From: a virus
DNA length: 37,203 nt
Direction: 5' to 3' (one strand)
Virus record (IMG/VR): IMGVR_UViG_3300028800_000050
Span: 1-37,203 of that record
Part shown: positions 1-37,203 of the stretch, piece after piece
Position numbering within the stretch: position 1 is the stretch's first letter
Layout of the letters: each line of letters starts with the position of its first letter
Program-made: the position numbers and the translations under genes
Notes under the pieces: generated by a model
Database searches by the model: none
Seen by the model: only the letters and a program-made list of their open reading frames with translations
What the model was told of the DNA's origin: nothing

Positions 1-127
1 ATCCTAAATTGATATACATTGGGACCCGTTGAATTTAATCGTACGGTTCCAATTGCCGGCCCACCTGGTCCCTGGTCTGTACTCAAGGTAGCAGCATTGC
101 CAACTATTCCCGGAACAGTGGTAACCG
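1..127. repeat. Terminal direct repeat, left copy
   Basis: The first 127 bases are identical to the last 127 (37077-37203). Reading from 37076 into position 1 keeps the tail-hub reading frame open. The simplest explanation is a circular (or circularly permuted) genome of 37,076 bp whose assembly graph was closed with an overlap of 127, a common assembler k-mer length. A true short terminal repeat of the virion DNA is less likely because the repeat lies inside a coding gene. Confidence 0.95.
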
Positions 128-416
128 AAAACTGAATTGTTCCAACCGCGAACATGGAACCCGGATTTAAAATAGCAGATGGCAGGCTAGTAAATGCTAA
201 ATTACCTGAGGAATTAGTCGTTCCTATTTGAATTCTCAAGCGAGAGGTTAATTGAGAAGTACCTAACAATTGGCTGCCAAATCGCTTTCTTAAGCGACCA
301 CGAAAGGGATAGACGTTCTGAAGATATTCAAAGGCATCATCCATGATTTGCCAACTCTTCGTATTTGTCGTCAAACCTGATTTTATTGGTGCTACTAAAA
401 AGCGATCATATGCCAT
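1..416 (-). CDS. Tail hub protein, N-terminal part (gene continues at 37076)
   Basis: This is the first 138 codons of the large hub gene whose remainder lies at 35126-37076; the contig break cuts it. The ATG at 416 begins MAYDRFLVAPIKSGL and follows AAGGAG with five bases between, which overlaps the stop of the 426-1004 gene. There is no stop between 416 and position 1, and the frame joins the right-hand part through the 127-bp overlap. The complete gene is 2367 nt, 788 aa. Any start called inside the right-hand fragment (for example at 37162, a TTG) is an artefact of the break. Confidence 0.88.
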   Translation of the reverse strand, partial: MAYDRFLVAPIKSGLTTNTKSWQIMDDAFEYLQNVYPFRGRLRKRFGSQLLGTSQLTSRLRIQIGTTNSSGNLAFTSLPSAILNPGSMFAVGTIQFSVTTVPGIVGNAATLSTDQGPGGPAIGTVRLNSTGPNVYQFR

Positions 417-425
417 AGTTACTCC

Positions 426-1004
426 TTAAATACCGATGGCAAAATAACTTACAATTGCCGTTGCCGATCCGGTAGTAGTTCGTGGAGAAACATATACCGT
501 AATACCACTGGTAGTAAATGCTACAACGCTCACACTTTTATTTGCATCACCACCCGATGGGTTCTGAATACAGGCGACTGCTTGATAGCATATACTATCA
601 AAAGCGCGCGCAAAATTTATGGTTCCAGATCCAGTTATCGTTCCTTCGCCCCAAGCTACAGTCAAAGGACCATTAGTAGAAAACCATCCACTTGTCTGAG
701 CCGATTGTGCAGTAATAGGAATTGGGGCACCAGAACCCTTAAGAACAAACAGTTCATTTGCATTGGTGCCGCTCCAAACGCGATTATAGACGGCGATTTC
801 TGATACATTTAATGTTGGATCACCAGCCTGGGTAACATATTGAGAAAGATTATGTTTACCTGCATCAGCAGAATCGAAATCAACATGATTGACATTAACC
901 CACGAATCAATACTCGCAAAGTTGGTTAGCAATTGTCCTTGTGAAACCGATAATTGATCGGTTGCCTGTGGAATATCATTAAGATAGGTAAATGGTGCTG
1001 ACAT
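426..1004 (-). CDS. Fibre-like virion protein, 192 aa
   Basis: The N-terminus (FTYLNDIPQATDQLSVSQGQ, then LLTNFASIDSW and VNHVDFD) is of a kind I recognise from small phage tail or fibre proteins. The C-terminal half is a beta-rich knob ending in SYFAIGI, like many fibre tips. AGGAG lies six bases before the ATG. It is the gene just upstream of the tail hub, whose Shine-Dalgarno overlaps its stop codon, so the two are probably co-translated. A structural or host-contact role at the tail is inferred from family resemblance and position; no enzymatic motif is visible. A palindrome (1080-1095) lies upstream. Confidence 0.72.
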   Translation of the reverse strand: MSAPFTYLNDIPQATDQLSVSQGQLLTNFASIDSWVNVNHVDFDSADAGKHNLSQYVTQAGDPTLNVSEIAVYNRVWSGTNANELFVLKGSGAPIPITAQSAQTSGWFSTNGPLTVAWGEGTITGSGTINFARAFDSICYQAVACIQNPSGGDANKSVSVVAFTTSGITVYVSPRTTTGSATAIVSYFAIGI

Positions 1005-1079
1005 ATTGGCTCCTACAAATACTTTATAAATTCATGAATTATGCTGATCTAATCTGCTTTCCACACTAATTTTTCTCAA

Positions 1080-1095
1080 TTTACGACCTCGTAAA
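1080..1095. promoter_or_regulatory. Palindromic TTTACGACCTCGTAAA, candidate operator
   Basis: A perfect 16-base palindrome lies in the 119-bp gap before the 426-1004 gene, with a further ACGACCTCG copy at 1095-1103. Half-sites of the same motif occur three times before the major capsid gene (7472-7553), and a near copy (ATGACCTCGTAA, 12707-12718) precedes the portal gene. Placement before several late genes suggests a regulator-binding or phage promoter element. That is inference. Confidence 0.45.
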
Positions 1096-1123
1096 CGACC
1101 TCGCTGAAAAAAAGCCCACATTA

Positions 1124-2704
1124 CTAGAATTGTCCTCCATATCCCCACCCCTGGTTAAATTGATTGTTCTCGCCAGTCACCCCAGCATAAATGGTAGAGG
1201 TTCGCTGATTTGCAAGTGTTACCAATGTTCTGCGCAAACATAAACGTTCTTGATTATCAAGTTCTGGCATTATTAATTGCACGCTATCAAGATCCATCTG
1301 GTCTTCAAATATTTTCTTTGCAGTTAGATATGATAGATATTGCCAAAGTTCTTCTAATTGAGGAACGGAAGTTGTCTGGAACAATTGCGTTGGTCTTGCA
1401 TCTACTTCAAAATTGATTGCATATGGTTGATCAGGAACAGGGCGCAGTGTAATCGTATTATTATGATATAACATTGCAAATGGTCGTGAAGGTATGGTTG
1501 GAACTGTTTGGCTATTAATCATCACACCAACTTGAGGCGCAACTGGAAATGTTACGACAAATTGTCCGGTGAGATAGTTAATGTAGTTATTGATATTAAC
1601 GCCAATAAACTTGGTAAACTGAATTGGCGATGTGCCGATTGCAGTTACAACATCAATTTGCTGCCATGAGGTGTTTGCATTTTGTGTTCCATTAATAACT
1701 TGAGTTGCACTTGCAGGAATAATTTGAGTTGTGAGATCATAATCCGTTGTTCGTGTAAGAACCCAATTGGTCGATCCGGATCCTAATGTAGTTACCGAAT
1801 AAATGCCATTTTGATAAGTAGTAGTTTGATCTTTAATTAAGATTCGATCATTTAAATTTGCTGCATATCCATCAATAGAAAAAGCTGCTTGAGTTCCGGC
1901 ATTAGTTAATGTAGCACCAACACCAGCAGTACCATTGGCATAGGTAACGGTAAGATTAGTACCAATCGTAGCCGCCTCAACAGGTGATATAATTGAAGTA
2001 GGAATGTAGGGTGCCGTTGCCAAAGGAGGTTGAATAGGACCTAATCCTTCTGGTGGCGCCGGTGGATTTGTTGGTTGTGTTCCGGCCACATAGAGATTAC
2101 CGTATATAGTCTCAATGCCAGTAGTAGCATCAAGAACAGGAACATCAACCATAGATAAACCATTGTTATTAACATCAATAGACGAAAATAGCACATTTCG
2201 CTTTAACAAGCTAAGTGAAGCATTATTAAGTTGATTATTAACTGTCCCACCAAACTGAACCGTACCAGCAAACGTAGTATTTATCCCATTACCGGTTACT
2301 CCGATACTCTGAATAAAATTATTAATGGGATAGTTAGCGTAGAATTCTTGGCGGTCTTGGGTATAAAAAGTTTCATAACCTGCAACATACACTGGTTTGT
2401 GGATTGCTAAATAGAGGTTCTGAAAGTTATACAACGGATTCAATCCAGCATTCGTTGCGCCACCAAAGCTTTGAATATCTAACTGGTATTCATCTTGATA
2501 TGGATTGCACCAGAACGTAAATGGTTGCCTTAACTGAAATGTTCTCAGTTGTGCAGGGAAATCATACAATACACACGTATTAATATAATTATTTAAATCA
2601 TCGGTTGTAAGTTGTGCTTCTGATGGTTTACGCGTTAGCCGACGCACCTTATTTTGTATTGCCGCAAGGGTATTGCCTGGTGGAAGTGTTGGATAAGTTG
2701 CCAT
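1124..2704 (-). CDS. Probable head-tail connector/adaptor protein with inserted fibre-like domain, 526 aa
   Basis: The start is taken at the ATG beginning MATYPTLPPG because GGAG lies nine bases before it; an in-frame start five codons upstream would overlap that site. Residues 1-130 (KVRRLTRKPSE, then DDLNNYINTCVLYDFPAQLR) and the C-terminal 150 residues look like one adaptor-type protein placed between capsid and tail hub. A different, beta-rich module occupies about residues 245-367 (GVGATLTNAGTQAAF, DRILIKDQTT, NGIYSVTTLG, TNWVLTRTTDYD), a repeat type usually met in phage fibre or surface proteins. The connector role is inferred from gene order; it could be another structural protein. Confidence 0.68.
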   Translation of the reverse strand: MATYPTLPPGNTLAAIQNKVRRLTRKPSEAQLTTDDLNNYINTCVLYDFPAQLRTFQLRQPFTFWCNPYQDEYQLDIQSFGGATNAGLNPLYNFQNLYLAIHKPVYVAGYETFYTQDRQEFYANYPINNFIQSIGVTGNGINTTFAGTVQFGGTVNNQLNNASLSLLKRNVLFSSIDVNNNGLSMVDVPVLDATTGIETIYGNLYVAGTQPTNPPAPPEGLGPIQPPLATAPYIPTSIISPVEAATIGTNLTVTYANGTAGVGATLTNAGTQAAFSIDGYAANLNDRILIKDQTTTYQNGIYSVTTLGSGSTNWVLTRTTDYDLTTQIIPASATQVINGTQNANTSWQQIDVVTAIGTSPIQFTKFIGVNINNYINYLTGQFVVTFPVAPQVGVMINSQTVPTIPSRPFAMLYHNNTITLRPVPDQPYAINFEVDARPTQLFQTTSVPQLEELWQYLSYLTAKKIFEDQMDLDSVQLIMPELDNQERLCLRRTLVTLANQRTSTIYAGVTGENNQFNQGWGYGGQF

Positions 2705-2792
2705 TAAATATATCTCCAATTTTTATTTTGAAGTTATCATGCTTCGTCCCCAAAAACAAATGCACAGGATTTATGCACTTTTTATTATGCCT

Positions 2793-3140
2793 CTATGTCG
2801 CCCTATATGGCAGAACATTTTGGGTAGCTGCAGTTAACATATCAGAATTCTCCCCGACGGGAACAACCATTGCGCAATTAATGTTTGAGTATGGCATGCT
2901 GTTACCGGGACCAGTTGGTATGGTGAACGTTGTAGAGCCTGTAACGGTGATGGGATACTGGATTCCAGCCACTGCTTGCATACCATTGGTTAATGGAATA
3001 TCCAATCGCACGATAGTTCCTGATATATATTGATGCGCAAAACTCGTCGTTATGGTGAGGGGATTACCACCTGTTATATTGGTTATAATGCGCATAGCAG
3101 GTTGGAATGCAGGATTCATCACCGCAATACAGACTGGCAT
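2793..3140 (-). CDS. Small virion protein with FCCH-like domain, 115 aa
   Basis: AAGGA lies before the ATG, and the start is four bases past the preceding gene's stop. The protein is almost entirely one beta-rich domain: RIITNITGGNPLTITTSFAHQYISG, IVRLDIPLTNGMQ, then PITVTGSTTFTI. The same pattern recurs in the middle of the 3796-4998 protein (KIVTDITQAATNAIVSTAVEH, VIRFNIPAASGM). I associate this pattern with phage proteins annotated as carrying a ubiquitin-activating E1 FCCH-like domain; no E1 activity is implied. A capsid decoration or head-completion role is plausible from its place downstream of the capsid gene. Confidence 0.62.
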   Translation of the reverse strand: MPVCIAVMNPAFQPAMRIITNITGGNPLTITTSFAHQYISGTIVRLDIPLTNGMQAVAGIQYPITVTGSTTFTIPTGPGNSMPYSNINCAMVVPVGENSDMLTAATQNVLPYRAT

Positions 3141-3142
3141 GA

Positions 3143-3694
3143 TTATCTTCCTTCTGCGTCGAGATTATAACGATTATCAAGGGGATTATGATACGTTGCT
3201 TGGACAATTGATCTACCGGTCGTATTTCCTACATCGACTGACCAGTCTAGAGGAATAAAGTTGGTGCGATGAACCTTACTTTGGATATATAGATTTTGAC
3301 CATCAATCAATTTACCGCCTTCAAGATTATGTTGGAATTCAGCGTACGCGCAACGATCGTTCAAATGCATAGCGACGCCTAAAGGAATAGTATGAATAGT
3401 GTCATGCTTCATAATATATGTAACGCGTGGATCACCAGGGAATTCACGATAGGTAAAGCGCAATTCGCCACCCGGGCATTCATTAAATAGAAACTTGCCC
3501 GTGACCATCTTTGATTTATGGGTCTTATCTTTTTCCCATTTTTCTTTAGCTGTTTTTTTGCGTACTTCGCGCTCGCTTAATGTAATAACTTCACGCGCTG
3601 GTATTTCATGACCTGCCGCCGTATTTTTTACCCGTTTATTTTTAGATGTTTCTTCATGAGTTGTTTCAACGAGTGATTTATCTTGCTCATTCAT
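3143..3694 (-). CDS. Uncharacterised head-region protein, 183 aa
   Basis: The chosen start (MNEQDKSLVE) has GGAG eight bases upstream; a longer in-frame start 17 codons earlier would put that site inside the gene. The first 80 residues are charged and probably disordered (many E, K, T). The rest is a compact beta-rich region with ELRFTYREFPGDPRVTY, HTIPLGVAMHLND and ENL-type turns. It lies in an unbroken run of virion genes downstream of the capsid gene. I do not recognise the family. A minor head or head-completion protein is the most likely role, by position only. Confidence 0.62.
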   Translation of the reverse strand: MNEQDKSLVETTHEETSKNKRVKNTAAGHEIPAREVITLSEREVRKKTAKEKWEKDKTHKSKMVTGKFLFNECPGGELRFTYREFPGDPRVTYIMKHDTIHTIPLGVAMHLNDRCAYAEFQHNLEGGKLIDGQNLYIQSKVHRTNFIPLDWSVDVGNTTGRSIVQATYHNPLDNRYNLDAEGR

Positions 3695-3795
3695 ATATAT
3701 CTCCGAGTTTTGGGGATGTGGCTCGGACCACATCCCTTTAATCAATCAACTATAGTCTTTTTTCAATCTGATATCTGATGTTAAATCAGCACTAA

Positions 3796-4998
3796 TTACA
3801 GGCCGCCAAAGTCAGCTTTACCTGCTACCCAGAACATAAGATCTTGGCTGGTAATAGCATTTCCTGCTGAATAAGTTACGGTCCCTGCAGGTCCAATAAT
3901 TGGCGTAGTCAGAACCGCGCCTCTTGCAGCACCAGATCCGAGAATCATGCCATAATAACCAGTATTGATAGTTGCATCGGCAAAAGTACCATTATTAGCA
4001 TTGTTAACCGGATTGCTTTGATATAATGGCGCAAGATTAATAGATGCACCTAATTCAAATGCAGTATTCATACCGACTGGCTCATACGTTGGGAACGATG
4101 ATGGCATCTGAGCTATAGTAGGCCATGTAAATGCCGTAAATGCTGACGTATTCGTATCAATGGTAAACGCATAAGCGCCAACAATATTCGTAACGGTCGC
4201 ATAAAGATAATTATTCTTTGGCGTTGGATTGAGTTGAGTCATACCCGAAGCGGCTGGAATGTTAAATCTAATTACTTGACCAACGGTCATAGAGTGCTCT
4301 ACGGCTGTCGATACAATGGCATTCGTCGCAGCCTGAGTAATATCCGTAACTATCTTGCGAGCAGGATAATATAGTGGTGGATAGTATACTTGTTGCCAAT
4401 AACCGCCCGTACCACCGCCTGTAGCTGTTGCTAAAGAATTAGTAGCATATAAAAGCGTGAAACTCGTATCAGTTGTTACTGAGCTAACGATAAAATCAAT
4501 ACCATTAACATCAGTAGCAGTAGTACCAAAAAGTCTAACAACACCGCCTACAAAAAGACCTGCTGTTGATCCAGTAGTAACCACAGGCTGTGTAGCACTA
4601 GAAACGGCCGTGACAGCTGTCGGAGTACCTAGAAGTGGTTGAGAATTAGCTTGTAAGCCAGTAGGATCATAAATGGTCATACCACCACTATTAAGAACAT
4701 CACCCGTCAAAGTCTGTCCACCAGTAGTATAATATTTAACAATCGCTTGACCGGGAGCCATTCCTCGTTGCCAGAAGAACTCTCTACCTATTACAGCATT
4801 TGCTGCTCCACCGTTAAAACGTGCAGTTGCTACGCCAGCCGTGCCAAACTGGGTAAAGTTTCTTACTGAAACCCAATCAGCAGCAGAAGGTATCTGAATA
4901 GTATATGCACTAGCAGAGTATACGGCGCCAGTTCCCGGAATGGGATTTGCAGTCAGATTAGCAAGAAATGATCCTTGGCTTAATATAGTTCCGTCCAT
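3796..4998 (-). CDS. Virion structural protein with FCCH-like domain, 400 aa
   Basis: AAGGAGATAAA precedes the ATG, and the start lies just after the capsid gene stop. The product is rich in T, A, G and V and appears beta-structured throughout. Residues 1-130 contain IQIPSAADWVSVRNFT and REFFWQRGMAPGQA; about 130-210 is a GTPT/VSSATQPVVTT repeat-like region; about 225-300 is the FCCH-like module shared with the 115-aa neighbour. Immediate linkage to the major capsid gene suggests an abundant head protein, such as a decoration or second capsid protein. This function is inferred, not seen. Confidence 0.66.
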   Translation of the reverse strand: MDGTILSQGSFLANLTANPIPGTGAVYSASAYTIQIPSAADWVSVRNFTQFGTAGVATARFNGGAANAVIGREFFWQRGMAPGQAIVKYYTTGGQTLTGDVLNSGGMTIYDPTGLQANSQPLLGTPTAVTAVSSATQPVVTTGSTAGLFVGGVVRLFGTTATDVNGIDFIVSSVTTDTSFTLLYATNSLATATGGGTGGYWQQVYYPPLYYPARKIVTDITQAATNAIVSTAVEHSMTVGQVIRFNIPAASGMTQLNPTPKNNYLYATVTNIVGAYAFTIDTNTSAFTAFTWPTIAQMPSSFPTYEPVGMNTAFELGASINLAPLYQSNPVNNANNGTFADATINTGYYGMILGSGAARGAVLTTPIIGPAGTVTYSAGNAITSQDLMFWVAGKADFGGL

Positions 4999-5007
4999 TT
5001 TATCTCC

Positions 5008-7412
5008 TTATGCGTTACCTAATGTGCAGCGAAGATTTAATAACCATTGGTCATTAAATATTCGAGGGACCATCGCTGCTTTCCAACCAACTGTTACGTT
5101 TTGTGCCAGTGGACCGGAATAGATTGCCGGACGATACACAAACGTACTGGTATAACCATCTTGACGAACAATACCATAAGCCTGCATACCAATAATAAAG
5201 TTATTATAGATGGTATTTCCCATGGATGAGCCACTGGTAATAGTCGGCGCTATGCTTGATACCAAGAATCTAACTGATCCAATTGAGCCCCATTCGGAAT
5301 CCAAAACGTTGCGATTGTTGGGATAGTTAGCCGACTGGATAAATCCTTGTACGTTATCAAGACCCTGGGAACCCGCCATATCAGTGTGGGTTAATCCAAA
5401 GTATGAACGACGCACTGGACCTGTACCAAATCGGTCTTCACCTTCAATGGCATCCATAATCGTATACGCATTAGCACCCAAAAGAGTGGTAACCGCGTCA
5501 TCAACGTCAAAACGTGACATTTCTGTTGGAATGTCGCCATTAAAACCCGCAACGCAGTTCAAGAAACTGGCTGTTGAAGCTAACATGTTTGAGGTGAGTT
5601 GATCTTCTGTTTGCAATTGTTACTATCAGAATTTTTCTGATGGATAAGTCATTTCTGCTTATCTCAAGACCTTTCGTTGTCTTGGTCGGAACATCACATC
5701 GTATTTCTACGTTCCAGGGTTTGTTCTCTCAGGCTGCATTTACGCTTGCCCCTTGTCGCCATTGCTTATGCTTTAGGCTTCCAAGTCAATTACCCAGAAT
5801 TTATACTGCGCCAAATTAACGCAGTGATACACCTAAACGGATTGCAGCTTCGTTTAATACCATTCTGTTACTTCAGCTTTCGCTTACTGACCCTTTCGGG
5901 CGGGCGCTTTCTCTACTTACGCCTCTCTATATTTCTATAGAGTTCAGAGCACCGCATCGTCTTTCGACGTCTTCTCGCTTGCTACGTTCACGCTGCACGG
6001 CTCGTTGCCTGCTTGCGCCTTGTTGCCTTCAGCATTACCTGGTAAGGGTTTCAAGTCCATCAGAGAAGATTTAACGACCCCATATTTGTTCAAATATATT
6101 AATTTCTGATAACAGTCTTCCCGAAAACTTAATTCTTCTGGAGAGATTCCTAAAATACAATGCTTGGTTGCCTTATATTTTTCACAAAACTCTAATAATT
6201 GTTTGGCATTCTCTTTCTTGAATCCCAAAAAAGGAATTATTTGTTTAAGGAAAACTATACTTTCTTCTCTAGAATAAATCCCAAATTGATAGTGGAAGCC
6301 ACCCATCGCAGACTTGTTTTTAGGAATATATAACTTACCTAAACAACAATTCTCTCTTAAATAATTTATAGCTCTGGCATCACACATAGATAGGCTAATT
6401 ACAGGCATGTATCTGGGATGAATAACAGAAGTACCTTTATTTTTATTCTGTCTTTTTATTGAAAACGAACCATCAGTATCCATTATCCCAGCAATATAAG
6501 ACCAAAATATAAGATCTGACGTATTCTGCTTTGCAAGTTTGGCTGAAATAGTATTATCAAAAGACTTCCAATCATTGTATTGGATCATCTTTATATAATG
6601 CCTCTCTCTGTCGGCAATCAAATCTGCGCTTAATGGAATCCCTCTTTTAAAGGTAAATTCTGTACAGAATTTCAGTAAAAACTCAGCACGATCTTTTTTA
6701 ATCTTTAAAAATGGGATCAATTCCTCTAATGCAGGCTTAACATTAATAGAAGACCTAAGCTTCCATCGAAATCTATTTTTACCAAACGAACCATCTTTAC
6801 ATTTCAATAATTTTCCAACAATAAAATTACCGCCAAACAAACCAATCATCTTTCTGATCATGCCTTCATCATGATTCTGAAGTTGCATTTCAGGATAATA
6901 CAAAGGACTGGCATTGGTCTTTAGCTTACCAATTCCAAAACTTCCATCTCCATCCATAACTCCAGCAGCATATGCCATATCTATATTCTTCCTATCCATG
7001 GTAACCCTTAGTTATATATTAATAATATAACGAAGTTTACATGGGTTTATTTAAAGAAGCAAGTTATCTAATTAATATAATTTAAACCTGTAATCTGTCT
7101 AGGGTCCTGGTTTTGAAGTGTTACCTGCTCATTTATGGCGACGTACGTTCCGTAAAAACTCATTTTTGCGTCAATATCAACTGCAGTTAAGTTTTGAGGC
7201 GGAGGTGTAATACCACTATTTCCAAGAGGAACGAGTGCTGGTTGGAGTGGATTATAACGACGCCATCTTTCCGTAGTACCACCATTTCTTTGCATTTGCA
7301 TTTTCATTGCAGGTAATGCAAAGATAAAGTTTGGTACAGGAACGGCTAATAGCTTTTTATTAAAAGATGCCTGAATTGGAGCAGGCAAACTCGAGGTAGT
7401 AGTTATTGCCAT
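5008..7412 (-). CDS. Major capsid protein, three exons (7412-7101, 5860-5819, 5613-5008) split by two group I introns
   Basis: Exon 1 (104 codons; ATG at 7412 with AAGGA upstream) ends in QVTLQNQDP. A 42-nt exon 2 encodes VLNEAAIRLGVSLR. Exon 3 (201 codons plus stop) starts QTEDQLTSNML. Joined, they give a 319-aa protein with the features I know from N4-gp56-type capsid proteins: RWRRYNPL, DPVLNEAA, TEDQL, GDIPTEMSRFDVDD, NAYTI, FGTGPVRRSYF, HTD, SIGSVRFLVSS, YRPAIYSGPLA. All junctions are phase 0. Without splicing, translation stops ten codons into intron 1, and the first three bases of intron 2 are a TAA. Scaffold and connector genes flank it. Apparent independent starts (7469, or a TTG at 5616) are artefacts. 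Confidence 0.92.
5614..5818 (-). ncRNA. Compact group I intron (intron 2, 205 nt, no ORF)
   Basis: The 5' splice site follows ACTGCGT. These seven exon bases pair with GCGCAGT seven bases into the intron, leaving the canonical U-G pair at the splice site (P1). The four bases just before that guide, TTTG, pair with CAAA, the first bases of exon 3 (P10). The intron ends in G, as group I introns do. Near the 3' end are three consecutive hairpins: AAGAC/GTCTT, GATAAG/CTTATC and TCAGAA/TTCTGA. It shares GGCRACAAGGSGCAAGC with intron 1, probably part of the P4-P6 core. I could not assign P3, P7 and P8 by eye. Confidence 0.88.
5861..7100 (-). ncRNA. Group I intron with endonuclease ORF (intron 1, 1240 nt)
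   Basis: Boundaries are set by capsid protein continuity (QNQDP joined to VLNEAA), by an exon ending in T and by an intron ending in G. The last 30 bases (AGCGAAAGCTG ... AGAATG) resemble the P9 end of cyanobacterial tRNA group IC3 introns as I remember it. P1 is imperfect: GACCCT against AGGTTT, with one mismatch and a U-A rather than U-G pair at the cut. A short P10 (GTA with TAC, directly before the guide) supports the register. The catalytic core lies in about 5861-6060 and overlaps the 3' end of the endonuclease gene. The 5' splice site is less secure than that of intron 2. Confidence 0.83.
5944..6999 (-). CDS. LAGLIDADG homing endonuclease encoded in intron 1, 351 aa
   Basis: Two LAGLIDADG motifs are visible: AYAAGVMDGDGSFGI (about residues 9-23) and SYIAGIMDTDGSFSI (about 165-180), each with its acidic residue, so one chain holds both half-domains. 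The expected role is to cut intronless capsid genes at the intron insertion site and spread the intron; a maturase role is possible. The ATG follows AAGGGTTACC. The last 35 or so residues (GNAEGNKAQAGNEPCS ...) are encoded by the ribozyme core and read like RNA-constrained sequence rather than protein fold. The frame is intact, so the enzyme is probably active. Confidence 0.92.
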   Translation of the reverse strand: MDRKNIDMAYAAGVMDGDGSFGIGKLKTNASPLYYPEMQLQNHDEGMIRKMIGLFGGNFIVGKLLKCKDGSFGKNRFRWKLRSSINVKPALEELIPFLKIKKDRAEFLLKFCTEFTFKRGIPLSADLIADRERHYIKMIQYNDWKSFDNTISAKLAKQNTSDLIFWSYIAGIMDTDGSFSIKRQNKNKGTSVIHPRYMPVISLSMCDARAINYLRENCCLGKLYIPKNKSAMGGFHYQFGIYSREESIVFLKQIIPFLGFKKENAKQLLEFCEKYKATKHCILGISPEELSFREDCYQKLIYLNKYGVVKSSLMDLKPLPGNAEGNKAQAGNEPCSVNVASEKTSKDDAVL

Positions 7413-7702
7413 GAATTTCCTTGAATAGAGGAAATGAATAGATTTGACACTGAGCTCGGTGAAACTCAAAAATTTACGACCTGATTAGGCGGGGTGAGTC
7501 CTCGATTTACGACCCCGATTTTTTGATAGTGAGTGACGCCTATCATTTACGACTCATGGCTAGATTAGAAATAATGTTGTCGAATTGCAAACTATTTAAA
7601 TGCCCCTTTGTTTGGTTTTTTCAAACAAAAGGGCTTTACATAATAAAGGAGGAAAATTCACGGATAAATTATTATCTGCGCGTTATCGGCAAATTATCGG
7701 CA
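7413..7702 (-). promoter_or_regulatory. Leader of the capsid gene: terminator-like hairpin and three ATTTACGAC sites
   Basis: This 290-bp stretch between scaffold and capsid genes has no convincing gene. Three copies of ATTTACGAC (GTCGTAAAT in the direction of transcription) lie at 7472-7480, 7505-7513 and 7545-7553. Upstream of them, 7602-7634 is a hairpin with 13 paired positions and one mismatch (GCCCCTTTGTTTG against CAAACAAAAGGGC). The arrangement suggests separate control of capsid transcription, the most demanded phage protein. No standard -35/-10 pair stands out. Confidence 0.45.
7602..7634. terminator. Hairpin between scaffold and capsid genes
   Basis: A 13-position stem with one mismatch closes a TTTTTT-containing loop. 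It is followed by ATTTAAAT leftward and by TTTAC rightward, so neither side has a full U tract. It may be a partial terminator for the scaffold transcript or a processing/stability element for capsid mRNA. Confidence 0.45.
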
Positions 7703-8551
7703 TTAAAAGACTTTATTTCGAGCAGAGTTGATCATTTCATGATATAACGCTTTGCGCTCGTCTTCCGAAGAAATAGCGTTTCCCATAAAGTTGCCGGCAC
7801 GTTGTATTGGTGTTTCACCTGCTTGAGGAGCTACGGTTGATGCTGACCTTGGCTTGTTGCGATTTGGGTTTGATTGTTGAGCATATGAAGCTGTATTCTT
7901 ACTCGATCTTTGAGCAATACCTTTGGCGATGATGAGCTCATAAGCCGCAGCGCCAACAGAATAAACATCAGATGAAGAAATGACGCTATTATACAAATGA
8001 GGATAATTTTGTTCCAATTGTTGTATGTTTTCATTGGTAACTACCTCTTTGATATCTGGATAATCCTGTATTAAGCGGGCTTCAGCAGAAGCTACCGATG
8101 CCTGACGTTTGGCTGCTTCGGTATCTTTGGCCTGCCGGGCTATTTGCTCTTTTAGCTCCTGCATTTCTCGATGTAGTTGCTTTTCAGAATCAGAGCGATA
8201 ATCTTCCTCAGCTTCCATTGTTTTTTGTTGTTTTAAAGCTTGTTCACGGTAAAAATCACGCTCGCGCGCAAGCGCTTCGGCTTCAAGTTTCATTTGTTTG
8301 GCTTCTTCGACTTGTTGTCGTATTGCTCGCCATTGTCTATCTTTTGGTTCATTTACCTGTTGGGCTTTTTCAATAATGGGCTCATGGCTTGCTTCTTGAA
8401 TTGAATCTTCCGATTCTTTTTGAACAAGATTCTGATCCGGTTGCATTTCAACCTCTACTTCGGTTTGAAGTGAGGGATGAATGTCATAATTTTTTTGGGG
8501 TTGCTGGGTCATTACTTCTCGAGCTAACTCAGGATGAAGTTGGTCTTCCAT
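7703..8551 (-). CDS. Probable capsid scaffolding protein, 282 aa
   Basis: The gene lies immediately upstream of the major capsid gene. Residues about 75-150 form a long charged coiled coil (VEEAKQMKLEAEALARERDFYREQALKQQ and onward), followed by a helical segment ending EARLIQDYPDI and a basic, low-complexity tail (NPNRNKPRSAS) ending in a helix (EERKAL-like). Acidic N-terminus, coiled coil, basic C-terminus and position are the usual signature of scaffolds. The ATG at 8551 has AAGGA eight bases upstream, inside the preceding gene; a GTG one codon earlier is also possible. The overlap with the 8529-9041 gene points to coupled translation. Confidence 0.8.
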   Translation of the reverse strand: MEDQLHPELAREVMTQQPQKNYDIHPSLQTEVEVEMQPDQNLVQKESEDSIQEASHEPIIEKAQQVNEPKDRQWRAIRQQVEEAKQMKLEAEALARERDFYREQALKQQKTMEAEEDYRSDSEKQLHREMQELKEQIARQAKDTEAAKRQASVASAEARLIQDYPDIKEVVTNENIQQLEQNYPHLYNSVISSSDVYSVGAAAYELIIAKGIAQRSSKNTASYAQQSNPNRNKPRSASTVAPQAGETPIQRAGNFMGNAISSEDERKALYHEMINSARNKVF

Positions 8552-9041
8552 CACTATCCTTTCTAAAGAATGTTAATTCATAATCATTAACTTCACCATT
8601 AAGCTTCTTGGCTAAGTTAAGTAACGTACCATCCCGGTAATTTAATACATCTTGAGCCGCTTCGCGCTCATCGGGACGTAAGGTAAGTATATTAGTAGTA
8701 TAGTATTCTATTTCCTGCAAAGAAGGCACATGCCATAAGAAAAATATTGCTTCCTTTTTGCGGTCATAATGGAATACCGCGCGATCAGGAAATGGCGTCG
8801 GGCATGTATGCCTGGATTTCATATAAAATTCAGGTACGCCAGGCATCAGCGCGTTCATACGAATACAAACTTCAATAAAAAAATCTTTGTCTGTTTTAAG
8901 CTTATCCTGTTCAACCAATGCAACGAGCTTAGGCATCATATCTTGCCCTATAGCACTGGTAAATTCAAATACATTAGCCTTATCTTGTTGTTTAGATTGC
9001 AGATCGGACCATGTTTTACCGGCAGTTTCCTTTGTGCTCAT
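8529..9041 (-). CDS. Uncharacterised protein upstream of scaffold, 170 aa
   Basis: AAAAGGG precedes the ATG. The protein looks globular and mainly helical, with CIRMNALMPGVPEFYMKSRHTCPTPFPDRAVFHYD and a DEREAAQDVLNYRDGTLLNLAKKL segment near the end. The scaffold start codon and its ribosome binding site lie within its last 23 bases. I do not recognise the family. Because it sits between the portal group and the scaffold, an assembly or head-related role is reasonable, but nothing in the sequence fixes it. Confidence 0.65.
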   Translation of the reverse strand: MSTKETAGKTWSDLQSKQQDKANVFEFTSAIGQDMMPKLVALVEQDKLKTDKDFFIEVCIRMNALMPGVPEFYMKSRHTCPTPFPDRAVFHYDRKKEAIFFLWHVPSLQEIEYYTTNILTLRPDEREAAQDVLNYRDGTLLNLAKKLNGEVNDYELTFFRKDSDGRPTSS

Positions 9042-9128
9042 ACTACCCTTTTATAAAAGAGAGCGGACGCTGAGTCGTCACGCTCCCGTCTTGTTGGTTG
9101 GCTTGTTAAATTGCCCTAAACATGCCAC

Positions 9129-9167
9129 AAAAAAGGACCCCTGACTAGTTATGTATAATCAGGGGCC
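9129..9167 (-). terminator. Rho-independent terminator
   Basis: In leftward reading the stem is GGCCCCTGA paired with TCAGGGGTCC (nine pairs, one G-U) and is followed after one base by six T. It would end transcripts coming from the small genes at 9370-10477, or set the level passed on to the scaffold/capsid genes. Confidence 0.75.
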
Positions 9168-9369
9168 ACGAGAAAGTAGTGAAGCAATTTAAAAATATCG
9201 TAACCAAAAAATAAAGCAATAATCAGGGCCCTTAAAGGAACCATTCCCTCAAGAGCCCTGAGATAGCTAAAAAATAATCTCTACATTTTTTACCGGCCAG
9301 CCGAGGGGGGATATCTGAGAAGCTAGCCGGCATAAATTCATTATAAGCAATATCAATTCAGGAAGAAAT
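9168..9369. other. Gene-free stretch with two further strong hairpins
   Basis: Together with the terminator next to it, this is a 328-bp gap. Hairpin 9223-9261 has an 11-bp stem (TCAGGGCTCTT/AAGGGCCCTGA, leftward) enclosing a smaller GGAA/TTCC stem. Hairpin 9293-9330 has nine pairs (CCGGCTAGC/GCTGGCCGG). GGGCCCTGATTAT of the first and GGCCCCTGATTAT of the neighbouring terminator differ at one base, so they look like a duplication. No Shine-Dalgarno-led gene is seen. Confidence 0.55.
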
Positions 9370-9564
9370 TTACTTCTTCTTTTTCTTAGACTTTAGTGAC
9401 TGACCGCTAATATTTAGGCCAATCGCAATCGCTTGCTTTCTATCTTTTACAATCGGTCCTTTTTTAGAACCGGAATGAAGCTCTCCTTCTTTAAAGAGTT
9501 CCATTTCCTTCTTCATTGCTTCGCGTTTTTTCTTTTTAGGAGCTGACTTTTTCAACTTTGGCAT
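9370..9564 (-). CDS. Lysine-rich small protein, DUF6496-like, 64 aa
   Basis: The core EMELFKEGELHSGSKKGPIVKDRKQAIAIGLN matches the short basic family I know as DUF6496 (FKEGKLHSGSKKGP ... V.NRKQAIAIAL). Both ends are lysine clusters (KKKKRE, KSKKKKK), so nucleic-acid binding or DNA packaging inside the head is plausible; the family has no assigned function. AAAGGT lies before the ATG. Confidence 0.7.
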   Translation of the reverse strand: MPKLKKSAPKKKKREAMKKEMELFKEGELHSGSKKGPIVKDRKQAIAIGLNISGQSLKSKKKKK

Positions 9565-9567
9565 GAT

Positions 9568-9633
9568 TTACCTTTTAATTTTGCTGCACTTACACGGAGA
9601 TTTTTTACATTTTGAACAAGCTGGCATTTTCAT
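9568..9633 (-). CDS. Cysteine-rich micropeptide, 21 aa
   Basis: A tiny reading frame with a good AAGGA five bases before its ATG encodes MKMPACSKCKKSPCKCSKIKR: four cysteines as CxxC and CxC among lysines, like a minimal metal-binding knuckle. Its stop precedes the start of the 64-aa lysine-rich gene by three bases, so the two are tightly coupled. Size makes it uncertain, but the binding site, spacing and composition argue that it is real. Confidence 0.45.
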   Translation of the reverse strand: MKMPACSKCKKSPCKCSKIKR

Positions 9634-9701
9634 TTGTATCCTTGGTAGTTCGGCGCATGAAACGAGGGGATGTTCACATGCGCCGTTAAAAAAAGGTTCA
9701 A
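9634..9701. other. Hairpin between two micro-genes
   Basis: This short gap contains an eight-base perfect stem, GGCGCATG/CATGCGCC, with a 17-base loop. T-rich sequence lies before rather than after it in leftward reading, so it is not a standard terminator; it could protect or process the message. Confidence 0.35.
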
Positions 9702-9860
9702 CTAAAATATTCGAGAACTTGTCGCACTTTGCCGCAGATAAATCTGATCATCGCGCTCTTTTTCTTCTCGAGTCTTCTTGTATAACATATTAGGCGGTAT
9801 ACCCAATAAGGAAAAGGCGATCTTTTTTCCCATATTCTGAGGTCTAACTTGCGTAGGCAT
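9702..9860 (-). CDS. Small basic/charged protein, 52 aa
   Basis: Reading starts MPTQVRPQNMGKKIAFSLLG, then continues with a charged helix (KKTREEKERDDQIYLRQS). The start lies two bases after the stop of the preceding 66-aa gene (GATTGACTATG), which suggests translational re-initiation; there is no strong ribosome binding site of its own. No recognised family. Confidence 0.55.
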   Translation of the reverse strand: MPTQVRPQNMGKKIAFSLLGIPPNMLYKKTREEKERDDQIYLRQSATSSRIF

Positions 9861-9862
9861 AG

Positions 9863-10063
9863 TCAATCTTTCGCTATTTGTGCAGCAGGCGCTGCATCAT
9901 TCGCTGCTGAAACAACGGGCGCCGCACTTGCTGCAGGAATAGTAGACTTAACATTGCAATGCAGCTGAATGAGATTTTCTACCAGTTGAATACAACTTTG
10001 TATATCGCCCGATGCTTGTATCTGTGATGCCAACGACTCAATAAGTTTTAGAATTTCAATCAT
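9863..10063 (-). CDS. Small helical protein with Ala/Pro tail, 66 aa
   Basis: AAAGGA lies seven bases before the ATG. Residues 1-40 form a leucine/isoleucine-rich amphipathic helix pair (MIEILKLIESLASQIQ, CIQLVENLIQLHC) with two cysteines; residues 41-66 are an Ala-Pro-Val-rich flexible tail. It sits among small genes between portal and scaffold. The helical part suggests an oligomer or binding to a larger virion protein. Function not recognised. Confidence 0.58.
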   Translation of the reverse strand: MIEILKLIESLASQIQASGDIQSCIQLVENLIQLHCNVKSTIPAASAAPVVSAANDAAPAAQIAKD

Positions 10064-10126
10064 TGCATTCCTTTCTACCAGTTAATTGTATCGCGCTAAA
10101 TCACTATTTATAAATACAAAATGAAA

Positions 10127-10477
10127 TTAATATTTATGTGGATCGAAGCCTGCACGTCTACGAGCATTATCGTTAGCCAATTGACGATCAATACCTCTAA
10201 TGTTGTCTTCCATTTCCCAATCCATATATGCAGGACATGCTGGATATTCTTTCATCATCACTTCGGTTGGAAGGTTAGCAAACTTATTATAATCATTGCC
10301 AATCATACCCGCTGATTTGTACTCCGCAGTATATTCTGAATCAGGTTGCATCATACGCGTTCTTTTGCCATTCGGAGCGCCATAGGTACGTTCGCCGTTG
10401 GTCTCAGCATCATGAGGACCATATTTAAGAGTCTTTGTTGCAACTCTGTCTGAATCGTAATGTCTTTTCTTTGCCAT
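10127..10477 (-). CDS. Uncharacterised portal-linked protein, 116 aa
   Basis: The start MAKKRHYDSD is chosen for the AAAGGT before it; a longer frame from 10534 adds 19 residues with no ribosome binding site. The N-terminal half is basic and low in hydrophobics (GPHDAETNGERTYGAPNGKR), with a better conserved-looking end: YKSAGMIGNDYNKFANLPTEVMMKEYPACP, then DRQLANDNARRRAGFDPHKY. The NDYNKFANLP...YP pattern is one I associate with small phage structural proteins, but I cannot name the family. It lies just downstream of the portal gene and probably shares its transcript. Confidence 0.62.
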   Translation of the reverse strand: MAKKRHYDSDRVATKTLKYGPHDAETNGERTYGAPNGKRTRMMQPDSEYTAEYKSAGMIGNDYNKFANLPTEVMMKEYPACPAYMDWEMEDNIRGIDRQLANDNARRRAGFDPHKY

Positions 10478-10562
10478 AATCGACCTTTCACTGGAACTGC
10501 GATAGCATATCGCAAGGTTAAATACCTCTACCATAGAGTTATTAATCTACGTATAGCAAACA

Positions 10563-12674
10563 TTATGTAGCTACGCCAACTTGTTGATTTTGTTGGCTGT
10601 TCTGGTCATGCGAACGGGGCGATACAGCGGCTATAGCCTCGGCTTTCTTGTCCTCAGTAACGCCTTTATTAACCTGATCTTGTTGTTGCTGGCGCGCACT
10701 CAATAGGTTTTGAATACCAATTAATTGCTGTAAATGAGATAGATCGACTGTTTCTATCTCTTTCATAGCGCGCACTAATGACAACAGGCCCATATCTTGA
10801 TCCTTAATGGCCTCTGCTCTACGCTCAACCGCTAAGGCCTCATTCTCATCAACTCGTGATGCTCTTTCAATAGCCAAGCCTCTATTTGCTTCTGCGCGAG
10901 CTTCAATATCTTGTTTCTGCGCTTGAAGAAGTTCCATTTGGGGTTGTTGTTGCCGTTGTTGTTCTTGTTTTTGCTTGGCCAGGTTATCCAATATTCTTTT
11001 CTTATTTTGAATATTAGCTACTTCAAGTAGATCTTCTTCACTAAAGTTAATACCTGCTTCATTGCGTAGAGTAATCATCTGGGCTAGTTGCATTTGACGC
11101 TGGGTGGTTGTATTTAATCCTTCTTCGATAGCAACATGATAACGACCAAATGCTTTACTATAGAATTGTTGGGAAGGCTCTTCGTCTTCCAAAATTCGCT
11201 GTATTTTGCCAGGAGTAAAGTTAGTTTGAATCATGTCCATATGCAATTTTGCAAGAAGCGCTTGTGATCTGTCGAGCTGATCAAATACACCTTCAAGGGA
11301 ATTAACCGATGACTTCATACGAATCATAGCCAATATTCCCGGTACATCATCTGATGCCATACCCATAGCTTCTTCTGAAAGACCAGATATATAGTTCATT
11401 TCTTTAGCCAATGTCTCAGATATCTGCAATGTCGTCGGTGGTATTGCGGGTGAATCAATACGCTGGATATCAGACATCTGAGCATTTTGTTTTACAAATA
11501 ACGTTCTTCCCTGACCCGTTAAATAGGCATCATTAGGATTAACTAATGAGTTTTCTTTCATAATAAAGCCACTCGTTAATTGGCTTTCGAGTATATCAAG
11601 CTCTATCACTTTGCGTCGATTGTAACAATATTGCGCGTCCCTTAGACCACGAGTAATACCTTGTATTCTATTAGGGAAATCTACCATTTCAGGATGGAAA
11701 TAGCAGAAAACTGGCACAAAAGGGTACTGATCGGAACCTGAAGGATTTGGTCCAGAATAAATCACCTTACCCTGAATAACGAGTGCCATGTTTACGGTAG
11801 GTATCTCTTGTTTTATAAGCTCAATGCTAGGAGTATTATCAAGAATATAACGAAGTTTTTCTTTATCATTTGATTTCCATTCTATTACTTCACCAGTTTC
11901 ACGATCTGCCAACATGATCTGGGTTCTATAATCACGGTAATAATATTCATCATAGGTAAGTAAATCAGTAATTGCTGGATTATATGTTTCAGGGAGAAAT
12001 TGAAACTTTGCATCCCGGCCATTTACTGATGTATTTGATGTAAGAGACATGATTGTTTCTTCTTGATCTGGACATAAAGAAATACATTCTCGTTTGGTTA
12101 AAAATGATCGACGCCAAATATAATTACAATCTGATAGATCCTGTTTACGGAAGAATGGATCAATGAGGAATTGATTGAAAGCAAGTGCGTCGGTCTTTAT
12201 GTTGCCGGATACGGGGTCTTCTCTAAAATCCATATAGGTATGTAGTAACGTCATACCGGTAATTAATGACCCTAAAAATGCATCCGATATGGTATGAGAT
12301 AAACCATCTTGCTGATTAAGCCATAATAATATCTTGGTGAATTGATCTGCCGTGAGAGCATCGCCATTCTCTATAGGTGTTACCACTGAAGATTTGCGAT
12401 TACGCCGTTGATGTCCATCAACATTCTGTATTATAGGGCGTATGCGATTAAAGTTATATTGTTTGCGTCGACTTTCTGGAATGGATCCGCCGTATGATGA
12501 GGACCAAGCTGATTGGTTTCCTGCATAATATTCTATATCTTGATTGGCTTCATACCAGTAGGTCTGTCCAATAGAGATAGATTGTTCATAGGCGGTCTCC
12601 ATCATGCGAAGCACATTTCTGTGGGTTTCGTCCAAATAGAGTGGCGCCAACTGTGAATAGGGACTCGTTGACAT
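10563..12674 (-). CDS. Portal protein, 703 aa
   Basis: The portal is the dodecameric ring at one capsid vertex through which DNA is packed and leaves. The protein has the length and layout of large P22-like portals: an N-terminal QTYWYEANQDIEYYAGNQSAW, then RKQYNFNRIRPIIQNVDGHQRRNRKSSVV, DPFFRKQDLSDCNYIWRRSFLTK, PFVPVFCYFHPEM and RGLRDAQYCYNRRKVIELDI. The last 130 residues are a Q-rich coiled coil (QKQEQQRQQQPQMELL), likely the barrel region. AAAGGAAG precedes the ATG. Order relative to terminase and scaffold fits. Confidence 0.86.
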   Translation of the reverse strand: MSTSPYSQLAPLYLDETHRNVLRMMETAYEQSISIGQTYWYEANQDIEYYAGNQSAWSSSYGGSIPESRRKQYNFNRIRPIIQNVDGHQRRNRKSSVVTPIENGDALTADQFTKILLWLNQQDGLSHTISDAFLGSLITGMTLLHTYMDFREDPVSGNIKTDALAFNQFLIDPFFRKQDLSDCNYIWRRSFLTKRECISLCPDQEETIMSLTSNTSVNGRDAKFQFLPETYNPAITDLLTYDEYYYRDYRTQIMLADRETGEVIEWKSNDKEKLRYILDNTPSIELIKQEIPTVNMALVIQGKVIYSGPNPSGSDQYPFVPVFCYFHPEMVDFPNRIQGITRGLRDAQYCYNRRKVIELDILESQLTSGFIMKENSLVNPNDAYLTGQGRTLFVKQNAQMSDIQRIDSPAIPPTTLQISETLAKEMNYISGLSEEAMGMASDDVPGILAMIRMKSSVNSLEGVFDQLDRSQALLAKLHMDMIQTNFTPGKIQRILEDEEPSQQFYSKAFGRYHVAIEEGLNTTTQRQMQLAQMITLRNEAGINFSEEDLLEVANIQNKKRILDNLAKQKQEQQRQQQPQMELLQAQKQDIEARAEANRGLAIERASRVDENEALAVERRAEAIKDQDMGLLSLVRAMKEIETVDLSHLQQLIGIQNLLSARQQQQDQVNKGVTEDKKAEAIAAVSPRSHDQNSQQNQQVGVAT

Positions 12675-12706
12675 GTACTCTTCCTTTACAAGATCAGATT
12701 ATTGAT

Positions 12707-12718
12707 ATGACCTCGTAA
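12707..12718. promoter_or_regulatory. Near copy of the TACGACCTCGTAA motif upstream of portal
   Basis: ATGACCTCGTAA differs at one base from ACGACCTCGTAA in the palindrome at 1080-1095. It lies 33 bp before the portal start, in the gap after the 72-aa exported protein gene. Probable regulator site by repetition; function inferred. Confidence 0.35.
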
Positions 12719-12755
12719 GTGTAGAAAGAGATTATCTAGTAAGCAAACTTATAGA

Positions 12756-12974
12756 CTATTTAGTGTTGTCTGATTCATCAAATGGACTGATAACTTCATA
12801 ATAACTTACTTCTTCTTCCAAACTTTCTTCAGCTTCATAATAATCAGTGCGTTGTATAGTCGATTCATTGATACGATCATACTGCGAATAAATGATAACT
12901 CTGCGGTCATTGTCCAGAGAATTAGTAATAACTTGATGAGTCAAAATCAAGAAAAGAAGAACTAAACATGACAT
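12756..12974 (-). CDS. Small exported acidic protein, 72 aa
   Basis: AAGGATAATTT precedes the ATG. The first 15-18 residues (MSCLVLLFLILTHQV) are a short hydrophobic export signal with a cysteine at position 3; the mature part is strongly acidic and tyrosine-rich (DYYEAEESLEEEVSYYEV). The 5' end and leader of this gene are repeated twice upstream in 93-bp units, each copy giving a 26-aa peptide with the same signal. Secreted or periplasmic role; family not recognised. It may belong to a lysis or superinfection-exclusion group with the genes at 13245-14280. Confidence 0.55.
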   Translation of the reverse strand: MSCLVLLFLILTHQVITNSLDNDRRVIIYSQYDRINESTIQRTDYYEAEESLEEEVSYYEVISPFDESDNTK

Positions 12975-13171
12975 AAATTATCCTTATTACCATCCATAAA
13001 ATAGTATCTGAGGTATACATTTAACTTGATGAGTCAAAATCAAGAAAAGAAGAACTAAACATGACATAAATTATCCTTATTACCATCCATAAAATAATAT
13101 CTGAGGTATACATTTAACTTGATGAGTCAAAATCAAGAAAAGAAGAATTAAACATGACATAAATTATCCTT
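12930..13171. repeat. 93-bp tandem repeat, 2.6 copies
   Basis: Units start at 12930, 13023 and 13116; the last is cut at about 13171. Each unit combines the 5' end of the 72-aa gene (with its AAGGATAATTTATG) and a 36-nt piece identical to the 3' end of the 13245-13466 gene (13255-13290). The repeats therefore arose by unequal exchange across that gene border. Copies 2 and 3 encode 26-aa frames (12987-13067, 13080-13160) that begin with the same signal-like MSCL(V/I)LLFLILTHQV and end in CIPQILFYGW. Units differ by only two or three bases, so the expansion is recent. Confidence 0.9.
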
Positions 13172-13206
13172 AAAGAAAGGCCCCGGCCATGATGAGCAAC
13201 CGGGGC
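13172..13206 (-). terminator. Terminator after the 73-aa membrane protein gene
   Basis: Leftward reading gives GCCCCGG, a 13-base loop, CCGGGGC and then CTTTCTTTA. Strong seven-pair G+C stem with a T-rich tail. It separates the 13245-13466 gene from the tandem repeats. Confidence 0.72.
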
Positions 13207-13244
13207 TAATAATAGTGTGCGTAGCAACAATAATTATAAAGAGT

Positions 13245-13466
13245 CTAGAACATTTTACCATCCATAAAATAGTATCTGAGGTATACATTTGTGATGAAAA
13301 ATAACAAAACCCCACATACTATTTCAAGAGGACGGTTAATCATTGATAGATCTATGCGATAATCACATACATATACCGCTATAACGTGCCATAACGTTAG
13401 ATAAAATAACGTAGTACTGAATGATATAAATGTATGGTAAACCGCTTTGTATAATTGCTTATTCAT
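13245..13466 (-). CDS. Small membrane protein, two TM segments, holin-like, 73 aa
   Basis: Two hydrophobic stretches are clear: about residues 11-32 (FISFSTTLFYLTLWHVIAVYV) and 47-62 (LEIVCGVLLFFITNVYL), separated by a short polar loop with DYRIDLS. Size, two membrane spans and a charged tail are compatible with a class II holin, but there is no endolysin beside it, so the call is tentative. The ribosome binding site is weak (GAGCG). Its last 11 codons reappear in the 93-bp repeats downstream. Confidence 0.5.
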   Translation of the reverse strand: MNKQLYKAVYHTFISFSTTLFYLTLWHVIAVYVCDYRIDLSMINRPLEIVCGVLLFFITNVYLRYYFMDGKMF

Positions 13467-13480
13467 GACGCTCTAAATTA

Positions 13481-14047
13481 TTATAATGGACCAGTAGCAA
13501 CGCCACCAGCAATCCCACCAGCAATAGCGCCAGCTAAACTTGCAGCTTCAATTGCGGGACCAAAAGTACTCTCCAAAGCAATTATAGTCATAGGTGCCAA
13601 GGGACCAGTTAGCCCACCAATAATATAGATCGCACCATGCCCAGCGACACTTACCGCTATTTTCCCAACGAATGCACCAATCGTAGCGCCAATAGGGCCC
13701 TGATTTCTCTTAGTCGTACTAAAATAGCGCTTCTGAGTATCAGACATTTTGAATTTTGTGTTTTTATCGAAGCCTTTGTATTGAGAGGTAACTATTTTAG
13801 CCAGTTGCTTAGATTCTGATGTTTCATTACCTTCCAAAGTAGAATCTTTCTCATTTGAAGAAACAAATTTAGAAAGAGTGTTATTCTTAATCGTCTTGAA
13901 ATTCATGCCATTATAAACAGCATGCTTAATACCATTTTTATTGATGAAGGCTTTATGAATTATACCTTTTCCCTTCATTGCATCTGATGAGTTTGCTGAA
14001 AATAATAGAATTGCCGACAATAGAGCTATTGTTGTTTTATTAATCAT
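13481..14047 (-). CDS. Exported protein with C-terminal glycine-zipper membrane domain, 188 aa
   Basis: Residues 1-23 are a signal peptide (KTTIALLSAILLFSANSSDA). The middle is basic and polar. The last 75 residues are hydrophobic and small-residue rich with GxxxG-type spacing (GPIGATIGAFVGKIAVSVAGHGAIYIIGG, then LAGAIAGGIAGGVATG), like glycine-zipper membrane-inserting segments. AAGGATCAT precedes the ATG; this leader (GATTATCTAAGGATCAT) is nearly identical to that of the 14077-14280 gene. A membrane-disrupting or envelope-modifying role is possible. No known enzyme motif. Confidence 0.58.
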   Translation of the reverse strand: MINKTTIALLSAILLFSANSSDAMKGKGIIHKAFINKNGIKHAVYNGMNFKTIKNNTLSKFVSSNEKDSTLEGNETSESKQLAKIVTSQYKGFDKNTKFKMSDTQKRYFSTTKRNQGPIGATIGAFVGKIAVSVAGHGAIYIIGGLTGPLAPMTIIALESTFGPAIEAASLAGAIAGGIAGGVATGPL

Positions 14048-14076
14048 TATGATCCTTAGATAATCAATTGAATGTT

Positions 14077-14280
14077 TTAATTATTTGTTTTTTCTTGGAC
14101 AAGGTTACGAAGATCTTTTTTTTCTAGATTTTGACAATCTTTCTCGACAGACTTCAAATCTTTCTTATTTTTAATTGTTTGCTCAGACAAATTCTTTAGT
14201 TGAATAGTCTTGATCTTCAAATTGATATTTTGATTCAAAACCACGCTTGCTATGGTAAACATAAGAGCGAATGTAAACAT
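14077..14280 (-). CDS. Membrane-anchored coiled-coil protein, spanin-like, 67 aa
   Basis: Residues 2-15 are a hydrophobic N-terminal anchor (FTFALMFTIASVVL); residues 20-60 form a charged coiled coil (KTIQLKNLSEQTIKNKKDLKSVEKDCQNLEKKDL). Anchor plus periplasmic coil is the plan of inner-membrane spanins, though those are usually longer. AAGGATCATT precedes the ATG. With the holin-like and zipper proteins it makes a candidate lysis group; direct evidence is lacking. Confidence 0.5.
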   Translation of the reverse strand: MFTFALMFTIASVVLNQNINLKIKTIQLKNLSEQTIKNKKDLKSVEKDCQNLEKKDLRNLVQEKTNN

Positions 14281-14442
14281 AATGATCCTTAGATAATCAT
14301 TTAAATAGAGTAAATTATTTCCTCAGTGCTCATTTCTATACTCCTCTATTTAGATATGTCTATAGGCATCCCCCCGCTATAAAGTTAATGTTGCTTATTA
14401 ACTTTAACATAGCATAGCGAGATTCATTTATCAACATTTTGA

Positions 14443-14523
14443 TTAATGATACATCTTTCTAAACATAGTAAATATTGCGAGCAATATTACTATCATTGCC
14501 GCAATATATTCTTTCATAAACAT
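14443..14523 (-). CDS. Single-TM micropeptide, 24-26 aa
   Basis: The frame from ATG 14517 (or 14523) encodes KEYIAAMIVILLAIFTMFRKMYH: one hydrophobic span flanked by charges. The ribosome binding site is weak (AAAGATCC, distant), so expression may depend on the upstream gene ending at 14541. The rest of the 14281-14540 gap holds an eight-pair hairpin (AAAGTTAA/TTAACTTT near 14381-14405) and no other gene. Confidence 0.35.
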   Translation of the reverse strand: MFMKEYIAAMIVILLAIFTMFRKMYH

Positions 14524-14540
14524 TGATTACAATCGGATCT

Positions 14541-14867
14541 TTAATTTTTAATTTCATCTTTTTTACATCCATCGCATGAGCATGGCTTTAACAATACGCT
14601 TTCATGATTCTTTTTAACCCACTCACGCATAATATCATAGCCGGGATGGGTTTTCTCGACCATATCCCATGCAGGAAAAACACAAACGATATGATCAAAT
14701 ATACGTTGGTCATTTTCCTCTTCTGCTTCTTTAGTACGAATAATCATAGCCCCTGCTTCGGTTCGCTGGATATATTCAGTTGCTAGTTTAAAAGCTATAA
14801 AAGAAGTCATATGAAGAAGTTTTCGCTCTAGTTCTTCACGGGTATAAGTTGATAATATTTGTGTCAT
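14541..14867 (-). CDS. Uncharacterised small protein with C-terminal cysteine cluster, 108 aa
   Basis: AAGGATAGAAA precedes the ATG, which overlaps the previous stop (AATGA), so translation is coupled. The protein is helical and charged, with a C-terminal KPCSCDGCKK (CxCxxC) that could bind a metal. Family not recognised. It belongs to a run of three overlapping small genes just downstream of the large terminase. Confidence 0.6.
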   Translation of the reverse strand: MTQILSTYTREELERKLLHMTSFIAFKLATEYIQRTEAGAMIIRTKEAEEENDQRIFDHIVCVFPAWDMVEKTHPGYDIMREWVKKNHESVLLKPCSCDGCKKDEIKN

Positions 14868-15529
14868 TTTCTATCCTTCGAAAAATACTCCTGCATGAAT
14901 TCGCTGACAGATTTACCTGATTCTAGAGCAGTCATTAGCGCGGCCTCGTATTCATCTGATCTCGCTCGCTCTTCATCTTCAATCTTCTTCAGGAACCATT
15001 CAATTTCTTCGTCTTGCTCTTCGGGTGCAAAGCATTCTTTTTTGGTACACGGAAAAGCAAGAACTGTTCTACCTTCGCGCTGAAGACCAGCTATAACCTT
15101 TTGTTGTTCTTCATCTGATAAATGATTAAATTCAAAGCATTGGTTTGCTTTTCTATTTTCTGGCATTAAGTAAGTTATTTTACCCACAGGACTTTTATCA
15201 AGCTGACCATCTATGCTTTCTGGGCAATTAGGAACAAGTGAATTTATAATCGTCCGGCAATCGCTCAGATAAATATCATCATTTCCTTTACTCTTTTCGT
15301 AGATGCTTTTTGCAATAGCATTAACGTATTTACTTAAGATAATATGCGCTATCTTTAACTTGTCCTTTGCCTGTTGTTTTTGGACGTTTTCATCAAAAGT
15401 ATAACTAAAATCATATCTCTTATGTTTTATAGTTATGGATTTATCTTGCGTTAAAGAATCCTCAATAACATCGAACAAATCTTGCAATGCAGATTCGATG
15501 TTATTAGATAAATGATAAGATTTATTCAC
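14864..15529 (-). CDS. Uncharacterised protein, GTG start, 221 aa
   Basis: The start is a GTG preceded by AAGGATAATT and overlaps the end of the previous gene. Mainly helical and acidic; residues 75-100 (AHIILSKYVNAIAKSIYEKSKG) and the last 60 (EEIEWFLKKIEDEERARSDEYEAALMTALESGKSVSEFM) look amphipathic. Cysteines near FPCTKKECF and LVPNC. No family recognised. The position between terminase and the exported proteins gives no clear functional hint. Confidence 0.6.
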   Translation of the reverse strand: MNKSYHLSNNIESALQDLFDVIEDSLTQDKSITIKHKRYDFSYTFDENVQKQQAKDKLKIAHIILSKYVNAIAKSIYEKSKGNDDIYLSDCRTIINSLVPNCPESIDGQLDKSPVGKITYLMPENRKANQCFEFNHLSDEEQQKVIAGLQREGRTVLAFPCTKKECFAPEEQDEEIEWFLKKIEDEERARSDEYEAALMTALESGKSVSEFMQEYFSKDRK

Positions 15530-15848
15530 AATTATCCTTAAAGAAGTTTTTTTTCGCTTTGATCTCTTCTTCTACTAACATATTAACATTTATGGGGCTT
15601 ATATTTGCGAATCTATATCCTTCTAATTCGTTATTGAGTTTTTTTAAATCTCTATGAGCCTCAAATAATTCTTTTTTATAAGATTCAGCATTATAGTCAA
15701 TTAAACCTATTTGGGCAGCCAAATTTTGAAACCATAAATTAAGTTCTATTGTTGAAAACTCTTCATAAGAAATTCCCTCTAACTGCATCATTAAATTTTG
15801 AACGTTTTTTTCCAAATTTTCGTCGAAATCATACGCGAATTTTTTCAA
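15522..15848 (-). CDS. Uncharacterised helical protein, TTG start, 108 aa
   Basis: Reading starts at a TTG that overlaps the terminase stop (TTTTGA) with GGGAG seven bases upstream, inside the terminase C-terminus. The N-terminus KKFAYDFDENLEKNVQNLM resembles the KRYDFSYTFDENVQKQQ region of the next protein, suggesting related domains. A predicted coiled coil covers about residues 60-80. Function unknown. Confidence 0.55.
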   Translation of the reverse strand: MKKFAYDFDENLEKNVQNLMMQLEGISYEEFSTIELNLWFQNLAAQIGLIDYNAESYKKELFEAHRDLKKLNNELEGYRFANISPINVNMLVEEEIKAKKNFFKDNCE

Positions 15849-18244
15849 AACATTCTCCCATTAAATTTATTTCCCGTCCCACTGAATGGATTCGAACTAG
15901 TAAACGGATTATCAAAACCTTGTTCGCTACCATACATAACCTTGTTATAACCACGACGCGCATCTTCTTCGGTCATTCCTTGCTGATGCTGATCTAACGT
16001 AAGACACATATATCTAAAAGAATCACACCAATCGCTATGTTGATCGTGATACGGCTGCTGTTTATAGATTTTTTTACCGTCATCCCACTCACGGTGATAA
16101 GACTCTAATGCAACAATTAACTTAGCGCATTTCTGTTCATCAATATAAATACGACTAAACGAGGCCATAACCTTCTCAATGCCATCAGCAACAGAGACGC
16201 GTGGAGTGGCACTTACCATCTTGCCTTTATTCTCTCTAACTTCAAAGTTTAAACCTAGTTGGCGAGCCATCTCTATTCGCGTATGACCGGTTTGATAATC
16301 ATGTATCTCTATATCATGAGGACCGAAGTGCTTAGAATATACGTACTCTTTGGATTGTATGACTTTAATATAGTGATTCAATGGCTGGTTCGTATTGGCA
16401 TAACTGTCTATCACATGCACCAAATTATTTTTAGTTAATTGTCCAAAAACAATTACAGTTTGATCATTAAAACCTAGGTCCCATGCTGTAAATACAGGTA
16501 AGGACGGGTCATAAGGAACTTTGCCAATACGACCATCATTTCTCATTGCTAATACATAATTAGCATAAAAAGAACCTTCAACACCACGATCCCAGGAGCA
16601 ATTATGTACCGACCGACCGTTTATCAAATAACTTTCATCATATTGAACCGATAGATTATAAACTAATCCTTTAAATTTATATGTATCAATCGATCTTATA
16701 CGAGCTGCGATGCAATTTTTAGCTCTAATCAGTTGTGTTTCCTGATTTTTAACTCTTATGCCAGAAAAAGAAATGTGTACTTGATATGACTTTTGGCAAT
16801 TAATAGATCTGCCATCTATGATACCCTGGCATGCATCTCTAATAGATATTCCGGCTGCATATACGAGATTCAAGCTATTTGCTAGTAATTGGACCTGATA
16901 TGCCAATGTTTTACTCACCGTAGAATATATAAATCTTTCTTGGTTCTTATGGATGCCATGGGATCCATCTCCCTTCATAAGCTCATGGAAGAAATCTTCT
17001 TCGTGAGAACTAATTAAATGAAATGGGATTCGTTTGTTGTTGGCCATTAGCCCACAACTCGATTTAAAGAAATCAGCAAGCTGGACTGAATTAACTTGAA
17101 CTACGCTCATTGAATCGGTAACCGAAATAGCGTAAGGCAACCCTAATGACTTTAAATATTCGATAATTATAGGAGCTTCATCGTGTATTATTGAAAACTG
17201 CGCTGCATTATTCATGCAAGAACCTTCTGTAATATACCATGCCAGTAACATACAAAGCTCATGAGATATTACTGGATATTCTCCTAATGTCATTTTGGGA
17301 AACACAACTCTATCATCTTCCGTAATTTTGCGGGCTTCTTTCCATTCGTAAGATTGAGTAGATGAATGATATATTCTTAGGGGATGATTAGGCGTACAAA
17401 TAATATTTTCACCAGAACCAAAGGATGATATCTCGATTAAATCCCCTTCATATTCTCTAGAAATAACATCCAGAACCTTTCTTAATCTACCTGAGTGAGA
17501 TACAACCAGATCATCCCTACAAATCATCTCAATAGATTTTGATTCACGATCTGTCAATACTTGTTGCCCAGCAGGAAAACAATAGTATTCTTGTTGGATG
17601 AACTCTTCTGAATGTATAAGGCGCTCTTTATCAAGCGCCTCTTGCGTTATATGTTTTGTATCATCGACAGTAATACGATAACGCCACCAATCTGGCCACT
17701 GTTTGGCTCTTTCCCATAAATCATAAAAATGATTGCGTCCCAATGGGGTAGATATAAAGACAATTTTCCCTCCATTAGCTGCTACAATCGGCGAAGCAAA
17801 CTCAAAAGCACGATAGTCAGCACGGCTAAACTCAGAGAATATAATAAGAGTAGCGTTAGAACCAACAACTGAGGTATCATACTTATCCGATCCACGTAAT
17901 TGGATGACACTATTGTTCATCAAGGTAATCTTAAGTTCGGTAGCATTCATAGACTTGATAAGTTCTGGTGGAATCAGATCCAAGAAGCGCGTCCCATCAT
18001 TGCTTATCGCATCCCATATGACACTTCGTGCCTGTCTAAATTGGGGCAAGAAGTACAGAACCGTCGTGGTCTTTCTCAATGCCCAACGAATAGCAAAGTT
18101 CCACGCCATATAATCCTTACCCAAACGGCGCGGGCCCACAAAAATAGCAGCTCGGTATTTGTTACTATTCTCCATAGCCTCAAAAAAGGGAATTTGATAA
18201 CTACGAGGGATGAACTTATCTAGTTTGATCATAGAGAAATCCAT
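15845..18244 (-). CDS. terL: Terminase large subunit interrupted by an intein, 799 aa precursor
   Basis: The packaging motor: an N-terminal ATPase and a C-terminal nuclease. The ATPase shows a P-loop FVGPRRLGKD (residues 35-44, with D where S/T is usual) and a Walker B-like LIIFSEFS (133-140). The nuclease shows FTAWDLGFND (585-594), EIHDYQTG and QHSDWCDSFRYM (735-746), the expected acidic residues of the RuvC-like fold. Residues 222-548 are an intein; splicing leaves a 472-aa terminase joined as QQEYY-CSWDRGVEG, a normal length. The ribosome binding site is weak. Confidence 0.92.
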   Translation of the reverse strand: MDFSMIKLDKFIPRSYQIPFFEAMENSNKYRAAIFVGPRRLGKDYMAWNFAIRWALRKTTTVLYFLPQFRQARSVIWDAISNDGTRFLDLIPPELIKSMNATELKITLMNNSVIQLRGSDKYDTSVVGSNATLIIFSEFSRADYRAFEFASPIVAANGGKIVFISTPLGRNHFYDLWERAKQWPDWWRYRITVDDTKHITQEALDKERLIHSEEFIQQEYYCFPAGQQVLTDRESKSIEMICRDDLVVSHSGRLRKVLDVISREYEGDLIEISSFGSGENIICTPNHPLRIYHSSTQSYEWKEARKITEDDRVVFPKMTLGEYPVISHELCMLLAWYITEGSCMNNAAQFSIIHDEAPIIIEYLKSLGLPYAISVTDSMSVVQVNSVQLADFFKSSCGLMANNKRIPFHLISSHEEDFFHELMKGDGSHGIHKNQERFIYSTVSKTLAYQVQLLANSLNLVYAAGISIRDACQGIIDGRSINCQKSYQVHISFSGIRVKNQETQLIRAKNCIAARIRSIDTYKFKGLVYNLSVQYDESYLINGRSVHNCSWDRGVEGSFYANYVLAMRNDGRIGKVPYDPSLPVFTAWDLGFNDQTVIVFGQLTKNNLVHVIDSYANTNQPLNHYIKVIQSKEYVYSKHFGPHDIEIHDYQTGHTRIEMARQLGLNFEVRENKGKMVSATPRVSVADGIEKVMASFSRIYIDEQKCAKLIVALESYHREWDDGKKIYKQQPYHDQHSDWCDSFRYMCLTLDQHQQGMTEEDARRGYNKVMYGSEQGFDNPFTSSNPFSGTGNKFNGRMF
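16601..17581 (-). other. Intein with LAGLIDADG endonuclease domain inside terL, 327 aa
   Basis: It begins with Cys222 (CFPAGQQVLTD, block A), has a block B with the TxxH motif (NIICTPNHPLRI), two LAGLIDADG-like helices (CMLLAWYITEGSC at 331-343 and FFHELMKGDGSHG at 418-430), block F (YNLSVQYDESYLINGRSV) and ends His547-Asn548, with Cys549 as the first downstream residue. All catalytic residues for splicing are present, and both endonuclease motifs keep an acidic residue (E340, D426), so it is likely active in both roles. The insertion site lies between the ATPase and nuclease domains at a conserved segment. Confidence 0.95.
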
Positions 18245-18275
18245 GCATTATACGCCATTGTATTTATAATAAGCA

Positions 18276-18446
18276 TTAATCTTGATCTAAAGTGCGGTTT
18301 GAATTAGCCCAGTTAACCAGGGAGTCTACTACCGCGTCTTCATCCTCATCAAACTTATCGCATAAGTAGCCATCGTAAGGCTCGGGAGCCTTGGAATGTA
18401 ATACCCATTCAATATCACATAAAGGACAACGACTGTAATCATTCAT
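18276..18446 (-). CDS. Small acidic CxxC protein, 56 aa
   Basis: The frame begins MNDYSRCPLCDIEWVLHS with a CPLC knuckle and a third cysteine at YLCD, followed by an acidic stretch (DEDEDAVVD). AAAGGACTTGGAG precedes the ATG, which overlaps the previous stop (ATGA). It resembles its upstream neighbour, which also has one CxxC followed by an acidic tail; the pair may be distant duplicates. Probable metal-binding small protein of unknown role. Confidence 0.6.
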   Translation of the reverse strand: MNDYSRCPLCDIEWVLHSKAPEPYDGYLCDKFDEDEDAVVDSLVNWANSNRTLDQD

Positions 18447-18619
18447 CTCCAAGTCCTTTCATTATTATTCTTGGGACTATTGTAAGGAATATACATATCA
18501 CGCTCTTCATCTTCTTCCCAGCAAATCACGTTACCAACCGTAAAAAGAGTTCTGTTATCTGCTTCATGATCAAACCAAGGCTTCTCACAAAGACCACAAA
18601 TGAAATCACTCTTCATCAT
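18443..18619 (-). CDS. Small CxxC protein, 58 aa
   Basis: Starting at the first ATG of MMKSDFICGLCEKPW (a second ATG follows at once; an upstream TTG is also open). It has one CxxC pair, a third cysteine (NVICWEEDEERD) and an acidic middle. The start lies inside the end of the 18606-18836 gene, so translation is coupled; the ribosome binding site is not clear. The function is not recognisable. Confidence 0.52.
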   Translation of the reverse strand: MMKSDFICGLCEKPWFDHEADNRTLFTVGNVICWEEDEERDMYIPYNSPKNNNERTWR

Positions 18620-18836
18620 CACTATATACTTCAGCAATAAATTCTTTTGTGGATTTGATAGATATGATTGATGATATTCTCACAAAACGTTGATCTATAA
18701 CTACAAATTTTCTTCTGCCTTCATTGTTCTTATCTTTCTCGATACAATCGATAAGCTTTGCAAAATCGGCCATTGTAGCTATAAAACTAAATTCTTCTTG
18801 ATTACTTAAAGTCATCTTAAATTCATATGATCTCAT
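18606..18836 (-). CDS. Uncharacterised small protein, 76 aa
   Basis: GAGAG precedes the ATG and the start overlaps the end of the 18823-19359 gene. It looks like a small beta-rich domain: FKMTLSNQEEFSFIATMADFAKLIDCIEK, RKFVVIDQRFVRISSIISIKS, ending in acidic residues. Such a pattern (strand, helix, strand, strand) is common in small phage proteins, but I cannot assign a family. Confidence 0.58.
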   Translation of the reverse strand: MRSYEFKMTLSNQEEFSFIATMADFAKLIDCIEKDKNNEGRRKFVVIDQRFVRISSIISIKSTKEFIAEVYSDDEE

Positions 18837-19359
18837 CGCTCTCTCTTTTCCCTATAATAGGCATAGCAACTTTAATTTCTTTAACTTCATAAACGTACTT
18901 ACTTTCCTCTTTAAGCTTACGCTCTTCCGCATCTTCCCACACCGTAGAATACATAGGCAATGCTTTTGCTATATAACCAGGCGAGTCTTTAACCATGTTT
19001 TCCATGCGCTCGCCAAGCTTGGCTTTAGCATATTGTAATGCTCGAGCAAAATACTCATTGTCATTTGCCATCTTGTAAAACCATCTTGGAGCAATGCGTT
19101 TTGACAACGGAAAACTATCTATCAGTCGAGAGTCTTCTTTGTTGGCCCATTCAACAAGCTCATCAGATATAGCTCTTTGCCATTCGGGATTACTGGAAAC
19201 GTGTGTCAATCTAGTTTCGGGTGCAAAGTCGCGCGCGGAGGATAACAGCTCAGCTCGTTCTCGCAACTCCTGGTTCTTATTATCTATTCGTAAATCTGCT
19301 TTCCTAAGCCGCTCTGCATCTCTTTTACTGGGCTTCATCTTCATTGAAGGAACTTTCAT
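18823..19359 (-). CDS. Possible terminase small subunit, 178 aa
   Basis: GGGAGGTGCG precedes the ATG, which overlaps the stop of the RusA-like gene (ATGA). The protein is charged and helical: a basic N-terminal coil (KPSKRDAERLRKADLRIDNKNQELRER), then WFYKMANDNEYFARALQYAKAKLGERMENMVKDS. The ARALQYAKAKLGERME-type helix in the middle and its position a few genes before the large terminase resemble small terminases, which recognise viral DNA. The usual N-terminal HTH is not obvious, so the call rests on context. Confidence 0.5.
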   Translation of the reverse strand: MKVPSMKMKPSKRDAERLRKADLRIDNKNQELRERAELLSSARDFAPETRLTHVSSNPEWQRAISDELVEWANKEDSRLIDSFPLSKRIAPRWFYKMANDNEYFARALQYAKAKLGERMENMVKDSPGYIAKALPMYSTVWEDAEERKLKEESKYVYEVKEIKVAMPIIGKRESDEII

Positions 19360-19799
19360 CGCACCTCCCTAATTATAATTTCTGTACGGGGGACACCGTA
19401 GACCTTATAGGCGTTTGTCCAACTTATCACACATTCTTCACCAAAGCAGGATGCATCCTTTAAGCATTCAAGATAAAGTTTAATCAAATGATCAAGAGAT
19501 GGATTATGCCGATATGGCTTACCGATAAGCTCACTCTTTCTTTCAAGTCGTGCATTCTGTAATAGGGGAAAATGAAAAGATAATTGTATTGCTATGGTGC
19601 CGGTAAATGCAGACCGATTATCAAGTTGATCGGTTATAACATTAATAATGTGTTGGCGCTTTTCTAAGAAATGTTCAAGTGCTTTGGTTTTTCGTTGGCG
19701 TGACAACTTAAGTGTGAGAGGGCTGCCTTCAATAATAAATAGTTCTGCTCGCGGATTCCGCTCACTTGCAAACGCCAGATTGATAATGTCTGGTTGCAT
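19356..19799 (-). CDS. RusA-like Holliday junction resolvase, 147 aa
   Basis: RusA enzymes are small dimeric nucleases that cut Holliday junctions and help process phage DNA branches before packaging. The motif HNPSLDHLIKLYLECL (residues 98-113) matches the family's PDxDNLxK core, followed by GEECVISWTNAYKVYG (120-134), the equivalent of the D-x-x-V...KVY segment. D103 and K107 are kept; the second core aspartate is replaced by serine (S101) and the later acidic position is E121/E122, so catalytic residues are slightly unusual. GGGAG precedes the ATG. It pairs functionally with the Erf-type protein. Confidence 0.75.
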   Translation of the reverse strand: MQPDIINLAFASERNPRAELFIIEGSPLTLKLSRQRKTKALEHFLEKRQHIINVITDQLDNRSAFTGTIAIQLSFHFPLLQNARLERKSELIGKPYRHNPSLDHLIKLYLECLKDASCFGEECVISWTNAYKVYGVPRTEIIIREVR

Positions 19800-19817
19800 C
19801 GATTACTCCCATGCTCA

Positions 19818-20108
19818 TTACGTACTCTTCTTTTTTGGACCTCTTTTTGATGTGATTTCAAATCGCTGCTGAGAATGATTTTCCTTTGGAACCGATTTTA
19901 AGCGATGAATTTCTTGTTGTACATCAGATAAATCAGACATACTTTTGTTATAGGCATCAGTCATCTTTTTGTAATTATCTTCAAGGTAAATAAGCTGTTC
20001 TTTGAGTCTTGTGTTCTTATCGTGAAGCTCTTTGTTAACCGCAAGTTGTCTAAAGTTCTCTCTGCGCAACGATTCTTCCGGGCATCTAGAAAATACATGA
20101 AGTTTCAT
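19818..20108 (-). CDS. Coiled-coil protein, 96 aa
   Basis: AAGGATAGT precedes the ATG. Residues 15-75 form one long coiled coil (RRENFRQLAVNKELHDKNTRLKEQL ... DVQQEIHRLK), followed by a basic tail ending KRGPKKKST. Basic tail and coil suggest a DNA- or partner-binding role. It lies between the replication protein and the RusA-like gene. No family recognised. Confidence 0.58.
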   Translation of the reverse strand: MKLHVFSRCPEESLRRENFRQLAVNKELHDKNTRLKEQLIYLEDNYKKMTDAYNKSMSDLSDVQQEIHRLKSVPKENHSQQRFEITSKRGPKKKST

Positions 20109-20194
20109 ACTATCCTTTTTTTATCTCAGTATTGTTCTTCTCGCGACATCATAGTAAGGATTTTAATAACTGTAAAATGATTCGGTCATCTTTT

Positions 20195-20231
20195 CCTTGA
20201 AATTTGGATGTTCAAACTCGAATTTTCAAGG
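20195..20231. terminator. Hairpin over the stop codon of the replication gene
   Basis: CCTTGAAA pairs with TTTCAAGG (eight pairs) around a 21-base loop; the stop codon of the 20226-21446 gene lies in one arm. No T run follows leftward (GGAAAAGATG), so it is a weak candidate terminator or an mRNA 3'-end protector. Confidence 0.35.
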
Positions 20232-21446
20232 AGCACCAAGCAAACAGTTAGCTACAAACTTCTCGAAATATTCTTTACCCATCAATTTTGCAAAACTCTC
20301 AGCTTCCGGTGTCTTTAACCATTCCATCGTATTTTGTTTTTTCGTTTCTATACTTTCAACTTTGACCGGTTCTGGCTTGTATTCTGGATAAAGCTGTTGT
20401 GCACTGACTTCTTGTTGCACCTTTTGTGGGGATTTATTCGAATAGGTATGCTGGGCATTACCATATCTCAATGTCCCCTCGTTTTTTTTCGTTTCTTTTT
20501 TATATTTTTCGAGATCAAATGGCTTTTGCTCAGACGGTTCCTTAACAAATTGAGCATTGACGGGCATTTTAAATATATCTTGCAGCTGATACATCAAACC
20601 ATAATCTGGATTAATACTTTCTTCTAAACAACGCTCACTACATACTTTGCAAAACCATAAGAATTCGTCTTTAAGCATTCGTTTTTCAGTAACATAACTG
20701 AGCTTATGCGCAGCATATTCTATTACCTCATCGGGAAACTTCGATAACTGTATTTGTCCCCAACGGGTCAAAGCAAGCCTTTTAGTAACGCCAAGTATCG
20801 CCGATGATATAGGATTCTGTTTACCAATTTGCCCTTGTTGCATAATTTCCATATTCTTTCCCGTCTGATGGTAGATTCTACTAGATATATAATTCCTTAT
20901 TATTCTAACTTTAGATGGTGTCGGGTTGTTTGAAAAACTGCTCATGGAGCTCATTAACAATGCTAGACCAAAGGTAAGTAGATCTCTAAAAGAAGGAAGA
21001 AGATGTTTTAACTTTGATTTCATAGCAGGTGTCATGAAGAATTCTGAAATGTTATAGAAACAGGTTCTTCTATGACGATATCCCTTGAATATAAACTTGA
21101 GATCATGAAGCGTCTTGAGACATTCATTTACCGTCTGGCGTGATACCCCTAGCTTCTGAGCAATATGAGACTGTGAACAACCAATAGCCCTAAAGCGTAA
21201 CCTCATCCAGATCAGATAGTTAAATACTTCACGCTGTGTTTTAGTCAGATCTCTAATAGCTTTTTCAGGATCAGAAACTGCTTCAAGTTCGGGAATGGGA
21301 AAGCGTATCTTTTCAGGTGTAAAAGGTCTCTTTTTGCGCGGAGCAATCTTTTTCTGATGAGCAATATTTTCATTAGAGGAATTTGTTTCTTGACGAGAAT
21401 GAATTTTCTGTGTTAGATTAGAGATAACATTTGAAATACAAATCAT
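20226..21446 (-). CDS. Probable replication initiator with winged HTH domain, 406 aa
   Basis: A basic N-terminus (KKIAPRKKRPF) leads to a helix-turn-helix at residues 68-118 (KTQREVFNYLIW, then CSQSHIAQKLGVSRQTVNECLKTL) with a wing-like FIFKGYRHRRTCFYN. The rest is helical with a CxxxC pair (WFCKVCSERC) and a K/E/Q-rich linker before a short C-terminal helix (EAESFAKLMGKEYFEKFVAN). Tandem GATCTCC repeats lie directly before the start, the layout of iteron-controlled initiators in plasmids and phages. Replication is the best guess; a transcription regulator is the alternative. GGAGATCAATAA precedes the ATG. Confidence 0.55.
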   Translation of the reverse strand: MICISNVISNLTQKIHSRQETNSSNENIAHQKKIAPRKKRPFTPEKIRFPIPELEAVSDPEKAIRDLTKTQREVFNYLIWMRLRFRAIGCSQSHIAQKLGVSRQTVNECLKTLHDLKFIFKGYRHRRTCFYNISEFFMTPAMKSKLKHLLPSFRDLLTFGLALLMSSMSSFSNNPTPSKVRIIRNYISSRIYHQTGKNMEIMQQGQIGKQNPISSAILGVTKRLALTRWGQIQLSKFPDEVIEYAAHKLSYVTEKRMLKDEFLWFCKVCSERCLEESINPDYGLMYQLQDIFKMPVNAQFVKEPSEQKPFDLEKYKKETKKNEGTLRYGNAQHTYSNKSPQKVQQEVSAQQLYPEYKPEPVKVESIETKKQNTMEWLKTPEAESFAKLMGKEYFEKFVANCLLGAP

Positions 21447-21510
21447 TTATTGATCTCCGTTTGATCTCCTGTGGATTTATTGATCTCCTGTGGATTTATT
21501 GATCTCCTGG
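21447..21510. repeat. Iteron-like tandem repeats before the replication gene
   Basis: Leftward, GGAGATC occurs four times (21452-21458, 21463-21469, 21482-21488, 21501-21507); the two outer 19-bp units read CAGGAGATCAATAAATCCA. The copy nearest the gene provides its ribosome binding site and start (GGAGATCAATAAATG), while the others end in CC instead of the G of ATG. They may be initiator-binding iterons that also control translation, or simply a duplicated leader. Confidence 0.75.
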
Positions 21511-21725
21511 GTTTCATAAACATTTGATTCATTTGTGTCCTTAAACACTTCGTAACATATCTTGCCGGACAGGTACGTAAGTGGTAGTTAAAAAAGTTTA
21601 TTAGTTATGATTCATTATTTAAAAGCTAAATTTTATTCGAAAGAATAAGGTTTAGCTTCTTTTACGTCAAGTTTTATCGCTTGGCGTTTTTTTATTTAGT
21701 AGATAATTTTTCCTTGGATTCATTC
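21511..21725. other. Leader region of the replication gene: long hairpin, possible antisense RNA
   Basis: No gene of convincing length. 21623-21658 is a two-part hairpin (AAGCTAAA/TTTAGCTT outside, TTATTC-GAAA-GAATAA inside). A rightward terminator follows at 21665-21693. Since the replication gene is read leftward, a rightward RNA ending there would be antisense to its leader. A weak TTGCCG (21562) with TAGTTA 17 bases later is the only promoter-like pair I see. Confidence 0.4.
21665..21693 (+). terminator. Rightward rho-independent terminator
   Basis: CGTCAAG, eight-base loop, CTTGGCG (seven pairs, one G-U) followed by seven T. Clear in the rightward direction, although no rightward gene lies before it. 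That oddity is the main reason to suspect a small RNA here. Confidence 0.7.
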
Positions 21726-21887
21726 CTATAATTCAGTCTTCTTTGCCTCTCCAGCCTTATGGGAATAAACGAGCAAGTATAAAATAGACAAACCAAGCCC
21801 CCAAACCCAGTAACTATAGGCAATAATAAGGGTCTTCACTGCAAGAAAAATCACCGCATAAAGTTCATATAGTTCACTTTTTTTCAT
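21726..21887 (-). CDS. Small membrane protein, two TM segments, 53 aa
   Basis: MKKSELYELYAVIFLAVKTL opens the frame; hydrophobic spans cover about residues 9-24 and 27-41 (YWVWGLGLSILYLLVY), with a basic/polar tail. The start lies 14 bases inside the end of the HTH gene, so the two are co-translated. Placement behind an early regulator is typical for small host-modifying membrane proteins, but nothing more can be said. Confidence 0.5.
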   Translation of the reverse strand: MKKSELYELYAVIFLAVKTLIIAYSYWVWGLGLSILYLLVYSHKAGEAKKTEL

Positions 21888-22101
21888 TGTTCAACTCAAT
21901 ATAATCATCAATTTTTGATAACGTTAAATATTGCATTGGCTTTTCAGTGTTGAAAAATCTATGCAATGATACCGGTGATATACCAACTTCTGCTGCGGCA
22001 GCACGAAGAGATATTCGCTTTCTCTTCATCACCTTAAATAATCCAACACGAAGCTCTTCTTTTTTTGCCATTAATTCTTTAAACATACGTGATTCTTTCA
22101 T
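21874..22101 (-). CDS. Small HTH regulator (Cro/Xre-like), 75 aa
   Basis: Start MKESRMFKEL chosen because the promoter's -10 lies only 25 bases upstream (22126-22131), and a longer start at 22137 would precede it. The helix-turn-helix is at about residues 30-52 (KRISLRAAAAEVGISPVSLHRFFN). It is transcribed divergently from the 97-aa/erf operon, with palindromes in the gap, so it probably regulates both. With no integrase seen it need not mean lysogeny; a Cro-like early switch or plasmid-type control is as likely. Confidence 0.72.
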   Translation of the reverse strand: MKESRMFKELMAKKEELRVGLFKVMKRKRISLRAAAAEVGISPVSLHRFFNTEKPMQYLTLSKIDDYIELNNEKK

Positions 22102-22116
22102 GGTTATTCTTTCAAC

Positions 22117-22131
22117 TATAATAATATTATA
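22117..22131. promoter_or_regulatory. 15-bp palindrome, candidate operator
   Basis: TATAATAATATTATA is a perfect inverted repeat covering the -10 box of the leftward promoter. A protein bound here would block the HTH gene's own promoter. Confidence 0.42.
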
Positions 22132-22154
22132 TAACATTGTACGACATTAAACAA
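22126..22154 (-). promoter_or_regulatory. Leftward sigma70-type promoter for the HTH gene
   Basis: TTGTTT (22149-22154), 17-base spacer, TATAAT (22126-22131). Start of transcription is expected near 22119, about 18 bases before the ATG. Confidence 0.68.
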
Positions 22155-22158
22155 GCTA

Positions 22159-22186
22159 TTGTATAATAAATATTCTGTGGTATTAT
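22159..22186 (+). promoter_or_regulatory. Rightward promoter for the early operon
   Basis: TTGTAT (22159-22164), 16-base spacer, TATTAT (22181-22186). The downstream gene has a strong AAAGGAG at 22223-22229. An ATTCT/AGAAT inverted repeat (about 22172-22193) overlaps the -10 and could be an operator. Confidence 0.55.
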
Positions 22187-22234
22187 ATAGAATAACAGGT
22201 TTGGAGTAAACAAAATTTATAAAAGGAGATAACT

Positions 22235-22528
22235 ATGGAAAAGCTTGTAGCTGAAATTAACCGACAAATAGATGTGCTTGTGGAAGAATATCACGATCAC
22301 ATAATTGATTGTAAATTAACTACACATTCCAGCCAGGAACGAATAGATATTTATCTTGATAAACTTAGTCGACTACTTAACGAATTGCTTCCTGCTTATG
22401 AAATGGTTATCGTACGATATCCCGAAATGAAGATAGCACTCGATGAAATTAAAAAACTCAAAGCCGAATATTTCAAAAAGTTACAATTAAGCTGCATCAA
22501 AGAACCTGTGTATAACGAAAGAGATTAA
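22235..22528 (+). CDS. Uncharacterised early protein, 97 aa
   Basis: AAAGGAGATAACT precedes the ATG, the best binding site of the early operon. The protein is almost entirely helical: EKLVAEINRQIDVLVEEYHDHI, RIDIYLDKLSRLLNELLPAYEMVI, KIALDEIKKLKAEYFKKL. It is first in the operon with the Erf-like protein (two-base gap). No family recognised. A helical partner or modifier of the recombination proteins is one possibility. Confidence 0.68.
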   Translation: MEKLVAEINRQIDVLVEEYHDHIIDCKLTTHSSQERIDIYLDKLSRLLNELLPAYEMVIVRYPEMKIALDEIKKLKAEYFKKLQLSCIKEPVYNERD

Positions 22529-22530
22529 AC

Positions 22531-23142
22531 ATGGAAGCACGCGAACAAATTTCAATTAAGGCGAACGGAATCTTCTCGGCCCTATGCAAGGCTCAGGCGA
22601 TGCTAAATCCTGCTGACAAGGACAGCGTAGCGGGCGCAGGAAGTTATAAATATAAATATGCTAACCTTGCAGCTGTTATGGGGGCTGCGCAGGAAGCATT
22701 AGCAAGCAATGACTTGGCCTTCACCACGCGACTTGAATCCCTCGACGGTAAAACCTTCTTTTTTGCGCAACTTGTTCACGCAAGCGGAGAGTTTCTAGAA
22801 AGTAAAATAGAATTGGGTATAAGTCTTCACGATGTAAAAATGATTCAAGAGCTGGGCAAAGCTATAACTTACTTGCGGCGTTATACTTTCAGTATGATGA
22901 TCGGGGTAGTAACCGAAGAAGACGATGACGCACAAAGTTTAGTTAATAAGCCTCAGGTTCGTAAGGAGCAATCTATAACAGTACAACAGGCTGCGCAGTT
23001 GCAAGAGCAGCTCAAGATGCATCCAGAGGTAGAAAAGAGAATTTTGCAAAAATATGGCGGGTACACTAATTTTCCTGCCAATCAACTCACAGATCTGCAA
23101 GAATATATTAAAGGATTGAAAACTATAAGTTCCCCAGAATAA
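22531..23142 (+). CDS. erf: Erf-family single-strand annealing recombinase, 203 aa
   Basis: Members of the P22 Erf family form rings that anneal complementary single strands, used for genome circularisation and recombination. The family core is clear: YKYKYANLAAVMGAAQEAL (residues 39-57), NDLAFTTRLES, LVHASGEFLES (81-91), and QELGKAITYLRRYTFSMMIG with VVTEEDDDAQ (106-135). The C-terminal 65 residues (QQAAQLQEQLK ... LTDLQEYIKGL) are a separate helical tail. Length is typical. A circular map with an Erf-type protein and a RusA-like nuclease gives a compact recombination set. Confidence 0.9.
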   Translation: MEAREQISIKANGIFSALCKAQAMLNPADKDSVAGAGSYKYKYANLAAVMGAAQEALASNDLAFTTRLESLDGKTFFFAQLVHASGEFLESKIELGISLHDVKMIQELGKAITYLRRYTFSMMIGVVTEEDDDAQSLVNKPQVRKEQSITVQQAAQLQEQLKMHPEVEKRILQKYGGYTNFPANQLTDLQEYIKGLKTISSPE

Positions 23143-23151
23143 AGGATAATC

Positions 23152-23463
23152 ATGAGTGTTTCTGAAGTAGTACAAAAACGATTATTGGTTAAATATGTAG
23201 CGCCTACCAAACTTGATATAGCTCCAGCTAAAACGATCTGGAAGGTCAGCAATAATTCGAATGTTTCAGAAATATACATTCAGGTCCATGAAGACATGAT
23301 GAAACCTAAATGGGAACGTGTGGGAGCTTTTCTCGAAATAGCACTCGTTGAAATGATAGAAAACAAATCATTTATGGATGAATGTTTCAGGTTGTTCTCG
23401 TATCATCAAGATAAACCTCTTGAAAACATCAGCAAAATACTCAAAGAAAATCGTAAACCATAG
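23152..23463 (+). CDS. Uncharacterised early protein, 103 aa
   Basis: AAGGATAATC precedes the ATG nine bases after the erf stop. It has an N-terminal beta-like part (KRLLVKYVAPTKLDI, IWKVSNNSNVSEIYIQV) and a helical C-terminus (FLEIALVEMIENKSFMDECFRLF). It is last in the early operon and probably works with the recombination protein or in host takeover. No family recognised. Confidence 0.62.
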   Translation: MSVSEVVQKRLLVKYVAPTKLDIAPAKTIWKVSNNSNVSEIYIQVHEDMMKPKWERVGAFLEIALVEMIENKSFMDECFRLFSYHQDKPLENISKILKENRKP

Positions 23464-23490
23464 ATACTCCTATGGTAATGACACTGCTAT

Positions 23491-23536
23491 CAGATAATCC
23501 CCGGGAAGAACCTTAGCTCTGCCCAGGGATTATCTG
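23491..23536 (+). terminator. Long hairpin ending the early operon
   Basis: CAGATAATCCC pairs with GGGATTATCTG (11 pairs), with an extra CGGG/CCCA inner part, then CTTTAAG. Good stem, weak T tail; it lies between the convergent early operon and fibre cassette. Confidence 0.6.
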
Positions 23537-23603
23537 CTTTAAGAAATAGATTCATGACAGCAAAAGAATCTACAAGTTCGCGCAGTTACAAATATAATTG
23601 GTT

Positions 23604-23642
23604 AGAGTGGTTATGTCGATATTATATATATAACCATTCTAG
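23604..23642. terminator. Hairpin at the convergent gene border
   Basis: AGAGTGGTTAT pairs with ATAACCATTCT (11 pairs, one G-U). It overlaps the stop of the leftward fibre gene. No T run on either side; may act on both converging transcripts. Confidence 0.4.
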
Positions 23643-24781
23643 AAATAGCATCCTGACACAGTAATTCGCGTAGCATTCGTAAAATTGGTTTTCATCAGAC
23701 CAACTCCAACTCCAGTTGATGTTGAAGGCGTAACCCAAGTTATAGCATTAGAATAGATATTAATTGGATTATTTGTTAATACAGCCGTTATACCACTTGG
23801 AACATTTGCCATAAAGAACAATTGAGTATTAAATTGCTGTATACCGTTGTATCTGCCCGATCCTAATGGATTTGGAGACGGAGGCATTCCCACAATAAAT
23901 GCTTGTAGAGCACCATCTCCCAGACTTGAAACGTTTAGCTGAAGATAAAAATATATTAGAGCACCAATCTGGGTATAATACCCGATCTGCACAGTATAAG
24001 TAGGTGGAATAGATTGGGCCTGAAACAACAATTGTGGCGTAAAGGCAGTTGGTGGTGTATATGGTGCCCCCGTCGTAGCAGTCAAAGTTATAGTGTTTGT
24101 ACCTGCATTACCAACGCCTATTATAGTAGTCCCATCTCCAATAACGTTAATATTGCCAGTAAGACTCGGTCCAACGGTAACCGCATCATTAGATGTTAAT
24201 GTTAGAATACCGCTTCCACTCGGCGCGGCCCTTATATCCAAAGTTCCCGGCCCTGGGGTAAATTGGATCGTACTGTTACTCGAAGTTAAAGTATTAAAAA
24301 CCGGATCGGCACCCGTTGATCCAATTAGAAGTTGCCCATTGGTTCCAACACCAATCGAGGTAAGTGAACCAGTTCCATTGCCAATTTGTACTGCATGAGT
24401 AGTCGTTCCGGTCACGGCTGCGGTCACCGTATTGCCTGAACCCGGAGCATAAGTGGTTATATTATTTCCCCCAAATATATTCAAAACACCCGCTGCTGGA
24501 GTAGCTGTACCATTATTAGTAGGAAATTCTGAAGCTCCGCTTCCACTTGTGGGATATAATAAAATCCAGTTTCCGGCATTGCCAGGAATTGCAGTTACCA
24601 TCATCCAAAGTTCTATCGGTTCGTTTCCCGGTTGTCCCACATATAGCCACAAAGTTCCCACAGCAAGATTAATATAGTCATTACCTGTCGGTGCCCTTCG
24701 TACATATAATAGTTGTGGAGGCGTAGTCGCCTGTACCCCTACATATGCATTTGCATTAAGACCTGATAATTTAAATGCCAT
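23639..24781 (-). CDS. Tail fibre protein, 380 aa
   Basis: GGGAGAACT precedes the ATG. Residues 1-85 form a domain (PTGNDYINLAVGTLWLYVG, then GNAGNWILL) also found at the start of the 29939-30715 fibre, probably the virion-attachment end. Then comes a beta-rich shaft with modules shared across the cassette: NNGTATPAAGVLNIFGG and VGTNGQLLIGSTGADPVFNTLTSS. The last 140 residues (FTPQLLFQAQSIPPTYTVQIGYYTQIGALIYFYLQLNV ...) look like a separate jelly-roll tip that could bind the host. A terminator lies just before the gene, so its expression may be lower or separately driven. Confidence 0.75.
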   Translation of the reverse strand: MAFKLSGLNANAYVGVQATTPPQLLYVRRAPTGNDYINLAVGTLWLYVGQPGNEPIELWMMVTAIPGNAGNWILLYPTSGSGASEFPTNNGTATPAAGVLNIFGGNNITTYAPGSGNTVTAAVTGTTTHAVQIGNGTGSLTSIGVGTNGQLLIGSTGADPVFNTLTSSNSTIQFTPGPGTLDIRAAPSGSGILTLTSNDAVTVGPSLTGNINVIGDGTTIIGVGNAGTNTITLTATTGAPYTPPTAFTPQLLFQAQSIPPTYTVQIGYYTQIGALIYFYLQLNVSSLGDGALQAFIVGMPPSPNPLGSGRYNGIQQFNTQLFFMANVPSGITAVLTNNPINIYSNAITWVTPSTSTGVGVGLMKTNFTNATRITVSGCYF

Positions 24782-24790
24782 AGTTCTCCC

Positions 24791-24813
24791 AAAAAAGGGG
24801 CCGAAGCCCCTAA
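24791..24813 (-). terminator. UUCG-loop terminator inside the fibre cassette
   Basis: Leftward: AGGGGC-TTCG-GCCCCT followed by a run of T (six in all), a textbook rho-independent terminator with the very stable tetraloop. It stands between the 62-aa gene and the last fibre gene. Confidence 0.85.
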
Positions 24814-24831
24814 ATAGATCAATTATAAAAA

Positions 24832-25020
24832 TTATGAAGGATCAGGTGATATGATAATTGTTTTTGTAAACTTCTGAGTAAATTTATCGTAAAAATCATT
24901 CATATCGCAGTAGTCGTTCTGGATGACAAAACAACCAGAAGGCGGAGACCATTTAGTTAAGCCATCCCATTCAATTACATTCACGACTATTCCATCATTA
25001 TTGATTACTGCATATCTCAT
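24832..25020 (-). CDS. Fibre-associated small protein, 62 aa
   Basis: The sequence MRYAVINNDGIVVNVIEWDGLTKWSPPSGC fits the short family seen next to fibre genes in many phages (MKYAVV..G.VVN.I.WDG...W.PP.G), often thought to be fibre chaperone or attachment subunits. AGGA precedes the ATG. It follows the glycine-rich fibre at 25029 and is the last gene before the terminator. Confidence 0.65.
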   Translation of the reverse strand: MRYAVINNDGIVVNVIEWDGLTKWSPPSGCFVIQNDYCDMNDFYDKFTQKFTKTIIISPDPS

Positions 25021-25028
25021 ATTAGTTC

Positions 25029-25964
25029 CTAAAAATATTCTATGATCGTTACTTGACCTTTACCGCCCATGCCGCCTGCTCCGGAAGTAGTACCATTGAT
25101 ACTGCCACCTCCGCCGCCGCCGCCACCACCGGGAGCCCCGCCGACCCCACCGTTACCGGCAACTATACCAATGGACTGGCCGCCACCGCCGCCACCACCG
25201 GTTCCAGCAACATAAAAACCATGAGAAATTATTCCTGGATTACCATTACCACCGTTTATAGAAGAGCCACCTTCAATTCCCCCAGTTCCTCCAGCAACGT
25301 ATACTGTTGATGAGTTAGAGCCGATCATAACATAAGAGGCGCCATTTCCCGCTTGCTGTGCAGTCACGGCGTTAGCGCCAGATCCCCCCGCTGCTATAGA
25401 TCCTAGCCAATATTCAGATTGTAATGGTCCAGCAGTGGAACTCGTCGTGTTAGATCCGTTTCCTGCTGTTCTAGTAGTAAATGTAGCTAATATGCCATTT
25501 ATACCAAAAGCAAAAGCTCCGGGATTAGTGCTATTAAAAGCCAATCCAACCCCACCATTTCCAATACTAGTAGTGCCACCTAATGCTATCGCTAATGATG
25601 AATTTGCTACAGAAAAACCGATATTCCCAAGAGTACTCTGACCACCCAAACTGCCCGAAATTCCATTAGTACTCGTAGAAGTTTGTCCTAATGCTCCTGT
25701 CCCACCATTTCCAATGGTCACGGTTTCTGAAGATGCAAAAGCAGAAGCGGGGAGAGCCATCCATAGATAGCCTCCTGAGTTTCCTCCGCCTCCTCCTCCA
25801 CTAGCTTGTCCTGTCAATCCCTGACGACCAGATGCGCCTCCTTGGCCTCCATTATTTACGATTACATCAACTACTGTGGTTCGTGAGTTTTTAGTCCATG
25901 TGCCGCTATTGGTAAATGTGGTAATGAGAATTCCAGCACTATTTGTTGCATTATTTGTTGCCAT
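25029..25964 (-). CDS. Glycine-rich fibre tip protein, copy B, 311 aa
   Basis: AGGAGCACT precedes the ATG. Glycine runs (ASGGGGGGNSGG, GTGGGGGGGQS, APGGGGGGGGGS) suggest stacked polyglycine-II helices, the fold known from receptor-binding tips such as gp38 of phage S16. N-terminal 120 and C-terminal 60 residues are close to those of the neighbouring 309-aa protein; residues about 130-215 (FNSTNPGAFAFGINGI ... SEYWLGSIAAGG) differ. This points to duplication followed by divergence of the recognition part. Role inferred from composition and place. Confidence 0.72.
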   Translation of the reverse strand: MATNNATNSAGILITTFTNSGTWTKNSRTTVVDVIVNNGGQGGASGRQGLTGQASGGGGGGNSGGYLWMALPASAFASSETVTIGNGGTGALGQTSTSTNGISGSLGGQSTLGNIGFSVANSSLAIALGGTTSIGNGGVGLAFNSTNPGAFAFGINGILATFTTRTAGNGSNTTSSTAGPLQSEYWLGSIAAGGSGANAVTAQQAGNGASYVMIGSNSSTVYVAGGTGGIEGGSSINGGNGNPGIISHGFYVAGTGGGGGGGQSIGIVAGNGGVGGAPGGGGGGGGGSINGTTSGAGGMGGKGQVTIIEYF

Positions 25965-25971
25965 AGTGCTC

Positions 25972-26901
25972 CTAGAGATATTCGATGATTATTATCTGAC
26001 CTTTACCGCCATTACCGCCAGCACCGGAAGTAGTACCATTGATGCTACCGCCTCCGCCGCCTCCCCCGCCACCAGGAGCGCCCCCATTCCCACCATGACC
26101 TGCGGATCCACCAGACGACTGACCGCCACCACCACCACCGCCGGTACCTCCAGTGAATATACCACCCGTAGTTAAGCCAGGATTTCCATCAGTACCGTTG
26201 ATAGAAGAGCCACCCTCAATTCCTCCAACGCCACCTAGTAGAATTGTTGGAGTACCGTTTCCTGCGGTTAAATAAGCGCCGCCATTCCCTGCCTGTTGAG
26301 GTGTTCCTGTATTCGCGCCAGAACCACCACCTCCACCAGTAGGTGACCAAAAATTGCTAAAAGAGCTCGTTGCATTTGTTCCGGTAGTATTTGAACCGCT
26401 AGCTGCACTGACTGAAGTTAATCCTCCATAAGGACCGATGAGTGTAGTTGTATAAAGACCAGTATTAGTATTAGTGGAAGTAAATCCTGTTCCGCCAGCT
26501 GCTGAAGTTGTCGTTCCGCCTGTGGCTAAAGTAGCAACGCCTAAAACACTAAATCCTATATTACCAACTGTTGATTGGCCTCCAACAACTCCGGCAATAC
26601 CATTTGTTCCCGAACTAGTTTGGCCTAATGCTCCAGTTCCTCCAAGTCCAATGGTCACGGTTTCTGAAGATGCAAAAACGGAAGCCGGAAGAGTCATTGC
26701 ACTATAAGTGCCTGAGTTGTGACCTGCTCCACCCCCGCCAGCTGATCCTGAAGCCCCCTGACGACCAGATGCGCCACCTTGTCCGCCATTCCATACAATT
26801 ACATCAACCACATTAGTTCGAACATTTTTAGTCCATGTTCCGCTATTGGTAAATGTAGTCATAATTATTGCGGCACTATTCGTTGCATTTTGCGTTGCCA
26901 T
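25972..26901 (-). CDS. Glycine-rich fibre tip protein, copy A, 309 aa
   Basis: Start MATQNATNSA chosen for AGGAATATAT before it and because the paralogue begins MATNNATNSA; a longer frame from 26973 overlaps the upstream gene. It shares FTNSGTWTKN, NGGQGGASGRQG, FASSETVTIG.GGTGALGQTS and the C-terminal APGGGGGGGGGSINGTTSGAGG with copy B. The middle (FTSTNTNTGLYTTTLIGPYGGLTS ... SNFWSPTGGGG) is different. The two genes are eight bases apart in tandem. Confidence 0.72.
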   Translation of the reverse strand: MATQNATNSAAIIMTTFTNSGTWTKNVRTNVVDVIVWNGGQGGASGRQGASGSAGGGGAGHNSGTYSAMTLPASVFASSETVTIGLGGTGALGQTSSGTNGIAGVVGGQSTVGNIGFSVLGVATLATGGTTTSAAGGTGFTSTNTNTGLYTTTLIGPYGGLTSVSAASGSNTTGTNATSSFSNFWSPTGGGGGSGANTGTPQQAGNGGAYLTAGNGTPTILLGGVGGIEGGSSINGTDGNPGLTTGGIFTGGTGGGGGGGQSSGGSAGHGGNGGAPGGGGGGGGGSINGTTSGAGGNGGKGQIIIIEYL

Positions 26902-26909
26902 ATATATTC

Positions 26910-27500
26910 CTAAACTATAGTAATATTGCCCTGAGCGCTCCGGACTGCAAAATCTGTATTTGCCGTAATACATAACAATGTAAGACCATCATATAGATTA
27001 GTTGAAGCTAGACTTCCGCCGGCACCGGTTGTTGTATTAACATTACCAAAATGGATGGTTTGGCCTGAATTTTGGGCTATTACCCAACCTCCTGAACCTT
27101 TACCTTGAACTTGAATGACAGTTCCAAAAGCTGCAGTAGCTGGCAATGTTAGTGTAACTAATCCAGCGTTGTCTGCTACATAGCCATTATTTACTGCTAA
27201 TGAAGCAGAAGTACCAGTGACGTCAGTCCACGCCATTCCTACGAAACCAGCTTCTAAATTTAATGTATTTGCTCCGGTAGTATAAGAAATCGTTCCGCCG
27301 GTGGAAGTTAGAGTAGCAAATGCAGGATCAGCTCCGGTAGCACCCAGAAGAACTTGGCCATTCGTACCAACCGATAATTGCGTTAATCCGGCTGTTGCTG
27401 CACCTACAAGAACACCATGGTTAGTTAACGTAGCTTGCCCAGTTCCACCAAATGATACTTGTATAGGCTTATTAGACCCTATAGAATTTATTGTTGCCAT
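26910..27500 (-). CDS. Tail fibre module protein, 196 aa
   Basis: AAAGGAAATTA precedes the ATG. Residues 35-75 carry the VGTNGQVLLGATGADPAFATLTS module shared with the 380-aa fibre. Residues 88-196 are a domain (VNNGYVADNAGLVTLTLPATAAFGTVIQV, GGWVIAQNSGQTIHFGN, TSLAST-like turn, NTDFAVRSAQGN) that also ends the 614-aa fibre, so it is a mobile C-terminal cassette. It may be a trimeric knob. Function in host binding is inferred. Confidence 0.7.
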   Translation of the reverse strand: MATINSIGSNKPIQVSFGGTGQATLTNHGVLVGAATAGLTQLSVGTNGQVLLGATGADPAFATLTSTGGTISYTTGANTLNLEAGFVGMAWTDVTGTSASLAVNNGYVADNAGLVTLTLPATAAFGTVIQVQGKGSGGWVIAQNSGQTIHFGNVNTTTGAGGSLASTNLYDGLTLLCITANTDFAVRSAQGNITIV

Positions 27501-27513
27501 TAATTTCCTTTAA

Positions 27514-29358
27514 TTATGCAACTGTCCAATTTCCAATAGATGAAATAACGCGCCATGTCGTATTAGCAACTCCGCATACCATTTTAAGCGAATCGCCTAA
27601 TGCAGTAGAAGTAAGCGTTCCAGTGGCACCCAATGTTGTAGAAGCAGTACCAAAAAATATTTGTTGCCCAGCAGCTTGAGTAAATTGTATTCCGGCAGCA
27701 TTATTTTCGTTGGTGACTTCAATTATTGAGCCTACCGCTGAAACTGCAGGTAATGCTAACGCAAGAGTTCCTGATGCATTGCAGAAATAGCCTTGATTCA
27801 CAGCGGCAGTTTGACTAGCGGTTATTATTGACCAAGTATCAGTTGCAGTTGTTGTAGAAATGGTTATTGCATTAGCCGATGGGGTAATAGTAATTCCTGT
27901 ACCGGCAGTTATTACTGCCGTACCAAGTTGGTTTCCACTTTCAGTAACCACCGTGGCCACTGATCCAACGTTAACACCAGCGATACCTGAAATATACGTA
28001 GCAGATATAGCTTCTGTTCCAGAAGTTGCTCCCAGTCGCATCACGTTAGATTGACCTGAAGTTCCTGTGACATTATAGCCTACACAAATATTATAAGAAT
28101 CTGATGTAGCAAAATGTTCACCCGCATTGGTCCCAAAACATGAATTGCCCACGCCTGTTGTTATTTCATTGAGCGCGGAGCCACCCATCGCACAGTTACT
28201 TGAACCAGAAATTATCGCATTAAGAGTATTTGCCCCGAAAGCACAATTTTCATTGGCTGTCGCAAGATCTGTCATGCAATTGGTTCCAAAAGCACAATTG
28301 AGTTCACCGCTGGTGATATCAGATAATGCAGCATTGCCAAAGGCCGAATTGCTTGTCGCTGATGTAGCAATTGGAAATACGCCGCTTCCTATTCCTACGT
28401 TAAAAGATCCAGTTAACCCTGCAGATTTAGTAGTTCCCAAAATTACGTTGGTATTAGAATCTACATAGGTATGCGTTATAGTGTTTCCAGACCCTGAAAA
28501 TATGGCTGTTCCCTGACTGTCGAGCACATTAAGAACGCCCGCAACCGGGACTGCTGTCCCAGAATTAGTTACAAATGAATTAGAAACAGATCCTGCAGTA
28601 GCAATTGTAATTACATTGGCCGAGGGTGTTATAGTAACTCCTGTGCCCGCTGTTATGACTGCAGTTCCAAGTTTGTTACCTGCTTCAGTTACCACCTTTG
28701 CCACTGAGCCGACATTAACACCATCAATACCACAAATATAAGTAGCATTAATTTGAGCAGTGCCAGATCCGGTTTGATAACCAATACGGCATGTATTACT
28801 TTCGTTACCACCGCCAACATTAACGGTACTACCAATATAAATGTTAGATGAACCCGTCGTTGGGGTTTCAGGTGCATAACCTACTATAGTATTATAAGAG
28901 CCAACTGTTAGATCGTGTCCTGCTCCATAACCAATACAGGTATTTCCATTTGCTAGAGTAATATCGGCAAATACTGCGGCACCCAAACCTGTGTTGAATG
29001 ATCCGGAATGACCAACATTAATATCACCTAAAACCAGATTGCTGCTACCATCTTCATAGGTATGTGTAATTGTGTTACCTGATCCGGAAAAAATAGCTGT
29101 TCCCTGGCTGTCTAAAACGTTCAGAACCCCTGCCACAGGAATAGCTGTCCCAGAATTGGTTACAAATGATGAAGAATCAGTGGTTCCAGAAATAGTTAAT
29201 TTATTAGTGCCTGGGTTATCAGTTACCGTAATAGCACCCGATCCTACAATGTTAATATTACCAGATCCATCAGGAGCTACAGCGCCTCCAGTATTGCCTG
29301 TAAGTGTTAAGACCGCGCCCAGTTCGGCGGCAGTCAATTGTGCGGATATCTGTGACAT
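27514..29358 (-). CDS. Large tail fibre with head-type repeats, 614 aa
   Basis: GGGGGTCATA precedes the ATG, which overlaps the previous stop (TAATG). A 38-residue block (SFVTNSGTA(I/V)PVAGVLNVLD and onward) occurs twice. The segments after each block carry runs such as GYGAGHDLTVGSYNTIVGYAPE and SAFGNAALSDITSGELNCAF, like the left-handed beta-roll repeats of YadA-type adhesin heads. The last 110 residues are the cassette domain shared with the 196-aa gene. Together this describes a trimeric fibre with repeated shaft, head repeats and a knob. Confidence 0.76.
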   Translation of the reverse strand: MSQISAQLTAAELGAVLTLTGNTGGAVAPDGSGNINIVGSGAITVTDNPGTNKLTISGTTDSSSFVTNSGTAIPVAGVLNVLDSQGTAIFSGSGNTITHTYEDGSSNLVLGDINVGHSGSFNTGLGAAVFADITLANGNTCIGYGAGHDLTVGSYNTIVGYAPETPTTGSSNIYIGSTVNVGGGNESNTCRIGYQTGSGTAQINATYICGIDGVNVGSVAKVVTEAGNKLGTAVITAGTGVTITPSANVITIATAGSVSNSFVTNSGTAVPVAGVLNVLDSQGTAIFSGSGNTITHTYVDSNTNVILGTTKSAGLTGSFNVGIGSGVFPIATSATSNSAFGNAALSDITSGELNCAFGTNCMTDLATANENCAFGANTLNAIISGSSNCAMGGSALNEITTGVGNSCFGTNAGEHFATSDSYNICVGYNVTGTSGQSNVMRLGATSGTEAISATYISGIAGVNVGSVATVVTESGNQLGTAVITAGTGITITPSANAITISTTTATDTWSIITASQTAAVNQGYFCNASGTLALALPAVSAVGSIIEVTNENNAAGIQFTQAAGQQIFFGTASTTLGATGTLTSTALGDSLKMVCGVANTTWRVISSIGNWTVA

Positions 29359-29714
29359 TATGACCCCCGTGCGTAGAATGCTGAAACATAAACAGCTCCG
29401 GAAGTCGCGGTACCTTTTACCGACATCGTAGTATTAACAGAGATAATAAATCCATTTTGCTGGAATTCATCACTCGATACATCCATAATCAATTGCCCAA
29501 TAGATGGCAATACAAAGTGATCATTAATCCCATCAAAGGAAAAGGTTAACGTCGAATTAGTTAAATTCTGTACTATCATAATGCGCATTGGGTGGGTAAA
29601 CGTAGTAATAAGAGGACTACTTCCCGGAACAGGAATAGGGGCATAGGTGCCGCTTATTCCTGTATATGCAAGCGATCTAAGCGAGTCTGCGCGCATATCG
29701 ACGTAAAATGCCAT
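29358..29714 (-). CDS. Fibre-linked structural protein, 118 aa
   Basis: AAGGGGAATATT precedes the ATG. The pattern VDMRADSLRSLAYTGISGTYAPI, MRIMIVQNLTNSTLTFSFDGIND and SGAVYVSAFYA is one I recognise from small proteins encoded at the start of phage fibre cassettes, possibly an adaptor between tail and fibres. Its stop overlaps the start of the large fibre. Beta-sandwich fold likely; function inferred. Confidence 0.66.
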   Translation of the reverse strand: MAFYVDMRADSLRSLAYTGISGTYAPIPVPGSSPLITTFTHPMRIMIVQNLTNSTLTFSFDGINDHFVLPSIGQLIMDVSSDEFQQNGFIISVNTTMSVKGTATSGAVYVSAFYARGS

Positions 29715-29728
29715 AATATTCCCCTTGT

Positions 29729-29923
29729 TTAAGCGGCTGAAGAATCTTCAACAACAGCTTCATTCTTTTGATCTTCTAAAGTTTTAAGATGTGCATCAAT
29801 ATCAGCAATTATTTCAAGTAATGCTTCTTTTGCTTCTGACCATGGTCTTCCCATGGGAACTAAGACTCGATAAGGCATTTGATCTTTAATAACAACCAGT
29901 TCTACTAATCCATATTGATTCAT
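29729..29923 (-). CDS. Small fibre-cassette protein, 64 aa
   Basis: AAGGATTATT precedes the ATG. N-terminal beta part (GLVELVVIKDQMPYRVLVPMGRPW) and a helical acidic end (EAKEALLEIIADIDAHLKTLEDQ). No family recognised with certainty. Lying between two fibre genes, it could be an assembly chaperone. Confidence 0.58.
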   Translation of the reverse strand: MNQYGLVELVVIKDQMPYRVLVPMGRPWSEAKEALLEIIADIDAHLKTLEDQKNEAVVEDSSAA

Positions 29924-29938
29924 AATAATCCTTTGAAA

Positions 29939-30715
29939 TTAAGCATTTGATGTGAAGAAGGTCCAACCTGTGCTACCGTTGGTATTAATCCAAAGACGGC
30001 TTGTAGTAGTTGTAGCATCAGTTCTCAAATATAAAGACCCTTGAGGTGCAGCCACCGTTGGATTTCCAGTTCCGCTAAATATCCATGCACCACCTTCAAC
30101 TTGCAGAGTTCCAGTAAGTGTTACCAGTCCTGATAAATCAACGCCTCCAGTGGCATTACCTATACCTACCACACCCGTTCCTGCAGTTCCGATATTGACT
30201 GTTTGAGCGCCAGATCCCGCAGCTATGTTGATTGTTTGTGAAGAAGAACTTGTACCAATATTGATAGAACCTGTTTGTGTATTGCCTCCGATAGTGATGG
30301 CTCCTGTTGTCGTCGATCCACCAATTGAATAAGACGAAGACGCAACGCCATCGACTCTGAATCCACCGGTACCGACAACAATAGATACACTTGTTGCGCC
30401 ATTTGTATTACCAAAGGTATTAGCGCTTGAAGAACCATCGGTTCCTGTTGCTAAAGCTGTTGTATCGACTGAAGTCAACGTGCTAAATACACCACTCGTG
30501 CCGCCAGCTTCCATGAGGTTCCATCGGGCATTTCCTGAACCAGTCGAAACAAGAATCCATGACTGTTTAGTGGCTGGATAAACCCATACAGTACCAACAT
30601 CAGCAAAATCATTAGTTTTAGGATCACGATTGGCAACTATAGGCGCGGGAGCACCGCTATCAAGAGGATTAGGAAATCCATAATTGCTTTGAAAGTTTTT
30701 AGAAGTAATAGGCAT
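29939..30715 (-). CDS. Tail fibre with beta-helix shaft, 258 aa
   Basis: AAAAGGTATACC precedes the ATG. Residues 1-75 (NYGFPNPLDSGAPAP ... DVGTVWVYPATKQSWILVSTGSG) match the attachment-type domain of the 380-aa fibre. Residues 110-195 repeat a short unit (GAITIGGNTQTGSINIGTSSSSQTINIAAG..., about ten residues each) expected to form a beta-helix or triple spiral. The end (PQGSLYLRTDATTTTSRLWINTNGSTGWTFF) is a common fibre C-terminus. First gene of the fibre cassette. Confidence 0.75.
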   Translation of the reverse strand: MPITSKNFQSNYGFPNPLDSGAPAPIVANRDPKTNDFADVGTVWVYPATKQSWILVSTGSGNARWNLMEAGGTSGVFSTLTSVDTTALATGTDGSSSANTFGNTNGATSVSIVVGTGGFRVDGVASSSYSIGGSTTTGAITIGGNTQTGSINIGTSSSSQTINIAAGSGAQTVNIGTAGTGVVGIGNATGGVDLSGLVTLTGTLQVEGGAWIFSGTGNPTVAAPQGSLYLRTDATTTTSRLWINTNGSTGWTFFTSNA

Positions 30716-30833
30716 GGTATACCTTTTATAAGAGAATTAATTAAATAACCGCTCTTACAAAAGCAAGAATGCCAGACGTTGCAAACATCCTGTTATTTGC
30801 TACTTTTAGTGTATATGAGTATAAGGAGCCTCT
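30716..30833. promoter_or_regulatory. Divergent intergenic region with GCAAA/TTTGC inverted repeat
   Basis: This 118-bp gap lies between the first fibre gene (leftward) and the RHH gene (rightward). GCAAA at 30781-30785 and TTTGC at 30796-30800 form an inverted repeat with a ten-base centre, a plausible operator for the RHH protein. A weak leftward TTGCTT-17-TAATTA is the only promoter-like pair seen. Confidence 0.4.
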
Positions 30834-31001
30834 ATGAAAACAAAAAAAAGCCTTATAAAAAGGCTTAATATCAATGTGACTGAAGAATTGCTTAAGAATC
30901 TAAAAGGTCGAGCATTATTACGCAATTGGACATTGACCAAATGGGTAATGGTTGCGATAACTAAAAGAATCCAAGAAGAAGATAAATATATGGACCTTTG
31001 A
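30834..31001 (+). CDS. Ribbon-helix-helix DNA-binding protein (Arc/CopG-like), 55 aa
   Basis: AAGGAGCCTCT precedes the ATG. The pattern is that of RHH repressors: a basic N-terminus and beta strand (KSLIKRLNINVTEEL), helix 1 (LLKNLKGRALLRNWT) and helix 2 (LTKWVMVAITKRIQEED). Such dimers bind palindromic operators. It is the only rightward gene in the 14 kb of structural genes and lies divergent from the fibre cassette, so it may regulate fibre transcription or itself. Confidence 0.68.
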   Translation: MKTKKSLIKRLNINVTEELLKNLKGRALLRNWTLTKWVMVAITKRIQEEDKYMDL

Positions 31002-31008
31002 GGCTATT

Positions 31009-31029
31009 TAGAGGCCACCGTGGCCTCTA
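31009..31029. terminator. Bidirectional hairpin between RHH gene and internal protein gene
   Basis: TAGAGGCCA-CCG-TGGCCTCTA, nine pairs with a three-base loop, between converging stop codons. Followed by TTTATG rightward and AAATAG leftward. Position fits a shared terminator despite the short T tracts. Confidence 0.55.
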
Positions 31030-31030
31030 T

Positions 31031-32653
31031 TTATGCGCTGTGTCCACGTTTTATTATTTTAACACCGCGAGTTTGTGCTGGCTCCTCACTATTTTCTTGT
31101 TCTATAACATCTTGGGTTTGCCTTCCCAAATCATTTAATATGGTAACCAAACGTACTTTATCAATTTTAGGAAGTTCGGCAGCGAGTTTAGCATACTCAG
31201 CATAAATTTCTGGATGATTTTTAAGAGCATCTGCAGCAATTCTCATTTCATTGCGTATTAATTGTACGCCTTTCACGGCACCAGTAATGGCTGCAGCCGG
31301 TGCGAATCCAAATATCTTCTTCAAAGCATAGCCAAGACCACCAAGACCAACGATCGATGCCTTTGCGCCTCCATACTTCGATTTTGAAAAATCTTTTACT
31401 AACTGATCGAATTTATTCGTTGCTGCATCATAGTCTTCTCTCAGCTTTTTGCCTTCGAGTTTCTTTTCAGCTATAAAGTCTTTGCGATTTTTTTTAAGAT
31501 TGGCAAATTCTCTGTGTGCAGCCTCTGCTTGTTTCCATGCGGAGGTATGTTCTGGGGAACCTGTTTGTTCTATAAAATTGTTCAAACCATCGATAACAGG
31601 ACGCATTACGCTTTTAAATCCGTTTGAGGCTGACCGATCATAGATCTGCTCATTATAATTCTTTTGGAACTTCTTGGCCTGGCTCAAAGAAAGTGATTGT
31701 TTGTTAATGGCTGCTTCAAGAGGAGCAAGAATCTTATTTACGCGCGAATAGTCTGCGGGATCAACACCAAGTTCGAGTCTTTCATTTACCTGATCAATAA
31801 TTGGCCTCAATGATGAAGGATTTGCAAAAGCTTTACCTTCTAGTTGTTCGGCATTCTTATATAAAGGAGCACGTTCTACTTCTAATTGTTTTATTCTTTT
31901 TCCATATTCTTCTATATCATTCAAAGGCTTATTTAAGATCTCATCTTTTTTCGATTGGACCTTAGGTGCAATAACTTTCGAAGGCCTATTGCTCAAAGCA
32001 TTAATCGCTTTATGGCCTAAAATTCCTCCGCCTATACCTCCTATAGTTGCTCCAAGTTCGCCTTTTCCTATAGTTTCCCCTAATGCTTCGCCTAATTGGC
32101 TTCCGATTTCTGAGCCACCAAGTAGTCCTGCTTGTTGTAATGCAGAACGGCCGAGACTAGATGCGCCATGTGCCGCTCCTCGTGCTAAAAATGGCAATGA
32201 CGTCAATGCGATTTCTGCCCAGTAATCTTCAGGTCTATGCTGGGTGTAATAATCGGGATTAGCAGTAAAATTTGAAGCAATAGAACGAGCTTCTTTGTTA
32301 GCTTGTTGAGTAGTCGGTAAGACGGTTCTTAACAATTCTTCAGGACGGTTAAGGGGAGAACTTTTCTTAAACTCCAAATAATGTTCTGGTGTGCCAGGTT
32401 TATATTCATTATTGGCCTGTTTTTGATTAAATAATCCTGTTTCACGAGCCGCGAGATTTGTAAGATTTCCCAATCCAAGACCGGTGCGCCCAATTTCATA
32501 CGCAAGCGTCGGAACTTTTGCTAAATTTCTTAAGGCATAACCACCCAAAGATTCTTCTTCTGCTTCTGGTACATATTGAGGCTTAGATTTCGATTTAATA
32601 GGATTTCTCTGATTTTCATAGTCAGAAGTTCCTTTTCTTATAATCGTTGCCAT
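31031..32653 (-). CDS. Internal virion/ejection protein candidate, 540 aa
   Basis: GAGGTATAAT precedes the ATG, which lies just past the previous stop. Residues 150-215 are small-residue rich (GAAHGASSLGRSAL ... LGATIGGIGGGILGHKAINALS), like membrane-penetrating segments of ejection proteins; residues 230-400 are a long charged helical/coiled-coil region; about 430-450 (IVGLGGLGYALKKIFGFAPAAAITGAVKG) is another hydrophobic helix pair. With its two upstream neighbours it forms the usual set of three internal proteins of short-tailed phages. Not homologous to a named protein that I can see. Confidence 0.62.
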   Translation of the reverse strand: MATIIRKGTSDYENQRNPIKSKSKPQYVPEAEEESLGGYALRNLAKVPTLAYEIGRTGLGLGNLTNLAARETGLFNQKQANNEYKPGTPEHYLEFKKSSPLNRPEELLRTVLPTTQQANKEARSIASNFTANPDYYTQHRPEDYWAEIALTSLPFLARGAAHGASSLGRSALQQAGLLGGSEIGSQLGEALGETIGKGELGATIGGIGGGILGHKAINALSNRPSKVIAPKVQSKKDEILNKPLNDIEEYGKRIKQLEVERAPLYKNAEQLEGKAFANPSSLRPIIDQVNERLELGVDPADYSRVNKILAPLEAAINKQSLSLSQAKKFQKNYNEQIYDRSASNGFKSVMRPVIDGLNNFIEQTGSPEHTSAWKQAEAAHREFANLKKNRKDFIAEKKLEGKKLREDYDAATNKFDQLVKDFSKSKYGGAKASIVGLGGLGYALKKIFGFAPAAAITGAVKGVQLIRNEMRIAADALKNHPEIYAEYAKLAAELPKIDKVRLVTILNDLGRQTQDVIEQENSEEPAQTRGVKIIKRGHSA

Positions 32654-32654
32654 A

Positions 32655-33944
32655 TTATACCTCTACCCATTTACCTTTAATCAGTTCATACTCGACGCCA
32701 TCATCTTCTATTATTGTCCCGTTCCCGTAATATTTCTCAAAAAATTTAGTATGCTTCAAGGGAGCCTTAATAGCCTTGCGATATTCCAAAGTTCGTCGTT
32801 TAATATCAAGAGGATAATTTCCATTTTGATCTTTTTGTTCTTCAATGAATTCTTGGCGAGCTTGTACGCGATCTTTTTTATCTATAAGGGATTGTAATAT
32901 TTCTTCTTGAGTTTTAACTGGTTGGCTAAGATTTGCTTTTGCTAAAGCTTCCAGCTTTAATTTGTAATTACTCGGAACACCTTTTCGTGTTTGACCAAGT
33001 TCTATAATCAGCTTGTCAGCATCCGCTATATATTTTCTAATCTCAGGATCCCGAATAAATGCGCCATTAGTTACCGTGGATATAAATCCTGGAACTGCTC
33101 CCGGCCATTTTGATTTATTTTTTCTAAGAGTCTTAAGCATATCTTCAGCGATTCGAGCAACTTCTTCTTGTGCAGCATATTCTTTGGATTCTTCAGTAAG
33201 GAAAGGATCTAAACTTTTCTGCTCTTCAAAATCTTGTTTTCTTAATGAGAGTTCATGTTTTTCACGAGCTAGTTCCGATTCTGCTCCCGAAGACTTACCA
33301 ATATTGCCAACATTTAGGCCTCTGGGCTTATATGAAGGGAACGATTCGGTTTGCGTGTTCTCAAAAGGACCCGCTTGCCCCATAGTTCCATTACCTTTTT
33401 GTGGAAAACTCTGGATTTCATTGCCGCGATTTTGATCCTTCTGGAATCCTTGTCCAGCAGATGTTAATGTATTTAATCCAGGAATCACTCCGCTTGATTC
33501 TCTTTCAATAAATGGAATTTGACCCGCAAATGGAATTATTGGTTGTTCTTCTTGCCCTAATTGCTGGGCTTGTTGGGGCGATAAGAATTGTTTAAGGCGT
33601 TCGATCTCTTCTGGTTTAAATGCTTGAAGCGCTTCTGGGTGAGATAATAGTTGGGCCAATTCTTGTCTCTGTTGTGGCGACACGTTTTCAAGTTTGAACT
33701 CATTGTCTCCTTGAGCCTGCAGAACCTGGAGTTGTTCTTTAGGAGGCAAACTAGCCAAATAATTTAATGATTCTTCGGGAAGATTAGGAAATGCTCCGCG
33801 AAGATTATCTGTTTTTTGCTTATCACCGAGTCGCTTTATTTTTCCTTCTATAAGATTTGATAAAGTTCCTCCAATACCTTGGCCAGCTAGACGTCCAAAT
33901 GCATCCGTACCACCTGCCCCACGGGACAATTGTTGAATAGGCAT
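32655..33944 (-). CDS. Internal virion protein candidate, 429 aa
   Basis: AGGAGCATAAG precedes the ATG, overlapping the end of the upstream gene. N-terminus glycine-rich (RGAGGTDAFGRLAGQGIGGTLSNLIEGKIKRLG), then a Q/L-rich helical part (PPKEQLQVLQAQ, SPQQRQELAQLLSHPEALQAF, LSPQQAQQLGQEE). After a disordered linker a helical domain covers about residues 240-390. Shape and location suggest an internal core or ejection protein. No enzyme motif, including no lytic transglycosylase, is visible. Confidence 0.6.
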   Translation of the reverse strand: MPIQQLSRGAGGTDAFGRLAGQGIGGTLSNLIEGKIKRLGDKQKTDNLRGAFPNLPEESLNYLASLPPKEQLQVLQAQGDNEFKLENVSPQQRQELAQLLSHPEALQAFKPEEIERLKQFLSPQQAQQLGQEEQPIIPFAGQIPFIERESSGVIPGLNTLTSAGQGFQKDQNRGNEIQSFPQKGNGTMGQAGPFENTQTESFPSYKPRGLNVGNIGKSSGAESELAREKHELSLRKQDFEEQKSLDPFLTEESKEYAAQEEVARIAEDMLKTLRKNKSKWPGAVPGFISTVTNGAFIRDPEIRKYIADADKLIIELGQTRKGVPSNYKLKLEALAKANLSQPVKTQEEILQSLIDKKDRVQARQEFIEEQKDQNGNYPLDIKRRTLEYRKAIKAPLKHTKFFEKYYGNGTIIEDDGVEYELIKGKWVEV

Positions 33945-33945
33945 C

Positions 33946-34575
33946 TTATGCTCCTACTAATAAAGGAAGGATTTTCTTTAACAATTCTATACCGCTCGAT
34001 GTATTCGAATTTGATGAATTACCAGAAAATTGACCATAGTTCTTAGCGGCATTCTGTAAACCAGGAATTAGCTCAGCTAACAAAGAATGAAGAGCTCCGT
34101 TAGTTCCTTCATAATGCTGCGTCTCGAATTGTGGCGTCAAGCCTAATTGGCCTTGTTGCAAGAGACCTTGGCGATTCTGGAGACCATATTGGGAAGATAA
34201 AGCAGCTAGCCTAGATTGTAGATCAGAACCAGCAGCACCCAAAGCCCCCTGAAAAGCGGAAGAGCGTTGACCATTGGCAGCGGTAAATCGTTCGGCAATG
34301 CCAGGAATTGTTTGTGTATTGAACTGCCGTGTCGCCTCATTTGCAATTGGCTCAAATCCCGCCTGAGGATTCTCCAAACCAGTTTTGGCACCTGATAATA
34401 AACTTTCTAAGAACTCCATGCCTTGCGGCGTTTGTGTTGGTGTTCTTTGGAATGATTCTGGGCGCCCAAAAAGGAACTGATTAAACCCGCTTTGAGGCTT
34501 TAATGGTTGCAGTCCTTTCCCATTTACATTTTGGAATGGCTGAAATAATTGTTGTTGCTGCGCGGTATATGCCAT
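33946..34575 (-). CDS. Internal virion protein candidate, Q/G-rich, 209 aa
   Basis: AGGAGAAGTA precedes the ATG. Glutamine-rich N-terminus (YTAQQQQLFQPFQN), then an amphipathic region PIANEATRQFNTQTIPGIAERFTAANGQRSSAFQGALG ... DLQSRLAALSSQYGLQNRQGLLQQ, and a hydrophobic end (LLKKILPLLVGA). The IPGIAERF...SSAFQ...G pattern is one I have seen in small internal proteins of short-tailed phages, near ejection proteins. Function inferred. Confidence 0.6.
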   Translation of the reverse strand: MAYTAQQQQLFQPFQNVNGKGLQPLKPQSGFNQFLFGRPESFQRTPTQTPQGMEFLESLLSGAKTGLENPQAGFEPIANEATRQFNTQTIPGIAERFTAANGQRSSAFQGALGAAGSDLQSRLAALSSQYGLQNRQGLLQQGQLGLTPQFETQHYEGTNGALHSLLAELIPGLQNAAKNYGQFSGNSSNSNTSSGIELLKKILPLLVGA

Positions 34576-34583
34576 TACTTCTC

Positions 34584-35126
34584 CTAAGTTTGTAGATATC
34601 TTAATTCAATATAGGTCTGCGTAAAATTGCTTCGATTTGATCCCGTTATTATATATACATTAGTAGCATCAACGCGCAACTCAATATTATTTGCAAGCGT
34701 AGGAGAAGCATAAGGGATTGGAATATAATTAAAGCCCGTTTGATCACTTGCTGTCGCTTTAATTCCGGTAAAAGAAGTCTTCTTAGTACAGGTTATTCCA
34801 TGAGGAATAGTTGCGGTCCCGGTATTTGGAAGTGCCAAGGTATAATTTAGAGTTTTCCGTAATTCCTGCCGCAATGCCGGCGAAGCCGCCGTCGATGAAT
34901 TGTTGGCCGGATTAGGAAAATATTGACTGCCAATTACAAATTCTTGCGTCGGATATTGTCCAGTTTCCTTAATATTTAACACGAGGGCCATTTTACCAAT
35001 ATTCTGATATAGCCTTACCAGTAACTGTCTAAATTCTGGCGAGTTAATATCGACCTGTTGAATCTCTTGTATTTCCCAGACAAAATTAGTTTCAACAAAT
35101 GAACCATAATTAGAAGAAGTCGCCAT
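34584..35126 (-). CDS. Tail-associated structural protein, 180 aa
   Basis: Start MATSSNYGSF chosen because AAGGATGCAAT precedes it and it overlaps the hub stop (TAATG); the longer frame from 35162 has no binding site. N-terminal helical part (EIQEIQQVDINSPEFRQLLVRLYQNIGKMALVLNIKETGQY), then a beta-rich end (TIPHGITCTKKTSFTGIKATAS, NIELRVDATNVYIITGSNRSNFTQTYIELRYLQT). It is directly linked to the hub gene. A tail tip or needle-type role is possible; not recognised with certainty. Confidence 0.62.
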   Translation of the reverse strand: MATSSNYGSFVETNFVWEIQEIQQVDINSPEFRQLLVRLYQNIGKMALVLNIKETGQYPTQEFVIGSQYFPNPANNSSTAASPALRQELRKTLNYTLALPNTGTATIPHGITCTKKTSFTGIKATASDQTGFNYIPIPYASPTLANNIELRVDATNVYIITGSNRSNFTQTYIELRYLQT

Positions 35127-37203
35127 TATTGCATCCTTCCAACAGCTAAGGTGTAGAGACAAAATGCTTGAATTTCAAAGTCCGATCCCGCGATCGCGGC
35201 ATTAGTCATCTGGGAATCACTAAAATACATAATTAATTGTATAAATTCACCCGAAGACTGAAGATAAATTGGATGCCAAAGTAGCGACTGATATGTTTCA
35301 AGTGGATACAATAGAGGATTGTAGGGATAGGTTTCTAATATTCCTGTACCCATGATGGTATTAGTTGCCGCAGCATCATGAAGCATAAGATTATTAGCAT
35401 AGGAAGTTCTATAATCAACAACTATGGCACCTGCTACGGTCTTTTGTACGGCAAAATCTATCTTATGAATATACACATTCATATCTTTATCGGCATAAGG
35501 ATTGAATGCCTTTGATTGCAATTGAATGTTATTAACGCGGGCACATGTTCCCCCACCAAGATAATTACCCATAGTTATGGGAACGGTATTTATAGTTATG
35601 GTATTTCCATCCAAACTAATTGCTAATACTTTAAAGATATTGCCATTAAGAGCGGTCATGGTTCCTGTGTCAGCAACCACATTTTCAATCCAGACATAAT
35701 CTTCATCGTTAGGAAGTTCGGTCTGTATTGGGCTGAGATTACTATTGTAAATAGTTAACGAAAGAGTGCCCAAAGCTGCAAGGGTATAATCTATATTTGT
35801 TATGTACATTGATGGAGCATTTCTTGCCTCATCAACATCTAACTTAAGCACAAAACCTTCAGGGGTTCCTGCAAGAATTTGGCGTTGTTGTGCTTGAATA
35901 ACACCACTTATCCACGTCCCGTCAAAACTTTCCCATGTCTGAGGAGCAGAAGATTCCCATGTTATATCTGCTTGCTGTTCAAAATAACCAAAGGCCGTAA
36001 AACAGTCATCATTCAATGCCCAGCTATCATTTTGATAATTATATACTAAGATCGATGTAGGAAATGTTTGCGTTGGTTGTGCCCAATCTGCCACAAATGA
36101 CCAGTATACCAATTCTGCAAAGTAGTCTCTTATCCCACAAATTCTCTGGGTAGCATTATTTTTAGTCTCGAACTCAAAAATTTCATCAGGTATTTTTTGG
36201 TCTATGCGGGCTACATTACTACCATTACAAGCATGAACTCCGGTATTACCAATAGTAAGAACATGCTTATCAAATGGCACCGTGGAGAATGTAGATTGAC
36301 TTCCAAGTTCAGTGTTTAATTTCTGAAAAATGAATGGAAGTACTTCATTCTGGGTATAGACTAATTCCCACGTAGATCGCTCAAAATAAACAATAAGTCT
36401 ATCCTTGATGAATTCTGCAGATATTATTGCCTCTTCGGTTGTTGCGTCAATATACCCTGCTCCCGCAGCGGCATTGCCCGAGGAATCTACTTGATTTGGC
36501 TCATACCATGCATTAACGGCAAAAGGACTACCATTGAATGAAAAACGACAGCGATTTTTATATTGTGTAGCCGTACCAGATCCAGTTCCTGAATTATTAT
36601 TATTCTCTATGGTATTTAATAAAACTAATCGATTCTTAAAAGCAACAATAATACGCGCTGTTTGAATAAAGGGTCCGGTATAAACAGCTGCGCCACCCGG
36701 TAGGAAAAAGAAACCATTGGTTGTCGATCCCGATATTGCCGTCCAGGTTGAACCATCAAGCCACCACATAGGATCATCGGTTGCTAAAGGCTTACTGGTT
36801 CCCGTAGTTGCATTAAAATTTGTAACAAACATGACTTGATCACCGGCTATACCTTGCCAGTTACATGCCCAAAAAAAATTTAGGTTACTACCATTAAACG
36901 TTGCCGTTCCCGATCGTATAAATCCTGCGCTGGTATATAAATAGGCGAATTGTTGATCGAAGGCATATGTCGGATGATTATTGATAGAACCAATCTCATA
37001 TTGATCAATTCCCATAACGGGCAGCGATGGATACCAATATACCGGTAATAACGCTACTGATGTTTGGCCACCGGTAATCCTAAATTGATATACATTGGGA
37101 CCCGTTGAATTTAATCGTACGGTTCCAATTGCCGGCCCACCTGGTCCCTGGTCTGTACTCAAGGTAGCAGCATTGCCAACTATTCCCGGAACAGTGGTAA
37201 CCG
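35126..37203 (-). CDS. Tail hub/tubular protein (propeller-like), C-terminal part; gene starts at 416
   Basis: The complete protein is 788 aa when joined across the circle. Blade-like repeats are visible: YAFDQQFAYLYTSAGFIRSG, RIIVAFKNRLVLLNTIE, AEFIKDRLIVYFERSTWELVYT, HVLTIGNTGVHACNGSNVARIDQKIPDEIFEF, ILVYNYQNDSWALNDDCFTAFG, as in T7 gp12-like tubular B and P22 hub proteins. C-terminal residues form beta-sandwich segments. Short-tailed phages use this protein for the nozzle under the portal. Family placement is from pattern; no single catalytic motif. Confidence 0.74.
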   Translation of the reverse strand, partial: VTTVPGIVGNAATLSTDQGPGGPAIGTVRLNSTGPNVYQFRITGGQTSVALLPVYWYPSLPVMGIDQYEIGSINNHPTYAFDQQFAYLYTSAGFIRSGTATFNGSNLNFFWACNWQGIAGDQVMFVTNFNATTGTSKPLATDDPMWWLDGSTWTAISGSTTNGFFFLPGGAAVYTGPFIQTARIIVAFKNRLVLLNTIENNNNSGTGSGTATQYKNRCRFSFNGSPFAVNAWYEPNQVDSSGNAAAGAGYIDATTEEAIISAEFIKDRLIVYFERSTWELVYTQNEVLPFIFQKLNTELGSQSTFSTVPFDKHVLTIGNTGVHACNGSNVARIDQKIPDEIFEFETKNNATQRICGIRDYFAELVYWSFVADWAQPTQTFPTSILVYNYQNDSWALNDDCFTAFGYFEQQADITWESSAPQTWESFDGTWISGVIQAQQRQILAGTPEGFVLKLDVDEARNAPSMYITNIDYTLAALGTLSLTIYNSNLSPIQTELPNDEDYVWIENVVADTGTMTALNGNIFKVLAISLDGNTITINTVPITMGNYLGGGTCARVNNIQLQSKAFNPYADKDMNVYIHKIDFAVQKTVAGAIVVDYRTSYANNLMLHDAAATNTIMGTGILETYPYNPLLYPLETYQSLLWHPIYLQSSGEFIQLIMYFSDSQMTNAAIAGSDFEIQAFCLYTLAVGRMQ
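37077..37203. repeat. Terminal direct repeat, right copy
   Basis: Exact copy of bases 1-127. See the left copy: it marks circular closure, and it should be counted once. Confidence 0.95.

Follow-up and report, generated by a model that had tools for sequence, protein, structure and literature searches.

The nrdE gene of phage phiNIT1 has been shown with cDNA to hold two self-splicing introns separated by a small exon, and nrdE, terL, and pol of Bastillevirinae phages have several group I introns per gene (PMC11878797). Twort orf142 reportedly has several group I introns (Landthaler and Shub 1999), and exon skipping has been reported for it (PMC11878797). In placozoan cox1, two group IB introns flank an exon of 1 nt (PMC5436844), and an engineered group I spliceozyme recognises both splice sites of a core-less intron and removes it (PMC4094466). 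The open-access literature searched yielded neither a natural spliceozyme nor a report of core-less group I introns. In the phiNIT1 nrdE sequence (L370), the intervening exon is ~60 nt and a group I core was recognised by eye in both introns; the gene was rejected as an experimental case of a core-less intron because both introns show the core. Here, we report a 37,203-nucleotide stretch of viral DNA (the window) that very likely contains the major capsid gene of a tailed phage, split after codons 104 and 118. The three exons, all in phase 0, are as follows.

7101 to 7412, minus strand: exon 1 of the capsid gene, residues 1 to 104, ATG at 7412 (translation, intronless relatives)
5819 to 5860, minus strand: exon 2, the 42-nt micro-exon VLNEAAIRLGVSLR, residues 105 to 118 (alignment to relatives)
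5008 to 5613, minus strand: exon 3 of the capsid gene, residues 119 to 319 plus stop (translation, relatives)

The joined protein met the family criterion for the N4-gp56 capsid (TIGR04387, 124.9 bits; curated cut-off, 60), which the exon 1 and exon 3 pieces did not reach singly (42.3 and 59.8 bits). It matched PHROG 1357 ("major head protein") at 4e-26 and narrowly missed Pfam Phage_capsid_4 (26.6 bits; cut-off, 27). Nine uninterrupted relatives (60 to 66% identity) aligned unbroken, micro-exon included, over residues 1 to 316, 1 to 315, or 5 to 316. The capsids of 24 cultured phage records were just 21.9 to 24.8% identical to that of the window, so there is no close isolate for experiment. 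A search of GTDB genome contigs with the joined capsid gave 12 stretches that fit a pattern, none of which encodes a relative.

The introns between these exons, with their guides and cores, are listed below; both have a U before the intron and a G at its end.

5861 to 7100, minus strand: intron 1, 1,240 nt, group I, complete core, capsid site 104.0 (covariance model, guide, spliced alignment)
5614 to 5818, minus strand: intron 2, 205 nt, group I, complete core, no ORF, capsid site 118.0 (same basis as intron 1)
6076 to 6086, minus strand: guide of intron 1, P10 strand AAUAU (6086-6082) and IGS GGGGUC (6081-6076)
5805 to 5815, minus strand: guide of intron 2, P10 strand UUUG (5815-5812) and IGS GCGCAGU (5811-5805)
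5861 to 6073, minus strand: ribozyme core of intron 1, P3-P9 to the 3' splice site (leave-out covariance model, 113.6 bits, 1.3e-26; pair counts)
5614 to 5803, minus strand: ribozyme core of intron 2 (leave-out covariance model, 133.0 bits, 2.2e-31; match given as 5613-5803)

Boundaries were determined with a spliced aligner (free phase) using eight intronless relatives as queries, the joined window protein being a circular query on the window itself. With a small bonus for U before the intron and G at its end, both introns were recovered exactly as initially assigned in 8/8 runs; without the bonus, the same two introns were found shifted by 1 nt (intron 1 once by 3 nt), as the protein sequence is compatible with more than one boundary. 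The guides resolve this ambiguity in favour of the assigned splice sites. P1, formed by the IGS and the end of the preceding exon, has 6 bp in intron 1 (exon 1) and 7 bp in intron 2 (exon 2); P10, formed by the P10 strand and the start of the following exon, has 5 bp (exon 2) and 4 bp (exon 3), respectively. Each intron has a single guide candidate at P1 ≥4 and P1+P10 ≥8. In both, the exon-terminal U pairs with a G of the IGS, P10 is present, and the intron ends in G, meeting the group I criterion.

The covariance model that gave the scores above was built without the window rows and had no further match in the window at E ≤1. P7 pairing is absent from this model and was assessed through pair counts in 21 cores (the window's two included) against 500 shuffles. 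Over P3, P4, P5, P6, P7, and P9, 96.5% of cells were paired (71.0% in shuffles), both sides had changed in 23/30 pairs (18.1 in shuffles), and the covariation score was 0.696 (0.209 in shuffles), values reached by 0/500 shuffles in each case; further pair types did not exceed shuffles (46 versus 42.1; 49/500). The criterion of a conserved P3-P9 core with a P3/P7 pseudoknot was met in both introns. An Rfam search of the window returned no group I match (none at gathering, one unrelated sub-threshold match at E ≤5), so the group I assignment rests on the local model, which matched both introns, and on the classical guide and P7 features. An Rfam match is not defining by itself, and the local model shows the core.

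The initial annotation, made from the letters of the window alone, fared well on these points. Its two adjacent group I introns held (leave-out covariance model, pair counts, guides), as did the 42-nt exon supplying 14 missing residues in correct order and phase (intronless relatives, spliced alignment), with the joined protein aligning end to end to intronless relatives and the VLNEAAIRLGVSLR segment present. The N4-gp56-type capsid held on the TIGR04387 score, and phase 0 with a terminal G held on translations and on the guides, which fix the boundaries. Early in-frame stops in both introns were also confirmed: intron 1 has 10 sense codons before its stop (ORF end, 7068), and in intron 2 a TAA directly follows codon 118. 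The claim that splicing is obligatory follows from these stops and held in part, there being no RNA evidence. Anatomy, guides, covariation, phase, and reading frame are shown for the window introns; splicing itself is inferred. Exon 2 might sometimes be skipped, a possibility on which there are no RNA data; loss of 42 nt would preserve the frame.

Intron 1 contains one further feature.

5944 to 6999, minus strand: homing endonuclease ORF, 351 aa, two LAGLIDADG-like motifs, within intron 1 (PF00961, 3.3e-9)

This ORF met the LAGLIDADG domain criterion (PF00961, 38 bits; gathering cut-off, 23.1). It lies between the 5' splice site and the IGS and extends into the ribozyme core, and is 75% identical (best segment; residues 1 to 351 matched) to the ORF that relative L014 carries in its intron at this site. 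Given this gene, intron 1 is probably a homing unit, with cleavage of the intronless allele inferred. Intron 2 has no endonuclease gene.

Among relatives, site 104 is also occupied in L006, L014, L020, L021, and L063 and site 118 in L371 and L372. Of the two sites, L372 has 118 alone and L006, L014, L020, and L021 have 104 alone. No second contig had the exact pair of the window; the nearest, L371, has an intron at 118 and another 2 nt from site 104, with a 40-nt exon between them. Up to six introns were met in one capsid gene (L352), and the smallest exon in these genes was 22 nt (L363). The N4-gp56-type capsid gene of these phages is an intron hot spot, and the arrangement in the window is not unique. 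The claim that the arrangement is unfamiliar held in part, its novelty tempered by the L371 pair, the L363 exon, phiNIT1 nrdE, and placozoan cox1.

Relatives also contain mini-introns without a ribozyme core. These are absent from the window and formed no part of the initial annotation; they are the most unusual feature of the family. In 36 distinct loci, a 28- to 59-nt interruption with U before it and G at its end carries its own P1/P10 guide; 26 are at site 88 and 10 at site 81, in two capsid subfamilies. Their total length, set against the ~190-position core model, leaves the criterion of an own core unmet. At site 88, P1 is 6 to 7 bp, P10 is 3 to 6 bp, and the terminal G is present in 26/26, with in-frame stops in 25/25 counted; at site 81, the first P10 position is mismatched in 3 of 10. 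The group I criterion of P1, P10, and a terminal G is thereby satisfied, although most search patterns included P1 and the first P10 guide base. Downstream of the micro-exon, a group I core match was found in 36/36 loci, with both halves or the whole core in 29. Three had only the 3' half at E ≤0.01 (L331, L357, and L364; L357 5' half at 0.011), and four had only the 5' half, where the available sequence ends (L324, L327, L330, and L367). The label twintron was considered and fails, as a coding micro-exon separates the two introns and neither is inserted in the other.

Ascertainment bears on this sample. Most mini-intron loci were found with patterns fixing both P1a strands; one pattern additionally fixed the first base of the P10 guide along with the two bases that open the intron, and another fixed most of helix X (see below) for L322, L324, and L327. 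Five loci (L011, L019, L078, L080, and L371) were found without P1a-fixing patterns. Two loose hairpin patterns in viral contigs gave at least 120 stretches each, mostly unrelated DNA, and contributed L131, L133, L138, L150, L182, L230, and L248. A site-88 mini-intron-like stretch in L346 was not counted since its exons were unresolved, nor was L334, whose sequence ends before the core. Spliced alignment was unreliable for L346 and L357 as a whole and for L230 and L138 in their C-terminal parts, and it introduced false additional cuts close to the ends of L333, L339, L353, and L362; cuts in L011, L019, L078, L079, and L080 were taken from DNA reading, spliced alignment having misplaced them.

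The guide of the mini-introns covaries with synonymous codon changes in the micro-exon that follows, whose protein sequence is kept. At site 88, the P10 base opposite the third base of the Thr89 codon is paired in 22/22 distinct rows (GC 12, UA 4, AU 3, CG 3) and in 25/25 loci, with at least seven parsimony changes on each side (exon-1 tree, 19 loci; the six with an interrupted exon-1 stretch, L248, L333, L339, L352, L357, and L362, were left out). L322 was excluded from another alignment, A2, for its interrupted micro-exon, and two P1 pairs are gapped there in L182 and L327. A second pairing, helix X, joins mini-intron and micro-exon and covaries at sites 88 and 81; with its own micro-exon it scores −9.25 versus −4.75 kcal/mol (0/20,000 permutations). 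The end of helix X lies 7 to 9 nt before the 5' splice site of the core-bearing intron, whether that intron sits at site 97, 103, 104 (L331), or 104 phase 2 (L371), and in L322 the helix spans an intervening intron to reach the site-103 intron. P1a is invariant across mini-introns and uninformative alone; double-change pairs at site 88 (6 versus 5.4; 244/500) and further pair types at site 81 (200/500) did not exceed shuffles, and just 73% of site-81 P10 cells are paired. A search of the window for an X-like helix gave a best run of 12 bp with several G·U pairs, between intron 1 and the micro-exon; it is not claimed, the chance expectation being ~0.4 such runs by rough estimate.

We favour, as likely, a reading in which the core-bearing intron that follows supplies the ribozyme that excises the mini-introns, in cis or in trans; the association with a downstream core is shown, the splicing and the acting ribozyme are inferred. 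In the cis route, P1a would dock on core b and exon 1 would attack 3' splice site a, aligned by P10a; in the trans route, the released core-bearing intron would act on the mini-intron. Supporting this are the core-bearing intron downstream in 36/36 loci, all with the U and G boundaries, the P10 covariation with the Thr89 third base, and a covarying helix X that tracks the core-bearing intron wherever it is sited. Against it stand the absence of any experiment, the unexplained path of the G of 3' splice site a to the P7 site without P9.0, the uninformative constancy of P1a (most loci coming from P1a-fixing patterns), the pair statistics at sites 88 and 81 that lie within shuffles, and site-81 P10, with its 73% pairing and 3/10 guides mismatching the first exon base; to our knowledge, no natural case of a core shared between group I introns is known. 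A bolder version, which we also judge probable with splicing inferred, is that these are natural guide-only introns, the next intron's ribozyme splicing both and helix X juxtaposing the two P1s.

For the window, a rival reading takes the N- and C-terminal pieces as two independent genes, or the capsid gene as broken, and the match to the 14 residues as chance. It draws on both long pieces being ORFs of their own and is all but excluded by intronless relatives having the residues in place and by two covarying cores with unique guides. For the mini-introns, joining of 5' splice site a to 3' splice site b, with the micro-exon skipped as an isoform or skipping device, has precedent in phage group I exon skipping (SIOphi terminase and Twort; PMC11878797) and would preserve frame at sites 81-103 and in L331. 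It nonetheless appears unlikely: at sites 88-97 phase 0 would meet phase 2 and shift the frame, P10 pairs with the first bases of the micro-exon in 26/26 (3 bp or more), and micro-exon protein sequence is kept under synonymous change. Translational bypassing, reportedly found in T4 gene 60, would suit interruptions that are short, with hairpins and in-frame stops (25/25 counted, site 88), but take-off and landing codons are unmatched in the inspected loci (GGU versus AAG, GUG, AUG, and others), P10 covariation is given no role, and a core-bearing intron follows in 36/36 loci; we hold it very unlikely. Equally improbable is a neutral origin of the guide-like complementarity, as a DNA quasipalindrome left by template switching in contigs with broken genes. 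The insert is almost the reverse complement of the ligated junction, and constancy of the splice-site U·G is unbiased only in the five loci found without P1a-fixing patterns; yet those five have U·G where palindrome correction predicts U-A, site-88 P10 positions 2 and 3 and helix X covary outside the search patterns, the link to a downstream core is left unexplained, and the remaining capsid frame is intact in 16/20 aligned loci (within available sequence, end artefacts aside).

With neighbour-ribozyme excision as the preferred reading for the mini-introns, the overall account, two core-bearing introns in the window and further crowding in relatives, is very likely, splicing and acting ribozyme being inferred. 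The 42-nt exon would owe its existence to two independent intron gains within a conserved stretch of a hot-spot gene. Each window intron would use its own IGS to find the 5' splice site (P1), align the next exon through P10, and end in G, and both, each with its own core, would need excision for capsid protein to be made. In relatives, where crowding would be further advanced, some introns may have lost (or never had) a core and kept splice sites and guide, most likely being spliced by the ribozyme of the following intron.

The window is a clear example, open to experiment, of a structural gene that, on inferred splicing, is unreadable without two ribozymes 42 nt apart. If the account of the mini-introns is true, natural introns dependent on a shared RNA catalyst exist beyond the spliceosome and group II; catalyst and dependents would both derive from group I RNA, a formal parallel to the presumed dependence of spliceosomal introns on a shared catalyst. 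Core-based intron searches would then overlook introns, leaving split phage genes under-annotated. The L363 mini-intron (28 nt) and full intron (199 nt), with a 26-nt micro-exon between them (253 nt from mini-intron start to full-intron end), are small enough for simple in vitro work.

Twort orf142 and Bastillevirinae genes resemble this locus in the close spacing of at least two group I introns within one gene, with a small exon between them in phiNIT1 nrdE; they differ in that their genes are those of DNA metabolism, terminase, and tail tube, and no core-less intron was seen in phiNIT1 nrdE. Intron splicing in a capsid gene is reported for Cluster J mycobacteriophages (PMC3706429), but these are different phages. 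Placozoan cox1 shares the micro-exon between two group I introns, in an animal mitochondrion. The spliceozyme is man-made, acts in trans, derives from Tetrahymena, and was used on 100-nt introns, whereas the phage case is natural, adjacent, and inferred; the spliceozyme's action is nevertheless the same as that proposed here for the neighbours of the mini-introns (PMC4094466).

The capsid gene of the window lies on the minus strand in three pieces separated by two introns, numbered here by the capsid residue after which each sits (intron 1, site 104; intron 2, site 118).

Capsid exons and intron splice guides of the window
7412-7101, minus strand: capsid exon 1, 104 codons
5860-5819, minus strand: capsid exon 2 (micro-exon), 14 codons
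5613-5008, minus strand: capsid exon 3, 201 codons plus stop
6086-6076, minus strand: intron 1 guide, AAUAU.GGGGUC, sole candidate
5815-5805, minus strand: intron 2 guide, UUUG.GCGCAGU, sole candidate

Taken separately, the two long pieces scored 42.3 and 59.8 bits against TIGR04387 (N4-gp56 capsid), both below the cutoff of 60; the joined protein scored 124.9 bits. Capsid relatives were taken from viral contigs (best 80 of 109 retained; loci carry L numbers), and L001, L002, L003, and L005 were uninterrupted over residues 1 to 316 (64 to 66% identity), with the micro-exon residues present. Eight intronless relatives served as queries for spliced alignment (any phase allowed; small bonus for U preceding and G ending an intron), and 8/8 returned the same two introns with the bonus; without it, these introns were offset by 1 nt (once by 3 nt). 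The initial annotation, in which the capsid gene was split by two group I introns around a 42-nt micro-exon, was confirmed in both observation and interpretation.

Cores from the window and relatives were aligned (A3, 21 cores), and pair counts were compared with 500 shuffles. Cells of P3, P4, P5, P6, P7, and P9 were 96.5% paired (shuffled, 71.0%), 23 of 30 core pairs had changed on both sides (shuffled, 18.1), and the covariation score was 0.696 (shuffled, 0.209), each reached by 0/500 shuffles; further pair types in this alignment did not exceed shuffles (49/500 reached the count). P7 reads AACA/UGUU in intron 2, AGCA/UGCU in intron 1, and ACUA/UAGU in the majority of relatives, and the differences of the window introns are compensated changes in the guanosine-binding helix. 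A covariance model, rebuilt with the window rows left out before the window was searched, placed the intron 2 core at 5803-5613 (133.0 bits) and the intron 1 core at 6073-5861 (113.6 bits), with no further match at an E value of ≤1 across the 37-kb window. An Rfam group I search of the window, a check suggested by the initial annotation, recognized neither intron core; only the locally built model matched both. Each guide was the only candidate with P1 abutting P10 (P1, ≥4; sum, ≥8), and both set the U.G pair and terminal G at the originally annotated boundaries. Both interruptions are thus very probably group I introns, each with its own core, although splicing itself is inferred.

Intron 1 carries a LAGLIDADG open reading frame (ORF; 351 amino acids, PF00961) between the 5′ splice site and the IGS, extending into the core. 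Site 104.0 is also occupied in L006, L014, L020, L021, and L063, and the endonuclease of the L014 intron is 75% identical to that of intron 1. In L372, site 118 is occupied and site 104 is empty; L371 has site 118 plus an intron at 104 phase 2, a position shifted downstream by 2 nt relative to site 104 of the window, with a 40-nt exon between the two introns. Because sites 104 and 118 are occupied independently in relatives, the two window introns were most likely gained separately. A distant capsid relative (L368:3001-3921; C-terminal piece, 31 to 41% identity) was also observed; it has a group I core, and its intron endonuclease shares 36% identity with the one in the window.

Capsid genes were interrupted in 19 of the 80 best relatives (by alignment or reading), and in a further five (L064 to L067 and L077; L067 weakly) the model placed cores next to the capsid match. 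The most crowded gene found, L352:8387-11201, has six introns (sites 79, 88 [mini], 97, 104, 261, and 274) and exons that include 27, 26, and 22 nt; L322 (minus strand) has five, including a 59-nt mini-intron, and L363 has three. Elsewhere in the window, the terminase large subunit ORF (15845-18244, minus strand) contains an in-frame insert resembling an intein (residues ~216 to 550; PF14890, 3.5e-9; TIGR01445/TIGR01443 under cutoff), so that the head genes of this phage carry an RNA-level splicing element and, probably, a protein-level one. Two adjacent, similar-looking glycine-rich ORFs (25029-25964 and 25972-26973, minus strand) appear by eye to be paralogues.

The capsid family as a whole points to guide-only introns that likely share a neighbor's ribozyme, their splicing reactions being inferred. 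Core-less mini-introns, not present in the window, occur in relatives at site 88 (residues 88/89; 28 to 41 nt, 26 distinct loci) and, in a second capsid subfamily, at site 81 (39 to 59 nt, 10 distinct loci), all with U before the start and G as the last base. At site 88, 25/25 counted inserts contain an in-frame stop, lengths are spread evenly over three frames (9, 8, and 8), and the following micro-exon retains TY(V/I)xxNEQ. At site 81, 8/10 contain a stop, and the two without (L131 and L150) are 41 nt and frame-shifting; the inserts therefore cannot be translated through. Site 81 was read through in 48/49 loci from L022 to L070 (the remaining one was not examined). L346:930-1560 contains two strong group I cores and, at site 88, what resembles the start of a mini-intron; alignment did not resolve its exons.

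Each mini-intron contains a stretch complementary to the joined exon sequence, spanning the ligation point. Site-88 guides have a P1 of 7 bp (6 in L371), U.G at the splice site, and a P10 of 3 to 6 bp; P10 of ≥3 is expected by chance about 0.05 times per locus, random bases assumed. Search patterns behind most loci fixed both P1 strands, so P1 constancy is partly by construction; one pattern also fixed the first P10 guide base, and P10 positions 2 and 3 were left free. Five loci found without such patterns (L011, L019, L078, L080, and L371) show the same guide features. The Thr89 codon third base was paired with its P10 base in 22/22 distinct rows, with every Watson-Crick type represented (GC, 12; UA, 4; AU, 3; CG, 3), and in 25/25 loci of the tree analysis, where parsimony gave at least seven changes in the exon and in the guide (exon-1 tree, 19 of 25 loci); this is an indication only, given a tree from 198 nt and homing that could move exon and intron together. 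The whole site-88 structure had a covariation score of 0.239 (shuffled, 0.076; 0/500), and its double-changed pairs did not exceed shuffles (6 versus 5.4; 244/500). The site-81 structure scored 0.130 (shuffled, 0.050; 0/500), with pair types not beyond shuffles; 73% of its P10 cells were paired, covarying in the same sense as site 88 (CGGCA/UGCCG in L080, CUACA/UGUAG in L133), with the first base mismatched in L078, L138, and L324.

A group I core match, not required by any search pattern, lay downstream of the micro-exon in 36/36 mini-intron loci. Both core halves or the whole core matched in 29; L331, L357, and L364 had only the 3′ half at an E value of ≤0.01 (with the 5′ half of L357 reaching 0.011), and L324, L327, L330, and L367 had only the 5′ half because the available DNA ends there. 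The converse fails, since the full intron occurs in L075 and L076 in the absence of a mini-intron. Directly 3′ of the mini-intron guide, a strand of ~9 nt forms a helix (X) with the 3′ portion of the micro-exon, and this helix covaries with synonymous codons. Pairing with the own micro-exon was stronger than with others (−9.25 versus −4.75 kcal/mol; 0/20000 permutations); the own micro-exon was the best or tied-best partner in only 13/22 rows, synonymous recodings matched the pairing in 11% of draws on average, and X was interrupted in 7/23 rows (ungapped run, ≤6 bp). The partner strand stops where P1 of the core-bearing intron starts, 8 nt before the splice site at site 97 (21/23 ungapped), 7 nt before at site 103, 9 nt before at site 104 in L331, and 8 nt before at 104 phase 2 in L371. 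In L322, an extra full intron intervenes, and X nonetheless pairs with the exon adjoining the site-103 intron. Five hand-chosen segments, one from site 81 and four from site 88 in which the P1b loop is short, fold as three hairpins, P1a, X, and P1b (a, mini-intron; b, core-bearing intron), with gaps of 0 to 2 nt, each stabler than all of its 200 shuffles. An element around TTCTTTGAAAT...GGTTTTGTAAGCAGATA was observed to be conserved in L1 of many site-97 introns adjoining mini-introns, between the 5′ splice site and the IGS (L011, L019, L335, L337, L365, and others); it was absent from L230, L248, L352, L361, and L363.

The guides, reading frames, associations, and covariation of the mini-introns are shown; the splicing reactions are inferred. 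We propose that helix X would keep P1a beside P1b, leaving a single core able to dock either. GTP would attack at 5′ splice site a, and the freed exon, aligned on the micro-exon by P10a, would attack at the 3′ end of the mini-intron, just past its terminal G, which is predicted to fall within the X loop. The core would next employ P1b and excise its own intron. It is also possible that intron b would be released first and then act in trans.

No natural case of a ribozyme removing another intron was found in the open-access literature searched; an engineered spliceozyme does this (PMC4094466). Exon skipping is known for phage introns (PMC11878797). Two group I introns flank a small exon in placozoan mitochondria (PMC5436844) and, with cDNA evidence, in nrdE of phage phiNIT1 (PMC11878797), where, in our own reading of the sequence, both introns show cores.

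Follow-up and report, generated by a model that had tools for sequence, protein, structure and literature searches.

Why does the large terminase (TerL) gene of this virus run on, in one open frame, through a segment that divides its ATPase half from its nuclease half, and does that segment behave as a mobile element or as a timer of DNA packaging? The window, by which we mean the whole 37,203-nucleotide stretch analysed (IMGVR_UViG_3300028800_000050), holds on its minus strand a terL precursor reading frame (15845..18244; 799 aa plus stop, no internal stops) that comprises an N-extein, an intein and a C-extein, as assigned from the translation together with PHROG and fold matches. The N-extein (aa 1–221; 17582..18244, minus) is a terminase ATPase domain according to Pfam Terminase_6N (29.9 bits), a PHROG terminase match, alignment and a fold match to the P74-26 ATPase, and it carries the motifs GPRRLGKD (Walker A-like), LIIFSE (Walker B-like) and ISTP (motif III). 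The C-extein (aa 549–799; 15848..16600, minus) begins with the Cys+1 residue (CSWDRG) and is an RNase H-like nuclease domain by PHROG, alignments and a fold match to the P22 nuclease; the nuclease acidic residues sit in WDLG, PHDIE and HSDWCDSFRY, and precursor residues 549–756 match phrog_2472, phrog_10250 and phrog_5653, which are terminase C-termini or nuclease-half families. Both hallmarks of a TerL, the ATPase motifs and the nuclease acidic residues, are thus present, and Pfam, PHROG and fold comparisons all bear out an earlier sequence-only reading that had placed terminase ATPase and nuclease halves on either side of an insert. Elsewhere in the window we observed a free-standing HNH endonuclease-like reading frame (5944–6999, minus; 351 aa, phrog_5046) near putative tail genes, and, upstream of the portal gene, a tandem repeat of ~93 bp (~12929–13290) that showed as offset self-matches with blastn.

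The insert itself spans aa 222–548 (327 aa; 16601..17581, minus), and alignment shows that joining the exteins yields a mature TerL of 472 aa; both sizes are exactly those given in the sequence-only reading. This segment matches the Pfam Intein_splicing model at 37.1 bits (cut-off 35.8), with weak matches to intein N- and C-terminal models. The splicing residues claimed earlier are all in place, namely Cys1 (CFPAG), a block B T63-P-N-H66, a terminal His326-Asn327 and Cys+1. Across the family of 12 distinct full-length inteins described below, C1, T63, H66, D205, H326 and N327 are invariant (12/12), so that the nucleophile Cys1, the block B TxxH and the C-terminal junction H326-N327/C (slashes mark junctions here and below), all as in class 1 inteins, are common to every member. 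One feature absent from the earlier reading is the residue at block F:4, which is Asn309 in the window intein and invariant in all 12 members, while this position is commonly Asp, Cys or Trp (PMC4031507). Because F:4 is a less conserved assisting position, neither defining nor obligatory, Asn309 is no bar to class 1. Assignment to class 3, marked by an F:4 Cys and the WCT triplet, was considered and rejected, since F:4 is Asn309, Leu68 follows H66-P67 and Val325 precedes the penultimate His. Residues, Pfam matches, family alignment and predicted fold together confirm, at the level of sequence and model, a class 1 intein with a HINT splicing domain and a nested LAGLIDADG endonuclease between the TerL ATPase and nuclease domains.

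The AlphaFold model of the intein alone has a mean pLDDT of 91.9, and both this predicted structure and its fold matches point to a HINT domain. It aligns end-to-end with the TliVMA intein (7qsu/7qss; Z 27.3, 299 residues, 3.4 Å) and similarly with PI-PkoII (2cw7; Z 27.0), two archaeal inteins that likewise combine a splicing domain with a LAGLIDADG endonuclease (Z ~27 over 298–310 residues) at ~20% identity to the window intein; PI-PkoII has the usual Asp where the linker-site family has Asn309. The splicing part alone matches mini-inteins and the hedgehog autoprocessing domain with Z 16–20. The model of the whole precursor has a lower pLDDT (76.9) and a low pTM, and matches full inteins, D6E, the P74-26 and T4 terminases and the P22 nuclease domain. 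Within the endonuclease, the family alignment locates a first LAGLIDADG motif, LCMLLAWYITEGSC, at intein aa 109–122 (17216..17257, minus), with the acidic residue E119, and a second, FFHELMKGDGS, at aa 197–207 (16961..16993, minus), with the acidic residue D205. The two motifs (LLAWYITEG and FFHELMKGDG) had been described as intact-looking, and their acidic positions are kept throughout the family: the first is Asp rather than Glu in two members, and D205 is conserved in 12/12.

To see the site without its insert, we compared 103 terminase relatives, which were found in viral contigs as well as in bacterial genomes and chosen by similarity. None has an insert at the linker junction, although several are too divergent for confident alignment there, and intein frequency cannot be read from this sample, as similarity decided which intein-free sequences entered it. 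Both terminase halves could be aligned in 86 of the 103, with at most 27 extra nucleotides between them and mostly 0. In the nearest terminases that we found, L003 and L011, whose exteins are 70% identical to those of the window, the halves are contiguous, the empty junction reading EEFIQQEYF/SSFDRG and EEFIAQEWF/CSFDRG, respectively. Homologues in which the segment forms part of the terminase, named by the sequence-only reading as an outcome that would speak against an intein, were not what we found; the homologues lack it. The +1 position is Cys in 87/103 relatives, and therefore the +1 nucleophile of the intein is the terminase's own conserved linker cysteine. Several intein-free near relatives (L003, L014, L015 and L018) have Ser or Thr instead, which are possibly altered target sites. 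We found no two near-identical phages of which one has the intein and the other lacks it, hence no single homing event was seen directly, and a near-identity DNA search of phage records returned no match. One further contig, L002 (IMGVR_UViG_3300029957_000217), is 100% identical to window positions 10848–16498, the same phage assembled twice, and ends inside the C-extein, 102 bases before the intein junction. We considered whether mixed alleles had broken the assembly at this point; such a break would be expected exactly at the junction, and the contig end is uninformative in this respect.

Inteins at the same site could be detected in other viral terminases. Scanning IMG/VR with the single intein sequence gave no match, and neither did an over-strict N-junction pattern, but a DNA pattern at the C-junction (Asn-Cys followed by the terminase motif) revealed homologous, identically placed inteins in two terminases. 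With an alignment of these two inteins and that of the window as query, and with duplicates merged, the family grew to 12 distinct full-length inteins including that of the window, plus one partial, all located at the linker cysteine (QEY/Cys). Its other members are uncatalogued inteins in IMG/VR terminases (L124, L125, L126, L128–L131 and L133–L137, with L135 the partial one). They are 36–62% identical to the window intein and possess all key residues, while the C-exteins of their terminases are only 19–47% identical to that of the window; the most distant, L133, was confirmed as a terminase by PHROGs.

Four of these terminases carry one or two extra inteins at other TerL sites. L128 (IMGVR_UViG_3300022874_000030, 2500–6915) has a 1472-aa terminase reading frame with apparently three inteins, before Walker B (PD/C..GN/SIVGTN), at the linker Cys and in the last nuclease motif (HA/C..VSN/CDALRY); L130 (IMGVR_UViG_3300046360_000144, 3222–7499; 1426 aa) also appears to have three, in the P-loop (MPRR/C..VHN/SGKD), at the linker Cys and in the last nuclease motif (HI/C..VHN/CDALRY). 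Two-intein terminases are seen in L126 (2393–5743; linker and pre-Walker B) and L136 (493–4017; linker and motif III, as in Microcystis phage Mic1). We also noticed that phrog_36001, listed with function unknown, spans the extein-intein N-junction in L124, L128, L130, L133 and the window TerL. It was probably built on a terminase bearing a same-site intein, and these matches therefore suggest that proteins with same-site inteins are probably already in public phage data, unrecognised.

The inteins and their hosts do not share one history. Intein identity exceeds C-extein identity in 51/66 pairs, for example 62% against 42% for the terminase in one comparison and 50% against 19% for the distant terminase L133. 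In a tree of 28 exteins, intein presence requires 9 changes, equal to the number for shuffled labels, and the AU test rejects a single clade of intein-bearing terminases (p = 0.0002). The terminase of the window clusters with the intein-free L003 and L011 (support 100/100). Conversely, the intein tree rejects the pairing of L124 with L129 found in the extein tree (p = 4e-7), where the branch holding both has a support of 93/91. The intein has a lower GC content than its flanks in 12/12 members. Taken together, these sequence comparisons indicate that the linker-site intein is a homing, horizontally moving element.

Our preferred reading, which we hold to be very probable on sequence and structural modelling, is that a LAGLIDADG-bearing class 1 intein at the TerL linker cysteine splices itself out and spreads by homing. 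The precursor would be synthesised as a single 799-aa chain, in which, judging from residues and fold, the acyl transfers would be driven by Cys1 together with the linker Cys (+1) that the terminase itself supplies, and Asn327 would cyclise, releasing the 472-aa terminase and the 327-aa intein. Motif conservation and phylogeny suggest that, in a co-infected cell, the freed intein could then cleave the junction sequence of terL alleles that lack an intein, after which repair would copy the intein into the cut allele. The intein would persist because exact splicing alone restores the essential TerL; any effect on packaging timing would be secondary. If the endonuclease had already become inactive while splicing stayed intact, one would see a decaying intein, and the divergent motifs (YITEG, LMKGDG) and a Hom_end match that lies under the Pfam cut-off fit such a state; yet the acidic positions E/D119 and D205 are kept in 12/12 homologues, down to 36% identity, and a complete LAGLIDADG fold is predicted, which makes decay unlikely. 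That the segment is no intein at all, and instead a terminase-specific domain or an intron, is exceedingly improbable: the frame is open throughout, we found no support for this idea, intron families in Rfam gave no match to the window, and the exact absence of the segment from homologues, along with its predicted HINT and endonuclease fold, refutes it.

The sequence-only reading had further proposed that conditional splicing times packaging. That unspliced TerL would be unable to package is a sound inference from the sequence, and slow or conditional splicing, responsive to redox, DNA or temperature, might in principle time the assembly of active TerL and hence packaging. Insertion at the domain junction of an essential motor and the atypical Asn at F:4 throughout the family lend this idea some appeal, and it is not new, having been published for the Mic1 TerL inteins, which were proposed to control packaging (PMC7156551), and, more generally, by Kelley et al. 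(PMC5050341). However, the sequence holds no conserved candidate switch, the penultimate His is canonical, close relatives function without the intein, and a conserved endonuclease with a scattered distribution fits a homing element. A conserved regulatory disulfide was considered and discarded, as Cys1 alone is invariant among the intein cysteines. Published tests also fit homing: five of five mycobacteriophage TerL inteins tested spliced readily, and two cleaved intein-free alleles (PMC5050341). Since timing has already been proposed for Mic1 while these five spliced readily, a timer is possible but unsupported, and we consider a regulatory intein improbable. Asn at F:4 might slow or tune splicing family-wide; that it does so to the point of leaving terminase unspliced early and delaying packaging, a selfish element turned timer, seems to us slightly more doubtful still.

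Phage terminases are known intein targets, and the linker-site family can be placed among them. The mycobacteriophage inteins (TerL1-a to -e, TerL6-f and Pham3880-g; Kelley et al. 2016, PMC5050341) are also mobile inteins in large terminases, active in splicing and, where tested, as endonucleases. Within the ATPase domain, their sites a–f fall at or close to the P-loop, a helix, Walker B or the C-motif, whereas the window site (QEYY/C) lies past motif III and ahead of the nuclease; Pham3880-g sits at the C-terminal end of the ATPase in a terminase-like protein (ScottMcG gp245; PMC5050341) and might coincide with the linker site. Mic1 TerL also has inteins, in motif III (LLTG/C..SHN/TPKGYG) and in the last nuclease motif (DHL/C..VSN/CDALRY), and the linker site differs from both (PMC7156551). 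The linker site is thus by sequence distinct from the mycobacteriophage sites a–f and the Mic1 sites. TerL of Delta-group crAss-like phages typically has an intein, and one has two, described as of the Hint-Hop type (PMC7886860). The empty and filled terL alleles now at hand allow the homing and timer ideas to be tested, and the conserved Asn at F:4 and the three-intein terminases are testable oddities. What this family adds to the known systems is a defined ATPase-nuclease linker site with 12 distinct full-length members, which clearly show that the intein has moved sideways from one terminase to another, distant one.
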